A stretch of 64,000 bases of DNA from Streptomyces yatensis. GTDB taxonomy: Bacteria > Actinomycetota > Actinomycetes > Streptomycetales > Streptomycetaceae. A program made the position numbers and the translations under genes. Shown piece by piece: positions 1 to 64,000 of this stretch (the stretch's first letter is position 1; every line of letters starts with the position of its first letter). Under the pieces are notes generated by a model. The model had not been told where the DNA came from. It did no database searches and saw only the letters and a program-made list of their open reading frames with translations. The stretch spans positions 9,672,001-9,736,000 of the forward strand of contig NZ_CP072941.1 in NCBI RefSeq assembly GCF_018069625.1, read 5' to 3'.

Positions 1-152
1 GCGACGGCCCCGCCGCCGAAGCGCAGCAGCGCCGCCACGGTGTGCGGCATCTGGGCGACCACCGACTTGGAGCTGGAGAAGGCGCTGCCCCACAGCAGCA
101 TGGTGATGGTGAGCAGGAGATACGGGCTCTTCCAGCCCCTGTTCGCAGGCAT
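1..152 (-). CDS. EamA/DMT-family transporter, N-terminal fragment
   Basis: The first 50 codons of a gene that continues past the left edge. The protein begins MPANRGWKSPYLLLTITM and continues into LLWGSAFSSSKSVVAQMP, the typical first membrane segment of drug/metabolite (EamA) exporters, where a W-G-S/T-x-F motif is followed by a short loop and a second hydrophobic helix with an arginine near its start (LLRFGGG). The family has ten membrane helices in two EamA repeats and usually exports metabolites or amino acids. The substrate cannot be told from this piece. It is divergent from the oxidoreductase at 355, so the bases between them hold both promoters. The start is the ATG ending at base 152, the first in-frame start before the hydrophobic segment. 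Confidence 0.7.
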   Translation of the reverse strand, partial: MPANRGWKSPYLLLTITMLLWGSAFSSSKSVVAQMPHTVAALLRFGGGAV

Positions 153-354
153 GCCCCGACCCTGGCCCGTGGCCCGGCTTCCGGTCTTGAACGCTGGTGC
201 GCCCGCGCCCCCGTAGCGCCACCCTGTCCGATCCGTGAGGAATACCCCTTCCCGGGGCGTGGAACCGAGTAGGTGTCATCCGTGGCGCACACGCCTCGGA
301 GGACGACCCGTGACACGGACCGTTCACGACGGTTCCCGCTTCGGAAGGTGGTAG

Positions 355-1383
355 GTGGTCCCGTTGAACACCGCTGACCAGGAGACACGCAGCGAGCGCA
401 AGGAATTCCGCCGATCCGGGCCGCACTTCGCCGACCGGATCACCGCCGACGGCCGGAACGGCTGGCCGGTGGAGGCCGGGCGCTATCGGCTGGTGGTCAG
501 CCGGGCCTGCCCGTGGGCGAGCCGGGCGCTGATCTCACGGCGGCTGCTCGGTCTGGAGGCGGCCCTCTCGCTGGCCATCACCGATCCCATCCAGGACGAG
601 CGCAGCTGGCGCTTCACCCTGGACCCGGGGGACCGGGACCCGGTGCTGGGCATCGGCTTCCTCAGTGAGGCGTACGACGCCCGCGAGACCGGATATCCGG
701 GCGGGGTGAGCGTGCCCGCGGTCGTGGACGTCCCCAGTGGAGTGCTGGTCACCAACGACTTCCACCGGATCACCCTGGACCTCGCCACCGAATGGACCGC
801 CCTCCAGCGCGAGGGCGCCCCGGACCTGTACCCCGAGGAGCACCGCGAGGAGATCGACGAGGTGGCGGAGGGGGTCTACCGCGATGTGAACAACGGTGTG
901 TACCGGGCGGGCTTCGCCGAGCGCCAGGACACCTACGACGACGCGTACCGACGTCTCTTCGCCCGCCTCGACGAGCTGTCCGAGCGGCTGTCCACGCGCC
1001 GCTATCTGGTCGGCGAGACCATCACCGAGGCCGATATCCGGCTGTTCACCACGCTGGTCCGCTTCGACGCCGTCTACCACGGCCACTTCAAGTGCAACCG
1101 CAACAAGCTCAGCGAGGATCCGGTGCTGTGGGCCTACGTCCGTGACCTCTTCCAGACACCGGGTTTCGGGGACACCGTCGACTTCGACCACATCAAGCGC
1201 CACTACTACCGGGTGCACACCAACATCAACCCCACCGGCATCGTTCCGCTCGGCCCCGACCTCTCCGGCTGGCTGACCCCGCATCACCGTGAGGAGCTGG
1301 GCGGGCGTCCGTTCGGCGACGGCACCGCGCCCGGACCGGTGCCGGACGGCGAGGTGGTGCCGGAGGAGGGCCGGGCGGACTGA
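355..1383 (+). CDS. Glutathionyl-hydroquinone reductase-like protein (Xi-class GST)
   Basis: 342 residues, the usual length of the YqjG/ECM4 family of S-glutathionyl-hydroquinone reductases, which remove a thiol conjugate from hydroquinones in the cytosol. The thioredoxin-like N-terminal half carries the family motif RACPWASRA with the catalytic cysteine at residue 52. The helical C-terminal half contains LVGETITEADIRLFTTLVRF followed by a VYHGHFKCN segment, both diagnostic of this family. The start is GTG at 355, preceded by GGAAGG with about 7 bases of spacing. Actinomycetes generally use mycothiol rather than glutathione, so the natural thiol partner is uncertain. About 30 C-terminal residues (Pro/Gly/Glu-rich) extend past the conserved core. 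No operon partner is visible. The assignment to the family is secure; the substrate is not known. Confidence 0.85.
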   Translation: MVPLNTADQETRSERKEFRRSGPHFADRITADGRNGWPVEAGRYRLVVSRACPWASRALISRRLLGLEAALSLAITDPIQDERSWRFTLDPGDRDPVLGIGFLSEAYDARETGYPGGVSVPAVVDVPSGVLVTNDFHRITLDLATEWTALQREGAPDLYPEEHREEIDEVAEGVYRDVNNGVYRAGFAERQDTYDDAYRRLFARLDELSERLSTRRYLVGETITEADIRLFTTLVRFDAVYHGHFKCNRNKLSEDPVLWAYVRDLFQTPGFGDTVDFDHIKRHYYRVHTNINPTGIVPLGPDLSGWLTPHHREELGGRPFGDGTAPGPVPDGEVVPEEGRAD

Positions 1384-1847
1384 AGTCGCACATGTCGTAT
1401 TCCCATGCCATCCCGCCCTCGCATGCGGCCTTGTTCGCCCGGTCTTCAACTGATCGGCACACCTGTTACACAGACGCCATGTGTGCCGCCCGGCTCATGC
1501 GCCACCTCGGCCCCGGCGCCGGCGGTCCGACCCGAAATGACGCGCGTCGCATCGTCCGAGGGATGCGATGTCACGTGAGGTCGGTGGCCTTTCTGTGAAG
1601 GAAGGGCGTCGCTGCTGTGTGTGAGTGTGTCCGTCGTGTGATCGGAAAGTGGCGGAATGCCCGATTCCGGACCGTGGTTGATTCGCCGCGCGGCGGGCCC
1701 CGTGGTTACATCCCTTCCGCGCTCAGGCATTTCACGGAGCCCGGTGTTCTCCGGGTATCCCGTGTCCATGCCGCGGGAGCTGATTCCCCTCGGTTCCCGT
1801 GCGCTGTTGCAAGCTCAACGAGACGTTCACCCAAGGGAGACGCAACA
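1384..1847. other. Intergenic region upstream of the bacteriocin-like locus
   Basis: No convincing gene in 464 bases: the open frames here lack coding-type codon bias and ribosome sites. It must carry the promoter of the precursor gene at 1848. The only structure I see is an inverted repeat TCGCATC / GATGCGA (1547-1553 and 1562-1568, 8-base loop), a possible regulator site or weak hairpin. The last 200 bases are less GC-rich than the coding sequence around them. Confidence 0.5.
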
Positions 1848-2057
1848 ATGAACAACGCGCCCAAGGTCGCGACCCAGGAGATCTCCGACGCCGAGCTGGA
1901 CAACGTGGCGGGCGGGATCGCCAGCCCCGTGGGCGACGTCCTCGGCACCGTCGCCGGCCCGGTGGCCGGCGCCCTCGGCACCGTCACCGGCACGGTTGAC
2001 GGCCTCACCGGCCTGAACACCACCGGCATCGTCGGTGGGGTCGTCGGCACCCTCTGA
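1848..2057 (+). CDS. Double-glycine leader bacteriocin-like precursor peptide (NHLM system)
   Basis: A 69-residue peptide. Residues 1-23 form an export leader ending in ISDAELDNVAGG, the ELxxVxGG double-glycine site cut by C39 peptidases. The predicted core (24-69) is 46 residues, almost only Gly, Val, Thr, Ala and Leu, with two Asp and no Cys, Lys, Arg, His or aromatic residue, so its side-chain charge is about -2. It is built from imperfect 11-residue repeats (PVGDVLGTVAG, PVAGALGTVTG, then TVDGLTGLNTTG). The start is ATG at 1848 with AAGGGAGA 8-10 bases upstream. The three genes downstream encode a secretion adaptor, a C39-peptidase ABC exporter and an NHLM ABC protein, which fits a ribosomally made exported peptide. 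No modifying enzyme is adjacent. The role (bacteriocin, signal, or structural amphipathic peptide) is inferred only. Confidence 0.8.
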   Translation: MNNAPKVATQEISDAELDNVAGGIASPVGDVLGTVAGPVAGALGTVTGTVDGLTGLNTTGIVGGVVGTL

Positions 2058-2077
2058 GGCTGATCTACCGCTCCCCT

Positions 2078-2106
2078 GTGCCCCGGGCCTGCCTGGTCCG
2101 GGGCAC
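2078..2106 (+). terminator. Hairpin between precursor and exporter genes
   Basis: A perfect 9-bp stem, GTGCCCCGG (2078-2086) with CCGGGGCAC (2098-2106) and an 11-base loop, starts 20 bases after the precursor stop. No U-tract follows, as is common in actinomycetes. It probably acts as a partial terminator or a 3' stabiliser, giving more precursor mRNA than exporter mRNA. Confidence 0.55.
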
Positions 2107-2161
2107 TCGGCGGTCCGCGGCCCCCTTTGATCACTCCCTTCGCGGCTGAGGAAAGACTTTC

Positions 2162-2968
2162 GTGCAGTTCCGCCAGCAGGCCCTCTCCAAGCTGCAGTCG
2201 GCAGAGGACATCGACCTGCCGGTGCGCTACGCCCGTCCCCAGGGATGGCTGGCACTGGCGGTCACGATGGCGGTCATGGCCGGTGCCGCCGTATGGGCCG
2301 TCACCGGCACCGTCTCCAACACCCTCGATGCCGACGGGATCCTCACCCACGGCCAGGGCAGCTATGTGCTGCAGAGCCCGATCGCCGGCCAGGTGACCTC
2401 CGTCCTCGCCCAGGAGGGCAGCACCCTCCGGGCGGGCGCACCGCTGCTGAAGGTCCGCACCGCCGATGGCACCGAGGTCGTGCGCACCATCGCGGGCGGC
2501 CGGCTCACCACCCTCACCGCCTCGATCGGCTCCGTGCTGAACACCGGCGCCAACGTCGCCTCCGTGGAGCGGGTCGGCCACTCCGACGATCCCCTGGTCG
2601 CCACCCTGTACGTCCCCTCGGACCGGGCGGCCTCGGTGCGGCCGGGCGCGTCGGTCGACCTCAGTGTGCAGTCCGCGCCGACGCAGACCTACGGTGTGCT
2701 CCGCGGTGAAGTGCGGGCCGTCGGCCGGACCGCCCAGTCGAGCCAGCAGATCGGCTCCTACCTCGGCAGCGGGCAACTCGGCGAGGAGTTCTCCAAGCAT
2801 GGCCCGCCGGTCGCCGTCCAGGTGAGCCTCCAACGCACCAAAGGCACCCGCTCCGGCTACCGCTGGTCGTCCCCCGAGGGCCCGCCGTTCGCCCTCGGCT
2901 CCATGACCTTGACCAGCGGCACCGTCCACCTGGCCGACCAACATCCCAGCGATTGGCTGCTCCCGTGA
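2162..2968 (+). CDS. NHLM-type bacteriocin secretion protein (HlyD-like membrane-fusion adaptor)
   Basis: 268 residues. A short cytosolic N-terminus, one membrane helix at about residues 28-48 (GWLALAVTMAVMAGAAVWAV), then an extracytoplasmic region with a lipoyl/barrel-sandwich motif (GSYVLQSPIAGQVTSVLAQEG), the signature of membrane-fusion proteins. It is shorter than HlyD of Gram-negative bacteria and lacks the long coiled-coil hairpin, matching the secretion proteins of NHLM bacteriocin systems. The start is GTG at 2162 with GAGGAAAG about 6 bases upstream. The gene overlaps the next one by GTGA (start 2965, stop 2966-2968), so adaptor and exporter are translationally coupled. It probably couples the ABC exporter to passage of the peptide through the cell envelope. 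Confidence 0.8.
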   Translation: MQFRQQALSKLQSAEDIDLPVRYARPQGWLALAVTMAVMAGAAVWAVTGTVSNTLDADGILTHGQGSYVLQSPIAGQVTSVLAQEGSTLRAGAPLLKVRTADGTEVVRTIAGGRLTTLTASIGSVLNTGANVASVERVGHSDDPLVATLYVPSDRAASVRPGASVDLSVQSAPTQTYGVLRGEVRAVGRTAQSSQQIGSYLGSGQLGEEFSKHGPPVAVQVSLQRTKGTRSGYRWSSPEGPPFALGSMTLTSGTVHLADQHPSDWLLP

Positions 2969-5247
2969 CCGCGACGAACCAGGGCGGACCACCCCGGCCC
3001 GCACCCGCCGGAAGCAGCGGAGCGCGCCGCCCCCAGCCGGCCCGGGGACGGCGCCGCGCGCCACGCGGCGGGGCCGGGCCGAGGAAGACCCGGCGCCGGA
3101 CCGTGCGCACCCCCACCGTGCTCCAGATGGAGGCCCTGGAGTGCGGTGCGGCGTCGCTCGCCATGGTGCTTGCCCACTACGGGCGCCATGTCCCGCTGGA
3201 GGAACTGCGGATCGCCTGCGGTGTCTCCCGGGACGGATCGCGCGCCAGCAATCTGCTCAAGGCCGCCCGGAGCTACGGTCTGCGCGCCAAGGGCATGCAG
3301 ATGGAGCCCGAGGCCCTCGCGGAGGTGAAGGCCCCGGCGATCCTGTTCTGGGAGTTCAACCACTACGTCGTCTACGACGGGATGGGGCGGCGGTTCGGCA
3401 AACGCGGCGTCCACATCAACGACCCCGACAAGGGGCGGCGTTTCGTCCCCGTCGAGGAGTTCGACACCAGCTTCACCGGTGTGGTCCTGGTCCTCGAACC
3501 CGAGGAGTCCTTCCGCCGGGGCGGGCGCCGTCCCGGGGTGCTGGGCGCCCTGCCGCCGCGCATGCGCGGCACCACCGGCACCCTGCTGGCGTCGCTGCTG
3601 GCCAGCCTGCTGCTGGTGGCGGTGGGGGCCGCGGTCCCGGCGCTCAGCCGCACCTTCATCGACACCTTCCTGATCGGCGGCCAGGACTCGACGCTGGAGC
3701 CGCTGTTCGCGTCCATGGCCGTGGCGGTGGTGCTCACCGCCGTACTGACCGGCGTCCAGCAGGCGAATCTGCTGCGCGGACGCATCATCTCCTCCACCCT
3801 CAGCAGCGCACGGTTCCTGCGGCATCTGCTGCGGCTGCCCGTCACCTTCTTCGCCCAGCGCAGCCCGGCCGACCTGGTCCAGCGGCTGCGCTCCAACGAC
3901 ACCGTCGCCGAAACCCTCGCCCGCGATCTGGCCGCCGCGGCCGTCGACGGGATCGTCGTGGTGCTCTACGCCTTTCTGCTGTGGACCTACGACCCCCAAC
4001 TCACCGGTGTCGGCGTCGGGTTGGCGCTGCTCAACGTGGTGGCGATACGGGTGGTGGTGCGGTTGCGGGCCACCAGGACCCAGAAGCTGCGGGCCGACAC
4101 CGCGCGGCTGACCACCACCTCGTACACCGGTCTCCAGCTCATCGAGACGGTGAAGGCCACCGGCGGGGAGGCCGGCTACTTCCGCCGCTGGGCCGGACAG
4201 CACGCCATCACCCTGGACGAGCAGCAGCGCCTCGGTGTCCCGAGCGCCGTACTGGCCGTCGTCGCCCCCACCCTCGCCACGCTCAACAGCGCCCTCATCC
4301 TCTGGATCGGCGGGCTGCGGGCCGTCGAGGGCCATATCTCCATCGGTCTGCTGGTGGCCTTCCAGGCGCTGGTGACCCGCTTCACCGCGCCCATCACCCG
4401 GCTCAACGGAGTGGCCGGACGCATCCAGGACTTCTCCGCCGATGTGACCCGGCTCAAGGACGTGGAGAACTTCCCGGTGGACTCCCTCTACACCCGCGAC
4501 GAGCCGCGCGAGGACACCCGCCGGCTGACCGGGCAGGTGACCCTGGAGAACATCACCTTCGGCTACAGCCCGCTGGACGAACCGCTGCTGCGCGACTTCT
4601 CGCTGTCCGTCGGCCCCGGCCGCCAGGTGGCGCTGGTCGGCGCCTCCGGCAGCGGCAAGTCCACCGTCTCCCGGCTCGTCTCCGGCCTCTACGCCCCCTG
4701 GGAGGGGGTCATCCGCATTGACGGACAGCGCCTGGAGGACATCCCCCGCGGTGCGCTGGCCGCCTCCGTCTCCTTCGTCGACCAGGACGTCTTCCTGTTC
4801 GAGGGCACGGTGCGGGACAACGTGGCGCTGTGGGACCCGTCCATCCCGGACGAGGCGGTGGTCGAAGCCCTGCGGGACGCGGCGCTCTACGACGATGTGA
4901 TCACCCGGCGCCCCGAGGGGATCCACTGCCGGGTGGAGCAGGACGGCCGCAACTTCTCCGGCGGCCAGCGGCAGCGGCTGGAGATCGCCCGCGCCCTGGT
5001 GCGCCGCCCCAGCGTGCTGGTCCTGGACGAGGTCACCAGCGCCCTGGACGCGCGCACCGAGCAGATCGTCATGGACAACCTGCGCCGCCGCGGCTGTGCG
5101 TGTGTGGTGATCGCCCACCGGCTCAGCACCGTGCGGGACAGCGACGAGATCCTCGTCCTGAACCGCGGCACGGTCGTCGAACGCGGACGGCACGAGGACC
5201 TCGCCGCCGCCGGAGGCCCGTACGCCGAGCTGATGAAGGAGCACTGA
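2965..5247 (+). CDS. Peptidase-containing (C39) NHLM bacteriocin ABC transporter
   Basis: 760 residues in three parts. After a basic, disordered N-terminus (about 45 residues) comes a C39 leader peptidase with catalytic Cys60 (QMEALECGAAS), His133 (EFNHYVVYD) and Asp153 (HINDPDKG). A six-helix ABC membrane domain follows at about 195-500. The ATPase domain has Walker A GASGSGKST near residue 558, signature FSGGQRQRLE, Walker B VLVLDEVTSALD and the H-loop VIAHRLSTV. The protein would cut the precursor after its Gly-Gly and pump the core out. All catalytic and ATP-binding residues are present. I chose GTG 2965 because it overlaps the preceding stop as GTGA; TTG at 2953 is a weaker alternative. 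One base separates its stop from the ATG of the next gene. Confidence 0.9.
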   Translation: MTATNQGGPPRPAPAGSSGARRPQPARGRRRAPRGGAGPRKTRRRTVRTPTVLQMEALECGAASLAMVLAHYGRHVPLEELRIACGVSRDGSRASNLLKAARSYGLRAKGMQMEPEALAEVKAPAILFWEFNHYVVYDGMGRRFGKRGVHINDPDKGRRFVPVEEFDTSFTGVVLVLEPEESFRRGGRRPGVLGALPPRMRGTTGTLLASLLASLLLVAVGAAVPALSRTFIDTFLIGGQDSTLEPLFASMAVAVVLTAVLTGVQQANLLRGRIISSTLSSARFLRHLLRLPVTFFAQRSPADLVQRLRSNDTVAETLARDLAAAAVDGIVVVLYAFLLWTYDPQLTGVGVGLALLNVVAIRVVVRLRATRTQKLRADTARLTTTSYTGLQLIETVKATGGEAGYFRRWAGQHAITLDEQQRLGVPSAVLAVVAPTLATLNSALILWIGGLRAVEGHISIGLLVAFQALVTRFTAPITRLNGVAGRIQDFSADVTRLKDVENFPVDSLYTRDEPREDTRRLTGQVTLENITFGYSPLDEPLLRDFSLSVGPGRQVALVGASGSGKSTVSRLVSGLYAPWEGVIRIDGQRLEDIPRGALAASVSFVDQDVFLFEGTVRDNVALWDPSIPDEAVVEALRDAALYDDVITRRPEGIHCRVEQDGRNFSGGQRQRLEIARALVRRPSVLVLDEVTSALDARTEQIVMDNLRRRGCACVVIAHRLSTVRDSDEILVLNRGTVVERGRHEDLAAAGGPYAELMKEH

Positions 5248-5248
5248 C

Positions 5249-8119
5249 ATGGCGTCCGTTCACCCGGCCGCGGCGGTGGCCGCGGACGGCGGCGACGCGG
5301 TGGTCCAGGCGCTGGGCGCCCTCGGCGCGCCCGTCGACTGCGCCGGGCTGCGCAGCCTCCCGCTGGAGGGCCCGCAGGTGCTCTGGCTCGTCGTCGGCGG
5401 TGCCCTGGACCTGTTCGCGGTCGACGCCGCCGAGGAGGGGCAGTGGCACTTCCTCGGCCGGCTGGAGACGGGCGCCGCGCTCCCGGGCCCGGTCGAGGGA
5501 CCACGCCACACCCTGCTGGGCCGGCCCTCGCAGGACTGCCTGGTGCGCCGCATCCCGCTGCGCGAGCTCTACCGCCCGGAGGCGTACGACACGTACGGCA
5601 CGGCCCAAGGCCACGACCCGTACGGCACGTACGGGGGCGGCGGATTCCAGGACACCCCGCCCACCCCGCTGGAGCACGCCGTGGCGCTCGGGGTGAGCCG
5701 CAGCCTCGGTGTCCTCTTCCAGGCCCCGCTGGACGGCGGGGCCGCGCCCGAGGCGGAGGCGGCCGACGAGGACCTGCTCTGGCTGCCGGTGCCGCCCGGC
5801 AGTGTGCGCTACGGCGCCGAGTACAGCGCCCAGGCCGCCGGTGACCTGCTGATCGACGGCGCGCTGTGGCAGCGGATGGTCAATCAGCAGTACCGCCTCG
5901 GCACCGCCGTGGACCGCTGGATCGAGACCATGGAGCGGGCCCACGCGGACCGCACCGCGGCCGGCATCCGGGCCGGTGAGGCCGTGCGCACCCGCGCCGA
6001 CCAGGCGCTGATCGCCTCCATCGGAGGGCAGCGACGGGAGCGGCGGTCGGAGGAGAGCACCGACGACGCCGTGCACGCGGTGTGCCGCCGGGTGGCCGAG
6101 GCCGCCGGGATCACCCTGCCCGAACCGCCGCGCGGCCGCACCACCGACGACCGCACGGACCCGGTGGAGCGCATCGCCGCCCACGCCCGGATCCGCACCC
6201 GCGCCGTCCGGCTGGAGGACGGCTGGTGGCGGGAGGACGCCGGACCGCTGGTGGGCTACCGCGCCAAGTCCGGGGCCCCGGTGGCGCTGCTGTGGCGGCG
6301 CGGCCGGTACGAGGCGGTCAACCCCGCCTCCGGCCTGCGGATCCGCGTCGGCGGGGGCAACGCGGAGGAGTTCGAGCCGCGGGCCGTGATGTTCTACCGT
6401 CCGCTGCCCGACCGGCCGATGACGATGTGGCGGCTGATGCGCTTCAGCGTGCGCGGCGCCGCGGGGGACGTCCGCAACCTCCTGATCGCCGGGCTGGTGA
6501 CGGTGGCGCTCGGCGCGCTGGTGCCGCTCGCCACCGGCCAGGTGCTGGGCGGCTTCGTGCCCCGCGCCGAGAAGAGCCCCATCGTCCAGATCTCCCTGGC
6601 CCTGATCGTCTCCAGCGTCGTCGCGGCCGCCTTCATGCTGCTGCAGAACCTGACCCTGCTGCGTCTCGAGGGGCGGCTGGAGTCCACCCTCCAGCCCGCG
6701 GTGTGGGACCGGCTGCTGCGGCTGCCCACCACCTTCTTCGCCCAGCGCTCCACCGGAGAGCTGGCCAGCGCGGCGATGGGCATCAGCACCATGCGCAGAG
6801 TGCTGTCCGGGATCGCCCCCACGGTCCTCCAGGCCGGCACCGTGGGCGCGATGAACCTCGCCCTGCTGCTGTACTACAGCGCCTCCCTGGGGCTCGCGGT
6901 GATCGCCGTACTGCTGGTGGTCTCCGGGGTCTTCCTCGGGATGGGGCTGTGGCAGGTGCGCTGGCAGCGACGGCTGGTGGAGAGCGAGAACAAGCTCAAC
7001 AACCAGGCGTTCCAGACCCTGCGCGGGCTGCCCAAGCTGCGCGTCGCCGCGGCCGAGAACTTCGCCTACGCGGCCTGGGCCCGTGGCTTCGCCGACTCCC
7101 GCGATCTGCACCAGCGCACCGGGCGCATCAAGAACCTCACCCAGGTACTGGACGCCGTCTACCTTCCGCTGGTCTCCCTCACCGTGTTCATGCTGCTGGC
7201 CGGTCCGGCGCGGGGCAGCATGTCGGCGGGGGCCTTTCTGACCTTCAACACCTCCGTGACCATGCTGCTCACCTCCCTGACCCAGCTCACCAACGCCCTG
7301 GTCTCGGTGGTCGCGGTGCTGCCCATGTTCGAGCAGGTCAAGCCGATCCTGGACGAGCCCCCCGAGGTCCGCGGCGGCAGCGCCCAGCCGGGGACGCTCA
7401 CCGGCGACCTCCGCGCCAGAAACCTCACCTTCCGCTACGGCGACGACGGGCCGCTGGTGCTCGACGATGTCTCGCTGGAGATCCGGCCGGGTGAATTCGT
7501 GGCCGTCGTCGGCCCGAGCGGCTGCGGCAAGTCGACCCTGCTGCGGTTGCTCATCGGCTTCGAACGGCCGGTGTCCGGCAGTGTGCTCTACGACGGCCAG
7601 GACCTCGCCGCCCTCGACCAGGCGGCCGTGCGCCGCCAGTGCGGGGTGGTCCTCCAGAACGCCCAGCCGCTGGGCGGCACGGTGCTCGACTGCATCCGCG
7701 GCGCCGAGCCGTTCACCCCCGAGGAGGCCATGGAGGCCGCCGAACTGTCGGGTCTGGCCGAGGACATCCGCCAGATGCCCATGGGGCTGCAGACCATGAT
7801 CTCCGGCAGCGGCGCCATCTCCGGCGGCCAGCGGCAGCGGCTGATGATCGCCCAGGCCCTGATCCGCCGTCCGCGCATCCTCTTCTTCGACGAGGCCACC
7901 AGCGCCCTGGACAACGAGACCCAGCGCATCGTCATCGACAGCACCCGCCGTCTCCAGGCCAGCCGGCTGGTGATCGCGCACCGGCTGTCGACCGTCATGG
8001 ACGCCGACCGCGTGCTGGTCATGGAGGACGGCCGGATCGTGGAGCAGGGCGCCCCGGCCGAGCTGATGGCCATCCCGGGCGGAAAGCTGCACGAGCTGGT
8101 GCGGCGCCAGATGACCTAG
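5249..8119 (+). CDS. NHLM bacteriocin system ABC transporter, peptidase-less partner
   Basis: 956 residues. The first ~390 are a long N-terminal region typical of the second ABC protein of NHLM systems and lack a C39 peptidase; an early segment (about 25-95) resembles a cyclic-nucleotide-binding-like beta fold. A low-complexity Tyr/Gly/Asp stretch lies near residues 110-132. Six membrane helices follow from about 400 to 700. The ATPase has Walker A GPSGCGKST near 755, signature ISGGQRQRLM, Walker B ILFFDEATSALD and VIAHRLSTV. It probably forms a heterodimer or works beside the C39 exporter at 2965; the one-base gap between the genes supports joint translation. It ends just before a convergent MFS gene. 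The role in substrate recognition is inferred from the family. Confidence 0.85.
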   Translation: MASVHPAAAVAADGGDAVVQALGALGAPVDCAGLRSLPLEGPQVLWLVVGGALDLFAVDAAEEGQWHFLGRLETGAALPGPVEGPRHTLLGRPSQDCLVRRIPLRELYRPEAYDTYGTAQGHDPYGTYGGGGFQDTPPTPLEHAVALGVSRSLGVLFQAPLDGGAAPEAEAADEDLLWLPVPPGSVRYGAEYSAQAAGDLLIDGALWQRMVNQQYRLGTAVDRWIETMERAHADRTAAGIRAGEAVRTRADQALIASIGGQRRERRSEESTDDAVHAVCRRVAEAAGITLPEPPRGRTTDDRTDPVERIAAHARIRTRAVRLEDGWWREDAGPLVGYRAKSGAPVALLWRRGRYEAVNPASGLRIRVGGGNAEEFEPRAVMFYRPLPDRPMTMWRLMRFSVRGAAGDVRNLLIAGLVTVALGALVPLATGQVLGGFVPRAEKSPIVQISLALIVSSVVAAAFMLLQNLTLLRLEGRLESTLQPAVWDRLLRLPTTFFAQRSTGELASAAMGISTMRRVLSGIAPTVLQAGTVGAMNLALLLYYSASLGLAVIAVLLVVSGVFLGMGLWQVRWQRRLVESENKLNNQAFQTLRGLPKLRVAAAENFAYAAWARGFADSRDLHQRTGRIKNLTQVLDAVYLPLVSLTVFMLLAGPARGSMSAGAFLTFNTSVTMLLTSLTQLTNALVSVVAVLPMFEQVKPILDEPPEVRGGSAQPGTLTGDLRARNLTFRYGDDGPLVLDDVSLEIRPGEFVAVVGPSGCGKSTLLRLLIGFERPVSGSVLYDGQDLAALDQAAVRRQCGVVLQNAQPLGGTVLDCIRGAEPFTPEEAMEAAELSGLAEDIRQMPMGLQTMISGSGAISGGQRQRLMIAQALIRRPRILFFDEATSALDNETQRIVIDSTRRLQASRLVIAHRLSTVMDADRVLVMEDGRIVEQGAPAELMAIPGGKLHELVRRQMT

Positions 8120-8128
8120 CCGGGCCGG

Positions 8129-8148
8129 GCCCCGCGGTGCTACGGGGC
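8129..8148. terminator. Possible bidirectional terminator
   Basis: GCCCCG (8129-8134) pairs with CGGGGC (8143-8148) across an 8-base loop, flanked by further CCGG pairs. It sits in the 20-base gap between two convergent genes and overlaps the stop codon of the MFS gene. Small stem, so only a candidate. Confidence 0.35.
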
Positions 8149-9708
8149 GGCCGGGCTGGCGGCCTCCTCCTCGGCCTGGTGCGGCTGGGCCACCGGCCCG
8201 GACCGGCCCCGCAGCGGAACCTCCTGGACGCACAGCGCGGCGACGAAGGCCACGGTGCAGACGACGGCCGCGGTCAGGAAGATCTGCTGGGTGCCGGTGG
8301 CGACCGCGTGGAGATAGCCGTCCCTGGCGGACCGCGGCAGCCGTGCCAGCGCCGCAGCATCCGGCCGGGCCTCGCCCGTCTCGGCACCGGCCGGTGCGTG
8401 GCCCTGGACGGCGCTGGTGAAGAGCGAACCGAAGACCGCGACGCCCAGCGAGCCGCCGATGGTGCGGAACAGAGTCACCGACGCGGAGGCGGCCCCCATG
8501 TCGCGCATCTCCACACTGTTCTGCGCGATCGTGGTGACCATCTGCATCTGGCAGCCCATGCCCATGCCCACCAGGGCCATGAAGCATCCGGTGGCGGTGC
8601 GGGAGGTCGTGGTGTCCATGGTGGCCAGCAGGAACAGGCCGACGGCCATGCAGACGGTGCCGACCATGGGGAAGATCTTGTACCGGCCGGTGGCGGACAT
8701 GACCTTGCCTCCGACCTGGGACATGATCACCACCGGGATCATCAGGGGAAGCAGCAGCAGCCCGGAGCGGGAGGCGGAGACGCCCTGGACGGTCTGCTGG
8801 TACAGCGGCAGATACAGCGAGCAGCCGAACATGACCACCCCGCCCACCAGGATCAGCGAGGACGCCAGGGCGAAGTTGCGGTGTCCGGTGAAGATGCGCA
8901 GCGGCATGAGCGGTTCGGCCGCGCGCCGCTGCCGGGCCACGAAGGCGGCCACACCCACCGCGGCCAGGGCGAACAGCCCCAGGATCTGCCATGAGGCCCA
9001 TGGATAGGTGGAACCGGCCCAGGTGGCGGCCAGCGTGAGGGCGCAGACGGTGGCCGTCATCAAGGTGATGCCCGGCCAGTCGATACGGGCCCTGGCGCGG
9101 GTGGCGGGCAGCCGCAGCATCAGCTGGCACCAGACCAGGGTGAGGATCCCGAGCGGCAGATTGATGAAGAACGCCCAGCGCCAGCCCAGATGGCCGGTGA
9201 CGAAGCCGCCGAGCAACGGGCCGCCGATGGTGCCGATGGCCATGATGGAGGCGGTCATGCCCTGGTAGCGGCCCCGCTCCCGGGGCGGGGCCAGCGAGGC
9301 GATCAGCGCGAACGCACCGGCACCGATCCCGCCCGCGCCCAGGCCCTGCAGCGCCCGGAAGGCGATCAGCTGGGTCATCGAATGGGCCGCGCCGGTCAGC
9401 GCCGAGCCGAGCACGAAGACCACGACGGCGATCAGATACATGTGCTTGCGGCCGTACAGATCGCCGAACTTGCCCCAGACGGGGGTGGAGGCGGCCGTCG
9501 CCAGGGTGTAAGCGGTCACCACCCAGGAGATGTGTTCCAGGCCGCCGAGATCGCCGACCACCGTCGGCATCGCGGTGCCGACGATCGTGGAGTCGAGCAT
9601 CGACAGCAGCATCGCGAGCAGCACACCGAGCAGGGCCAGACGGACGCTCTTCGGGGTGGTCTCCGGCGGGGCGGGACTGCCGGACGGCGGTGCGTCGGAT
9701 ACGGACAT
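8140..9708 (-). CDS. DHA2-family MFS drug exporter (EmrB/QacA type)
   Basis: 522 residues with about 14 hydrophobic segments, the length and count of DHA2 (14-helix) proton-driven multidrug exporters. Helix 1 contains MLDSTIVGTAMPTV (motif D1), the helix 2-3 loop GKFGDLYGRKHMYL (motif A), followed by ALQGLGAGGIGAGAFALIA. The C-terminus is a hydrophilic tail rich in Glu and Ala. The start is ATG ending at 9708, with GGAAG 9-13 bases before it. It converges on the bacteriocin export genes with a 20-base gap and does not share their transcript, so a role in self-protection from the peptide is possible but unsupported. The substrate is unknown. Confidence 0.88.
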   Translation of the reverse strand: MSVSDAPPSGSPAPPETTPKSVRLALLGVLLAMLLSMLDSTIVGTAMPTVVGDLGGLEHISWVVTAYTLATAASTPVWGKFGDLYGRKHMYLIAVVVFVLGSALTGAAHSMTQLIAFRALQGLGAGGIGAGAFALIASLAPPRERGRYQGMTASIMAIGTIGGPLLGGFVTGHLGWRWAFFINLPLGILTLVWCQLMLRLPATRARARIDWPGITLMTATVCALTLAATWAGSTYPWASWQILGLFALAAVGVAAFVARQRRAAEPLMPLRIFTGHRNFALASSLILVGGVVMFGCSLYLPLYQQTVQGVSASRSGLLLLPLMIPVVIMSQVGGKVMSATGRYKIFPMVGTVCMAVGLFLLATMDTTTSRTATGCFMALVGMGMGCQMQMVTTIAQNSVEMRDMGAASASVTLFRTIGGSLGVAVFGSLFTSAVQGHAPAGAETGEARPDAAALARLPRSARDGYLHAVATGTQQIFLTAAVVCTVAFVAALCVQEVPLRGRSGPVAQPHQAEEEAASPAAP

Positions 9709-9934
9709 GGCTGATCACTTCCTTCTCAACGCGCTCGGCGCGGTGGTGCTCAGGCGGCCCCGATCAGAAGAGCACACCGGACAAAAATCCCCGAAGCCCT
9801 GCGCGAGCACACGCTGCGGATGCACTCCGACGGCGAGCACGACCCCCGGATGCCACGGTTCGGATTGCGGAGTTCGCTCAAGTTTCCCGGCGGATGCCCT
9901 GTGCGGTGGCGCATCGGCACTAGCGTCGGTCGCT

Positions 9935-11626
9935 ATGCGGTGGGCGGGCGTGATCGACAGCGTGACCAGGACCGTCGGCGGGCCGAAGGGCCGGTGGGCG
10001 GCGGGGCCGGGGCGGCATCGGCGGTGGCTGGTGGTGGCCGCCGTCGTGGCGCTCCTCGCCCAGATGGCGGTCGCGATGGTCACCACGGCGGTGAAGCAGA
10101 CACCGACCATCGACGAGCCCGTGTACGTCGGCACGGCGGTGGACTCCCTGCATCACCACCGGGTGCGCTACAACCCCGAGCATCCACCGCTGGGCAAGCT
10201 CATCATCGCGGCGGGGGCGGCCCTCGCCCGGCCGCACCTGGACGCCGACTTCACCGGTGACCAGACGGCGCTCGGACGGCAGGTGCTCTACGCGTCGGGC
10301 AACGACCCCTGGCGGCTGATGCTGTGCGCACGGCTGCCGATGATCGCGCTGACGCTGCTGTTCGGGCTGGTGGTGTTCGCGTTCGCCCGTGAGCTGACCG
10401 GACCCGTGGGCGGGGCGGTGGCGCTCGCCCTGTACGCCTTCTCGCCGGACATCATCGCGCACGGTTCCCTCGCCACGCTCGACGTACCGGCGGCCGGCTT
10501 TCTGCTGACGTCGGTCTGGCTGCTGTGGCGGGCCCGGCGGCGGCCACGGCGGTATCTTCCGCTCGCGGGGGTGGCGCTCGGCGCGGCCCTGGCCACGAAG
10601 ATGAGCATGCTGGCGGCCGTTCCGGTGCTGCTTCTCCTGGCCGTGCTCTCGGTCTGGTGCGCCCGCCGTCCGCACGACCGCACCCCGCGCGGCCATGCGC
10701 GGTCCCTCGGGATCGGGGTGGCGGCGGCGATGGCCGTGGCGCTGATCGCGGTGGCCGTGGTGTGGGCCGTCTACTTCCTGGTCGACCCCCGGCTGCGCTG
10801 GACGCCCACCGGGCCCGTGCCGGTCGTCCACGGGCTGCGCGGGCTCGCCGTCGACCTGCTGCCGCTCCCGGAGGCGTACCGCGACGGGATGCGTGTCCAG
10901 TTCGGCTTCGAGCACGACACCTGGCATGGCTTTCTGCTCGGCCGCCGCTACCTCGGGTCGCTCTGGTACTACCTGCCCGTCGCGTTGCTGGTGAAGACGC
11001 CCCTGGGCATGCTCGCGCTCTGGGCGGCCGGGACCGCCGTGCTGCCGGTGGTGCCCCGGCTGCGGCCCGCCGCGCCGTATGTGCTGATCCCCGCGGCCGT
11101 GCTGCTGCTCGCCGCCCTGGACGGGGCCCGCAACCTCGGGGTGCGGTACGCCATCTTCCTGCCGATGTTCCTTGCGGTGGCGGCGGCCGGGCTGATGGCC
11201 GTGCGGCGGCGCTGGGCGTACGGGGCCACGCTGGCGCTGGTCCTGTTCGTCGCGGTCAGCTCGCTGCGGACGTATCCGTACTATCTGCCGTACTCCAACG
11301 AGGCATTCGGCGGCCCGTCCCGGACCCATCTGCGGCTGCATGACTCGAACGTCGACTGGGGGCAGGACCTGGGGCGGCTGGCCGACCGCCTCCGGGAGCG
11401 ATACCGGGGCGAGCGGATCTGGCTCGTCTACAAGGGCGCCGGTGTGCCGTCCGCCTACGGCATCCACGCGTCCGACCCGCGCCGGGCCCGCCCGGAGGAG
11501 GTGCGCGGGCTGCTGGTGGTCTCGGACTCCTCGATCGCCCAGGCCACCGGCCGGCTGGCGGCACTGATCGACGGCAGCGAGCCGATCGACGAGGTCGGCC
11601 ACTCGATCACCCTCTACCGCCGCTGA
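9935..11626 (+). CDS. Membrane glycosyltransferase, GT39/PMT-like
   Basis: 563 residues and many membrane helices. The N-terminal half has the mannosyltransferase-type motif TPTIDEPVYVG near residue 60, with the acidic Asp-Glu pair expected in the first extracytoplasmic loop of GT-C enzymes, followed by YNPEHPPLGKLIIA, the hallmark of the protein O-mannosyltransferase (GT39) and ArnT-like superfamily. A small C-terminal soluble part contains SNVDWGQDLGRLADRL, also common in this superfamily. Such enzymes take a sugar from a polyprenyl-phosphate donor and transfer it outside the membrane. The start ATG 9935 (MRWAGVIDS) was chosen over the longer open frame because the upstream part lacks coding bias. 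Acceptor and sugar are not predictable; it stands alone. Confidence 0.8.
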   Translation: MRWAGVIDSVTRTVGGPKGRWAAGPGRHRRWLVVAAVVALLAQMAVAMVTTAVKQTPTIDEPVYVGTAVDSLHHHRVRYNPEHPPLGKLIIAAGAALARPHLDADFTGDQTALGRQVLYASGNDPWRLMLCARLPMIALTLLFGLVVFAFARELTGPVGGAVALALYAFSPDIIAHGSLATLDVPAAGFLLTSVWLLWRARRRPRRYLPLAGVALGAALATKMSMLAAVPVLLLLAVLSVWCARRPHDRTPRGHARSLGIGVAAAMAVALIAVAVVWAVYFLVDPRLRWTPTGPVPVVHGLRGLAVDLLPLPEAYRDGMRVQFGFEHDTWHGFLLGRRYLGSLWYYLPVALLVKTPLGMLALWAAGTAVLPVVPRLRPAAPYVLIPAAVLLLAALDGARNLGVRYAIFLPMFLAVAAAGLMAVRRRWAYGATLALVLFVAVSSLRTYPYYLPYSNEAFGGPSRTHLRLHDSNVDWGQDLGRLADRLRERYRGERIWLVYKGAGVPSAYGIHASDPRRARPEEVRGLLVVSDSSIAQATGRLAALIDGSEPIDEVGHSITLYRR

Positions 11627-11977
11627 CCACCACCGCCGCCATGTCATGACATCTCTCACACTGGGCGCCGTCGTAAAGGGGGCGTAGTGGCGCATAGCGA
11701 CTAGCCGACATAGTGGTTTTATCTTCTCTGTCGGAAATGGCCGCTTCCGCGCCCTGTCGATCCCCGGTGTTCCGGGCCGGTCGTCCACTCGCCTGGTTGC
11801 CGGGACTTCTGATGGGGCGTCGGGCGTCCAGGGCGCTCCCCGGAACCGGCTCAGCATGTCTCGCCGCTGATCGCAAGCGCCGTCCTCGCTACGAACCCTT
11901 GTAGTACGAACACGTGTGTTGCCCCGCGTGGCGACGGCTCCAAGAATGACGGGCCTCCCCCCAGTGTGAGGTCACGT
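11627..11977. other. Intergenic region, probable promoter of the CAP-domain gene
   Basis: 351 bases without a convincing gene; the short open frames have no family features. It is less GC-rich than its surroundings. Two direct copies of TACGAAC (11890-11896 and 11905-11911) lie 15 bases apart, the second running into a palindromic ACACGTGT (11910-11917), about 65-85 bases before the CAP start. These are candidate regulatory elements only. Confidence 0.45.
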
Positions 11978-12493
11978 ATGAGCAAGCACCGCAACAGCAC
12001 GACGCACCGCAAGATAGCCATCGCCGCCCTCGCCGTGGCCGCGGTGGGCATTCCCTCGGCCGCGATGGCACAGTCCGCCACCGCGGGCTCCCCCTCCGCC
12101 GCCACTTCCGCGGCCGCCACCGACCAGCAGGAAGTGGTGGATCTCGTCAACAGCGAGCGCAGCAAGGCCGGTTGTAAGCCGCTGACCGTGAACGAGAAGC
12201 TGACCAAGGCCGCCCAGGACCACAGCGAGGACATGGCGGCCCACAGCAATATGTCGCACACCGGCTCCGACGGATCCTCCCCGGGCGACCGGATCGAGCG
12301 CGCGGGCTACTCCTGGAGCACCTACGGCGAGAACGTGGCCTACGGCTACGAGTCGCCCAAGAGCGTCATGGAGGGCTGGATGTCCAGCCCGGGCCACAAG
12401 GCCAACATCCTGAACTGCGACTTCAAGGAGATCGGCGTCGGCGTGGCGCAGCCCGGCCACTACTGGACGCAGGACTTCGGCGCCGCCCGGTAG
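11978..12493 (+). CDS. Secreted CAP-domain (SCP/PR-1-like) protein
   Basis: 171 residues. A Sec signal peptide (basic start, hydrophobic IAIAALAVAAVGIPSAAMA) is probably cleaved after AMA near residue 31. After a short Ala/Ser/Thr linker the CAP domain follows: VVDLVNSERSKAGCKPL, MAAHSNMSHTG, GENVAYGYESPKSVMEGWMSSPGHKANIL. These contain the usual His and Glu residues of the CAP cleft. The mature part has two cysteines (KAGC and LNC), likely a disulfide. Streptomyces secrete many such proteins; biochemical roles are generally unknown (proteolysis, lipid or ligand binding proposed for other members). The start ATG 11978 has TGAGG 7 bases upstream. Its stop is one base from the end of the convergent TetR gene. 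Confidence 0.88.
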   Translation: MSKHRNSTTHRKIAIAALAVAAVGIPSAAMAQSATAGSPSAATSAAATDQQEVVDLVNSERSKAGCKPLTVNEKLTKAAQDHSEDMAAHSNMSHTGSDGSSPGDRIERAGYSWSTYGENVAYGYESPKSVMEGWMSSPGHKANILNCDFKEIGVGVAQPGHYWTQDFGAAR

Positions 12494-12494
12494 T

Positions 12495-13178
12495 TCATCC
12501 CTCCCGAGCCGGGTACAGCCGGCCCAGTCCCGGTGCCGCCGGTGGCGGCAGGGGGCGGGCCGGCTCGGCCCGCTCGGCCTCGAAGGACCGCAGGAGGTGC
12601 GCCACCAGCCGCCGGGACGCGGCCGGCGCGGTCGCCGCGTCGCCGATGACACCTCGGTTGGCCAGGAAGACGAGGGTCAGATCGGACACGTCGAAGTCCT
12701 GGCGCAGCCGTCCCGCGGCCTTGGCGCGCCGGACCACCTCGGCGAAGCCGTCCTCGATGCGCAGCCGCTCCCGCTCGAAGCCGGCCGCGTCGGGGAACGA
12801 CGCCAGGAACGCCTCGTTGAACTCCCGGTCGTGTGCCTGCGAGGCACACACCGACTCGATGGTCCGGCGGAAGCCCCGCCACGCGTCCTCGTCGGCCAGG
12901 GCGTCGTCGACGATCGCCGAACAGGCGGCGAACTCATCGCAGAACACCGCCGTGATCAGCGCCTCGCGGGTGGGGAAGCGCCGGTAGAGCGTGGCCACCG
13001 CGACTCCGGCATGTCGGGCGATGGTGGCCATCGGCGCATCGATCCCGCGCGAGACGAACAGCGCCCGGGCCGTCTGGAGGATGCGCAGGCGGTTGGACTC
13101 CGCGTCGGACCGCAACGCTGAGCTCTGGACGTCCGGATCCCCGGTGGCGGGCGCTATGTGAGAGACGCGGGAAGGCAT
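12495..13178 (-). CDS. TetR/AcrR-family transcriptional repressor
   Basis: 227 residues. The N-terminal helix-turn-helix spans about residues 30-75 (RILQTARALFVSRGIDAPMATIARHAGVAVATLYRRFPTREALI), the standard TetR DNA-binding domain. The remaining ~150 residues form the ligand-binding and dimerisation helices. Its start is 90 bases from the divergent oxidoreductase gene at 13269, the classic arrangement for a repressor and its target, so it probably controls that gene and itself. No ribosome site precedes the ATG; instead TAATGT lies 8-13 bases upstream, suggesting leaderless mRNA. The ligand is unknown. Confidence 0.88.
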   Translation of the reverse strand: MPSRVSHIAPATGDPDVQSSALRSDAESNRLRILQTARALFVSRGIDAPMATIARHAGVAVATLYRRFPTREALITAVFCDEFAACSAIVDDALADEDAWRGFRRTIESVCASQAHDREFNEAFLASFPDAAGFERERLRIEDGFAEVVRRAKAAGRLRQDFDVSDLTLVFLANRGVIGDAATAPAASRRLVAHLLRSFEAERAEPARPLPPPAAPGLGRLYPAREG

Positions 13179-13268
13179 GTTTCTTACATTACGCCGACCC
13201 GGCGGTTCGACCCTTTGTGCGCATTAGCGTGGCGACCACCCCGATGTGCGAAAGGGACGATGAGGGCG

Positions 13269-14228
13269 ATGAGTGAGATGCGCGCGGCGCGGTACGACCG
13301 GTACGGACCTCCCGAGGTGCTGTACGAGGGCACACTGCCCAAGCCGGTGGCCGGTCCGCGGGAGGTGCTGGTGCGGGTGCACGCAACGAGCGTGAACGGT
13401 GGCGAGCTCTCGGGCCGGGCGGGCAAGGCGAAGCTGGTGACCGGGCGGAAGTTCCCCCAGGGCACCGGCGTCGACATCGCCGGGGAGATCGCCGAGGTGG
13501 GCTCCGACGTGCGCCATCTCGCGGTGGGCGACCGAGTGTGGGGGGCGATGCGGCACCTGACGTTCGGGGCGGCCGCCGAGTACGTGGCCGTCCGGCCCCG
13601 TCAGCTCTCCTTCGCCCCCGACGGCATCGAGCTGGTCCGGGCCGCGGCCCTGCCCGCCGTCGGCACCACGGCCATCACGGCGCTGCGCGACAAGATCGGT
13701 CTGCGGAGCGGCGAGCGGCTGCTGGTGCGTGGCGCGGCCGGTGGTGTGGGCAGCGTCGCCGTGCAGCTCGGACACGCGCTCGGCGCGCATGTCACCGCGC
13801 TCGCCGGGGCGAAGGCGCTCGATCTCGTCCGGAAATTCGGAGCCGATGAGGCGCATGACTACCGGACCACCGGCCCGGCCGACCTCGGGCCCTTCGACGC
13901 CGTGCTGGACACGGTGGGCACCGAGCTTCGCGCCTACCGCGGACTGCTGTCGCCCGTTGGGCGCATGGTGGCCATCGCCTACGACACCGACCGCCCGCTG
14001 TCCTCGGTGGGCGCCGTTCTCCTGTCCACCGTGCACGGCTCACGGCGGGTGCGGGCCTTTTCCGGCAATCCGCTGCACCAGCTCTTCGCGGACCTTGCCG
14101 CGTATGTGGAGAAGGGGGCGATCCGGCCGGTCATCGACACCGTCCATCCGCTCTCCGGCGTGGCAGAGGCCCACCGCGCCATGGAAGCCGGCGGTGTCCG
14201 CGGCAAACACGTCATCCAGGTGGTGTGA
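13269..14228 (+). CDS. NAD(P)-dependent alcohol dehydrogenase / quinone oxidoreductase-like (MDR family)
   Basis: 319 residues, a zinc-free medium-chain reductase. The N-terminal GroES-like domain has AARYDRYGPPEVLYEG and GTGVDIAGEIAEVGSDV. The Rossmann domain contains LLVRGAAGGVGSVAVQLGHALGA, the nucleotide-binding AAxGGVG motif seen in quinone oxidoreductases, and no structural-zinc cysteines. The C-terminus has HPLSGVAEAHRAMEAGGVRGKHV, typical of these enzymes. Likely a cytosolic NADPH-dependent reductase of quinones or enones. Three in-frame ATGs (13260, 13269, 13278) compete; I use 13269, with AAGGGA 11 bases and GAGGG 2 bases upstream, but the others remain possible. Divergent from the TetR gene at 12495-13178, which probably regulates it; a strong terminator follows. 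Confidence 0.85.
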   Translation: MSEMRAARYDRYGPPEVLYEGTLPKPVAGPREVLVRVHATSVNGGELSGRAGKAKLVTGRKFPQGTGVDIAGEIAEVGSDVRHLAVGDRVWGAMRHLTFGAAAEYVAVRPRQLSFAPDGIELVRAAALPAVGTTAITALRDKIGLRSGERLLVRGAAGGVGSVAVQLGHALGAHVTALAGAKALDLVRKFGADEAHDYRTTGPADLGPFDAVLDTVGTELRAYRGLLSPVGRMVAIAYDTDRPLSSVGAVLLSTVHGSRRVRAFSGNPLHQLFADLAAYVEKGAIRPVIDTVHPLSGVAEAHRAMEAGGVRGKHVIQVV

Positions 14229-14241
14229 GGGCCATAAAAAC

Positions 14242-14281
14242 AGAGAAACGCCCCGGCTGCCTTGACGGCCGGGGCGTTTCT
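14242..14281 (+). terminator. Strong intrinsic terminator
   Basis: A perfect 15-bp stem: GAGAAACGCCCCGGC (14242-14256) pairs with GCCGGGGCGTTTCTC (14267-14281), loop of 10 bases. The left arm is preceded by AAAAAC and the right arm has TTT. It starts 13 bases after the oxidoreductase stop and insulates the helicase-like gene downstream. Confidence 0.9.
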
Positions 14282-14304
14282 CAGCGTATATTGGGGATTT
14301 CCAT

Positions 14305-14323
14305 GTGCCAATGAATTCATGGC
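14305..14323. promoter_or_regulatory. Imperfect palindrome upstream of the HelR-like gene
   Basis: TGCC-A-ATGAATTCAT-GGCA: a perfect 10-bp palindrome (14310-14319) flanked by inverted TGCC/GGCA arms with one extra base. It lies 45-63 bases before the TTG start in an unusually AT-rich patch, where a promoter or operator is expected. It does not resemble the rifamycin-associated element as I know it. Confidence 0.45.
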
Positions 14324-14367
14324 ATAGGGAAACCTGATGAAGTCATCGTATCCCGGCGGGAGTCGAA

Positions 14368-16623
14368 TTGTCAAACGAGGAATGGGACCGTGAGCAAGAA
14401 TTCCTGGATCTGCTCAACGGGCGCCTCGCCGAGCTCAGGGCACGAGCCGAGGAGTCGGTGACCGAAGCGCTGTCCCTGGAGGGCACCACCTTCCAGGCTC
14501 GGCTGGAGCGCGATGTGCTGGTGGCCGAGCGGTCCGGACTGCTCGCCGCGTTCGAGGCGGGGGAGCGGGGGCTGTGCTTCGGCCGGCTGATGTTCCGCGA
14601 CGGCCGTGACCACCACATCGGCCGCATCGGCATCCGGCGCGATGACGAGGACCGCACCCCGCTGGTCATCGACTGGCGGGCCGATGTGGCACGTCCGTTC
14701 TACCTCGCCACCGGGCACACCCCCATGGGTTTGCGCCGCAGGCGCCACATCACCACGGAAGGCCCCAAGGTCACCGGGTTGCACGACGAGATCCTGGATC
14801 TCGCGGACACCATACGGACCGGGCATGAGGGGTCCGACGCGGACGCCGTACTGCTCGCCGCGCTCGATGCCGCGCGCACCGGCCGGATGCACGACATCGT
14901 GCAGACCATCCAGGCCGAACAGGACCAGATCATCCGCGCCCCGCACCACGGCGTCCATGTCGTCGAGGGCGGCCCCGGCACCGGGAAGACCGTCGTCGCG
15001 CTGCACCGCGCCGCCTATCTGCTCTACGCGCAGCGGGAGTTGCTGGCCCGTCGCGCGGTGCTGATCGTCGGGCCCAACCCGGCGTTCCTCGGCTACATCG
15101 GTGAGGTGCTGCCCTCGCTCGGCGAGACCGGCGTGCTCCTCGCCACGCTCGGTGAGCTCTTCCCCGGGGTGACGGCCACCGGCACCGACACCCCCGAGGC
15201 CGCCGAGGTCAAGGGCCGCGCGGAGATGGCGGATGTCCTGGCCCGCTTCGTACGGGACCGGCAGACACTGCCCGAGCCCGCGATCGTGATCGAGCACGAC
15301 GACGGCGAGCTGGTGCTGGACCGGGACATCGCGTCCGAGGCCGGCCACAAGGCCCGGGAGACCGGGCTGCCGCACAACCTGGCCCGTCCGCACTTCGCCT
15401 TCCGGATCATCGACGACCTCACCGATCAGCTCGTCGACCGGATCGGCGCGGACCCCTACGGCGGGCCCAACCTCCTCGGCGCGGACGACGTCGCCCAGCT
15501 CGGCAAGGCGATCGCGGTCAACCCCGAGGTGCACGCCGCCATCGAGCAACTGTGGCCGTCCCTCACCCCGCAGCGGCTCGTGGCCGACTTCCTCAGCGAC
15601 CCCGTCCACCTCTCCGACGCCGACGCCGCCGCGATCCGCCGCACCGACGGCGAGTGGACCCCCGCCGATGTCCCGCTGCTGGACGAGGCCGCCGAACTCC
15701 TAGGCCACGACGACTCGGCCGCCCGCGCCGCCGCGGAGGCCGAGCGCCAGGAGCGCATCGACTACGCACAGGGCGTGCTCGACCTCTCCTACGGCTCCCG
15801 CACCCTGGAGTTCGAGGACCGCGACGACGAGGAGTCGGAGGTGCTGGCCGCCCATGACCTCATCGACGCCGAACGGCTGGCGGACCGGTCCGAGGAGCGC
15901 GACCACCGCAGCGCCGCCGAACGTGCCGCCGCCGACCGCACCTGGGCCTTCGGCCACATCATCGTGGACGAGGCCCAGGAGCTGTCCGTGATGGCGTGGC
16001 GGCTGCTGATGCGGCGCAGCCCGACCCGTTCGATGACACTGGTCGGCGACCCGGCGCAGACCGCGGAACCGGGCGGCTGCGGCTCCTGGTCCTCGATCCT
16101 GGAGCCGTACGTGGGCGACCGCTGGGAGCACACCCGGCTCGGCGTCAACTACCGCACCCCCACCGAGATCATGGAGATCGCGGCGCGGGTGGCCCGCACC
16201 GTCGACCCCGACTTCCAGCCACCGCGCTCGGTCCGCGCCACGGGGGTGCGGCCCTGGGCGGAGCACACCGGCGATCTGCCCGGTGCGGTGGCCGCGGCCG
16301 TGGGGCGGGAGACCCGCACCGAGGGCCGTCTCGCGGTGATCGCCCCGAGGGACCGCCTTGACGCGCTGTCAGCCGCCCTCCCGGAGGCGTCCACAGGCCG
16401 GTCCCCGGACCTGACCAGCGCGGTGGTGCTGCTCGACCCCCGGCAGGCCAAGGGGCTGGAGTTCGACACGGTGATCGTGGCCGAGCCCGCGGAGTTCGGC
16501 ACCAGCGACCTCTATGTGGCGCTCACCCGGGCCACCCAGCGGCTGGGCGTGGTGCACACCGGGCCGCTGCCGGAGGGGCTGCGCGACCTGTCCGGCCTGT
16601 CCGACCGGGCGTCCTCGGTGTAG
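14368..16623 (+). CDS. HelD/HelR-type RNA polymerase motor ATPase (UvrD-like superfamily 1)
   Basis: 751 residues. An N-terminal coiled-coil arm (about 1-60, EEWDREQEFLDLLNGRLAEL) precedes a split helicase core: Walker A VVEGGPGTGKTVVALHRAAYLL near residue 200, Walker B HIIVDEAQELSVMAW, motif III VGDPAQTAEPGG, motif IV LGVNYRTPTEI and a C-terminal LDPRQAKGLEFDTVIV. This arrangement matches HelD-family ATPases that release stalled RNA polymerase from DNA; in some actinomycetes HelR also protects polymerase from rifamycins. An acidic stretch near residue 480 (EFEDRDDEESE) may correspond to a loop entering the polymerase channel (inference). The start is TTG with GGGAG 5 bases upstream; no in-frame ATG lies close by. 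It is monocistronic, with terminators on both sides. Confidence 0.85.
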   Translation: MSNEEWDREQEFLDLLNGRLAELRARAEESVTEALSLEGTTFQARLERDVLVAERSGLLAAFEAGERGLCFGRLMFRDGRDHHIGRIGIRRDDEDRTPLVIDWRADVARPFYLATGHTPMGLRRRRHITTEGPKVTGLHDEILDLADTIRTGHEGSDADAVLLAALDAARTGRMHDIVQTIQAEQDQIIRAPHHGVHVVEGGPGTGKTVVALHRAAYLLYAQRELLARRAVLIVGPNPAFLGYIGEVLPSLGETGVLLATLGELFPGVTATGTDTPEAAEVKGRAEMADVLARFVRDRQTLPEPAIVIEHDDGELVLDRDIASEAGHKARETGLPHNLARPHFAFRIIDDLTDQLVDRIGADPYGGPNLLGADDVAQLGKAIAVNPEVHAAIEQLWPSLTPQRLVADFLSDPVHLSDADAAAIRRTDGEWTPADVPLLDEAAELLGHDDSAARAAAEAERQERIDYAQGVLDLSYGSRTLEFEDRDDEESEVLAAHDLIDAERLADRSEERDHRSAAERAAADRTWAFGHIIVDEAQELSVMAWRLLMRRSPTRSMTLVGDPAQTAEPGGCGSWSSILEPYVGDRWEHTRLGVNYRTPTEIMEIAARVARTVDPDFQPPRSVRATGVRPWAEHTGDLPGAVAAAVGRETRTEGRLAVIAPRDRLDALSAALPEASTGRSPDLTSAVVLLDPRQAKGLEFDTVIVAEPAEFGTSDLYVALTRATQRLGVVHTGPLPEGLRDLSGLSDRASSV

Positions 16624-16636
16624 ACGCCCACGCTCC

Positions 16637-16679
16637 CCGCCGCGTTCGGGCGTTCCCGGTCACGGGAAGCGCGCGGCGG
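16637..16679. terminator. Nested hairpin between convergent genes
   Basis: Outer stem CCGCCGCG (16637-16644) with CGCGGCGG (16672-16679), enclosing a second hairpin TTCCCG (16653-16658) / CGGGAA (16663-16668) with a 4-base loop. It is 14 bases past the HelR-like stop and faces the convergent GH28-like gene, so it is a likely bidirectional terminator. Confidence 0.5.
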
Positions 16680-16773
16680 CGGACGACTACACCCCCCATG
16701 GCAACCCCGCCGAGCAGGTGCTGCGCCGCTGGTGGCGGGGGCGACCGGGGGGGGTGTGGTCAACTGCCGTCCG

Positions 16774-18291
16774 CTATGAGGAGCAGTTCTCGCTGGAGCC
16801 GCTGGTGCTCACCCGCAGCGCGCCGCCGGAGGTGTTGGCGCTGTCGGCGAGGCAGTAGCCGGACACGTTCTGGAGGATGACGTCCGCCGGGCTGTCGCTG
16901 CCGCGCTGTGCGGTGAAGCGGTTGAAGCTGAGCGCGGTCCCGGAGTTGGCGATGACCGCCGGACGGCCGTCGTTCTTGGCGAACCTGACCGAGCTGTCGT
17001 TGAAGGTGATGTGGTCCGCGTTGTGCAGATACCAGCCGAAGGCGGGACGGGTGCCGATGCTCTTCGGGTTGTAGTCGCCGGAGTCGTTGCTGGGCACTCC
17101 GGTGGACATGGTGCCGTTGCCGCCGGGGACGGTGAGATTGACGTGATTGAAGGTCACACCGCTGATGTGATTGCCACCGGACTCGCCCCACAGCGTCGGG
17201 CTGAAGGAGGGGGTGTTACCGGTGCCGGTGATGTTGTCGTAGGTGATGTCGCTGATGTGGCCGACTCCCGGATTTCCCCCGCACCGTTTTCTCGTCCCGA
17301 TCTTCTGCATGATGGGGGAGTGCACATTGGTCATGGTGATGTCGCGATAGTGCACATCGGAGATGTTGGCGCCGTCCATCGAGACCATGCCGAGCCCGGA
17401 CTTGTCCGCACCGGTGATGGTGATGCCCTGGAAGACGTAGTCCGTGAAGTCACCACAGGTTTCGGAGCCGAACATCAGGGCGTTGCAGCATTTCGCGGAG
17501 AGATGTGAATCGGTCACCCGCACATGGCCGTTGGGCAGCTTGGCGCCCAGGGCGTAGTCGCTCTTGAAGGCGAGCGCGTCGTCATTGGCGGCGATATCGG
17601 CGTTGGTGACCGTGACATTGGTGGTGCTGATGATGTTCCAGCCGTCGCGGTCGCTCGCCGTGTCGATGGTGAGATGGTCCGAGGTCACGTTCTTGCAGCC
17701 GTTGATGAGGGCCGCGAAGTGGCCACCGCGCCGCAGGGTGATCCCGTCGAGGGTCAGTCCGTCGCAGCGGGTCAGGGAGATGATCTTGTCCGCCTCACCG
17801 GAGTCGGGGTTGCCGGTGATGAGGTTGCCCGCGCCGTCGATGGTTCCCGAGCCGGTGAACCCGATGTCGGTGAGCTTGTCGCCGTAGAACATCGCGTTGT
17901 GGAAGTGGCTGTGGCCGTAGTCCTGGTAGTCGTCGTTCGGATTGGACTCGGGCTTGTCATAGGTGTCCGCGCTCGACCCGAGGATCGTGGCCCCGGAGTC
18001 CAGCTGGAGGGTCACCTTGCTCTTGAGGTGGACGGTGTTCTTGGACTTGTACTGTCCCGACGGGAAGCGGACGGTCCCGCCTCCGGCGCTGTTGGCCGCC
18101 GTGATGGCCTTCTCGATGGCGGCGGAGTCATTGCTCGAACCGTCGGCCTTCGCGCCGTAGTCCATCACGCTGAACACCGGGACCGCGGTGGCGGCCTCCT
18201 CGGGTGCGGGGGCGGCGGTCGCCTGGGGCACCTGCGATAACCCGAAGACGGCGGCGAGTGCGAGCGCCGCGCCTGCGGCGAGTCTCTTCAT
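16774..18291 (-). CDS. Secreted GH28-like (polygalacturonase-fold) glycoside hydrolase
   Basis: 505 residues with a Sec signal peptide (MKRLAAGAALALAAVFG...ATAAPA, cleavage near residue 27). The mature protein opens with VFSVMDYGAKADGSSNDSAAIEKAI, the entry motif of pectate-lyase-superfamily right-handed beta-helices. Repeated short beta strands follow, with DGITL, DHLTIDTASDRDGWNI and IAANDDALAFKSDY; the last matches the GH28 catalytic region (N-x-D-D...K). It probably cleaves a galacturonan, rhamnogalacturonan or related plant polysaccharide outside the cell. The start ATG (18291) has GGAG sites just upstream; the longer open frame adds an implausible segment before the signal peptide. Codon 18 is TTA (18238-18240), implying dependence on the bldA tRNA. 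A GGTCTGGACC palindrome lies about 48 bases upstream. Confidence 0.85.
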   Translation of the reverse strand: MKRLAAGAALALAAVFGLSQVPQATAAPAPEEAATAVPVFSVMDYGAKADGSSNDSAAIEKAITAANSAGGGTVRFPSGQYKSKNTVHLKSKVTLQLDSGATILGSSADTYDKPESNPNDDYQDYGHSHFHNAMFYGDKLTDIGFTGSGTIDGAGNLITGNPDSGEADKIISLTRCDGLTLDGITLRRGGHFAALINGCKNVTSDHLTIDTASDRDGWNIISTTNVTVTNADIAANDDALAFKSDYALGAKLPNGHVRVTDSHLSAKCCNALMFGSETCGDFTDYVFQGITITGADKSGLGMVSMDGANISDVHYRDITMTNVHSPIMQKIGTRKRCGGNPGVGHISDITYDNITGTGNTPSFSPTLWGESGGNHISGVTFNHVNLTVPGGNGTMSTGVPSNDSGDYNPKSIGTRPAFGWYLHNADHITFNDSSVRFAKNDGRPAVIANSGTALSFNRFTAQRGSDSPADVILQNVSGYCLADSANTSGGALRVSTSGSSENCSS

Positions 18292-18338
18292 CTCTCGTTC
18301 TCCTTCTCCTGTGGAGCCGTGGAGATCCGACGTGTTGT

Positions 18339-18352
18339 TAGGTCTGGACCTA
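18339..18352. promoter_or_regulatory. DasR/GntR-like palindromic operator
   Basis: TAGGTC-TG-GACCTA is a 6+6 inverted repeat with a 2-base centre, 48-61 bases upstream of the GH28-like start. Its centre GGTCTGGACC differs by one base from GGTCTAGACC, the core of the DasR-responsive element of Streptomyces (a GntR/HutC-type site sensing amino-sugar phosphates). The binding protein is inferred. Confidence 0.5.
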
Positions 18353-18494
18353 TTTGACCTGCAATGATCCCCTTGGCGGGGCGACATTTCTCGATGCTGG
18401 CCCAGTAAAGGTAGGACCTCTCTCCTCTGTGGAAAGTAACAGGCGGATACGAGCTGTCAATGGCCTCCGGCCGCCGATCACCTACGATCCCGCT

Positions 18495-18989
18495 GTGGCC
18501 CACTTCCGAATCCAGCGGCGCACCCCCCTGCCCGTCGGCGAGACCTGGCGACGACTCACCGACTGGTCGCGTCATGGCGCCCATGTACCACTGAGCGGCG
18601 TCACCGTCCGTCCGGCGGGGCCGACCCGGGTGGGCACCGTGGTCGTGGTGCGCACCGGCGTCGGCCGCGCCGGATTCGACGACCCCATGGAGGTCGTGCG
18701 CTGGGACCCGCCCGCCGACGACACTCCCGGCGGTGGCGCTTCTGGTGGTGGCGCTCCTGGTGGTGGCGCTCCCGGCGGTGGCACTCCCGGCATCTGCAGG
18801 CTGGAGAAGCGCGGCTCGGTGGTCCTCGGCTGGGCCGAGATCGAGGTGCGCCCCCGCGACGGCGGGTCCGAGGTGGTGTGGCGCGAGGAGGCCCGGCTAC
18901 GGGGGCTGCCCCGGCTGTTCGACCCGCCCACGGCCTGGTCCGGCCGGCTGCTCTTCGGCCGGGTGGTCGACGCGCTGCTCGGGGACTGA
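18495..18989 (+). CDS. SRPBCC-superfamily (polyketide cyclase/START-like) protein
   Basis: 164 residues beginning VAHFRIQRRTPLPVGETWRRLTDWSRHGAHVPLSGVTV, the N-terminal strand and helices of the Streptomyces SRPBCC family, and ending with the long C-terminal helix region RLFDPPTAWSGRLLFGRVVDALL. The fold binds hydrophobic ligands in a cavity; the ligand here is unknown. Four copies of a GGGAP-type repeat (residues 79-98) are inserted in a loop between strands. The start GTG 18495 aligns with the usual start of the family. It is divergent from the GH28-like gene and 223 bases upstream of the GH84 gene; no functional link is evident. Confidence 0.75.
   Translation: MAHFRIQRRTPLPVGETWRRLTDWSRHGAHVPLSGVTVRPAGPTRVGTVVVVRTGVGRAGFDDPMEVVRWDPPADDTPGGGASGGGAPGGGAPGGGTPGICRLEKRGSVVLGWAEIEVRPRDGGSEVVWREEARLRGLPRLFDPPTAWSGRLLFGRVVDALLGD
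18729..18788 (+). repeat. 15-bp in-frame tandem repeat (GGGAP)n
   Basis: Four consecutive 15-bp units of the type GGTGGTGGCGCTCCC encode GGGAS, GGGAP, GGGAP, GGGTP inside the SRPBCC gene. The unit keeps frame, so copy number can vary without destroying the protein. Confidence 0.9.
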
Positions 18990-19212
18990 CGGGCGCGCCG
19001 CTCCCGCCGAGTGCCCGGCGCTACGAACCCCCCGCCCCGCACGGCAATGGACGACCGGCGACAGGTCCGATCATTCGCGCTCACCGCTGGGTAGGGATAC
19101 GCCGGGCCCCGCCGGGGCTCGTACCGCGCACGGCGCACCGCACACGCCCGGCATCACCGCACGGCACCGCACCGCCCCCGAAGGCCACCGAACGCCACGG
19201 AGAAGATGTCCC

Positions 19213-21165
19213 ATGCGCAGTCGCTCCAGCACCCTGGCCAGCGTCACGGTGTTGTTCACCCTCCTCGCCCTGCTGCTGCCCACCGGTGCGGCCGCCACCG
19301 CGGCCACTGCCACCGCCCCCGGGCCGCTGCCGGTCGTCACCCCGCACCCGCGGGAGATGTCCCGCATCGGAGCGGACGTCCATGTCCCCGCCCGTGTCCG
19401 CCTCGTCGTCGCGGACGGTGTGGACCGTCCGACACGTGAACTCGTCACCTCCGTGCTGCGCCACGCGGGGGCCTCGCGGATCCAGGACGGCCCCGGGCCG
19501 AAGCTGACCGTGACCGTCGGCCGGATCACCGACGCACGGGTGGTGCGGGCGCTCCGGGCCGCCGGGGGCCGGGTGCCCGGCGAGCTTCCCGCCGAGGGCT
19601 ACGCACTGGCCGCGGGACGCGCCTCGGTGGCGCTCGCGGGCGCCGACTCGGACGGGACGTACTACGCGGCGCAGACGCTGCGTCAGCTGGTATCCGGCCA
19701 CCGGACCATCGCGTCCGTCTGGGTCGCGGACCATCCGCTGATGCCGCTGCGCGGGGTGATCGAGGGCTTCTACGGAAGCCCCTGGACCCATGCCGAGCGC
19801 ATGGACCAGCTGGCGTTCTACGGGGACGTCAAGATGAACACCTACATCTACGCGCCGAAGGACGACCCCTACCACCGGGAGAAGTGGCGCGAGCCGTATC
19901 CGGCCGCCAAACTCGCCGAGCTGGGCGAGCTCGTCCGGCAGGCCACCGACCACCATGTGCGGTTCACCTTCGCCGTCTCCCCGGGCAACTCCATCTGCTA
20001 CAGCGACCCCGCCGACCTCGCCGCGCTGGAGGCCAAGCTGGACGCGGTCTACGACCTCGGGGTGCGCAGCTTCTCCATGCCGCTGGACGACATCAGCTAC
20101 ACCCGCTGGAACTGCGAGGCCGACCGCGCCACCTACGGAGACCCGTCGTCGAAGGCGGCCGCCGAGGCGCAGTCCGACCTGCTCAACGCGGTGCAGAAGG
20201 AGTTCCTGGACGAGCGGGCGGACACCAGGCCGCTCCAGATGGTGCCGACCGAGTACGGGGATGTCACCGACACCCCGTACAAGCGCGTGCTGCGCGAGCG
20301 GCTGGACGCGCGGGTCGAGGTGATGTGGACCGGAACCGATGTGGTGCCGCCACGCATCACCGTCGCCGACGCGGAGCGGGCCGCGGCCGTATGGGGGCGC
20401 AAGGTCTTCGTCTGGGACAACTACCCGGTCAACGACTACGGCCAGGCGGAGGGCCGGCTGCTGCTCGCTCCTTACGACGCCCGCGAGCCCGGTCTGCACC
20501 GGCAGCTCTCCGGCCTGGTCCTCAACCCGATGAACCAGGCCGCCGCCAGCAAGGTCGCCCTCTTCGGCGGGGCGGACTTCGCCTGGAACGACACCGGTTA
20601 CGACGCCACCCGCACCTGGGAGGCCGCCGCCCGCCACCTCGCCGGGGACCGCCCCGGCGCGCGTGCGGACCGTACGGCCTCCACCGTTCGCTCACTGCTG
20701 GCCTTCTTCGACACCCAGCATCTCGCGCCCACCTTCGGCGCCGAACCCTGGCAGCCGCAGGCCCCCGCACTCGCGGCCCGGCTCGACCGGTTCCGCGCCG
20801 CCTGGGAGGCGGGGCACGAACGAACGGCCCTGCGGGAGCTGCGCCCGTACGCCCGGCTGCTCGCCACCGCTCCCGAGCGCATCCGGGCCGGTGTCACCGA
20901 CCCGGGATTCGTGGCGGACTCCGCGCCCTGGCTGGACGCGCTGTCGCTATGGGGGAGCGCCTTCGAGCGCACCCTGGACGCGCTGGGCGCCCGTCTCGAC
21001 GGCCGCGACGCCGAGGCCGCACGGTGGTTCGCCGAGGCGGCGGCGGACGCGAAGCGCGCCGGGGAGATCCGCACCATCCCGGGCGAGACCCGCCCCGAGG
21101 GTCCGGTGCGCATCGCCGACGGCGTGCTCGACACCTTCATCGCCGAGGCGGCCGATACAGCCTAG
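19213..21165 (+). CDS. Secreted GH84-family beta-N-acetylglucosaminidase (NagJ/hyaluronidase-like)
   Basis: 650 residues. Signal peptide at 1-30 (STLASVTVLFTLLALLLPTGAAA). Residues ~38-165 form the GH20b-like N-terminal domain (PVVTPHPREMSR...). The catalytic barrel starts at PLRGVIEGFYGSPWTHAERM and contains MNTYIYAPKDDPYHREKWR and FTFAVSPGN. It carries the adjacent catalytic aspartates D292-D293 in SMPLDDIS, and WDNYPVNDYG. These are all diagnostic of GH84, which removes terminal beta-GlcNAc by substrate-assisted catalysis. A helical C-terminal region follows. The natural target outside the cell is unknown (glycoproteins or amino-sugar polymers). The start ATG 19213 has GGAGAAG about 7 bases upstream. 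It probably feeds amino-sugar uptake, which makes the DasR-like site at 18339 noteworthy, although that site faces the other gene. Confidence 0.9.
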   Translation: MRSRSSTLASVTVLFTLLALLLPTGAAATAATATAPGPLPVVTPHPREMSRIGADVHVPARVRLVVADGVDRPTRELVTSVLRHAGASRIQDGPGPKLTVTVGRITDARVVRALRAAGGRVPGELPAEGYALAAGRASVALAGADSDGTYYAAQTLRQLVSGHRTIASVWVADHPLMPLRGVIEGFYGSPWTHAERMDQLAFYGDVKMNTYIYAPKDDPYHREKWREPYPAAKLAELGELVRQATDHHVRFTFAVSPGNSICYSDPADLAALEAKLDAVYDLGVRSFSMPLDDISYTRWNCEADRATYGDPSSKAAAEAQSDLLNAVQKEFLDERADTRPLQMVPTEYGDVTDTPYKRVLRERLDARVEVMWTGTDVVPPRITVADAERAAAVWGRKVFVWDNYPVNDYGQAEGRLLLAPYDAREPGLHRQLSGLVLNPMNQAAASKVALFGGADFAWNDTGYDATRTWEAAARHLAGDRPGARADRTASTVRSLLAFFDTQHLAPTFGAEPWQPQAPALAARLDRFRAAWEAGHERTALRELRPYARLLATAPERIRAGVTDPGFVADSAPWLDALSLWGSAFERTLDALGARLDGRDAEAARWFAEAAADAKRAGEIRTIPGETRPEGPVRIADGVLDTFIAEAADTA

Positions 21166-21236
21166 CCCTCCCCAACCGCCCGAACCCTCGGAAGAGTTGT
21201 ATCCCGGCGAAGGTGGTGACGCTCGGATGGTTGTGC

Positions 21237-21251
21237 ACTACGCTCCGTAGT
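21237..21251. promoter_or_regulatory. Inverted repeat abutting a start codon
   Basis: ACTACG-CTC-CGTAGT, a perfect 6-bp inverted repeat ending at the base before the ATG at 21252. No ribosome-binding site is visible, so it may be an operator lying over the promoter of a leaderless transcript. Confidence 0.45.
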
Positions 21252-22613
21252 ATGGGGGTACAGGGGGAAAGTACGGGGCGAGGGACCGCGGTGGTGATCG
21301 GCGGAGGTCTCGCCGGGATGCTGGCCGCATGGGCGCTGCGTGGATATGCCGAGCGCATCGTCATCGTCGAGCGCGACCGCTATCCCGAGCGGCCCGCGTT
21401 CCGCTCGGGTGTTCCGCAGGCGCGCCACGCACATCTGCTGCTGGAGGCCGGGCATCGGGCGCTGGAGGCGCTGATGCCCGGTGTGCGCGAGGAGTTGACG
21501 GCCGCCGGCGCGGTGCGCGTCCCCATGTCGGGCGTGCGCTGGCTGAGCGCGGCCGGGTGGCTCGCCGAGTACGAGAGCGAGGTCGCGTTCCTCTCGTGCA
21601 CCAGACCGCTGCTCGACCATACGGTGCTGCGCCGGGTGCGCGGCGAGCCCACGGTGCGATGGCTGGAGAACACGGACGTCGTCGGGCTCCTCGGCGCACC
21701 TGGCGAGGTGACCGGCGTCCAGGTCAGGGCGCGGGGCGACGCCCGCGCCCAGGTGCGCGAGGTGCGCGCGGAGCTGGTGGTCGACGCCTCCGGGCGCACC
21801 TCCTCGCTCCCGTCCTGGCTGACCCGGCTGGGCTGCCCGCCCGCCGCAGAGGAGCGCGTCGACGCGGGCGTGTCCTACGTCAGCCGGCTCTACCACCGCC
21901 CCGCCGGGCCGGGTCCGGGCTTCCCCGCGCTCTATCTGCAGACCAAGGCCCCCAACGCGCCGAGGCTCGGGGTGGTGCTGCCCGTGGAGGACGGGCGGTG
22001 GATCGCCAGCGTCGGCAGTATGCGCGGGGCGCAGGCCGAGCCCGGTACGGCCGGTTTCGACCGGCAGCTGCGGCTGCTGCGGGACCCGAGCCTGCGCGAG
22101 CTGCTGGCCGGGGCCGAGCCCGCCGGTGCGGTCCGGGGCTTTTGGCCCGGCCCCAGTGTGCGGCGGCACTACGAGCGCCGGGCGCCGCGCGGGCTGGTCG
22201 TCATCGGGGATGCCGTGTGCACCTTCAACCCGGTCTACGGCCAGGGAATCACCGTGGCCGCGCTCGGCGCCCGCGCCCTGCGGGTCGCCGCCGAGCGCCA
22301 CGGCGGCATCGGCCCCCGTACGGCGCACACCGCCCGTAAGGGCATCACGGCCGCCACGAACACGGCCTGGATGCTGTCCTCCAGCGAGGATGTGCGCTTC
22401 CCCGCCACCACGGGCGGCCCGGCCGGAGTGTCGGTGCGGGCTCAGCACCGCTACCTGGACCGGGTCATCCGGGGTGCCACCGTCGACCCGCGGGTCTGCA
22501 AGACCCTGCACGAGGTGATGTCGCTGGTCGCCGCCCCCACCGCGCTGATGCGGCCCGCCGTCCTGGGAGCCGTGCTGCGCGGGGGAGGGAGCGGCCGACC
22601 CGCATCCCCCTAG
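21252..22613 (+). CDS. FAD-dependent monooxygenase/oxidoreductase
   Basis: 453 residues. The N-terminal Rossmann fingerprint is AVVIGGGLAGMLAAWALRGYAERIVIVERDRYPE (GxGxxG then an acidic strand end). ELVVDASGRTSSLPSWL forms the second nucleotide motif. GLVVIGDAVCTFNPVYGQGITVAALGA is the GD motif that contacts the FAD ribityl chain. RSGVPQARHAHLLLEAG near residue 55 is typical of actinobacterial squalene-epoxidase/geranylgeranyl-reductase-like flavoproteins. Such enzymes hydroxylate, epoxidise or reduce lipophilic substrates; the substrate here is unknown. The start ATG 21252 has no ribosome site and touches an inverted repeat; GTG 21213, with AAGG just before it, is an alternative. No co-transcribed partner is visible. 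Confidence 0.8.
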   Translation: MGVQGESTGRGTAVVIGGGLAGMLAAWALRGYAERIVIVERDRYPERPAFRSGVPQARHAHLLLEAGHRALEALMPGVREELTAAGAVRVPMSGVRWLSAAGWLAEYESEVAFLSCTRPLLDHTVLRRVRGEPTVRWLENTDVVGLLGAPGEVTGVQVRARGDARAQVREVRAELVVDASGRTSSLPSWLTRLGCPPAAEERVDAGVSYVSRLYHRPAGPGPGFPALYLQTKAPNAPRLGVVLPVEDGRWIASVGSMRGAQAEPGTAGFDRQLRLLRDPSLRELLAGAEPAGAVRGFWPGPSVRRHYERRAPRGLVVIGDAVCTFNPVYGQGITVAALGARALRVAAERHGGIGPRTAHTARKGITAATNTAWMLSSSEDVRFPATTGGPAGVSVRAQHRYLDRVIRGATVDPRVCKTLHEVMSLVAAPTALMRPAVLGAVLRGGGSGRPASP

Positions 22614-22744
22614 TGATCGTCGTGGCGGCCGGACGGCGCTGGTGGAGCGTCCTAGCATCGACAGCATCCGGGTGTTGAGGCCACCCGCACCCTGCCCCGA
22701 CGACACGTCAACGGACGTCCAGACGGCCCCATCAGGAGCACAGC

Positions 22745-25435
22745 GTGCGAGCGACTTTCGCGGATTTCACCACCGATCCGCCTCGATTCGGCAATGGCAC
22801 GGCCCGGTACGAGCGATGCCATCCCGACCGTGACCGGCTCGCGATCGGCGCGGGCGGACGGGTCGCACTCGACTTCGCGCTGGACGACGGCGAACTGCCG
22901 GAGCAGCTCACGCTGACCCTGATCGCGCGGGTCTCACCGCTGGGCGAATCCTTAGGATGCGCGCCGATCGACATCACCGTCAACGGGCATGCGGTGATCG
23001 AGCGGTTCACCGTGCCCGGCGGCGCCCGCCCCCGGGAGGTGGCCTTCGCGGTCCCCGGTGAGGCGCTGGTGGTGGGCACGAACACACTGTGCGTCCGCGG
23101 CTGCGCCGAGGCACGCGGTCTGCTGTGGCTGTACCGCATCACCGTCGAGCCCTCCCGTATCTGCGCCCGTATCCACCTCATGACGGAGGAGCAGCCCGCC
23201 GAGGCCGCGGTGTGCGTCTACCGCACCGAGTGGCGCGCCCCGGGCTCGGTCGAATGGCGGCCCGCCCCGCGGCTGCTGGTCCATCTGGACCGGGGTGAGG
23301 GCTCGCTCCCCGCCCGGCTCGCCTGGCGCGGGCAGGACGGCGCGGAGGCATCCATCGGCTTCCAGCCGGCGATGACGGAGTTCTACGGACACCGCCGGGC
23401 CGCCGACGGCACGCTCACCGAATACCGGGGAGCGCTGGAGGGCCGCTCGGCCCTTCGGGACAGCGCGTGGGAAGAGGTGATGCACCGCTTCCGTACGGAG
23501 GAGGGCGGTGCGGCCGGGGGCGGCCGCCACCTCCGCCAGGAGCTGCGCCTGCTGATCGAGGACGGGGGGCCGCCCGTCGAGCGGGTGATCTGGGGCGACC
23601 CGTCGGGACACTCGGGCACGGTGTCGCTGCTGGCCGCCGAGCCCGGCCCGGAGGCCGAGGTGACCGACCTGGTCACCAGGGTCCGGGCGCACAGCGAGTT
23701 CACCGAGGCCGGCGAGGTCGCGGAGAACCTGCTGCACGACTCATGGCACAAGTGGCTGGGCCATGGCGGCCGCGCCTGGCTGGAGTTCACCCTGCGGCGG
23801 CCGGTCGCCGTCGGCCACTACGTCCTGACCTCGGCGAACGACGTCCCCGGCCGCGACCCCAGGGACTGGACCCTCAAGGGTTCGAACGACGGGGAGCACT
23901 GGGTGGACCTCGACACCCGCGTCGAGGAGAGCTTCGCCCATCGCCATCAGCCCCGCGGGTTCACCTTCCCCGCCCACACGGCCTACGGCCACTACCGCCT
24001 GGAGATCACCCGGAACGCGGGGGAGGACCATGTCCAGCTCTCCCAGGTCCGGTTCTTCACCTCCGCCCCCCAACCGAGGGGCTTCATCGGCCACTACCAG
24101 CGGGCGGGCGAGGCGCCGACCGGATACCGCGGCACCTCGCTGTCGGCCACCACGGAGCCGGAGCCGGAGTCGAAGGCGCTGCCGCGGACCGTCGAGCGGT
24201 GGCGGTCCTATCTGGCGGAGTACAGCGCGGCCATCCTGCGGGTGGCCGACGACGAGGACCTGAGCGAGGTCGGCGACGATCAGCGGGCCGCCGGCTGGCT
24301 CGGGTTCGAGGGCGCGGACGAGGAGAGCCTCCTCGCCCTGGAGGAGCGGCTCGGCACCCGGCTCCCGCCGAGCTACCGGGCCTTCCTGGGCGCCTCCGAC
24401 GGCTGGCTGAACATCAGCCCGTTCATGTGGCGGATGCGGGCGGCCAAGACCGTCGGCTGGCTGCGCGAGGCCGACCCCGAGACCTGGGCCGTCATCCGCG
24501 GCGGCGAGGGCGAGGACTGGGACGACACCGCGTTAATGGACCGGGCGCTGCTGGTCTCCGAGGAGGGCGACGCCCAGCACTGGCTGCTGGACCCCGCCGA
24601 TGTGTCCGAGGACGGGGAGTGGGCGGCGTACATCTGGGCGAGCTGGTACCCGGCCCTGGGCGACCGGCACGCCTCGTTCGCCGAACTGGTCGCCGAGGAG
24701 CGCACCGGTTTCGAGGACCAGGCGGCCCTGGACATCCGCATGGCGCGGCCCGGGAGCGCCGGGGAGCTGGTGGCCGAGGGCCGGGCGCAGGCCCTGCGGG
24801 GCGAGGTGCGCAAGGCGATGGCCACCTTCGAGCGGGCCGCGGTCAAGGGCTCGGGCGCCGGCGCGTATCTGGGCACCATCCTGGGGGCGTTCCTCGACAT
24901 CAGCGTCGCCCACCACTGGATCCGCAACCGCGTCCTCGGGGACCCGCACGTCATCGAGGTGATCGGCAGGGAACAGATACGGGCCGAGGCCGCCCCGCTC
25001 TATCTGCGCTGTGCGGCCGAGGAATGGACCGGCGCCCCCGGTGGCTATGTCTCGGCCCTCGGCGACATCCTGCCCCGGCTCCCCGACGGCGTGGACGGGG
25101 TCGTGGGCGCGGGCGGTGTGTCCGCGGGCGGCGCCGCCACCGAGGGCGACGACACCGCCGCCTGGGTTGCCAGGGCCGCCGCCTTCGTCCCGCCGGCCCT
25201 GCCCGAATCCCGCACCTTCCAGCAGGCCCTGGACCTGGCCAGGGCGCTGGCCGACCGCGGTGCCATCGACCAGTCCTGGGCCGTGATCGAGGCCGCCCTG
25301 CCCCACTGGCACTCCGACTCCCCGCATCGCATCGCCCCGGTCGTCCTCCTCACCGATCCGGCGTTCCGCGAGGTGATCACCCCGGCCCGGGCCCGTCGCG
25401 TCGTCACCACGCCCCGGGGAGAGTTCCGCGAGTAG
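22745..25435 (+). CDS. Large discoidin-like / SUKH (SMI1-KNR4) domain protein
   Basis: 896 residues with no signal peptide. Residues ~1-150 are a beta-rich N-terminal region of unknown family. At about 320-440 lies a discoidin/F5-8C-like carbohydrate-binding fold (LEFTLRRPVAVGHYVLTSANDVPGRDPRDWTLKGSND...VDLDTRVEESF). At about 515-665 lies a SUKH domain (SLLALEERLGTRLPPSYRAFLGASDGWLNI ... WLLDPADVSEDGEWAAYIW). SUKH domains are common as immunity proteins to secreted toxins and in regulatory proteins. The C-terminal ~230 residues are helical. GTG 22745 has AGGAG 6 bases upstream. Codons 70 and 597 are TTA (22952-22954 and 24533-24535), so translation should need the bldA tRNA. No toxin gene is adjacent. 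The function is unknown. Confidence 0.75.
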   Translation: MRATFADFTTDPPRFGNGTARYERCHPDRDRLAIGAGGRVALDFALDDGELPEQLTLTLIARVSPLGESLGCAPIDITVNGHAVIERFTVPGGARPREVAFAVPGEALVVGTNTLCVRGCAEARGLLWLYRITVEPSRICARIHLMTEEQPAEAAVCVYRTEWRAPGSVEWRPAPRLLVHLDRGEGSLPARLAWRGQDGAEASIGFQPAMTEFYGHRRAADGTLTEYRGALEGRSALRDSAWEEVMHRFRTEEGGAAGGGRHLRQELRLLIEDGGPPVERVIWGDPSGHSGTVSLLAAEPGPEAEVTDLVTRVRAHSEFTEAGEVAENLLHDSWHKWLGHGGRAWLEFTLRRPVAVGHYVLTSANDVPGRDPRDWTLKGSNDGEHWVDLDTRVEESFAHRHQPRGFTFPAHTAYGHYRLEITRNAGEDHVQLSQVRFFTSAPQPRGFIGHYQRAGEAPTGYRGTSLSATTEPEPESKALPRTVERWRSYLAEYSAAILRVADDEDLSEVGDDQRAAGWLGFEGADEESLLALEERLGTRLPPSYRAFLGASDGWLNISPFMWRMRAAKTVGWLREADPETWAVIRGGEGEDWDDTALMDRALLVSEEGDAQHWLLDPADVSEDGEWAAYIWASWYPALGDRHASFAELVAEERTGFEDQAALDIRMARPGSAGELVAEGRAQALRGEVRKAMATFERAAVKGSGAGAYLGTILGAFLDISVAHHWIRNRVLGDPHVIEVIGREQIRAEAAPLYLRCAAEEWTGAPGGYVSALGDILPRLPDGVDGVVGAGGVSAGGAATEGDDTAAWVARAAAFVPPALPESRTFQQALDLARALADRGAIDQSWAVIEAALPHWHSDSPHRIAPVVLLTDPAFREVITPARARRVVTTPRGEFRE

Positions 25436-25450
25436 GCCCCGGCCCTCCTG

Positions 25451-25495
25451 TGGCCCGCTCTCCTATGGCCCGCCGTCCTATGGCCCGCCGTCCGC
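25451..25495. repeat. Three tandem 15-bp repeats across a gene end
   Basis: Units TGGCCCGCTCTCCTA, TGGCCCGCCGTCCTA and TGGCCCGCCGTCCGC run head to tail. They span the TetR stop codon (25478-25480), and each of the first two carries the same in-frame stop, so a slippage event would leave the product nearly unchanged. Confidence 0.85.
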
Positions 25496-26071
25496 CGCCG
25501 GAAGGCCGTCCAGGAGGGTGCCGAGCGCGGCCGTCACCAGCGCGCACACCTCGTCCGGGTCCGCGTCGGCCAGCGGCTCCTTGCCCACGAGCACCCGCAT
25601 CATCCCTATGCCGAGCAACCAGGACAGCGCCAGATCCGCCCGCAGCTCGTGGTTGTCGGCGCTGGACAGGGAGGCCAGCACCCGCGCGTAGTCGTCGCTG
25701 ATGGCGCGCACGGCCGTACCGATCTCGTCACCGCTGTCCACCGAGCGCAGCAGCGTCGCCAGCGCGCGGGTGCCCGGATCCTTCGCACCGTGGCCCAGCA
25801 GCCCCCGCAGGGCGGTCTCCGGCAGCTCATGGGGTGGGGTGGTGCGCAGCTGCTCCTCCCCGTTGCGCGCGATCACCTCGCCGAACAGCGCTCTCTTCGA
25901 GCCGAAATAGCGGAACAGCAGCGCCTGGTTGACCCCCGCGCGATCGGCGATGTCCCGCACCGTCGCCCGTTCATAGCCCCGCTCGGCGAACAGCGCCGCC
26001 GCGGCCTCCAGCAGCCGCCGACGTGTGTTCCGCGCGTCCCGCCGCTGTCCCTCGGACACGGTCGTCCCCAT
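25478..26071 (-). CDS. TetR/AcrR-family repressor divergent from P450
   Basis: 197 residues. Helix-turn-helix at about residues 15-60 (RRRLLEAAAALFAERGYERATVRDIADRAGVNQALLFRYFGSKRALF), the canonical TetR form, and a C-terminal ligand domain with a TetR_C-like segment (RADLALSWLLGIGMMRVL). The start is ATG ending at 26071; a GTG directly upstream (26074) is equally possible. The gene is divergent from the P450-ferredoxin pair with 133 bases between. A perfect palindrome close to the P450 start is its probable operator, so it likely represses the P450 pair. The inducer is unknown. Confidence 0.88.
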   Translation of the reverse strand: MGTTVSEGQRRDARNTRRRLLEAAAALFAERGYERATVRDIADRAGVNQALLFRYFGSKRALFGEVIARNGEEQLRTTPPHELPETALRGLLGHGAKDPGTRALATLLRSVDSGDEIGTAVRAISDDYARVLASLSSADNHELRADLALSWLLGIGMMRVLVGKEPLADADPDEVCALVTAALGTLLDGLPAADGGP

Positions 26072-26173
26072 CACGCCACACCCTCTCGTCAGCTTGCGGC
26101 GATTCCCCGTCGGGCCGCCAGATCAACGGCGCAAAGGGGCCGTTGACCGTACCAGCCGACGGCTCCTACGTTT

Positions 26174-26189
26174 GTAAGCACGTGCTTAC
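26174..26189. promoter_or_regulatory. Perfect 16-bp palindrome, probable TetR operator
   Basis: GTAAGCACGTGCTTAC is fully self-complementary. It ends 15 bases before the P450 GTG start and just ahead of its ribosome site (AAGGGAGG), where a bound repressor would block transcription. Spacing and symmetry match TetR-family operators; the divergent TetR protein is the obvious binder (inference). Confidence 0.75.
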
Positions 26190-26204
26190 GCAAGGGAGGC
26201 CACG

Positions 26205-27395
26205 GTGACCACAGCGGAGACGACACCCCTCACCTATCCCTTCAACTCCTCCGACGGGCTGGCGCTCAGCGAAGCGTACGAACAGGCCAGGAACCGCACC
26301 GGATTACTCCGGGTGCGCCTGCCCTACGGCGAGCCCGCCTGGCTGGCCACGCGGTACGCCGACGCCCGGCTGGTGCTCGGCGACCGGCGGTTCAGCCGCG
26401 CGGAGGCGCTCCACCACGACGAGCCACGGCAGTCCGAGGGCCGGCGCGACAGCGGCATCCTGACCATGGACCCGCCCGACCACACCCGGCTGCGCACCCT
26501 CGTCGCCAAGGCGTTCACCGTCCACCAGGTGGAGAAACTCCGCCCCTGGGTCCGGCAGTTGACCCATGACCTGCTCGACGACCTGGAGGCGGCGGGGCCA
26601 CCGGCCGATCTCGTGGACCGCTATGCCCTGCCCATTCCGGTCGGGGTCATCTGCGCCATGCTCGGCGTCCCGGAGGAGGACCGGCCGAAGTTCCGGACCT
26701 GGAGCGACGCCGCGCTGTCCACCAGCTCGCTGACCGCCGAGGAGTCCGCCCGCAACACCGAGGAGCTGCGCGCCTATATGGCCGGGCTGGTCGAGGCCCA
26801 TCGCGGCAGCCCCCGGGACGACATCATGACCTCGCTGATCGAGGCGAGGGACGCGGGCGACCGGCTGTCCGAGCTCGAACTCGTCGATCTGTGCGTGGCC
26901 ATCCTGGTGGCCGGGCACGAGACCACGGCCACCCAGATCCCCAACTTCGTGCTGACGCTGCTGGAGCACCCGCGGGAGCTGCGGCGGCTGCGCGAGAACC
27001 CCGAGCTGCTGAACGGCGCCGTCGAGGAGCTGCTGCGCTTCGTCCCGCTGGGCATGGGGGCCTCCCAGGCCCGCTACGCCACCGAGGACGTCGAGGTGGG
27101 CGGCACCCTGGTGCGCGCCGGGGAGCCCGTGCTGGTCGCGGTGGGCTCGGCCAACCGCGACGCGCTGCGCTTCGACGAGGCGGGCGTTCTGAACGTCGCC
27201 CGCCCCGCCGCCCAGCACCTCGGCTTCGGCCACGGAGTGCACCACTGCCTGGGCGCGCCGCTGGCCCGTCTGGAGCTCCAGGAGGCGCTCGGCGCGCTGA
27301 TCACCCGGTTCCCGGGGCTGCGGGCGGCCGGGGATGTGGAGTGGAAGGGCCAGATGCTGGTCCGCGGGCCCCGTGTCATGCCGATCGCGTGGTGA
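26205..27395 (+). CDS. Cytochrome P450
   Basis: 396 residues, the standard bacterial class I P450 length. MDPPDHTRLR (near residue 88), the I-helix oxygen-activation motif AGHETTAT (about 235), the K-helix ELLR (ExxR) and the haem loop FGHGVHHCLGAPLARLE with the cysteine ligand C348 are all intact. The gene overlaps a 3Fe-4S ferredoxin gene by GTGA, the usual redox partner arrangement. The GTG start has AAGGGAGG 5 bases upstream. Codon 34 is TTA (26304-26306), implying bldA control, which is frequent in secondary-metabolism genes. It lies 1.4 kb from the NRPS operon end, so it might tailor the peptide, but it points the opposite way and has its own repressor. Substrate unknown. Confidence 0.92.
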   Translation: MTTAETTPLTYPFNSSDGLALSEAYEQARNRTGLLRVRLPYGEPAWLATRYADARLVLGDRRFSRAEALHHDEPRQSEGRRDSGILTMDPPDHTRLRTLVAKAFTVHQVEKLRPWVRQLTHDLLDDLEAAGPPADLVDRYALPIPVGVICAMLGVPEEDRPKFRTWSDAALSTSSLTAEESARNTEELRAYMAGLVEAHRGSPRDDIMTSLIEARDAGDRLSELELVDLCVAILVAGHETTATQIPNFVLTLLEHPRELRRLRENPELLNGAVEELLRFVPLGMGASQARYATEDVEVGGTLVRAGEPVLVAVGSANRDALRFDEAGVLNVARPAAQHLGFGHGVHHCLGAPLARLELQEALGALITRFPGLRAAGDVEWKGQMLVRGPRVMPIAW

Positions 27396-27616
27396 GCGGG
27401 ATGACCTGGAAGGCGGAGATCGACCCCGGCCGGTGCATGGCGTCCGGCATGTGCGCCGGAATCGCCCCCGACCTGTTCGTCCTCGACGAGGAACACGCCC
27501 GGCCGCTTGACGAGGAGGTCCCCGAGGAGGAGCGGGTGCTGGACGCGGCGGACTCCTGTCCCGCGCTGGCGATCACCATCCGCGACGGCACCACGACCGT
27601 CGGACCGCGTCCCTGA
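27392..27616 (+). CDS. 3Fe-4S ferredoxin (P450 redox partner)
   Basis: 74 residues from GTG 27392, which overlaps the P450 stop as GTGA; ATG 27401 would give 71 residues and is closer to the usual family start. Three cysteines occur: C15 and C21 spaced CxxxxxC, and C56 followed by Pro (SCPALAI). Position 18, where a 4Fe-4S protein has its second cysteine, is Ser, so the cluster should be 3Fe-4S. The rest is acidic (DEEHARPLDEEVPEEER), as in small ferredoxins that donate electrons to actinobacterial P450s. It should serve the P450 directly upstream. Confidence 0.9.
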   Translation: MSGMTWKAEIDPGRCMASGMCAGIAPDLFVLDEEHARPLDEEVPEEERVLDAADSCPALAITIRDGTTTVGPRP

Positions 27617-27637
27617 ACCCGCTCCGCGAACCCCGCG

Positions 27638-28501
27638 TCAGGGCTTCTGGGCGACACCCGCCCAGAAGGACACCTCTTCGTCGGTCACATCGCCGGTCTC
27701 CACCTGGGAGTCCGTTTCGGCCAGGTCGGTGCGCCACCGGTGCGGCACCTCCAGGCCCGGTTCGGCCAGCTCCAGCCCGGTGAAGAAGCGTTCCACCTCG
27801 TCCCTGGTGCGGATCTTCCCCGGGATGCCCCCCTTGTTGTAGATCTGCACGGTCTTCTGGGTGGCCTCGGGGTCGAAGTCCGGGGTGATGTGGCTCAGCA
27901 CCAGGAAGGAGCCGGGGGCGAGCGCGTCGACCAACTGCTGGACGATCTCGTACGGGCCCCACTCGTCGGGGACGAAGTGCAGCAACGAGACCAGGCTCAG
28001 CGCGACGGGCTCGGACAGGTCCAGCACCTCGGTGAGATCGGGCGAGGCGAGGATGTTCCCGGGCTCGGTGATGTCCCCGTGCACATAGGCGGTACGGCCC
28101 TCGGGGCTGCTCTTGAGCAGCGCCTGGGCGTGGGCGAGGACGATGGGGTCGTTGTCCACGTAGACGACGCGGGCGTCCGGGGCTATTCCCTGGGCGACCT
28201 CGTGCAGATTGGGCCGGGTGGGGATGCCGGTGCCGATGTCGAGGAACTGGCGGATGCCCCGCTCGGCGGCCAGGAACCGGATCGCGCGGTGCATCCAGGC
28301 CCGGTTGGTCCGGGCGGCGATCATGACACCCGGCCAGAGGGTGAGCACCTTGGCCGCGGCCTCACGGTCGGCGACGTAGTTGTCCTTGCCGCCCAGGAAA
28401 TAGTCGTACATCCGGGCGCTGTGCGGTCGCCCCTGGTTGAGAGGGGTGTTGGGGGGCTCCGGCCCGCTTCCGGTCTGGGATGCTACCCCTTGCGCGGTCA
28501 C
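27638..28501 (-). CDS. SAM-dependent methyltransferase-like protein (DUF574 / Methyltransf_19)
   Basis: 287 residues. The N-terminal HSARMYDYFLGGKDNYVADREAA is the diagnostic DUF574 motif. The SAM-binding motif I is FLDIGTGIPT (residues 86-95), followed by VVYVDNDPIVLAHAQALL (acidic end of strand 2) and LSLVSLLHFVPDEW. DUF574 proteins are abundant in Streptomyces; their substrates are mostly unknown, and methyl transfer is inferred from the fold. The start is GTG ending at 28501 with GGAGGAGAAC just upstream. It lies beyond the hairpin that follows MbtH, so it is probably its own transcript and need not belong to the NRPS pathway. It converges with the ferredoxin gene (21-base gap). Confidence 0.85.
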   Translation of the reverse strand: MTAQGVASQTGSGPEPPNTPLNQGRPHSARMYDYFLGGKDNYVADREAAAKVLTLWPGVMIAARTNRAWMHRAIRFLAAERGIRQFLDIGTGIPTRPNLHEVAQGIAPDARVVYVDNDPIVLAHAQALLKSSPEGRTAYVHGDITEPGNILASPDLTEVLDLSEPVALSLVSLLHFVPDEWGPYEIVQQLVDALAPGSFLVLSHITPDFDPEATQKTVQIYNKGGIPGKIRTRDEVERFFTGLELAEPGLEVPHRWRTDLAETDSQVETGDVTDEEVSFWAGVAQKP

Positions 28502-28602
28502 GTGGTTCTCCTCCGTATCCGGGCGCGATCCCTCGCGCCGCGGCCGACTGTTCCCAGGATGGTAAACCGCGTTCCGGTTACGGGAAGTTGAGGGGCCCGG
28601 TC

Positions 28603-28630
28603 GCGGCCGGCGCCGTGAGGCGCCGGCCGC
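28603..28630 (-). terminator. Strong GC hairpin after mbtH
   Basis: A perfect 12-bp stem, GCGGCCGGCGCC (28603-28614) with GGCGCCGGCCGC (28619-28630), closed by a GTGA tetraloop. It begins 20 bases past the MbtH stop on the minus strand. It probably ends the NRPS-exporter-MbtH transcript. Confidence 0.7.
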
Positions 28631-28650
28631 ACCGCCCGGTCAGGACCCGG

Positions 28651-28854
28651 TCAGGAGGCCACGTTGTCCATGCGTTCGCGCAGGCTGCGCGGCCGCATGT
28701 CGGTCCACACCTCGTCGACGTAGGCGGAGCACTCGTCCTTGGTGCCCTCCTTGCCGACGGGGCGCCAGCCCTCGGGCACCTCGAGGTCGGCGGGCCACAG
28801 CGAGTACTGGTCCTCGTCGTTGCGCAGCACCTGGTAGCGGGCGTTGTCGTCCAT
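28651..28854 (-). CDS. MbtH-like NRPS accessory protein
   Basis: 67 residues, the normal size. The conserved pattern is complete: NDEDQYSLWP, then PEGW, then SAYVDEVWTDMRPRSLRERM, with the Trp residues that grip the adenylation domain. MbtH proteins bind A domains and are often needed for their solubility and activity. It is the last gene of the minus-strand operon, 71 bases after the MFS exporter and before a strong hairpin, so it almost certainly serves NRPS A and B here. The ATG start (ending 28854) is preceded by AGGAGAG. Confidence 0.95.
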   Translation of the reverse strand: MDDNARYQVLRNDEDQYSLWPADLEVPEGWRPVGKEGTKDECSAYVDEVWTDMRPRSLRERMDNVAS

Positions 28855-28925
28855 GGTCGTTCTCTCCTGTCGGTGTTTCGGTCAGGTCGGGGATGGTCGG
28901 TGCGGTGACGGATGACGGGTGACGG

Positions 28926-30182
28926 TCAGTCGGCTTGGGTCGGCTGCCCCTCCTCATGGCGCCGGGACAGCGTGCGCAGGGTCGGGCTGGCGGTGGCCAG
29001 GACGGCCGCGGCGGCCATCCCCGCGGCGCAGAGCAGGATCGCCCGGTCGCCCGGCACGATCTGGGCGAGCGATCCGCCCAGCGCGGGACCGGCCGCGCCC
29101 GCGGCACCGCAGGCCAGCACGAGCGTGCTGGTGAGCCTGCCGCGCAGCCCGTCCGGGGTGCGCAGCAGCTGATCGGTCATGATCGCGGTGTTGGCCGTCG
29201 GCGGGAACAGCGCCATCAGGGCGAACAGCACCCCGATGAGATAGCCGCTGTCCACCAGCACGGTGACCGGGGCGAACACGGCCAGGGCCCAGAACACCGC
29301 GACGATGGCGCCGTACGAACCCAGCCGCCGGTGCAGTACGGGCGCCACCAGCGCACCGGCCACCCCGCCCACCCCGAGCATGGCCGCCATCACACCGACC
29401 TCCCCGGAGGGCACCCCCCGGGACTCGGCGAGCACGATGACGACGAGATAGAAGGCGCTGAAGAACAGATTGAGCACCACCGCGCACGCCACGGTGACCC
29501 GGATCCTGCGCTCCCCCCACACCCACCGCAGCCCGGCCAGCGCCTCACGGCCCAGCGGGCCCACCCCGCCGGGGGGCCGCTCGCGCCGGGGCAGCCTGAC
29601 GAAGAGCAGCGCGACGAAGGAGAGCGTATGCGTCACGGCGTCCACCAGGAAGGGAACGAACCGCCCCACGGCGAACAGGAATCCGCCGGTCGCGGTGCCC
29701 GCCAGCTGGCCCATCGAGGCACGTGCGGTGTTCATCGCCACCGCCGTGGGCAGATGGTCGTCCGCCACCAGGGCCGGCAGCGACGCGTTCTCCGCCGGTT
29801 CGAAGAGCGCCGCGCTCGCCCCGAACACCGCCGCCACCGCCACCATGTGCCAGACGGTGGCCGCACCGGCCCACACCGCGACCACCAGGCTGATCGCGGA
29901 GACCGCCTGGGCCGCCTCGCAGCCCAGCATGATGGCCTTGCGGTCGTAGCGGTCCACCAGGACACCCGCCGGAAGCCCCACCACCATCTGCGCGGCGGCG
30001 ATGGTGCCCATGACCAGACCGGAGGCGGCGCCGGAGCCGGTGAGCGCGAGGACCAGCAGCGGAAACGCGATCACCGCCGCGTGGAAGCCGAACTCCGAGA
30101 GCGCCTGACTGCCCCACAGCAGCCGGTAGTCCCGGTTGCGCGAGAGGGGGACCGGCGGGGACACCGGCGGGGCCGCGGTCAT
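28926..30182 (-). CDS. MFS exporter of the NRPS operon (EntS-like)
   Basis: 418 residues with about 12 hydrophobic helices. It begins [37 protein letters not shown], the entry of the MFS_3/EntS-like group that often exports siderophores and NRPS products; motif A is [17 protein letters not shown]. Its ATG (30182-30180) overlaps the NRPS B stop (30181-30179) as ATGA, so it is translationally coupled to the synthetase. It is therefore the probable exporter, and possibly the self-resistance determinant, for the peptide. The longer open frame upstream is a shadow of NRPS B. Confidence 0.9.
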
Positions 30183-33100
30183 ACGGCGCCCCGGCAGTCC
30201 TCGGCGATCCGGCGCAGCGCCTCCGCGAAGTCCCCGGCCACCGCCTCCACGGTCGTCCTCTCGTGCACATCGGGGCGGTAGCGCCAGGTGAAGCCGAGCC
30301 GGCCGTCCTGCACCGCGCCCACCACCTCCAGCAGATGGGAACCGCCCTCGCGTGGATCGTGGTCCTGGCCGAACGACCCGTGCTCGGCGTGCACCAGCCC
30401 GCCCTGCGACCGCGCCGACCGGGCGTCCCACTGGCCCAGGTAGTTGAAGACGATCTGCGGCCCGGTGCCGTCGCGGGACAGCCGCTCGCGCAGCTCCGGC
30501 GGGCCGAAGGCCCGTAGCGCCCCGAAGCCGAAGCCGTTGCCGGGGACGGTCCGCAGCCGCCGCCTGACCGATTTGACCAGACCGCGCCAGTCGGCCGGTC
30601 CGTCCTCGGGGATGTCCGGCAGCTCGAAGGAGACCGGGTACATGGTGGTGAACCAGCCCACCGTACGGGAGAGATCGACCCCGTCCAGGATGTCCTCGCG
30701 CCCATGGCCCTCCAGCTCCACGGAGACCCGCTCCTGGCCCGTCCAGCGGGACAGCGCCAGCGCGAGGGCCGCGAGCAGCACATCGTTGATCCGGGTGCGA
30801 TAGGCGGTGGGCGCCGCGCGCAGCAGCGCCTCGGTGTCCCGTTCGCCGAGCTCGACCGGCACCGTACGGATCTCGGCCCCCGGCGCCGCCACCTGGTGGT
30901 CGACCGGCAGTGGCCGGGCGTCGAGCGCTCCGCACCAGTGGTCGGCCTCATGGTCCAGGGCGCCGCCCGCGACATGCTCGGCGAGCCCCCGCGCCCAGTC
31001 GCGGAAGGCGGTGGTCCTGGAGCCGAGGTCCACGAGTTCGCCCCGTACGCCCTGCTGATAGGCGATGTCCAGATCGTCCAGCAGGATCCGCCAGGACACC
31101 CCGTCGATGACCAGATGATGCGCGGTCAGGAAGAGGAACGGCCGCCGGTCCGCGCCGAAGCGGAACAGCGCGGCCTTCAGCAGCGGCCCTTGGCCGAGGT
31201 CGAAGCCCGCGTGGAGCGCGTCGGCCGCCTTCTCCATCGCCGCGTCCGCCTCCCGCGCCGGCAGACCGGACAGGTCATGGCGGTCCAGGACGGTGACCTC
31301 GGACTCCGGCTCGGGGACGTGGCTCCGCCACTCGCCGCCGTCCTCGGTGAACCGGGTGCGCAGCGCGTCATGGTGGACCAGCAGCGCGGCCAGCGCCCCC
31401 TCCAGCGCCTTCTCGTCCGGCTCCTGGTGCAGCTCCAGCAGGGTGGACTGGTTGAAGTGGCGCGGATTCACGGTGTGGGTGGCGAAGAACCAGCGCTGGA
31501 TGGGGGTGAGCGGAAGCGATCCGGTGACCGGCGCCGCGGGGCCCTCGTCCCGCTCGGCCGTGGCCACCGTGGCGAGCGCGGCCACCGACTGATGAGCGAA
31601 CAGATCCTTGGTGGTCAGCCGGAGCCCGGCCTGGCGGGCGCGGGAGACCACCTGGATGCTGAGGATGGAATCCCCGCCGAGGTCGAAGAAGTTGTCCTCC
31701 ACGCCCACCCGTTCCAGACCGAGCACATCCGCCCAGATGTCCGCGATCCGGTGCTCCATCGGGGTGCGCGGGGCGACATGGCCCGCGCCGGAGGTGACGG
31801 GTGCCGGATCCGGATCGGGCAGGGCCCGCCGGTCGACCTTGCCGTGGGCGGTGAGCGGAAGGGCGTCCAGGGTGGCGAACGCCGACGGCACCATATGGGA
31901 CGGCAGGGTCCGGCCCAGGGCGTCGCGCAGCGAGGCGGCGGTCGGCGAGGCGCCCGGCGCCGGGACGACATAGCCCACCAGGCGCTTCCCGCCGGAGGGC
32001 TGCTCCGGCGTCGGGTCGGTCTCCCGCACGGCGACCACCGCTTCCCGCACCTCCGGACTGCGCCGCAGCGCGCTCTCCACCTCGCCGAGTTCGATCCGGA
32101 AGCCCCGCACCTTGACCTGGTCATCGGCCCGGCCCAGGAACCTCAGCTCGCCCTCGCCGGTCCACCGCACCACATCGCCGGTGCGGTACATCCGGCCGCC
32201 CGCCGGGCCGAACGGATCGGCCACGAACCGCCCGGCGGTCAGCCCCGGGCGGCCCAGATAGCCGCGCGCCAGACCTGCGCCCGCCACATACAGCTCCCCG
32301 GCCACGCCCACCGGCACCGGGCGCAGCGCCTCGTCCAGCACATAGACCCGGGTGTTCGCGATCGGCCTGCCGATCGGCGGCGCCCCCGACCCCGCCGTGA
32401 GCGGCCCGGACCAGGTGCTCACCACCGTGGCCTCCGTCGGGCCGTAGGAGTTGACCAGGCGCCGGCCCGGCGCCCAGCGGTCCACCAGCTCGGCGGAGCA
32501 GGCGTCACCGCCGACGATCAGGGTCTTGAGATCCGGCAGCCCCGCCCGCCACGCCGCCTCCGGCACGGTGGCCAGCGCGGCCGGGGGGATCAGCGCATGG
32601 GTGATCCGCTGCCCGCCGAGCACCTCGGCCAGCCGCTCGCCCAGCAGCGGGCCCTCGTCACCGATCACCAGCGCCGCGCCACGGGGCAGCGAGACGCACA
32701 GCTCCAGGACGGAGGCGTCGAAGCTGGGGGAGGAGAACTGCAGCACACGGTCCCCGGCCCGCACGTCGTAGTGCGCGGCCGCGGCCGCCGAGAAACTGGC
32801 CAGCCCCGCATGGGTGACCACGACCGCCTTGGGCACACCGGTGGAGCCGGAGGTGTAGATGACATACGCCGGATGGTCCGGCGTCAGGCCACGCCTTGGC
32901 GGTGGCCCGGCCGGGCCCTCCTCGGCCCACACCGACGCCGCGCCGTCGAGCACCACCGAGGGCGCGGCGTCCCGCAGCATGAACGCCACCCGCTCCTCGG
33001 GATAGCCGGGGTCGACCGGCAGGAACGCACCGCCCGCCTTCGCCACCGCCAGCTGCGCCACCAGCATCTCCACCGAACGCGGCAGCACCAGCGCCACCAG

Positions 33101-36100
33101 GCGCTCCGGCCCCACACCCTGGCCGATGAGCCGGTGCGCCAGCCGGTTCGCGGCCGTCTCCAGCTCGGCGAAGGTGAGATCGCCCTTCCCGTACCGCACG
33201 GCCGTGGCATCCGGGGAGACGGCCGCCTGCCGCTCGAACAGCTCGCGCAGCGTGGCCCGCTCCACCTCCCGCCGGGTGTCGTTCCACTCCACCAGGGTGC
33301 GCCGCAGCTCGGCCGGGGTGGTCAGCGGCAGCGCGCCCACCGGCCGCCGCGGATCCTCGGCGATCCCGGCGAGCAGCGCCCGCAGGGCCGTGCCCATCCG
33401 CTCCACGGTCGAGGCGTCGAACAGATCGGTGCTGTAGCCGATCAGCCCGCGCAGCACGCCCCCCTCGGCCTCGGCGAACTCGAAGGTGAGGTCGAAGGCG
33501 GCGGTGTCGGTCTCCAGCTCCACATCCGCCAGCTCCAGACCGGGCAGCTCCAGCGCCCGGCCCGGGGCGTTCTGCAGCACCACCATCGCCTGGAACAGCG
33601 GGGTCCGGCTGGTGTCCCGGACCGGCCGCACCTCGTCCACCACCCGCTCGAACGGCACCGCCTGATGGGCGAACGCGTCCAGGACGGTGCCGCGCACCTC
33701 GGCCAGGAAGTCCCCGAACCGGGCCCGCGGATCGACCGTGGAGCGCAGCACGAGTGTGTTGACGAAGAAGCCGATCAGCCGCTCCACCTCGGGGCGCTCC
33801 CGACCCGAGGTGACGGTGCCCACGGCGATGTCCCGCCCGCCCGACAGCCGCGCCAGCAGGATCTGGGACGCCGCCACCAGCGTCATGAACAGGGTGGTGC
33901 CCCGCGTGTGCCCGAACTCCTTGAGGCGCAGGCTCACCTCGGCGGGCACCGCGAACTCCACGGTCGCGCCGTTCTTCGTCCGCACCGCGGGCCGGGGCCG
34001 GTCGGTGGGCAGCTCCAGCGGCGGCACCCCGGCCAACTGGCGTGTCCAGTAAGCCAGTTCCTCATCCGCGCGGGGAGCGGTGAGCTCGGCGCGCTGCCAG
34101 GCGGCGAAGTCCGCGTAGTGCACCGGCAGCGGGGGGAGCGCCGCGGGCTCACCGCTCAGCGCCGCCCGGTACAGCTCCCGCAGATCGCCGGTGAGCACAC
34201 CGGTGGACCAGCCGTCGGTGATGATGTGGTGCAACGTCAGGCTCAGCACATGCTCCTGGGCGCCGAGCCGGATCAGCCGGGTGCGCAGCAGCGGTCCGCG
34301 CCGCAGATCGAACGGGCGCGCCCGTTCGTACGCCAGCAGCTCCACCAGCTCCGCCTCCCGCCCGTCGGCGGGGAGGTGGGACAGATCGTACGGCTCGAGC
34401 CGGATCTCCCAGGGGTCGTGCACGATCTGCACGCCACGGCCGTCCACCGCGTCGAAGGTGGTCCGCAGCGACTCATGCCGGGCCACCAGCGCGGTGAGCG
34501 CCGCGCCGAGCGCGTCCACATCGAGGGCGCCGCGCATCCGCAGCGCCAGCGGGGTGATGTACTCGGCGCTGTCCGGTGCGAAGGAGTCCAGGAACCACAG
34601 GCGTTGCTGCGGATACGACAGCGGCAGCTCACCGTCCCGGGCCACCGGGGTGATCGGGGCGGGCCGGTCCTCGGCGCGGCCGTCCGCGCCACCGAGCGCC
34701 TCGGCCAGGGCGGCGACGGTCGGATGGGTGAACACCAGGCGGGGCGAGGGCTCCACCCCGAGCACCTCCCGCAGCCGTGAGGTGAGCCGGATGGAGAGGA
34801 TCGAGTCGCCGCCGAGCTCGAAGAAGTTGTCCCCGGCGCCGACCCGTTCCACCTCCAGCACCTCGGCCCACACCGCCGCCACGGCCTGTTCGGTCCCCGC
34901 GCGCGGCGCGCGGTAGGGCGTACGGCGGATGTCCTGGCCCGGGGCGGGCAGCGCCGCGCGGTCCAGCTTTCCGGTGGGGCCGAGCGGCAGCGCGTCCAGG
35001 GGGACGACGGCGGACGGCACCATATAGTCCGGGAGCCGCTCCGCCGCGTACGCCCGCAGCCGCTCACCGTCCACCGCCCCGTCGCCACCGGCCACCACGT
35101 AGGCCACCAGCCGCTTCCCGCCGGGACCGCCGCTCCGGGCGACCACGGCGACATCCGCCACCTCCGGATGCCCGGCCAGCACCCCCTCCACCTCGCCCGG
35201 TTCGATCCGGAAGCCACGGACCTTGACCTGGTCATCGGCGCGGCCGAGGAACTCCACCGTGCCGTCCGGCCGCCGGCGCGCCAGATCGCCGGTGCGGTAC
35301 ATCCGCTCCCCGGCGGGCCCGTACGGATCGGCGAGGAACGCCGCGGCGGTCGGACCGGGACGGCCGAGGTAGCCACGCGCCACCCCTTCCCCGGCGACGA
35401 AAAGCTCCCCGACCACGCCCGGCGGCACGATCCGCAGCCGCGCATCCAGGACGTGGACCCGCATGTTGTCCAGCGGGCGGCCGATCGGCACCACCTCGGG
35501 CACCTCGTCGGCGCGGGACATCGGGAAGGACGTGGCGAAGGTCGTCGTCTCGGTCGGCCCGTACCCGTCCACCACGGTCAGTCCGGGGCAGTGCTCCAGC
35601 ACCCGGCGCACCGAGGCCGCGGGCACCACGTCGCCGCCCGTCCACACCTCGCGCAGCCCCGTGAAGCAGTCCGGCGTGTCCTGTGCCAGCAGCCGGAACA
35701 GCCCGGCGGTCAGCCACAGCCCGGTGATCCCCTGCCCGGCCACCAGCCCGCGCACCGCCGCGGCGTCCAGCTCGCCCGGTGTCACCACCACCCGGCCACC
35801 GCCCAGCAGCGGCACCCACATCTCGTAGGTGGCGGCGTCGAACGCCACCGGCGAATGCAGCGGCACCCGCTCGTGGCCGCCACCGGCGAAGGCGCGGTCG
35901 AGGGCGAGCGCCGCCACATCGCGGTGGCGCACCCCCACGGCCTTGGGCACACCGGTCGACCCGGAGGTGAACATCACATACGCCAACTGGTCCCGGTGCA
36001 CCGGCACCACCTGCGCCATCGGCTCGCCCTCCCGCGCGGCGGCCACCTCCTCCGGCGTCAGCACGACCGCGGCGCCCGCCTGGTCCAGCAGCGTCCGCCG

Positions 36101-39100
36101 CCGATCGCCCGGGGCGCGGACGTCCACCGGGACGTACACCCCACCGGCCTTGACCACCGCGAGCTGGGCCACGACCAGCTCCACCGACCGGTCCATGAGC
36201 AGCGCCACCCGGTCCTCCGGCCGCACCCCGCACCGCAGCAGGTGTCCCGCCAACCGGCCCGCCCAGTCGTCGAGTTGGGCATAGCTGAGCGAAGTGGCGC
36301 CGTCGGTGACGGCGACGGCGTCCGGGGCACGGCGGGCCCGCTCGGCGAACAGCTCGGCCAGCGAGCCCTCCGGCAGCGGGCGGGAGGTGGCGTTCCACTC
36401 CCGTACCGCCCGGAGGCGCTCCGCCGCCGTCAGCAGCGGCAGCTCGTCCAGCGACCGTCCGGCGCCGTCCGCGATCCCGGTCAGCAGCGTCCGAAGATGG
36501 TCCGCCGTCCGCTCCACCGTGGCCGCGTCGAACAGCGCCGGATCGTAGGCGATGTCGAAGCCCAGCCGGTCGCCGAGATAGGCGCGCAGACACAGCGGGA
36601 AACTGGTGGCGTCCTCGGCCCGCACCTCCCGGACACGGATCCCGGCACCGGCCGCCGACGCCTCGTCGAAGGGGTAGTTCTCGAACACCACCATGCTGTC
36701 GAAGAGCGCCTCACCGGCCGGGAGCGCGCTGAGGGCCTGGATCCGGGGGAGGGCGACGAAGTCGAAGCGGCGGGACTCGCTCTGCTGCTCCTGAAGCTCC
36801 CGCAGCCACTCCACCACCTCACGGCCGCCCTCGGCCACGGCACGGGTGGGGACCGTGTTGATGAACATGCCGACCATCGTCTCCACGCCCGGCAGCCCCT
36901 CCGGGCGGCCCGAGACGGTGGTGCCGAACACCACGTCGCGCTCACCGCCGTACCGCGACAGCAGCAGCGCCCACGCCCCCTGCACCACTGTGTTGACCGT
37001 CAGCCCGCCGCCGCGCGCGGTCTCCCGCAGCCGGGCGGACACCTCCTCGGTCAGCTCCAGCCGGGTCAGCGCGGTCGAGGTGGTGCGGTGCGCCTCCCGG
37101 GGCGGCCGGTCGTACGGCAGCGGCGTGCGGGCGCCGAAGCCCGCCAGCACCCCGCGCCAGTGGTGCTCCGCCCGCTCCTGGTCCTGTCCGCGCAGCCAGC
37201 GCAGGAAGTCCCGGAAGGGCCGGCGCGCGATCGGCCGCGGTGTGCGCCCGGCGACGAGGGCGGCGTAGGTCTCGCACACCTCGGCGAAGATCTGGCCGGT
37301 GCTCCAGCCGTCGAGCATCAGATGGTGCGACGTCCACACCAGCATGACCTCGTCATCGGGCAGCCGGGCCACCGCGATCCGGCTGAGCGGGGCCGACGTG
37401 AGCTCCATCCCGGCGGCGCGGTCCTCGGCCAGCAGCCGGCCCAGCGCCTCCTCCCGCGCGGACGGCGTCAGCTCCCGCCAGTCCAGGCGCGTGGTGGGCA
37501 GTTCGGCCTGGCGGTGGACGAGCTGGACGGGCTCGGCGAGCCCCTCCCAGCGCACGGAGCTGCGCAGCACCGGCGTACGGTCCACCACCCGCTGCCAGGC
37601 GGCCGCGAAGGCGTCCGGGTCGGCGATCCCGCCGATCCGGATGGCGATCTGGTCGAAGTAGGCGCCACCGGTGGCACCGCTGTCCACGAGGCCGTGGAAG
37701 AGCATGCCGGCCTGGAGCGGGGTCAGCGGATAGATGTCCTCCACCGCACCGCCGTCACCGGCGATCAGGTCCACCTGGCGCTGGTCGAGCCGGGCGAGCG
37801 GGAAGTCGGACGGTGTGCGCCCGCCCGCGCCGGGCTCCGCGCAGTGCGCCACGATCTCCTTCAGCGCGGCCAGACAGTCGTCCGCGAGCCGCCGCACGGT
37901 CGCCTCGTCGTATATCCGGGCCGGATAGCTCCAGCCCAGCTCCAGACGGCCGTCCTGGACCGCGCCGGTGACCTCCAGCAGACATGGGCGGGTCTCCCCG
38001 GGCGGGGCGTCCTGGCCGGTCACGGGGAGGGCGGCACGGTAGAGGCCGGGGGCAGCGCCGTCGTCGTCCGCCGCCACCTCCCACTGGCCGTGGTAGTTGA
38101 AGACGATCTGCGGCGACGGGCCGCCCCGCAGCTCCCCGGCCGGGGAGCCTTCGGGGGCCAGATGGCGCAGCGCGCCGTAGCCGAGCCCGTGGTGCGGGAC
38201 GGCGCGCAGCTGCTCCTTGACGGACCGGAGGGTGTCGCGCCACCCCGCCCCGGCGTCGACGGCCAGCGCGAGCGGGTATTCGGAGGTGAACCAGCCGACC
38301 GTCCGGGAGAGATCCAGGTCCTCGAAGAGATCCTCGCGGCCGTGTCCCTCCACGCCGATCAGCACCGTGTCCCCACCGGTCCAGCGCGCCAGCGCCCGGC
38401 CGAGCGCGCCCAGCAGCACATCGTCGATCCGCGTCCGGTAGACACCGGGGACCTGACGCAGCAGCGCCTCGGTCTCGGCACGGCCGAGGACGGTGGTCAC
38501 GGTGGCCGCCGTCTCATGGGTGTTGGGGCCCTCACGGTCGACGGGGAGCGCGGCGGGCGCGGAGCGCGCCACGCCCGTCCAGTACGCCAGATCGCCGTCG
38601 AGGCCGCCGGAGCGCACGTGTTCCGCCAGCCGGGCGGCCCACCGGGTGAAGGCGCTGCTCGGCGGGGGCAGGGTGGCCGCGCCACCGGCGGCGGCGCTGC
38701 GGTAGGCGGTCTCCAGATCGCCGAGCAGCACCCGCCAGGAGACGCCGTCCACCACCAGATGGTGGGCGGTGAGCAGCAGCTCGGACGGCCGCCCGGGGCC
38801 GAAGGTGAACAGCAGCACCCGCAGTACGGCCCCCTCGGCGATGTCCAGCCCCGTCTGGGCCGCGACGGTGGCCTCCCGTACGGCGGCGGCGCGTGCCGCG
38901 TCGTCCAGACCCGACAGGTCGTGCCGCTCCAGGACCCCGTCGGGGGCGGCGGGAAGGACCTCCTGCCGCCACCGCCCGTCGACGGCCAGGAAGCGGGTGC
39001 GCAGCGCCGCGTGCTGCGCCACCAGGGCGTCCACCGCCTGCCGCAGGGCGGTCTCGTCGAGGTCGCCGGTGAGCTCCAGCCGGTGGCTCATGGTGAAGTG

Positions 39101-42100
39101 GTGCCGCTCGCCGGGCCGCCGCCCGTCCAGATACCAGTGCTGGATCGGGGTCAGCGGCGCCGGTCCGGCCACCGCCCCGGCCGGCTCCGGAAGCGGCTGC
39201 CGCCCGGTGGTCTCGACGCTCAACCCGAGTTCGGCGACGGTCTGGTGGCGGAAGACGTCCTTGGAGGTGAGGGTCAGCCCGGCCTGGCGGGCGCGGGAGA
39301 CGATCTGGATGCTGAGGATCGAATCCCCGCCCAGGGCGAAGAAGTTGTCCTCCACGCCCACCCGGGGGACGCCCAGCGCCTCGGCCCAGACGCCCGCCAG
39401 CACCGTCTCGGCAGGGGTGCGGGGCGCCACATACGGCGCGCCCTGCTCCGGCCGGTCGGGGGGAGCGGGCAGCGCCCGCCGGTCGACCTTGCCGCTGTCG
39501 GTGCGGGGCATCCGCGCCAGCGTCACGAAGGCGGCCGGGACCATGTAGTCGGGCAGGGTGCGCCTGAGCCGGGCACGCAGCTCCACCGGGTCGGGGAAAT
39601 CGGCGGCCTCAGCGGGCGAAGCGGCGTCCAAGGCGGGGGAGTCGGCGGGACCGGCGGCCACCAGATAGGCCACCAGCCGCCGGTGGCCGGTGTCCTCGCG
39701 GGCCACGACCACCGCCTCCTGGACCGCCGGATGGTCCAGCAGCGCGGCCTCGATCTCCCCGGGCTCGATCCGCAGCCCACGGATCTTGAGCTGGTCGTCG
39801 GCGCGGCCGAGGAACTCCAGCGCCCCGTCCGCCGTCCAGCGCGCCCGGTCGCCGGTGCGGTACATCCGGCCGCCGGGCGGGCCGTACGGGTCGGCGACGA
39901 AATGCCCCGCGGTGAGTCCGGGGCGGCGCAGATAGCCGCGGGCTACCTGGGCCCCGGCCAGATGGAGCTCACCGGGGACACCAGGCGGCACCGGCCGCAG
40001 CGCGCCGTCCAGGACGTACGCCCGCAGATTGCGGCCGGGCCGTCCGATGAGCGGACGCTCGCCGAGACCGGCCAGGTCGCCGTAGACCGCGTCCACCGTG
40101 CATTCGGTGGGCCCGTAGAAGTTGTACGCCGCCACGCCCGGCACCGCGCGCAGCTCCCGCCACAGCGCCGCCCCGAGGGCTTCGCCGCCCACCATGACGA
40201 TCCGGGGGCGGTGGCGACCCTGGGCGAACAGCCCGGCCGCCATCAGTTCATGGAGGTACGACGGGGTGAGGTCGACGAAGTCCACGCCACGGGTGTCGAT
40301 CAGCGCAACGAGGGCGGCCGGGTCGAGCCGTACCGCGTCGTCGACCAGATGCACCTCCTGGCCCGCGGCCAGGAACACCGCGCCCTCCCAGGACGTGTCG
40401 AAGGAGAAGGCGGCGGTCAGCGCCGCGCGCAGCGGACGGCCCGCCTCGGCCTGATGCGGTGCGATGAGCTCGGCCGCGTGGTCGAGGCAGAGGTTGACCA
40501 GCTGGCGGTGTTCGACGGCGACACCCTTGGGGCGGCCGGTGGACCCCGAGGTGTAGGTGATGTACGCGGTGTGCCCGGGGAGCAGCGGGGACAGCCGGTC
40601 CGCATCGGTGGGATCGGTGTCCGGCAGGGCCTCCAGGGGCGCGTCCCGCAGGACCTCGGGGGTGAGGACGACCTCGGGTGCCGCGTCCTCCAGCAGGAAT
40701 CGTGCGCGTTCTGTGGGCAGTTCGGGGTCGATGTACAGATGCGTACCGCCCGCCTTGAGGAGGGCGAGCAGGGCCACCAGCAGATCGGCGGTGCGCGGAA
40801 GCCTGACCGCGACCACCTTCTCCGGTCCCACGCCGAGGGCGATCAGCTGGTGGGCCAGCCGGTTGGCGCGGGCGCTGAGCCCCGCGAAGTCGTAGGTGGC
40901 GTCGGGGGCCACCAGCGCGGTGGCGCCCGGGGTGCGGGCGGCCTGCTCCTCGAAGAGACGGGGGAAGGTGGTGTCCGCCACCGCGAGCGCGGTGTCGTTC
41001 CACTCCTCCAGCACCGTCCGCCGCTCCTCGCTGGTCAGCAGCGGCAGTTCGCCCACCCGCAGCCCCGGGTCCTCGGCCACCGCTTCCAGCAGCAGCCGCA
41101 GCTGGCGGGTCATCCGCTCCACGGTGGCCGCGTCGAACAGATCGGTGTTGTACTCCACGAAGCCGGTCAGGGCGCCGAGGTGCTCCACGAAGTCGAAGCC
41201 CAGATCGAAACCGGCGGTCCGGCCCGGAACCCGGACGGCCTCCACGCTGAGCCCGGGCAGATCCGGCACCTCGGCGCCCAGATTGTGCAGCGCCACCATG
41301 ACCTGGAAGAGCGGGGTGCGGCTGGTGTCCCGCTCCGGCTGGAGCGCGTCCACGATCCGCTCGAACGGCACGTCCTGATGGGCGAAGGCGTCCAGCACGG
41401 TGGCCCGCACCCGGGTGAGCACTTCCTCGAACGGCTGGTCGGTGTCCACGGCGGTGCGCAGCACCAGCGTGTTCACGAACATCCCGACCAGCTGCTCCAG
41501 TTCGGGGCGCTCCCGTCCCGAGGTCACGGTGCCCACCGCGATGTCCCGCTGGCCCGACCAGCGGGCGAGGAGCACCTGGCAGGTGGCGAGGAGTGTCATG
41601 AAGAGGGTGGCATCGCCGCGCCGCCCGGCCGCGCGCAGCCGCTCCACCAGCCCGGCGGGCAGGGTGAACTCCAGCAGCGCCCCATTCTTGGTCTGTACGG
41701 CCGGCCGCGGACGGTCGGTCGGCAGCTCCAGCGGCGCCAGCTCGGCCAGCCGCGCCCGCCAGTACTCCAGCTGCGGCTCCACCGCCGCCGCGCCGCCGAG
41801 CGGATCGCGCTGCCACGCCGCGTAGTCGGCGTAACCCAGCGGCAGCGGGGCGAGCGCGGGCGGTCGTGCCATGACCGCCGCGCCGTACAGCTCGCTCAGA
41901 TCGGCGCCGATGACGGCCGTGGACCAGCCGTCGGTGACGATGTGGTGCATCGTCAGGGTGAGCACGTGTTCCTCGTCGTCCAGCCGGATCAGCGACGCCC
42001 GCAGCAGCGGCCCGGTGCGCAGGTCGAAGGGGGTGGCGCCCTCCCGCTCCAGCAGCCGCGCCAGCTCCCGCTCACGGTCGGCCGCGGGACGGTCCGTGAG

Positions 42101-45100
42101 GTCGTGCGGGGGCAGTGCCACCGGGTACGGGTCGTGCACCCGCTGCACCCCGCGGCCGTCCACCTCGGCGAAGGTGGTGCGCAGCGGCTCGTGCCGGGCC
42201 ACCAGACCGTCCAGGGCGGTGTGCAGGGCGGCGGTGTCCAGATGGCCGCGCAGCCGCAGCGCGAACGGCGTCACATACTCCGTACCGCCGTCGTCGAAGG
42301 AGTCCAGGAACCACAGCCGCGCCTGCGCGAAGGACAGCGGCAGCTCGCCGTCCCGTGGCACGGCCGGGATGGTGTCCGCGCTGCCGGGGATGGTGTCCGC
42401 GCTCCCGCCCTCCCCGGGCGCGGTCAGCGCGGCGGCGAGCTCGGCCACGGTGGTGTGGGTGAACAGCGCGCGCGGGGTGACGTCCGTGCCGAAGGCCGTG
42501 CGCAGCCGGGAAGCCACCCGGATGGCCAGGATCGAATCGCCGCCCAGGGCGAAGAAGTCGTCCGTGGCCCCGGCCTCCTCGACCGGGAGGACCTCGGCCC
42601 ACACCCGCGCCACCGTACGCTCGGCCTCGGTGCGCGGGGCGATCCGTTCGGCGCTCGCCGCGAAGCCGTCCGGGCCGGGCGCGGGCAGCGCGCCCCGGTC
42701 CAGCTTGCCGTTGACGGTCAGCGGCAGCGCGTCCAGCGGCATGAACGCCGCCGGAATCATCTGTGCGGGCAGCGACCGCTGAAGGAACTCCCGCAGCTCG
42801 GCGGCGTCCGGTGGCGCGGCCGCACCGGCGGCCACCACATACGCCACCAGCCGCCGCACCCCGGGCTGGTCCTCCCGCGCGGTCACCACCGCGTCGCCGA
42901 CCCGCGGATGGGCGGCCAGGGCGGCCTCGATCTCCCCGGGCTCGATCCGGAAACCGCGGATCTTCACCTGGTCGTCGGCGCGGCCCAGATACTCCAGCTC
43001 CCCGTCCGCGCTCCACCGGGCCCGGTCGCCGGTGCGGTACATCCGGCTCCCGGCGGGCCCGTACGGATCGGCCACGAAACGGGACGCGGTCAGCCCCGGC
43101 CGGCGCAGATAGCCCCGGGCGAGCCCGGCCCCCGCCACATACAGCTCGCCGACCGCCCCCGGCGGCACCGGCCGAAGACCCTCGTCCAGCACGTACACCC
43201 GCAAGTCGGGAATGCCGGTGCCGATGGCGCTCCCGGTGGCCGCCGCGGCGGACGCGGTGGCGCGGTCGAGCGGGGCGTAGGTGACATGCACGGTGGTCTC
43301 GGTGATCCCGTACATGTTGACCAGCACCGGCGCGGTGTCCGGATGCCGCGCGTACCAGCCCGCCAGCCGCCGCGCGTCGAGCGCCTCACCGCCGAACACC
43401 ACCCGGCGCAGCGCGAGCGGGGCCCCGGGGTTCTCCTCGTCCGCGCGCATCAGCCCCTGGAAGGCGGACGGCGTCTGGCTGAGCACCGTCACCCGCTCGT
43501 CCGCCAGCAGCCGCAGGAACTCCTCCGGGGAGCGCGAGACGGCGTACGGCACGACCACGAGCCGGCCGCCGTGCAGCAGCGGCCCCCAGATCTCCCACAC
43601 GGAGAAGTCGAAGGCGTAACTGTGGAACAGCGTCCACACATCGCTCGCGTCGAACGAGAACCACGCATGGGTCCGGGAGAACAGCCGGACCACATTGGCG
43701 TGCGGGATCACCACTCCCTTGGGCACACCCGTGGACCCGGAGGTGTAGATGGCGTAGGCGGGGCTGTCCGGCAGCGGCCCCGAACCGGCCGGGACGGCGG
43801 CGGGCCGGCGCTCCAGATCGGCCATCAGAGCGGGGTCGTCCAGGCACAGCCGGGCCACGGCGGTGAGGGCATCGTCGTCCTCGGCCAGCCGCGCCTCCAG
43901 GGCGGCGGTGGCCAGCAGGACGGCCGGTTCGGCGTCGGCGAGCATCCGGGCGATCCGGCCGGACGGCTGGTCCGGGTCGAGCGGCAGATAGGCCGCCCCC
44001 GTCTTCAGCACCGCCACGATCGCCACGATCATCTCCGGCGAACGGGGCAGCGCCAGCGCCACATACCGCTCCCGCCCGGCGCCCTCGGCGAACAACCGGT
44101 GCGCCAACCGGCCCGCCCGCGCGTCGAGTTCGGCGTACGACAGCGATTCCCCGGCGCAGGAGACGGCGATGGCCCCGGGAGTGCGGGCGGCCTGCTCCTC
44201 GAACAGCTCCACCAGGGTCCGCTCCGGTGCCGCCGGTGCCGCGCCGCCGCCCCACTCCACCAGGATCCGCCGGCGCTCCTCGCCGGTGGTCCACGGCAGC
44301 GCCCGCAGCGGACGGTCGGTGTCCGCCGCGATCGCCGTGAGCAGCAGGCACAGCCGGTCGGCGAGCGCGGCCGCGGTCCGGGCGTCGAACAGCCCCGGGT
44401 CATAGCCGAGGTCGAAGCCCAGCCGGTCGGAGAGATGCGCCCGCAGACTCAGCCCGAAGTTGGTCGCGTCGACGGATCGCACCTCGACGATCCGCAGCCC
44501 CGCCTCGCGCGCCGAGGAGTCGTCGAAGGGGTAGTTCTCGAAGGCCACCATGGAGTCGAAGAGCGGTGTCCCGGGCGGCAGTTCGCTCCAGCCCGACACC
44601 TGCGCCAGCGAGACGGATTCATGGCGCCGGGACGCGGACTGCGCCATCTGGAGCTCCCGCAGCCAGTCACCGGTGTTCCGGGCGGCGTCCACCCGGACCC
44701 GGGTCGGCAGGGTGTTGATGAACATCCCCACCATCGACTCGACCCCGGCCAGCTCCGCCGGACGGCCCGAGACGGTGGTGCCGAAGACCACGTCCTCCAC
44801 ACCGCCGTACCGGGCCAGCAGCAGGGCCCAGGCGCCCTGCACGATCGTGTTGACGGTCAGGCCGCCGCCGCGGGCCGTGCGGCGCAGCGCCTCCGACACC
44901 TCGGGGGTGAGCGCCACCGCCACGGTCGCCGAGGACCGGGCGCGGTGGGACTCCACGGCCACGCGGTCGCGGGGGAGCGGGGTCGGCGCGGTGAAGCCCG
45001 CGAGAAGGTCCCGCCAGTGGCGCTCGGCCTCCTGGCCGTCCTGCCCGGCCAGCCACTGCAGATAGTCGCGGAACGGCCGGCGGGCGGGGAGCGCCGGGGC

Positions 45101-48100
45101 ATGGCCCCGGGCGGCCGCGGTGTACCGCTCGCACACCTCGGTGAACACCTGCGCCAGGCTCCAGCCGTCCAGGACCAGATGGTGCGAGGTCCAGATCAGC
45201 GCCACCCGGGCGTCGGCCAGCCGGGCGATGGCCAGCCGCATCAGCGGCGGCGCGGCCAGATCGATGCCCAGGGCCAGGTCCTCGGCGCGGAACCGCTCCA
45301 GCTCGGCCTCCCGCCGCTCATCGGACAGCCCGCGCCAGTCCAGATGGGTCACGGGCACCTCGGCCCGGTGGCGGACGAGCTGCAACGGCCGCTCCACACC
45401 CTCCCAGACGACGCCACTGCGGAGCACCGGGGTGCGGTCCACCGTCTCCTGCCAGGCCCGGGCGAACGCCTCCGGGTCGCGGACCCCCTCCAGGGTCAGC
45501 ACGGCCTGGTCGAGGTAGACGTCCTCCGCGCCGCCGACCAGCCGGTGGAAGAGCATGCCCTCCTGGAGCGGAGTCAGCGGATAGACGTCCTCGATCTCCC
45601 GTCCGTCACCCACCAGCCGGTCGACGGCGGCCTGGTCCAGCCGGGCCAGGGGGAAGTCGGAGGGCGTCCGGCCGCCCGCGCCCGGTCCGTCGCAGTGCGC
45701 CACGATCTCCCGCAGCGCCGTGAGCATGCCGTCCGCGAGCCGCCGCACCGTGGCGGCGTCATGGACCCGGTCGGAGAACAGCCAGGTCAGCTCCAGTTCG
45801 CCGTCCGCCACCACGGCGGACACATCGAGCGGATACACCGAGGGCTCGTCGGCGGCCAGATCCCGCCCCAGGCTCTCCCCGGTGAGCGCGAACGCGCCAC
45901 CGTCCCCGCCCGAGCCCCACTGGCCGTGGTAGTTGAAGCAGATGCCCGGCAGCGGCGCGTCGGCGAGCGCCCGCGCGGGGGAGTCCGGGGCGCTCAGATA
46001 CGCCAGCGCCTCATAGCTCAGCCCCCGGTGCGGCAGCGCGCGCAACTGCTCCTTCACCGACCTCAGCACCGTGCCCCAGCCGCCTGAGGGCAGCGTCAGC
46101 GCCACCGGGTACTGCGTGGTGAACCAGCCCACGGTCCGGGACAGATCGACGGCCCCGTCCAGCTCCTCCCGGCCATGGCCCTCCATGGCCACCAGCACCC
46201 GGTCCTCGCCCGTCCAGCCGGCGAGCACCCGCCCCAGCGCGCTGAGGAGCACATCGTTGATCTGCGTCCGGTACACCCCGGGCACCCGGCGCAACAGCCC
46301 GTCGGTGACCTCGCGGTCGAGCGTCACGCGCACGGTGTGGGTGGACCCGGCCGTGGCCGTGCCCGGGCGGTCCACCGGAAGGTCCGCGCCGCCCGCCTCC
46401 CGTACGCCCTCCCAGTACGCCAGATCGCCGTCCAGCCGGCCCTCCCGCACCCGCTCGCCCAGCCGGGTGGCCCAGGTGGTGAAGGCGGTGGAGGCGGGCT
46501 CCAGGCGCACCGGCTCACCGGCGGCGGCCTGCCGGTAGGCGCTCTCCAGATCGCCCAGCAGAATGCGCCACGAGACGCTGTCCACGGCGAGATGGTGTGC
46601 GGTGAGGAACAGCCGCGGCCGGGCCCCCGCGCCGCGCCGGAAGAGGACGCCCCGCAGCAACGCCCCGGTGGTCACGTCGAGTTCGGCGCGGGCGGCCTCG
46701 GCGGCCGCCTCGGCGGCGGCCGTCTCCCCGGCCCCCTCGAGCCCGGCCAGATCGTGGTGGCGCAGCAGCGGCCCGCCGGTCGCGCCGTCCGCGAACTGCC
46801 GCCACCCGCCGTCGTCGTCCTGGACGAACCGGGTGCGCAGGGCGGGGTGGTGCGCGACCACGGCGTCCAGCGCGGTCTCCAGCGCGCCCTCGTCCAGATC
46901 CTGCGGCGGATCGAGGACCATCGACATGGTGAAGTGGCGCAGCGGGCCGTGGGTGGCGAAGAACCAGTGCTGGATCGGTGTGAGCGGCGCCGGCCCCGCC
47001 GCGTCCACCGCCTCGTCGCCGGGGGCGTGGGGCACGCCGCGCGGCGTCACGGCGGCGGCCAGCTCGGCGATGGTCTGGTGCAGGAAGACATCCCGCGAGG
47101 TGAGCGCGAGCCCGGCCTGGCGGGCGCGGGAGACGATCTGGATGCTGAGGATCGAATCGCCGCCCAGCTCGAAGAAGTTGTCGCTCACCCCCACCGCTCG
47201 GGCGCCCAGCACCTCGGCCCAGATCCGGGCGAGCTCCCGCTCGGTTTCGGTGCGCGGGGCGGTGGTGGTCCCCTCCGGCCGGTCCACGTCGAGCCGCGGG
47301 GCGGGCAGCGCCCGGCGGTCCAGCTTGCCGCTGGAGTTGAGCGGCATGGCGTCGAGGGCGACGAACGCACCGGGGACCATATGGCCGGGCAGGGTGCGCC
47401 CGAGGGCCGCGCGCAGTTCGGCGGAGGCGGGCGGCTCACCGCCCGGGGCGGGCACGTAGTAGGCGGCCAGCCGGGTGTGGCCGCGGTCGTCGGTCACCGC
47501 GACGACGGCCGTCTCGGCGACGGACGGCAGCTCGAGCAACGCCGCCTCGATCTCGCCCGGTTCGATCCGGTGGCCCCGGATCTTCACCTGGTCGTCCGCG
47601 CGGCCGAGGCAGTCCAGCTCCCCGTCGGCGGTCCAGCGGGCCAGGTCGCCGGTGCGGTACATCCGGCTCCCGGCGGGCCCGTACGGATCGGCCACGAAAC
47701 GGGACGCGGTCAGCCCCGGACGGCCCCGGTACCCCCGGGCCACCTGCGCACCGGCCAGATACAGCTCACCCGCCACCCCGGCCGGCACCGGCTGGAGCCG
47801 CGAGTCGAGCACATGGGCGCGCAGATTGCCCAGCGGCCGGCCCACCACCGGCCGCCCGGCGCCGCCGATCCGGGCGGCGAGCGCGTCGATGGTGCACTCG
47901 GTCGGACCGTAGAAGTTGTACGCCGTCGTGCCGGGCGTGTCCGCCAGCCGCCGCCACAGCGACGGGCCGAGGGCCTCGCCACCCAGCATCAGCACCCGCG
48001 GCCGGTGCCGGGGGTGGTCCAGCAGCCCCGCCGGGAGAAGCTGCCGCACATAGGAGGGGGTGAGGTCGAGGAAGTCGATGCGGTGCTCGGCGATGCGCTC

Positions 48101-50233
48101 CACCAGCGCGGCCGGGTCGAGCCGGGTGGCCTCGTCGACGAGGTGCAGTTCATGGCCGTCCGCCAGCAGCAGCAGCCCCTCCAGCGAGGTGTCGAAGGAG
48201 AACGACGCGGTCAGCCCCGCGCGCAGCGGCCCCCCGCCCGCCTCCGCCACAAAGCCCTGCCGATGGCTGACCAGCAGATTGACCATCGACCGGTGCTCCA
48301 CGGCCACCCCCTTGGGGCGGCCGGTGGAGCCGGAGGTGTACAGGACGTAGGCGGCGCCGTCGGGGTGGAGTGCGGCGGTCCGGTCCGCGTCGGTGGGATC
48401 GGCCGTCGGCAGCGTGGCGGGGACGGCGCGCAGGGCGTCCTCGTCCAGCACCAGCGCCGGATCGGCGTCGGCCAGGAGGAACGCGAGGCGCTCGGCGGGG
48501 AGTTCCGGGTCGAGGGGCAGATAGACCCCGCCCGCCTTGAGCACCGCCAGGATCGCCACAACCATGTCGGCGGTCCGCGGCAGCTTCACCCCGACCACGC
48601 GCTCCGGCCCGACGCCCTGGGCGATCAGATGGTGCGCCAGCCGGTTGGCGGCCGCGTTGAGTCCCGCGAAGTCGTAGGTGGCGTCGGAGGCCACCAGCGC
48701 CGTCGCCTCCGGCGTACGGGCCGCCTGAGCCTCGAACATCGCCGGGAACGTGGCCGGTTGGACCGCGAGCGCGGGGCCGCGCCCGGCGGCCGTCATCCGC
48801 CGCCGTTCGCCGTCCGTGAGCAGGGGCAGCTCCCGCACCGGCCGGTCCGGATCGGCGGCCACCCCGTCGAGCAGCACCAGCAGATGGCCCGCCATCCGCT
48901 CGGCGGTCGCCGTGTCGAACAGCTCGGTGCTGTACTCCAGCAGCCCCCGCAGCTCCGCCCCATCCGGCCCGTCTTCGACGAACTCGACGCTGAGGTCGAA
49001 GGTGGCCGATTGCCGGGGCACATCCACGCTCGCCGCGGCCAGCCCGGACAGCCGGGGCGCGCTCCGCGGGGCGCTGTGCAGCAGCACCATCACGTCGAAC
49101 AGCGGATTGCGGCCCGCCTCCCGGCGCGCCCCCACGGCCTCCACCAGCCGCTGGTAGGGCGTCTCGTCGTGGGCGAAGGCGTCCAGCACCGTGGCCCCGG
49201 CGTCGGCCAGCAGCTCGCGGTAGGAACGGGCCGTGTCCACGGTGGAGCGCAGCACCACCGTATGGACGAAGAAGCCGACGGCGCGTTCCAGTTCGGTGCG
49301 GCCGCGGCCGGAGGTGACGGTGCCGATGGCGATGTCGTCCTGCCCCGACCAGCGGGCGAACAGCCCCTGGCAGGCGGCGACCAGCGCCGTGAACAGCGTG
49401 GTCCGCTCCCGCGCGGCCAGCGCGCGCAGCCGGTCCGCGGTGGCGCGGTCCACGGTGAACTCATGCATCGCCCCCGCCGAGGTGTGCGCCGCGGGCCGGG
49501 GCCGGTCGGTGGGCAGCTCCAGCGGGACGACCCCGTCCAGCCGCCCCTTCCAGTAGTCGAGCTGCCGGTCCAGCGCGGCCCCCGAGAGCCGCTCCCGCTG
49601 CCACACGGCGAAGTCGGGATACTGCACCGGCACCGGGGGCAGCGGCTCCGCCGCGTACAGCGCACACAGCTCGTCCTGGAGCACCCCCATCGACCAGCCG
49701 TCGGTGACGATGTGATGGGCCGTGAGCAGCAGCACGTGCTCGTCCTCGGCCGACCGGATCAGCAGCGCCCGCAGCGGCGGGCCGGTGCGCAGATCGAACG
49801 GCCGGGCGTACTCGGCCAGGAGCAGTTGGTCCAGCGCCCCCGGGCCCCGGTCCGCGCCGGTGAGGTCGGCCACCGGCAGGGCGACGGGCGCGGCCGGGCG
49901 CACCACCTGGGCGGGCCGGCCGTCGATGTCGTCGAACGTGGTCCGCAGCGCCTCATGGCGCTCCACCAGGGCATCCAGCGCCCCGGAGAGCGCCGCCACG
50001 TCCAGCGCGCCGGTCAGCCGCAGCGCCACCGCGCTGTTGTACCCGGCCTCCTCGGGCTGGAGGGTATGCAGAAACCACAGCCGTTCCTGGGCGAAGGACA
50101 GCGGCAGCGGCCGCGCGCGGTCCGCGCGGGGGATGGCGTCGGTGCGCCCGGCCTTGCCCGCGAGGCGGCGCCGAAGGGCCTCCCGCAGCTCCACGGGCAG
50201 CGCGGCGGCGCGATCGTTCCTCGAAGACGTCAT
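30179..50233 (-). CDS. Five-module nonribosomal peptide synthetase (NRPS B), ends in epimerase, no thioesterase
   Basis: 6684 residues, order C-A-T-E / C-A-T / C-A-T-E / C-A-T / C-A-T-E. Each carrier domain has the GGDSI phosphopantetheine serine site. The C-domain active sites are [36 protein letters not shown] and HHIITDGWS; the epimerase sites are [20 protein letters not shown] and [11 protein letters not shown] domains after an E domain start with an EDxYPLTPLQxGMLFH motif (DCL-like); the others are LCL-like. Adenylation codes in order: DTEDMGFIDK, DFWSVGMVHK (Thr), DTEDMGFVDK, DAYWWGGTFK (Val), DALLIGSVVK. The protein ends inside the E domain ([11 protein letters not shown]) with no thioesterase or reductase. 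The basic N-terminus ([16 protein letters not shown]) may dock to NRPS A, whose gene ends 11 bases upstream. AGGAAGGA precedes the ATG. Confidence 0.95.
30200..34640 (-). other. NRPS B module 5 (C-A-T-E), terminal module, D-configured
   Basis: Approximate bounds. LCL condensation site near 34220, carrier near 31670, epimerase near 31105. Code DALLIGSVVK points to a hydrophobic residue I cannot name; it nearly equals the code of the last module of NRPS A (DALLIGAVVK). The terminal epimerase means the peptide would be released with a D residue at its C-terminus. Confidence 0.75.
34690..37760 (-). other. NRPS B module 4 (C-A-T), valine-like
   Basis: Approximate bounds. DCL condensation site near 37315, carrier near 34800. 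Code DAYWWGGTFK is 8/10 identical to the classical valine code DAFWIGGTFK and identical to the first complete module of NRPS A. No epimerase, so L-Val is expected. Core motif A3 reads [11 protein letters not shown], with Ala where Gly is usual. Confidence 0.8.
37780..42350 (-). other. NRPS B module 3 (C-A-T-E), acidic pocket, D-configured
   Basis: Approximate bounds. LCL condensation site near 41935, carrier near 39330, epimerase near 38750. Code DTEDMGFVDK is identical to module 1 except Val for Ile at position 330, so both should load the same residue, probably basic. This module has TKNG rather than TSAG near its condensation-domain bridge region, so it is not a simple copy of module 1. 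Confidence 0.75.
42430..45620 (-). other. NRPS B module 2 (C-A-T), threonine
   Basis: Approximate bounds. The DCL condensation domain (active site near 45170) follows the module 1 epimerase. Pocket code DFWSVGMVHK differs from the textbook threonine code DFWNIGMVHK at two positions; flanking [13 protein letters not shown] and [14 protein letters not shown] are also characteristic of Thr domains. The carrier site is near 42530. No epimerase, so L-Thr is expected. Confidence 0.85.
43024..43099. repeat. 76-bp exact repeat, copy in module 2 A domain
   Basis: Identical base for base to 47644-47719. It covers the C-terminal part of the adenylation core (around the YRTGD motif). Two A domains with different substrate codes share it, which suggests gene conversion or subdomain exchange. 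Confidence 0.9.
45640..50110 (-). other. NRPS B module 1 (C-A-T-E), acidic pocket, D-configured
   Basis: Approximate bounds. The LCL condensation active site is at about 49695-49720, the carrier GGDSI near 47150, and the epimerase site near 46580. Specificity code DTEDMGFIDK has Glu at position 239 and Asp at 278 and 331, besides the usual Asp235, suggesting a positively charged side chain (Orn, Arg, Lys or a relative); the exact residue is not assignable by eye. The epimerase motif is HHLAVDS, with Ser in place of Gly. Confidence 0.75.
47644..47719. repeat. 76-bp exact repeat, copy in module 1 A domain
   Basis: Partner of 43024-43099, in the same position of the module 1 adenylation domain. 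The flanking bases on both sides differ between the copies, so the match is bounded. Confidence 0.9.
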
Positions 50234-50244
50234 GTCGTCCTTCC

Positions 50245-53200
50245 TCACCGGTCGTCGTGGTCGCTGCCGCCGGAAGCGGCGTCTTCGAGTTCGCGCAGGA
50301 TGTGCTCCTCGACCAGGTCGGCGAGGGCGGAGACGGTGCGCGCGGTCAGAATGTCCCGCGGGGTCAGATCGACGGCGAACGCCTCCTTGGCCCGGGAGGC
50401 GATCAGCAGGCTGCGGACCGAGTCTCCGCCCAGGGCGAAGAACTCGTCCTCCGTGCCGACCGGCGCCACCCCCAGCACCGCCGACCAGATCTCCGCGATG
50501 ACCTCCTCGGTGGGGGTGCGCGGGGCGATATGGCCGGCCGGTGCGGCGGCGGTGGTGACGGGGCCGGGCGCGGGCAGCGCCGCGCGGTCGGTCTTGCCGT
50601 TCTCGGTCAGCGGCAGCCGGTCCAGCACGGCGAACGCCGAGGGGACCATCGGGCCGGGAAGCGTGCGGCCCAGCTGGGTGCGCAGCTCGGTGTCGGCCGG
50701 GGCGGCGGCCCCGGGCGCGAGGACCAGATGGGCCACCAGCCGGCGCACACCGGGTTCGTCCTCCCGCACCGTCACCACGGCCTCCGCCACCGCGGGGTGG
50801 CCGCACAGGGCGGTCTCCACCTCACCGGCCTCGATGCGATGGCCGTGCAGCTTGAGCTGGTGGTCGACGCGCCCCAGATGGTGGAGGCGGCCCTGGGCGT
50901 CGTAGCGGGCGAGGTCGCCGGTGCGGTACATCCGGGAGCCGGGCGGCCCGAAGGGGTCGGCGAGGAAGCGGGCGGCGGTCAGCCCGGCGCGGCCCAGATA
51001 GCCCCGGGCGAGCGAGGGACCGCTGACCCACAGCTCGCCGGGCACACCCACCGGCACCGGGCGCAGCCGCGCGTCGAGCAGCCGGACCCGGGTGTTGGGG
51101 AGGGGCCGCCCGATCGGCGGCGGGGCGCCGTTGGCGTCGAGCGGCTCGGACCAGGTGGCCACCACGGTGGTCTCGGTCGGCCCGTACGCGTTGATCATGC
51201 GGTGGAACGGCGCCCACCGGGCGGCCAGTTCCGCCCCGCAGGCGTCGCCTCCCACGATCAGTGTCCGCAGGTCGGGCAGCTCCCGCTCGGTGCCGGTGGG
51301 CAGTGTCGCGAGCGCGGCGGGCGGGATGAGGGTGTGCGTGATCCGCTGCCGCCGCAGGATCTCCGCGAGGTGGCCGCCCAGCAGCGGGCCGGGCTCGGGC
51401 ACCACCAGGGCGGCCCCGGACGGCAGTGCCATGCACAGCTCCAGCACGGAGGCGTCGAAGCCGGGCGAGGAGAACTGCAGCACGCGGTCGCCCGGCCGCA
51501 CCTGGAAGTGCTCGGCCTCGGCGGTGGCGAACCCGGCGATCCCGCGGTGGGTGACGACCACTCCCTTGGGGGTTCCGGTGGACCCGGAGGTGTAGATCAC
51601 ATAGGCGGGGTCGTCCGGGTGGACGGGGCCGAGGCGGTCCTGATCCGTGGGGCGGTGCGCCGGGCCGTCCGGGGTCCGGAGCTCGGCGGCCCGCTCGATC
51701 ACGAGATGCGGGGCGGAGTCCTTGAGCATCAACTCGACGCGCTCGGCCGGGTAGTCGGGATCGATGGGCAGATAGGCGCCCCCGGCCTTGGCCACCGCGA
51801 GCCGGGCGACGACGGACTCCACCGACCGGGGCAGCACCAGCGCGACGATCCGCCCGGGGCCCACGCCCTGCCCGATGAGGTGGTGGGCGAGGCGGTTGGC
51901 CCGGTCGTCCAGCTCCGCGTAGGTCAGCCGCAGGCGCAGGGAGTCCACCGCCACCGCGTCCGGGTCGCGGTCCGCCGCCGCCTCGAACAGCTCGGCCCAT
52001 GTCGCCTCGGGCACCTGCCGGGCGGTGTCGTTCCAGTCCACCAGCAGCCGGTGGCGCTCGGCGGCCGGGAGGACGTCGATGTGGTCCAGCGGCAGCTCGT
52101 CGGGGGCCGCGGCCAGCGCGCCGAGGAGATGGGTGAGCCGGTCCGCCAGTGCCTCGGCGGTGGCCTCCTCGAACAGCCGCGGATCGTAGCCGAGTTCCAC
52201 CGACAGTTCGGATCCGGGCGAGACCACCACGGTCAGCGCGTAGTTGGTGGACTCCAGGGCGTTCAGATCGCGCACCCGCAGCCCGTGCTCGGCCGCGGCG
52301 GCGCTGTTGATGGGGTAGTTCTCGAACACCACCAGGCTCTCGAAGAGGTCCACCCCGGCCGGGAGTTCGCTCCAGCCCCGCAGCTCGGACAGCGGCACAT
52401 GGCCGAAGCCGCGCGCGTCCGCCTGCTCGGCCTGGAGCTCCCGCAGCCAGGCGGCGGTCCCGGCGGCGCCCGCCACCGCGCACCGCACCGGGAGGGTGTT
52501 GATGAAGATGCCGGTGATGTCGTCCGCGCCGGGCAGCTCCGCCGGCCGCCCGGAGACCGTCGTCCCGAAGCAGACGTCCGATTCGCCGCTCAAGCGGGAT
52601 ACGAGCAACGCCCAAGCGCCCTGCACGATCGTATTCATGGTGAGCCGGTGGCGCCGGGCGAAGTCCTGCAGGGCGGCGGTGTTCTGCTCACCGAGTCGCT
52701 GCGACAGCCAATGCGAGGACCGGGTCGCGATCTCCGGCGTCGGCCTGCGGTCATAGGGGAGGGGAGTGGGAGCGGTGAATCCCTCCAGGGCCTGCCGCCA
52801 GTGCGCCTGCGCGCGCGTGTGGTCCTGACGGCCGAGCCAGGCGACATAGTCCGCGAACGGCCTGCGGGCCTGCAGTCTCGGCTGCTCACCGGCGGCCAGG
52901 GCGGCATGGGCGGCGAAGACATCGCCGAGCACCTGGAAGACGCTCCAGCCGTCCAGCAGCACATGGTGGAAGGTCCACAGCACCCGCACCTCACCGGGCG
53001 AGAGCCGGGCCAGGGTCACGCGGAGCAGCGGGGCCGCGGCGAGGTCGATGCCGCGGGCGCGGTCCTGCTCCAGCAGCCGCTCCAGCGCGGCCGTGCGCTC
53101 GGCATCCGTGAGGCCGGTCCAGTCCAGCTCCTCGACCGGTACGACCGCGGTGCGGCGCACGACCATCAGCGGCTCGGCCACATCGTGCACCACCACCTCG

Positions 53201-56200
53201 CCGCGCAGCACCGGGGTGCGGTCCACGACATGCTGCCAGGCGGCCGCCAGCACCCCGGAGTCGGCGACCCCGTCCAGGACGAACGTCGCCTGCTCCACAT
53301 AGAGCCCTTGGTCCCGCTGGGCCAGTGCGTGGAAGAGCAGCCCGGACTGGGTCGGGGTCAGCGGATGGATATCGGCCACGTCCCGGCCGTCGCCCGCCAG
53401 CCGGTCGACGGTCGCCTGGTCCAGCGCGGCCAGCGGGAAGTCCGAGGGCGTCCGCCCGCCCGCGTCGGGGCGGGTGCACAGCCGCACGATGGCCCGCAGC
53501 TCCTCCACCATCTCCTCGGCGAGCCGGCGCACCGTGGCGCGCCGGTGCAGCGACCGGGAGTAGGACCAGCTGAGCTCGAGCCGGCGGTCCGCCACCCGGC
53601 CGATCACATCGAGGAGATGCGGCCGGTCCGCCTCGGGGCTCATATCGCCCTCCAGCCCGCCGGTCAGGGCGTGCAGCAGACCATCCGCCGCGGGCGGCTC
53701 CCAGTCCTGCTGCCCGAGGTAGTTGAAGCTGATCTTCGGGGCGGCGGGGAGGCCGGCGGCGGCCGCGCCGGGCAGATGGCGCAGCGCGCCATAGCCCAGG
53801 CCGTTTCCGGGGATCGCGCGCAGCCCCTCCTTGACGGCCTTCAGCGTCCGCTCCAGCCCCCAGTCGGCGGGCGTCTCCAGCGCGACGGGGTACATGCTGG
53901 TGAACCAGCCGACCGTACGGGACAGATCGACGCCTTCGAAGATCTCCTCGCGGCCGTGCCCCTCCAGGGCCACCGCCACCCGGTCCCGGCCGGTCCAGCG
54001 GGCCAGCACCCGGCCCAGGGCGCAGAGCAGGACGTCATTGACCCGGGTCCGGTACGCGCCCGGCACCTCCTGCAGCAGCAGACGGGTCTCCTCGGCGCCG
54101 AGCCGGACGGTCACCTCCTCCTCAAAGGCGGCGGTGTTGGGGCCCTCGCCGTCCGTGGGCAGGTCGGTGCAGCCGCGGGCGGCCGCCCAGTGGCCGCGCT
54201 CGGCGTCGAAGCCCCCGGCGGCCGTGTGCTCGCTCAGGCGCCGTGCCCAGGTGCGGAACGATGTGGTCTTGGCACCCGGCTCCACCGTCCGGCCCGCGGC
54301 GATCTGCCGGTAGGAGGTGTCCAGGTCCTCCAGCACGATGCGCCAGGAGACGGCGTCGACCACCAGATGGTGGGCCGTCAGCAGCAGTACGGGCCGCTCC
54401 CCCTCGCCCCGGGTGAACAGCGCCGCGTGCAGCAGCGGCCCCCGGGCCAGGTCGAACCCGGCCCGTATCCGCGCCGCCGTCTCCCGCATCACCGCCTCCC
54501 GCCGCCGGGGCGCCACGGAGGACAGGTCGTGGAGGTCCAGCACCGGCTGGTCCTTTGGCGGGGCGTTGTACTGGCGTACGGCGCCGTCCTCGGTCCGCTC
54601 GAAGCGCAGCCGCAGGGCGTCATGGTGGGTCACCACCGTGGACAGGGCGGCCCGCAGCGCGTTCTCGTCCACCGGTGCGGTCAGCTCGGCCGTGATCGAC
54701 TGGGTGAAGTGCCCTGCCGTGCCGGGCAGTTGCTCGAAGAGCCAGTGCTGGATCGGGGTCAGCGGCACCTCCCCGACGACCGGGTCCTGTTCGTGGGCGG
54801 GCGCCGCGGCCGGGGCCTCCCGCGCGGCCGTGGCCAGCTCCGCCACCGTCTGGTGGACGAAGAGATGGCGCGGGGTCAGCTCGATTCCGGCCCGCCGGGC
54901 GGCGGAGACGATCTGGATGCTGAGGATGGAATCGCCGCCGAGGGCGAAGTAGTTGTCCTCCACGCCGATCCGCTCCACCCCGAGGACCTCCGCCCAGATG
55001 GCGGCGAGGGCCTTCTCGGTCTCCGTGCGCGGCTCGACGTGGCCGGTGGCGCGGGCCGCCCAGACGGGCGCGGGCAGCGCACGCCGGTCCAGCTTGCCGC
55101 TGGACCCCAGCGGCAGCCGGTCCAGGACGACCAGGGCCGAGGGGACCATATGGTCCGGCAGGCTCGTGGTGAGGAAGGCGCGGATCGCGGCGGTGTCCAC
55201 CGGCGGGGCGCCGGGGACCTGGACCACATAGCCGGCCAGACGCTTGTGACCGCCGGTGTCGACGACGGTCGCGGCCGCCTCGGCGATATCGGGGTGGCGG
55301 GCCAGCGCGGCCTCGACCTCGCCCAGTTCGATCCGGAAGCCGCGCACCTTGACCTGGTCGTCCGTTCTGCCGAGGTACTCCAGCTGCCCCCGCTCGTCCC
55401 AGCGGACCAGGTCGCCGGTGCGGTACATCCGGCCGCCCGCGGGGCCGAACGGATCGGCCGTGAACCGCTGCGCGGTCAGCCCCGGCCGGCCGAAGTACCC
55501 CCGGGCCAGGCCCGGCCCCGCCAGATACAGCTCGCCCGGCACACCGACCGGCACCGGCCGCAGCCGCGCGTCCAGCGCATAGGCCCGGGTGGCGGCGACC
55601 GGGGCGCCGATGGGCGGGGTGCGGTCGGGATCGGCGGGGTCGCAGGTCCAGGCGGTGGCGTAGACGGTCGCCTCGGTGGGTCCGTAGATGTTCGCCACCC
55701 GGCAGCCGGGGATGGCCGCGCGGACCTCCTGGACGGTGCGGGCGGCGAGCCCCTCGCCCGCCAGCACCACCGTGCCGGCCGTCACCGAGACCGACCCCTT
55801 GCCGAGCACCTGCCCGAGCGCCGAGGGCACGGCGCTGATCAGGCTCGCCGTCCAGGGTTCCGTCCCCTCGGTCAGGGTGAGCAGATCGCGCACGATCTCG
55901 ACGGCGCCGCCGGTCAGCAGCGGGCAGATGATCTCGAAGACCGACACATCGAAGTTGAGGGAGGTCGAGGCCACCACATGGGAGAGCCCCTGGGCGCCGA
56001 ACTCCTCCCGCGCCCATGCGGCCAGCGCCGCCACGCTCGCATGGGTGACCACCACGCCCTTGGGCGTACCGGTCGACCCCGAGGTGTGGATGGCGTACGC
56101 CGGATGGCCGGGATCCAGCGGGCAGCGCCGCTCGGCGTCGTCGATGTCGTGGGCCGGCAGCTGGGCCAGCCGCCGGCCGCACTCCGCGTCGGTCAGCAGG

Positions 56201-59200
56201 ATCCGGGCGCTCGCCCCGGCGGGGATGCGGTCCGCCACGTCCCCGGTGGTCACCACCGTGTCCGGGGCGATGTCGCCGAGCATGAAGGCGATCCGCTCCG
56301 CCGGATACGCCGGGTCGACCGGCAGATAGGCGGCCCCGCTCTTGAGCACCGCCAGCACGGCCACCACCAGCTCCGGGGTGCGCGGCAGCGCGAGGGCCAC
56401 GAACCGTTCCGGCCCGGCGCCCGAGGCGATCAGCAGCCGGGCGAGCCGGTTGGCGCGCTCGTTCAGCTCCCGGTAGGTCAGCCGTCCGCCGTCGCCCAGC
56501 ACCGCCACCGCGTCCGGGGTACGGGCCGCCTGTGCCTCGAAGAGCGCGGGCAGCACCGTGTGCGGCGCGGCGGCGACGGTGCCGCTGAAGCGGTCGAGGA
56601 TCCCGCGGGTCTCGCCCTCACCGATCAGCGGCAGGTCGTCCAGCCGGCGCTCCGGATCGGCCGCCATCTCCTCCAGCAGTGTGCGCAGACACGCGCCCAG
56701 CCGCTCGATCGTCGGGGCGTCGAAGGCCGCGGGGTCGTAGTCGAGTGAGATCGACAGCCGCTCCTCGGGTGCCACCACGACACTGAGCGCGAAGTTGGTG
56801 GGCTCCACGTCCCGCTCCTGCCGGATGCCCAGGCCGTGAGCCGTGATGGCCTCGCTGTCGAACGGGTAGTTCTCGAAGACCACGATGGAGTCGAAGAGGC
56901 TCATCCCGCCGGGCACCTCGCTCCAGCTCCCCAGCTGGGCCAGGGACACGGACTCGAAGAGCCGGGCCTCCGACTGCGCCGACTGCAGCTCCCGCAGCCA
57001 GTCCAGCAGCCTGCTGCGCCCCGCCACCCGGACCCGGGTGGGGATGGTGTTGATGAACACCCCGACCATGGACTCGACCCCCGGCAGCGCGGCCGGCCGC
57101 CCCGAGACGGTGGTGCCGAAGCACAGGTCCTCGGATCCGCTGTACCGGGACAGCAGCAGCGCCCACGCGCCCTGCACCACCGTGTTCATGGTCAGCCCGC
57201 CCCGCTGCGCCGTCGTACGGAGCAGGGCGGACTCCTCGGCGCCGAGGGCGACCCGGTGCGAGCCCGACGAGGCGGTGCGGTGCGCCTCCGACGCGGGCCG
57301 GTCACGGGGCAGTTCGGTGGGCGAGGCGAACCCCGCCAGCGCCGAACGCCAGTACCGCTCGGCCTCCGCCGTGTCCTGCTCGCCGAGCCAGCCCAGGTAC
57401 TCGCGGAACGGCCGGCGGGCGGGGACCACGGGCGCCCGGCCCGACGTGAGCGCCGCGTACCGCTCGCAGACCTCGTCGAAGACCTGTGCCGCGCTCCAGC
57501 CGTCGAGCAGCACATGGTGGAAGGTCCACACGATCCGGACCTCGTCGGCGGACAGCCGGATCAGCGCCAGCCGCATCAGCGGCGCCGTGGCCAGGTCGAT
57601 CCCCTCGGCCCGGTCCTCGGCGAGCATGCGGAGCAGCTCGGCCTCGCGCCACTCCTCGGGCCGCTGCGTCCAGTCGTGGTGGACGATCCGGAGCCTCGCC
57701 CCGCGCGTCACGACCTGCAGCGGCTCCGCGGTTTCCGCCCACACCAGATGGGTGCGCAGGATCGGATTGGCGTCCACCGTGTGCCGCCAGGCGGTGGCCA
57801 GCGCCTGCGGATCGCGCGCCCCGGTCAGCGTCAGCTGGACCTGGTTGAGATAGGTGTCCGACGCCGGATCCATCAGCCCGTGGAACAGCATCCCGGCCTG
57901 CGTCGGGGTCAGCGGATAGATGTCCTCGACCGCCCGGCCGTCGGCGGCGATCCGGTCCACCGCGGCCTGGTCCAGCCGGGCCAGCGGGAAGTCGGACGGG
58001 GTCCGGCCGCCCGCCGCGGGGTCGGCGCAGTGGCCGATGATCTCCTCCAGCGCGCGCAGCATCCCCCGCGCCAGCCCGGCCACCGTCTCCTCGGTGTGCG
58101 TCCCGGAGCCGTAGTACCAGGTGATCTCCAGGCACCGGTGCTCCACCCGGCCCACGACGTCCAGCAGATGGGCCCGGACGGTGTCGGGCGCGGCGTCCCC
58201 GCCCAGACCGTCCCGTACGGTGCGGACGAGACCGGAGTCCTCGGTGTCCTCGGCCGTGGCCGACCAGTCGAACTGGCCGAGGTAGTTGAAGCTGATGCCG
58301 GGCTCCGCCGCGCTCCGCAGCCCCGAGGCGGGGTCGAGACGGCGCAGCGCGCCGTAGCCGATGCCGTGCGAGGGAACGGCCCGCAGCTGTTCCTTGACGG
58401 ACTTGAGCGTCTCGCCCCAGCCGCCCTCGGCGAGGTCCAGGGCGACCGGGTACAGGCTGGTGAACCAGCCGACGGTGCGGGACAGGTCCACCCCGTCCAG
58501 CAGATGCTCCTCCCGGCCGTGGCCCTCCAGGTCCACGGCGATCCGGCGCCGTCCGGTCCAGTCGCCGAGCACCCGGCCCAGCGCCGTGAGCAGCACATCG
58601 TCCACGCGGGTGCGGTAGACCTCGGGGACCTGCCGCAGCAGCGCGTCGGTGCGCTCCCGGTCCAGCCGGACGGTGACCTGGGCCATGGACGCCACCGTGT
58701 TGTCGCCCTCGCCGTCCACGGGCAGCCCGGCGGCGCACTCCGCGGACACCGCCCGCCAGTGGGGGAGTTCGGCGTCGAATCCGCCGGTGGCGGTGTGCTC
58801 GGTCAGCTTGTGGGACCAGTCCCGTACGGAGGTGGTGCGCGGGCCGAGGTCGGCCCGCCCGCCCGTGAGGAGTTGCTGGTACGCGGTGTTCAGGTCCTCC
58901 AGCAGCACTCGCCAGGAGACACCGTCGACCACGAGGTGGTGGGCGGTCAGGAAGAGCGTCGGCCGCTGCCCGTCTCCGTGGTGGAAGAGCCGCGCGGCCA
59001 GCAGCGGACCCCGGGCCAGGTCGAATCCGGCCTGGGCCTCCGCCATCGCCGCGTCCTCGGCGGCCCGCCGCTCCGGTGTGCCGAGCCCCGACAGGTCGTC
59101 CTCCCGCAGGAGCGCCGTGCCCGTCGGCTCCGGCGGCGGGCAGTACTGCCGGTGGCTTCCGTCGGCCCGGGTCTCGAACCGCGTCCGCAGCGCGTCATGG

Positions 59201-62200
59201 TGGACCAGCAGCGCGTCGAGCGCCGCGCGCAGCGCGCGGAGGTCCGGATCCCGCTGGAGTTCGACGACCACGGACTGGTTGAAGTGGCCGGGCCGGGCGG
59301 TCCGCATACCGAAGAACCAGTGCTGGATCGGGGTGAGCGGCACCTCACCGGTCACCGGCCCGGTGTCGGCGGCGGGCGCCGCCGTCGGGGTGGTGACGGC
59401 CGCGAGCGAGGCGACGGTGGGGTGCCGGAACAGCTCGCGGGGGGTGAGGGCCAGCCCCGCCTGCCGGGCGCGGGAGGCCACCTGGATGCTGAGGATCGAA
59501 TCCCCGCCCAAATGGAAGAAGTTGTCCTCGGCGCCGATCCGCTCCCGGCCCAGCAGGGTGCCCCAGATCTCGGCGAGGGTCCGCTCGGTGTCGGTACGGG
59601 GCGCCACGTATCCCGCCGTCCCGGCCGCGTCCGGGTCGGGCGCGGGCAGCCCGCGGCGGTCCACCTTGCCGTTGCGGGTCAGCGGCAGCGCGTCGAGGGA
59701 GACGAAGGCCGAGGGCACCATGTAGTCGGGCAGCAGGGCGCCCAGGAAGGCGCGCAGCTCCCCGGCGCCGGGCATCTCGGCCCCGTGGACCGGCACCGCA
59801 TAGCCGGTCAGCAGCGTGCGGTCGCCCACGCGGGCGAGCGCGACGACCGCCTGCGCCACGGCCTCGTGGCGGGCCAGCGCGGCCTCGATCTCGCCGGGCT
59901 CGATGCGGAAGCCCCGGACCTTCAGCTGGTCGTCGGCGCGGCCCTGGAAGCGCAGTTCACCGTCGTCGGTCCAGGCCACGATGTCCCCGGTGCGGTACAT
60001 CCGGGAGCCGGGCGGCCCGAACGGATCGGCCACATACCGCTCGGCGGTGGCGCCGGGACGGCCGTGGTAGCCGCGGGCCACCCCCGCGCCCGCGATGTAC
60101 AACTCCCCGGGAATGCCCGGGGGTTGCGGCTGGAGGGCGCCATCGAGGACGTACGTCCGGGTGTTGTCCAGCGGCCGTCCGATGGGCAGCGAGCGCGGCA
60201 GTTCCTCCCCGGCGCCGAAGGAGCGCCGGGTGGCGAAGGTCGTGGTCTCGGTGGGTCCGTAGCCGTCCACCACCGTCAGCTCCGGGCAGGCCGCGAGCAC
60301 CCGGCGCACCGCCCCGGGGGGCACCGCCTCACCGCCGGTCCACACCTCCCGGGCGCCGCGCAGCGCCTCCGGCGCCTCCTGCGCGATCAGCCGGAACAGC
60401 CCGGCGGTCAGCCACAGACAGCTCACCCCGTGTTCCGCGATCGCCCGGCGCACGGTGTCCGCGTCCACGTCCCCGGCGGGCGCCAGCACGGCCCGGCCGC
60501 CGCGCAGCAGCGGCACCCACAGCTCGTACGTCGAGGCGTCGAACGCCTGGGGCGAGTGCACCAGCACCCGGTCGTGGTCCGCGAAGGCGCGGTCCGCCAC
60601 GAGGGCGGTCACATCGCGGTGGCGCACCGCGACCCCCTTGGGCCGCCCGGTGGAGCCCGAAGTGAACATCAGATACAGGGCGTTGTCGGGGGAGAGTGCC
60701 ACGCTCGGCGGCTCGGACGGGCCCTCGCCGGCGCTGCCGCCGGACTCCACCACCAGGGTCCGCCCGGCGCCGGAGACGTCCGCCGCCGTGCGCTCCCAGG
60801 CGCGGTCGGTCAGCAGCAGCTCGGCCCCCGCCTCCGCCAGCACGCTCCGCAGCCGGTCCTCGGGGGCGCGGGTGTCCAGCGGTACGTACACCCCGCCCGC
60901 CTTGACGACCGCCAGCAGCGCCACCACCAGCTCCACCGACCGGTCCATCAGAACGGCCACCGGACGCTCCGGCCCGACGCCGTGGCCGATGAGCCGGTGG
61001 GCCAGCCGGTTGGCGCGGGCGTCCAGCTCCCGGTAGCTCACCGGGCCCGCCGCGCCGTCCAGGGCCGTCGCGTCCGGCGCGCTCCGCACCCGGTCGGCGA
61101 ACATCTTGGCCACCGTGGACTCGGGCAGCGGGACCGCCGTGTCGTTCCACTCCCTGAGCACCTGGTGGCGCCGCACGGAGGTGAGCATCGGAAGGCGCGC
61201 GGGCGCCCGGTCCGGGCCGTCGGCCATGGCCGTCAGCAGCACCGTCAGGTACTCCGCCGCCCGCCGGGCGGTGGCCGCATCGAACAGCGCCGGGTCGTAG
61301 CCGAGCCGCAGCGCCAGCTCGGCGCCGGGATAGACCACCAGGGACAGCGGGTAGTTGGTGGTCTCCACGCCCTCCAGCTCGCGCAGGGCGAGGCCGTGGG
61401 CGGCGGCGAGGTCGTCGCCGAGCGGATAGTTCTCGAAGACCACGATGGAGTCGAAGAGGTTCACCCGCTCGGGCAGACCGGTCCAGGACCGCAGCCGGGT
61501 GAGCGGTACGAAGTCGAACCGCCGGTCCTCGGTCTGCCCGGCCTGCACCTCGCCCAGCCAGGACAGCAGGGTGGAGCCGGCCGGCACCGTGAGGCGGGTC
61601 GGCACGGTGGTGATGAACAGCCCGTTCATCGTCTCCACGCCCGGCAGCTCCGGCGGCCGTCCGGACACCGTGGTGCCGAAGACGACGTCCTCGCGGCCGG
61701 ACTGCCGGGCCAGCAGCAGCGCCCAGGCGCCCTGCACCACCGTGTTCAGGGTGAGCCCCTCGCCCCGGGCCAGCTCCTGAAGGCGACTGGTGGCGGCGGC
61801 GGGCAGGGTGAGCCGGATGTCCTCGGTGGACTCGGCGTGATGGGTCTCGGTGGGCTCCCGGTCATACGGCAGCGGGGTGGCCTCCGTGAGGTCGCCGAGC
61901 CGGGCCCGCCAGTGCTCCTCGGCCAGCGCCCCGTCGCGCTCCCGCAGCCACGCCACATAGTCGCCGAACGGGCGGCGGCCGGGCAGACCGGTGGCCAGGG
62001 CCGCGCCGGACGCCCCGTCACGTGCCCGCGCATGGCAGTGGAAGACATCGGAGAGCACCTGGAAGAGGCTCCAGCCGTCCAGGATCAGATGGTGGAACGT
62101 CCACACCACCTGGACCTCGGTGGCCGACAGCCGGGCCAGCGCCAGCCGCGTCAGCGGAGCGGCGGCCAGGTCGAGACCGCGCTCCCGGTCCTCGGCGAGG

Positions 62201-64000
62201 AACCTCCGCAGCTCCTCCCGGCGCTCGTCCGGCCCGGACAGATGACGCCAGTCGAGCAGGGTGACCGGGATCCGCACCCCGCGCTCCACCACCTGGACCG
62301 GCTCCGGCACCCCCTCCCACACCACACGGGCGCGCAACACCTGCGTACGGTCGGCGACCTGCTGCCAGGCCGCGGCCAGCGCCGCCGGATCGGGCACCCC
62401 GTCGAGGACGAAGCTGAGCTGCTGGAAGTAGGCGCGCCGGTCGTCCTGGGCCAGGCTGTGGAACAGCATGCCCGCCTGGGTGGGGGTGAGCGGGTAGATG
62501 TCCTCCACCGTGCCGCCGTTCCCCGCCAGCCGGTCCACGGCGGCCTGGTCGAGCGCGGCGAGCGGGAAGTCGGACGGGGTGCGGCCGCCCGCTCCTGGCG
62601 CGCTGCCGTGCCGGGCGATCTCGCACAGCGCCTCGCGGAACTCCCCGGCGAGCCGGGCGACCGTCTCCTCCCGGTGCAGATTCCCGGAGTAGAACCAGGT
62701 GAACTCCAGGTCGTTCCCCTCGACCCGGCCCACCACCTCCAGCGGATGCGGGCGCGGCGAGGCCGGGTCGGCGTCCAGGGCCAGCTCCCGGTGGAGGCCG
62801 CGGAACAGGCCGTCGCCACCGCCCGGCGCCTCGAACCGGCCGAGGTAGTTGAAGCTGATCCCGGCCGTGGGGCCGTCGGGAAGGCCCTCGCCGTCGAGCA
62901 GATGGCGCCGCACGCCGTAGCCCAGACCACGCCGTGGCACGGCCCGCATCTGCTCCTTGACCGACTTGAGGACCGTGCCCCAGCCGCCGTCCGGGAGGTC
63001 GAGCGCCACCGGGAAGCGGGTGGTGAACCAGCCGACCGTACGGGACAGATCCAGGTCCGCGAAGAGCTCCTCGCGGCCGTGGCCCTCCACGTCCACCGGC
63101 ACCCGGGGGCGCCCGGTCCAGCGGTGCAGCACCCGGGCCAGCGCGCTCAGCAGCACATCGTTGACCTGCGTGCGGTAGACCTCGGGCAGCGTCTGGAGCA
63201 GCGCGGCGGTCTCCTCCGGGCCGAGCCGGAAGGTGACCGACCGGGCCGAGGCATAGGTGTTCGGCCCGTCCAGGTCCATCGGCAGCGAGGGGTCGCAGAC
63301 CCCGGCCAGGCCGGTCCAGTACGCCTCCTCGTCGGCGAATCCGCCCTCGGACGCATGGGCGGTGAGCCGCAGCGCCCAGCGGCGCAGCGGGGAGGACTTC
63401 GCGGGAAGTCCGGCCCCCTCGTCGTGGGCGGCCCGCCGGTAGGCGCTGTCGAGGTCCTCCAGGAGGACGCGCCAGGACACCCCGTCCACGACCGCGTGGT
63501 GGACGGTGAGATGGAGGACCGGGCGCGGCCCGGCGTCCCGGTCGAGCACCGCGCGCAGCAGCGGCTCCCCGGCCAGGTCGAAGCGGCCCAGATGCGCGCC
63601 GCCGGTGGCCGTCAGCGGTACGCGGACCGCCGCCGCGTCCTCGATCCGCTGGTGCCAGCCGTCGTCCCGGCGGTGGAAGCGGGAGCGCAGGGCGTCATGG
63701 TGTGCCACCAGCGCGTCCAGGGCGTGCCGCAGCGCGTCCTCGTCCACGTCCTCGGGCAGCACCAGGGAGATGGTCTGGTTGAAGTGGCCGGCCCGCTCGG
63801 GGTCGGTGGTGAACAGCCAGTGCTGAATGGGGGTCAGCGGCAGCTCCCCGGTGGCCGTTACGTCCCCGTCGGAGCCGGGCGGCCCGGCCGGGGCGGTGGT
63901 GGTGTCCAGATGCAGGGCCAGCGCGGCGACCGTCTGGTGGCGGTAGACATCGCGCGAGGTGACGGCGAGCCCGGCCTGCCGCGCCTGGGAGACCAGCTGG
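50245..64000 (-). CDS. Nonribosomal peptide synthetase (NRPS A), 5' part outside the window
   Basis: 4585 codons are visible; the frame is open to base 64000, which falls inside a carrier domain ([21 protein letters not shown]). Visible order: [T]-E / C-A-T-E / C-A-T-E / C-A-T. Epimerase sites: [20 protein letters not shown] and [10 protein letters not shown]; condensation sites: [18 protein letters not shown] and HHVLLDGWS, all DCL-like and all preceded by an E domain, as expected. Adenylation codes: DAYWWGGTFK (Val), DVFSVAIVYK (unassigned) and DALLIGAVVK (unassigned, hydrophobic). The last carrier reads [18 protein letters not shown], followed by an acidic tail, [21 protein letters not shown], that could dock to the basic start of NRPS B. 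It lies 11 bases upstream of NRPS B, so both are made from one transcript. Confidence 0.95.
50300..53400 (-). other. NRPS A module c (C-A-T), hydrophobic residue
   Basis: Approximate bounds. Condensation site near 52960, carrier near 50420. Code DALLIGAVVK, almost the code of NRPS B module 5. No epimerase. It hands the chain to NRPS B across proteins, and its carrier lacks the SILSIQ sequence of carriers that precede epimerases. Confidence 0.75.
53410..57960 (-). other. NRPS A module b (C-A-T-E), unassigned residue, D-configured
   Basis: Approximate bounds. Condensation site near 57510, carrier near 54925, epimerase near 54360. Code DVFSVAIVYK; A3 motif [12 protein letters not shown]. The pocket has Ala at 301 and Tyr at 331 and differs clearly from every other domain in the window. 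I do not assign a residue. The epimerase motif reads HHLVVDA. Confidence 0.75.
57980..62540 (-). other. NRPS A module a (C-A-T-E), D-valine
   Basis: Approximate bounds. Condensation site near 62085, carrier near 59495, epimerase near 58925. Code DAYWWGGTFK, valine-like, shared with module 4 of NRPS B. The epimerase has the full HHxxxDG motif, so D-Val is expected. The preceding partial T-E unit at about 62560-64000 epimerises the residue before it. Confidence 0.8.

Follow-up and report, generated by a model that had tools for sequence, protein, structure and literature searches.

A thioesterase-less ten-module peptide synthetase of Streptomyces yatensis and the adjacent PBP-type thioesterase predicted to release its product

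The locus described here raises the question of how a nonribosomal peptide is released from an assembly line whose last protein ends in an epimerase (E) domain. It lies in a stretch of 64,000 nucleotides (the window; C1:9672001-9736000) of the one-contig, 10.36 Mb genome of Streptomyces yatensis. The assembly line is encoded by two genes, NRPS A and NRPS B, whose module and domain order was read by motif and Pfam (Table 1).

Table 1. Features of the locus in window numbering, which is continued past the window edge at 64000; contig and locus coordinates are added in brackets.
Feature	Position	Strand	Length	Domains and matches
NRPS A	50245-68883 (past the window edge)	-	6212 aa	M1 A-T, M2 C-A-T-E, M3 C-A-T-E, M4 C-A-T-E, M5 C-A-T
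NRPS B	30179-50233	-	6684 aa	M6 C-A-T-E, M7 C-A-T, M8 C-A-T-E, M9 C-A-T, M10 C-A-T-E
Last module of NRPS B	30182-34621			hmmscan: Condensation x2, AMP-binding x1, AMP-binding_C x1, PP-binding x1
M10 terminal epimerase domain	30188-31522 (C1:9702188-9703522)	-		PF00668, 246.5 bits; E-type motifs
MFS exporter	28926-30182	-	418 aa	PF05977/PF07690; ATG start
MbtH-like protein	28651-28854	-	67 aa	PF03621
TetR regulator, P450, S-adenosyl methyltransferase	25478-28501			PF04672 (methyltransferase)
PBP-type (SurE-type) thioesterase	69018-70376 (C1:9741018-9742376; L010:18-1376)	-	452 aa	PF00144; GTG start
Copper amine oxidase catalytic-domain protein	70426-71742 (L010:1426-2742), outside the window	-		PF01179
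Second PF00144 gene	76379-77608 (L010:7379-8608)	-		PF00144
Lone NRPS frame	(C1:9296281-9301038; L094:10281-15038)	+	1586 aa	Two Condensation-family domains

A sequence-only reading of the window had proposed that the final protein stops right after its E domain, placed at 30179-31530, and the Pfam match bears this out. The final hit to the Condensation family in NRPS B corresponds to the E domain of module 10, which carries E-type motifs at residues 6563, 6699 (EGHGRE), 6714 (RTVGWF) and 6788 (NYLG) of the mechanical open reading frame (ORF). NRPS B ends 313 residues past the first His of the HH motif of this domain, which leaves no room for a thioesterase. Consistently, hmmscan found no thioesterase or reductase family in the last module at E <= 0.001, and neither was detected by Pfam in any of the ten modules of NRPS A and NRPS B. 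The exporter and MbtH genes that the same reading placed next are present as well; the exporter gene overlaps the stop of NRPS B by 4 bp, and the MbtH gene lies 71 bp beyond it. At the other end, the ATG at 50233, 11 bp past the stop of NRPS A, is the probable start of NRPS B, in place of the 50806 given by the mechanical ORF. The regulator, P450 and methyltransferase genes adjoin the MbtH gene, and a small ferredoxin-like ORF, recognised by eye, accompanies the P450 on the opposite strand. Five of the 20 other stretches that were fetched carry near homologues of these genes, so the genes are probably not part of the core cluster.

A further NRPS with a thioesterase or reductase acting after NRPS B would have spoken against release in trans; it was looked for nearby and not found. 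Condensation matches number 53 genome-wide, and NRPS A and NRPS B account for all 15 at 9.702-9.739 Mb, the nearest others on the two sides lying at 9.542 and 10.146 Mb. PF00975 thioesterases gave no match from C1:8.801 to 9.960 Mb, and PF07993 reductases none from C1:9.385 to 10.057 Mb. The lone NRPS frame was considered as a missing last subunit and rejected, since it lies about 400 kb away, reads C-A-T-C in a crude motif scan, and no link to the present line was found. There was also no PF00975 match within 400 kb of it.

It had further been predicted that a stand-alone PBP-type thioesterase would be encoded outside the window, probably past base 64000. Such a gene was found 5.0 kb beyond that base and wholly outside the window; it is the next gene upstream of NRPS A, shares its strand and is separated from it by 134 bp. 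Its product matches PF00144 with 197 bits and contains the SxxK and YxN motifs that were proposed as search marks, namely S120-x-x-K123 (SVTK) and Y208-S-N210, together with H351-D-G (numbering of the 501-aa mechanical ORF). This ORF is probably too long, since several homologues lose the frame upstream and the homologue match starts at the GTG at 70376. GGAG lies six bases ahead of this GTG, and the start yields the protein length given in Table 1. The closest solved relatives are SurE (6ksu, E 5.8e-73) and Ulm16 (8fek, 2.9e-58), the next being an esterase at 3.5e-29, with D-amidases/peptidases at about 2e-23. The genome holds one match to this protein at E <= 1e-60 and 22 matches to PF00144, two of which sit just right of the window. 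The second PF00144 gene, 6 kb further on, was rejected as the cyclase because it encodes an EstA-type carboxylesterase (5gmx, 7.8e-97); SurE was absent among the 60 matches listed for it.

The active site of the putative cyclase is conserved. Residues S71, K74, Y159, N161 and H302 are invariant in an alignment of 17 rows (A1). The SxxK, YSN and HDG motifs were found in the cyclase of S. yatensis and at all 19 homologous loci (L013-L031), at each of which the cyclase ORF had been selected by the motif FSYSN.GY, present in all 19. The pocket residue Gly235 of SurE, which has been tied to the acceptance of a C-terminal D residue (PMC11735501, accessible text), aligns with Gly285 of the 501-aa ORF. 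This Gly is kept at 17 of the 19 loci and replaced by Ser at the other two, L030 and L031. An AlphaFold2 model of the protein (pLDDT 81.2, pTM 0.86) has SurE (6ksu_A) as its best PDB match (E 3.7e-37, TM 0.79/0.80, 443 columns, 38% identity), and the predicted fold matches SurE over its full two-domain length. The model includes a C-terminal lipocalin-like beta domain with seven strands from residue 372, compared with eight reported for the family. By its catalytic domain and active site, its modelled beta domain, its stand-alone gene beside a thioesterase-less NRPS and its nearest solved relatives SurE and Ulm16, the protein is assigned to the SurE family. Substrates of this family begin with an L residue and end in a D residue or Gly; such a substrate is predicted here from the domain order, module 1 being without and module 10 with an E domain.

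The copper amine oxidase gene lies upstream of the cyclase gene, with a gap of 49 bp between its end and the start of the cyclase. Its product has WYDY where the E. coli oxidase has NYDY, keeps HxH, and has an N-terminus that looks like a signal peptide by eye. A homologue adjoins the cyclase gene at 14 of the 19 loci L013-L031. Oxidation of a basic side chain in the peptide is one possible role; alternatively, the enzyme may be an unrelated neighbour.

Six of the ten modules of NRPS A and NRPS B contain an E domain, and the configuration of the chain can be predicted from them. The nine C domains fall into two classes, {2,6,8,10} and {3,4,5,7,9}, with at least 48.6% identity within and at most 32.5% between classes; one of the 126 four/five splits separates them this well. 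The second class comprises exactly the modules that follow an E-bearing module. This match with the upstream E positions lends support to the view that the five internal E domains are active, including those of modules 4 and 6, whose motifs HHLVVDA (NRPS A residue 4838) and HHLAVDS (NRPS B ORF residue 1404) deviate from the usual DG. The predicted configuration is L-D-D-D-L-D-L-D-L-D. Its final D residue, also anticipated by the sequence-only reading, follows from the terminal E domain, and its free N-terminus from module 1, which is A-T without a C domain. An N-terminal L and a C-terminal D residue is the pairing described for PBP-type thioesterases, the reverse of that of ordinary thioesterase domains (PMC11735501, accessible text), and the peptide predicted here shares it.

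The specificity codes of modules 1 to 5 are DALLIGSVV, DVFSVALVY, DAYWWGGTF, DVFSVAIVY and DALLIGAVV, and those of modules 6 to 10 are DTLDMGFID, DFWSVGMVH, DTWDMGFVD, DAYWWGGTF and DALLIGSVV. They comprise nine positions, aligned over 20 clusters including that of S. yatensis, with the broken G015 left out. The positions are taken to follow GrsA numbering, for which modules 3 and 9 serve as anchor, as both yield a code printed for Val. The printed codes are DAYWWGGTFK for Val and DFWNVGMVHK for Thr (PMC9113097, accessible text). Residues 3 and 9 are thus probably Val, and residue 7 is probably Thr, the code of module 7 differing from the printed one at one of nine positions. The codes of modules 6 and 8 carry two acidic positions, suggesting that residues 6 and 8 are perhaps basic. 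One pocket type recurs at residues 1, 5 and 10, and a second type at residues 2 and 4. Piperazic acid was considered for modules 2 and 4, whose codes start with DVFSVA as the published piperazic codes do (PMC3943440, PMC10888640, accessible text), and was rejected because the last two variable positions differ. The literature look-up of codes yielded one paper for the Val code and those on piperazic acid, and none for the other codes.

Homologous clusters were collected through the cyclase. The search gave 22 loci, of which 17 were taken on, while two on short contigs (L013, L024) and three with 32% identity (L032-L034) were left out. Fourteen of the 17 genomes (G003, G004 and G006 being omitted) and six matches outside S. 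yatensis among 41 related genomes, seven of which encode the cyclase with S. yatensis included, make up a set of 20 clusters. The closest named genomes are those of Streptomyces niphimycinicus, S. iranensis and S. antioxidans, with cyclase genes 95%, 91% and 89% identical; we take these to be species of the S. violaceusniger group. All 20 clusters hold the cyclase by selection, so that their agreement carries no independent weight. The scan of these clusters used motifs rather than Pfam. A terminal E domain of the NRPS was seen in 18, the other two being such that this could not be judged. The motif scan counted ten A cores in 13 clusters; G044 and G047 probably also have ten modules, since each shows nine A cores and a C-T-E stretch in which the A motif was missed. 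Eight A cores were counted in Actinoplanes utahensis (L027) and Amorphoplanes auranticolor (L028), and six in Streptomyces sp. NRRL S-350 (L030), while L031 was scanned up to the third module only. In S. himastatinicus (L029; L063-L065) the NRPS B sequence is split among several reading frames, which could reflect draft-assembly errors or decay. MbtH is encoded in 18 of 20 other clusters (identity 76-100%), and an MFS match is likewise present in 18, at 65-93% identity in 11 and at 36-42% in seven. The terminal E domain of S. yatensis is 57-59% identical to those of the eight-module lines, compared with at most 48% to the other E domains of its own line. NRPS A of these eight-module lines has three modules, against five in S. 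yatensis.

The domain order, the missing thioesterase, the SurE-type enzyme with its motifs and the conserved neighbourhood can be read directly from the DNA. On this basis we consider it very probable that the ten-module NRPS makes a head-to-tail cyclic decapeptide, released in trans by the adjacent PBP-type thioesterase. Synthesis would start with a free L-amino acid on module 1 and proceed over the two proteins to a decapeptide L1-D2-D3-D4-L5-D6-L7-D8-L9-D10, whose last residue would be epimerised to D on the carrier of module 10. The thioesterase would then take over the chain from this carrier on its active-site serine and close the ring by joining the amine of residue 1 to the carbonyl of D-residue 10. 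The substrate, the cyclisation and the product assigned to the enzyme are inferred. The identity of 38% to SurE and the seven instead of eight strands of the model count against this reading.

A ring of ten residues is not guaranteed, since SurE gave mostly the linear surugamide F from a decapeptide thioester in a study cited in PMC7459860 (accessible text). As the chain here also has ten residues, the thioesterase might mainly act as a hydrolase and set free a linear decapeptide with a free D C-terminus. We regard this as improbable, because SurE is reported to cyclise an undecapeptide analogue (74%, with an engineered variant) and, without hydrolysis, substrates that contain a linker and equal 23 residues (PMC11735501, accessible text), and because the L N-terminus and D C-terminus are the pairing reported for cyclisation. 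Nucleophilic side chains are probably present, as the code of module 7 fits Thr and modules 6 and 8 look basic, and closure through one of them instead of the N-terminus is conceivable; the N-terminus left free by module 1 makes it very unlikely.

Release might also be due to another enzyme, the PBP-type protein being a D-peptidase, a resistance protein or an esterase. PF00144 is a broad family with many members in this genome, including the second gene near the cyclase. That gene, however, is closest to carboxylesterases, and the protein adjacent to NRPS A matches SurE and Ulm16 far better than it does an esterase or D-amidases/peptidases, and matches SurE over both domains, so that we give this explanation hardly any weight. 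Head-to-tail cyclisation by the adjacent thioesterase is the reading we retain.

No described compound or cluster matching this decapeptide line was found in the literature, most subscription papers being out of reach, so that it may have been published. It is possible, at somewhat less than an even chance, that the line represents a family of cyclic decapeptides not described before, rich in D residues and possibly basic, which has a PBP-type cyclase of its own and occurs in Streptomyces as well as in one or more further actinobacterial families. Ring size would have changed in evolution by a two-module block (ten, and eight in two Actinoplanes-type strains), while the terminal E domain and the lineage of the cyclase were retained. 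If true, nature would offer a series from which to read how much variation in length an assembly line can tolerate when its cyclase acts in trans. A reading of raw sequence has become a checked prediction, with a concrete cluster, a cyclase that can be named and a stereochemical pattern that can be predicted; the cluster can be expressed and its product searched for by mass. Five PBP-type thioesterases have been characterised in vitro, with native peptides of five residues for PenA, six for Ulm16, and eight or ten for SurE, which serves two lines (PMC11735501, accessible text). What sets the ring size could be tested better with a cyclase that stands beside one ten-module line and has relatives at lines of eight and six modules.

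The surugamide system is among the closest known parallels. It likewise combines terminal E domains and the lack of a built-in thioesterase with a stand-alone PBP-type thioesterase, SurE (PDB 6KSU/6KSV), which also takes a decapeptide (PMC11735501, PMC7459860, accessible text). In the sur cluster, 18 modules make an octapeptide and a decapeptide (PMC7459860), whereas a single ten-module line on two proteins is found here, and the cyclases are 38% identical. Ulm16, the ulleungmycin cyclase (PDB 8FEK), is the second-best solved relative, with a fold that the model shares, and its characterisation used a hexapeptide and a tetrapeptide (PMC11735501), in contrast to the decapeptide predicted here. 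A thioesterase-less NRPS with an adjacent SurE homologue has been reported for 166 of 1421 actinobacterial genomes, with 4-10 modules, and the present cluster belongs to this architecture class of up to ten modules, so that its release strategy and size are already known (PMC7459860, accessible text). Peptides of the desotamide family have 6-10 residues, at least one of them Trp or Phe, and are cyclised by SurE-type enzymes. Codes were matched here for Val (modules 3 and 9) and Thr (module 7), while those of modules 1, 2, 4, 5 and 10 gave no assignment. With ten modules and a SurE-type gene, the line described here may make a peptide of this family.
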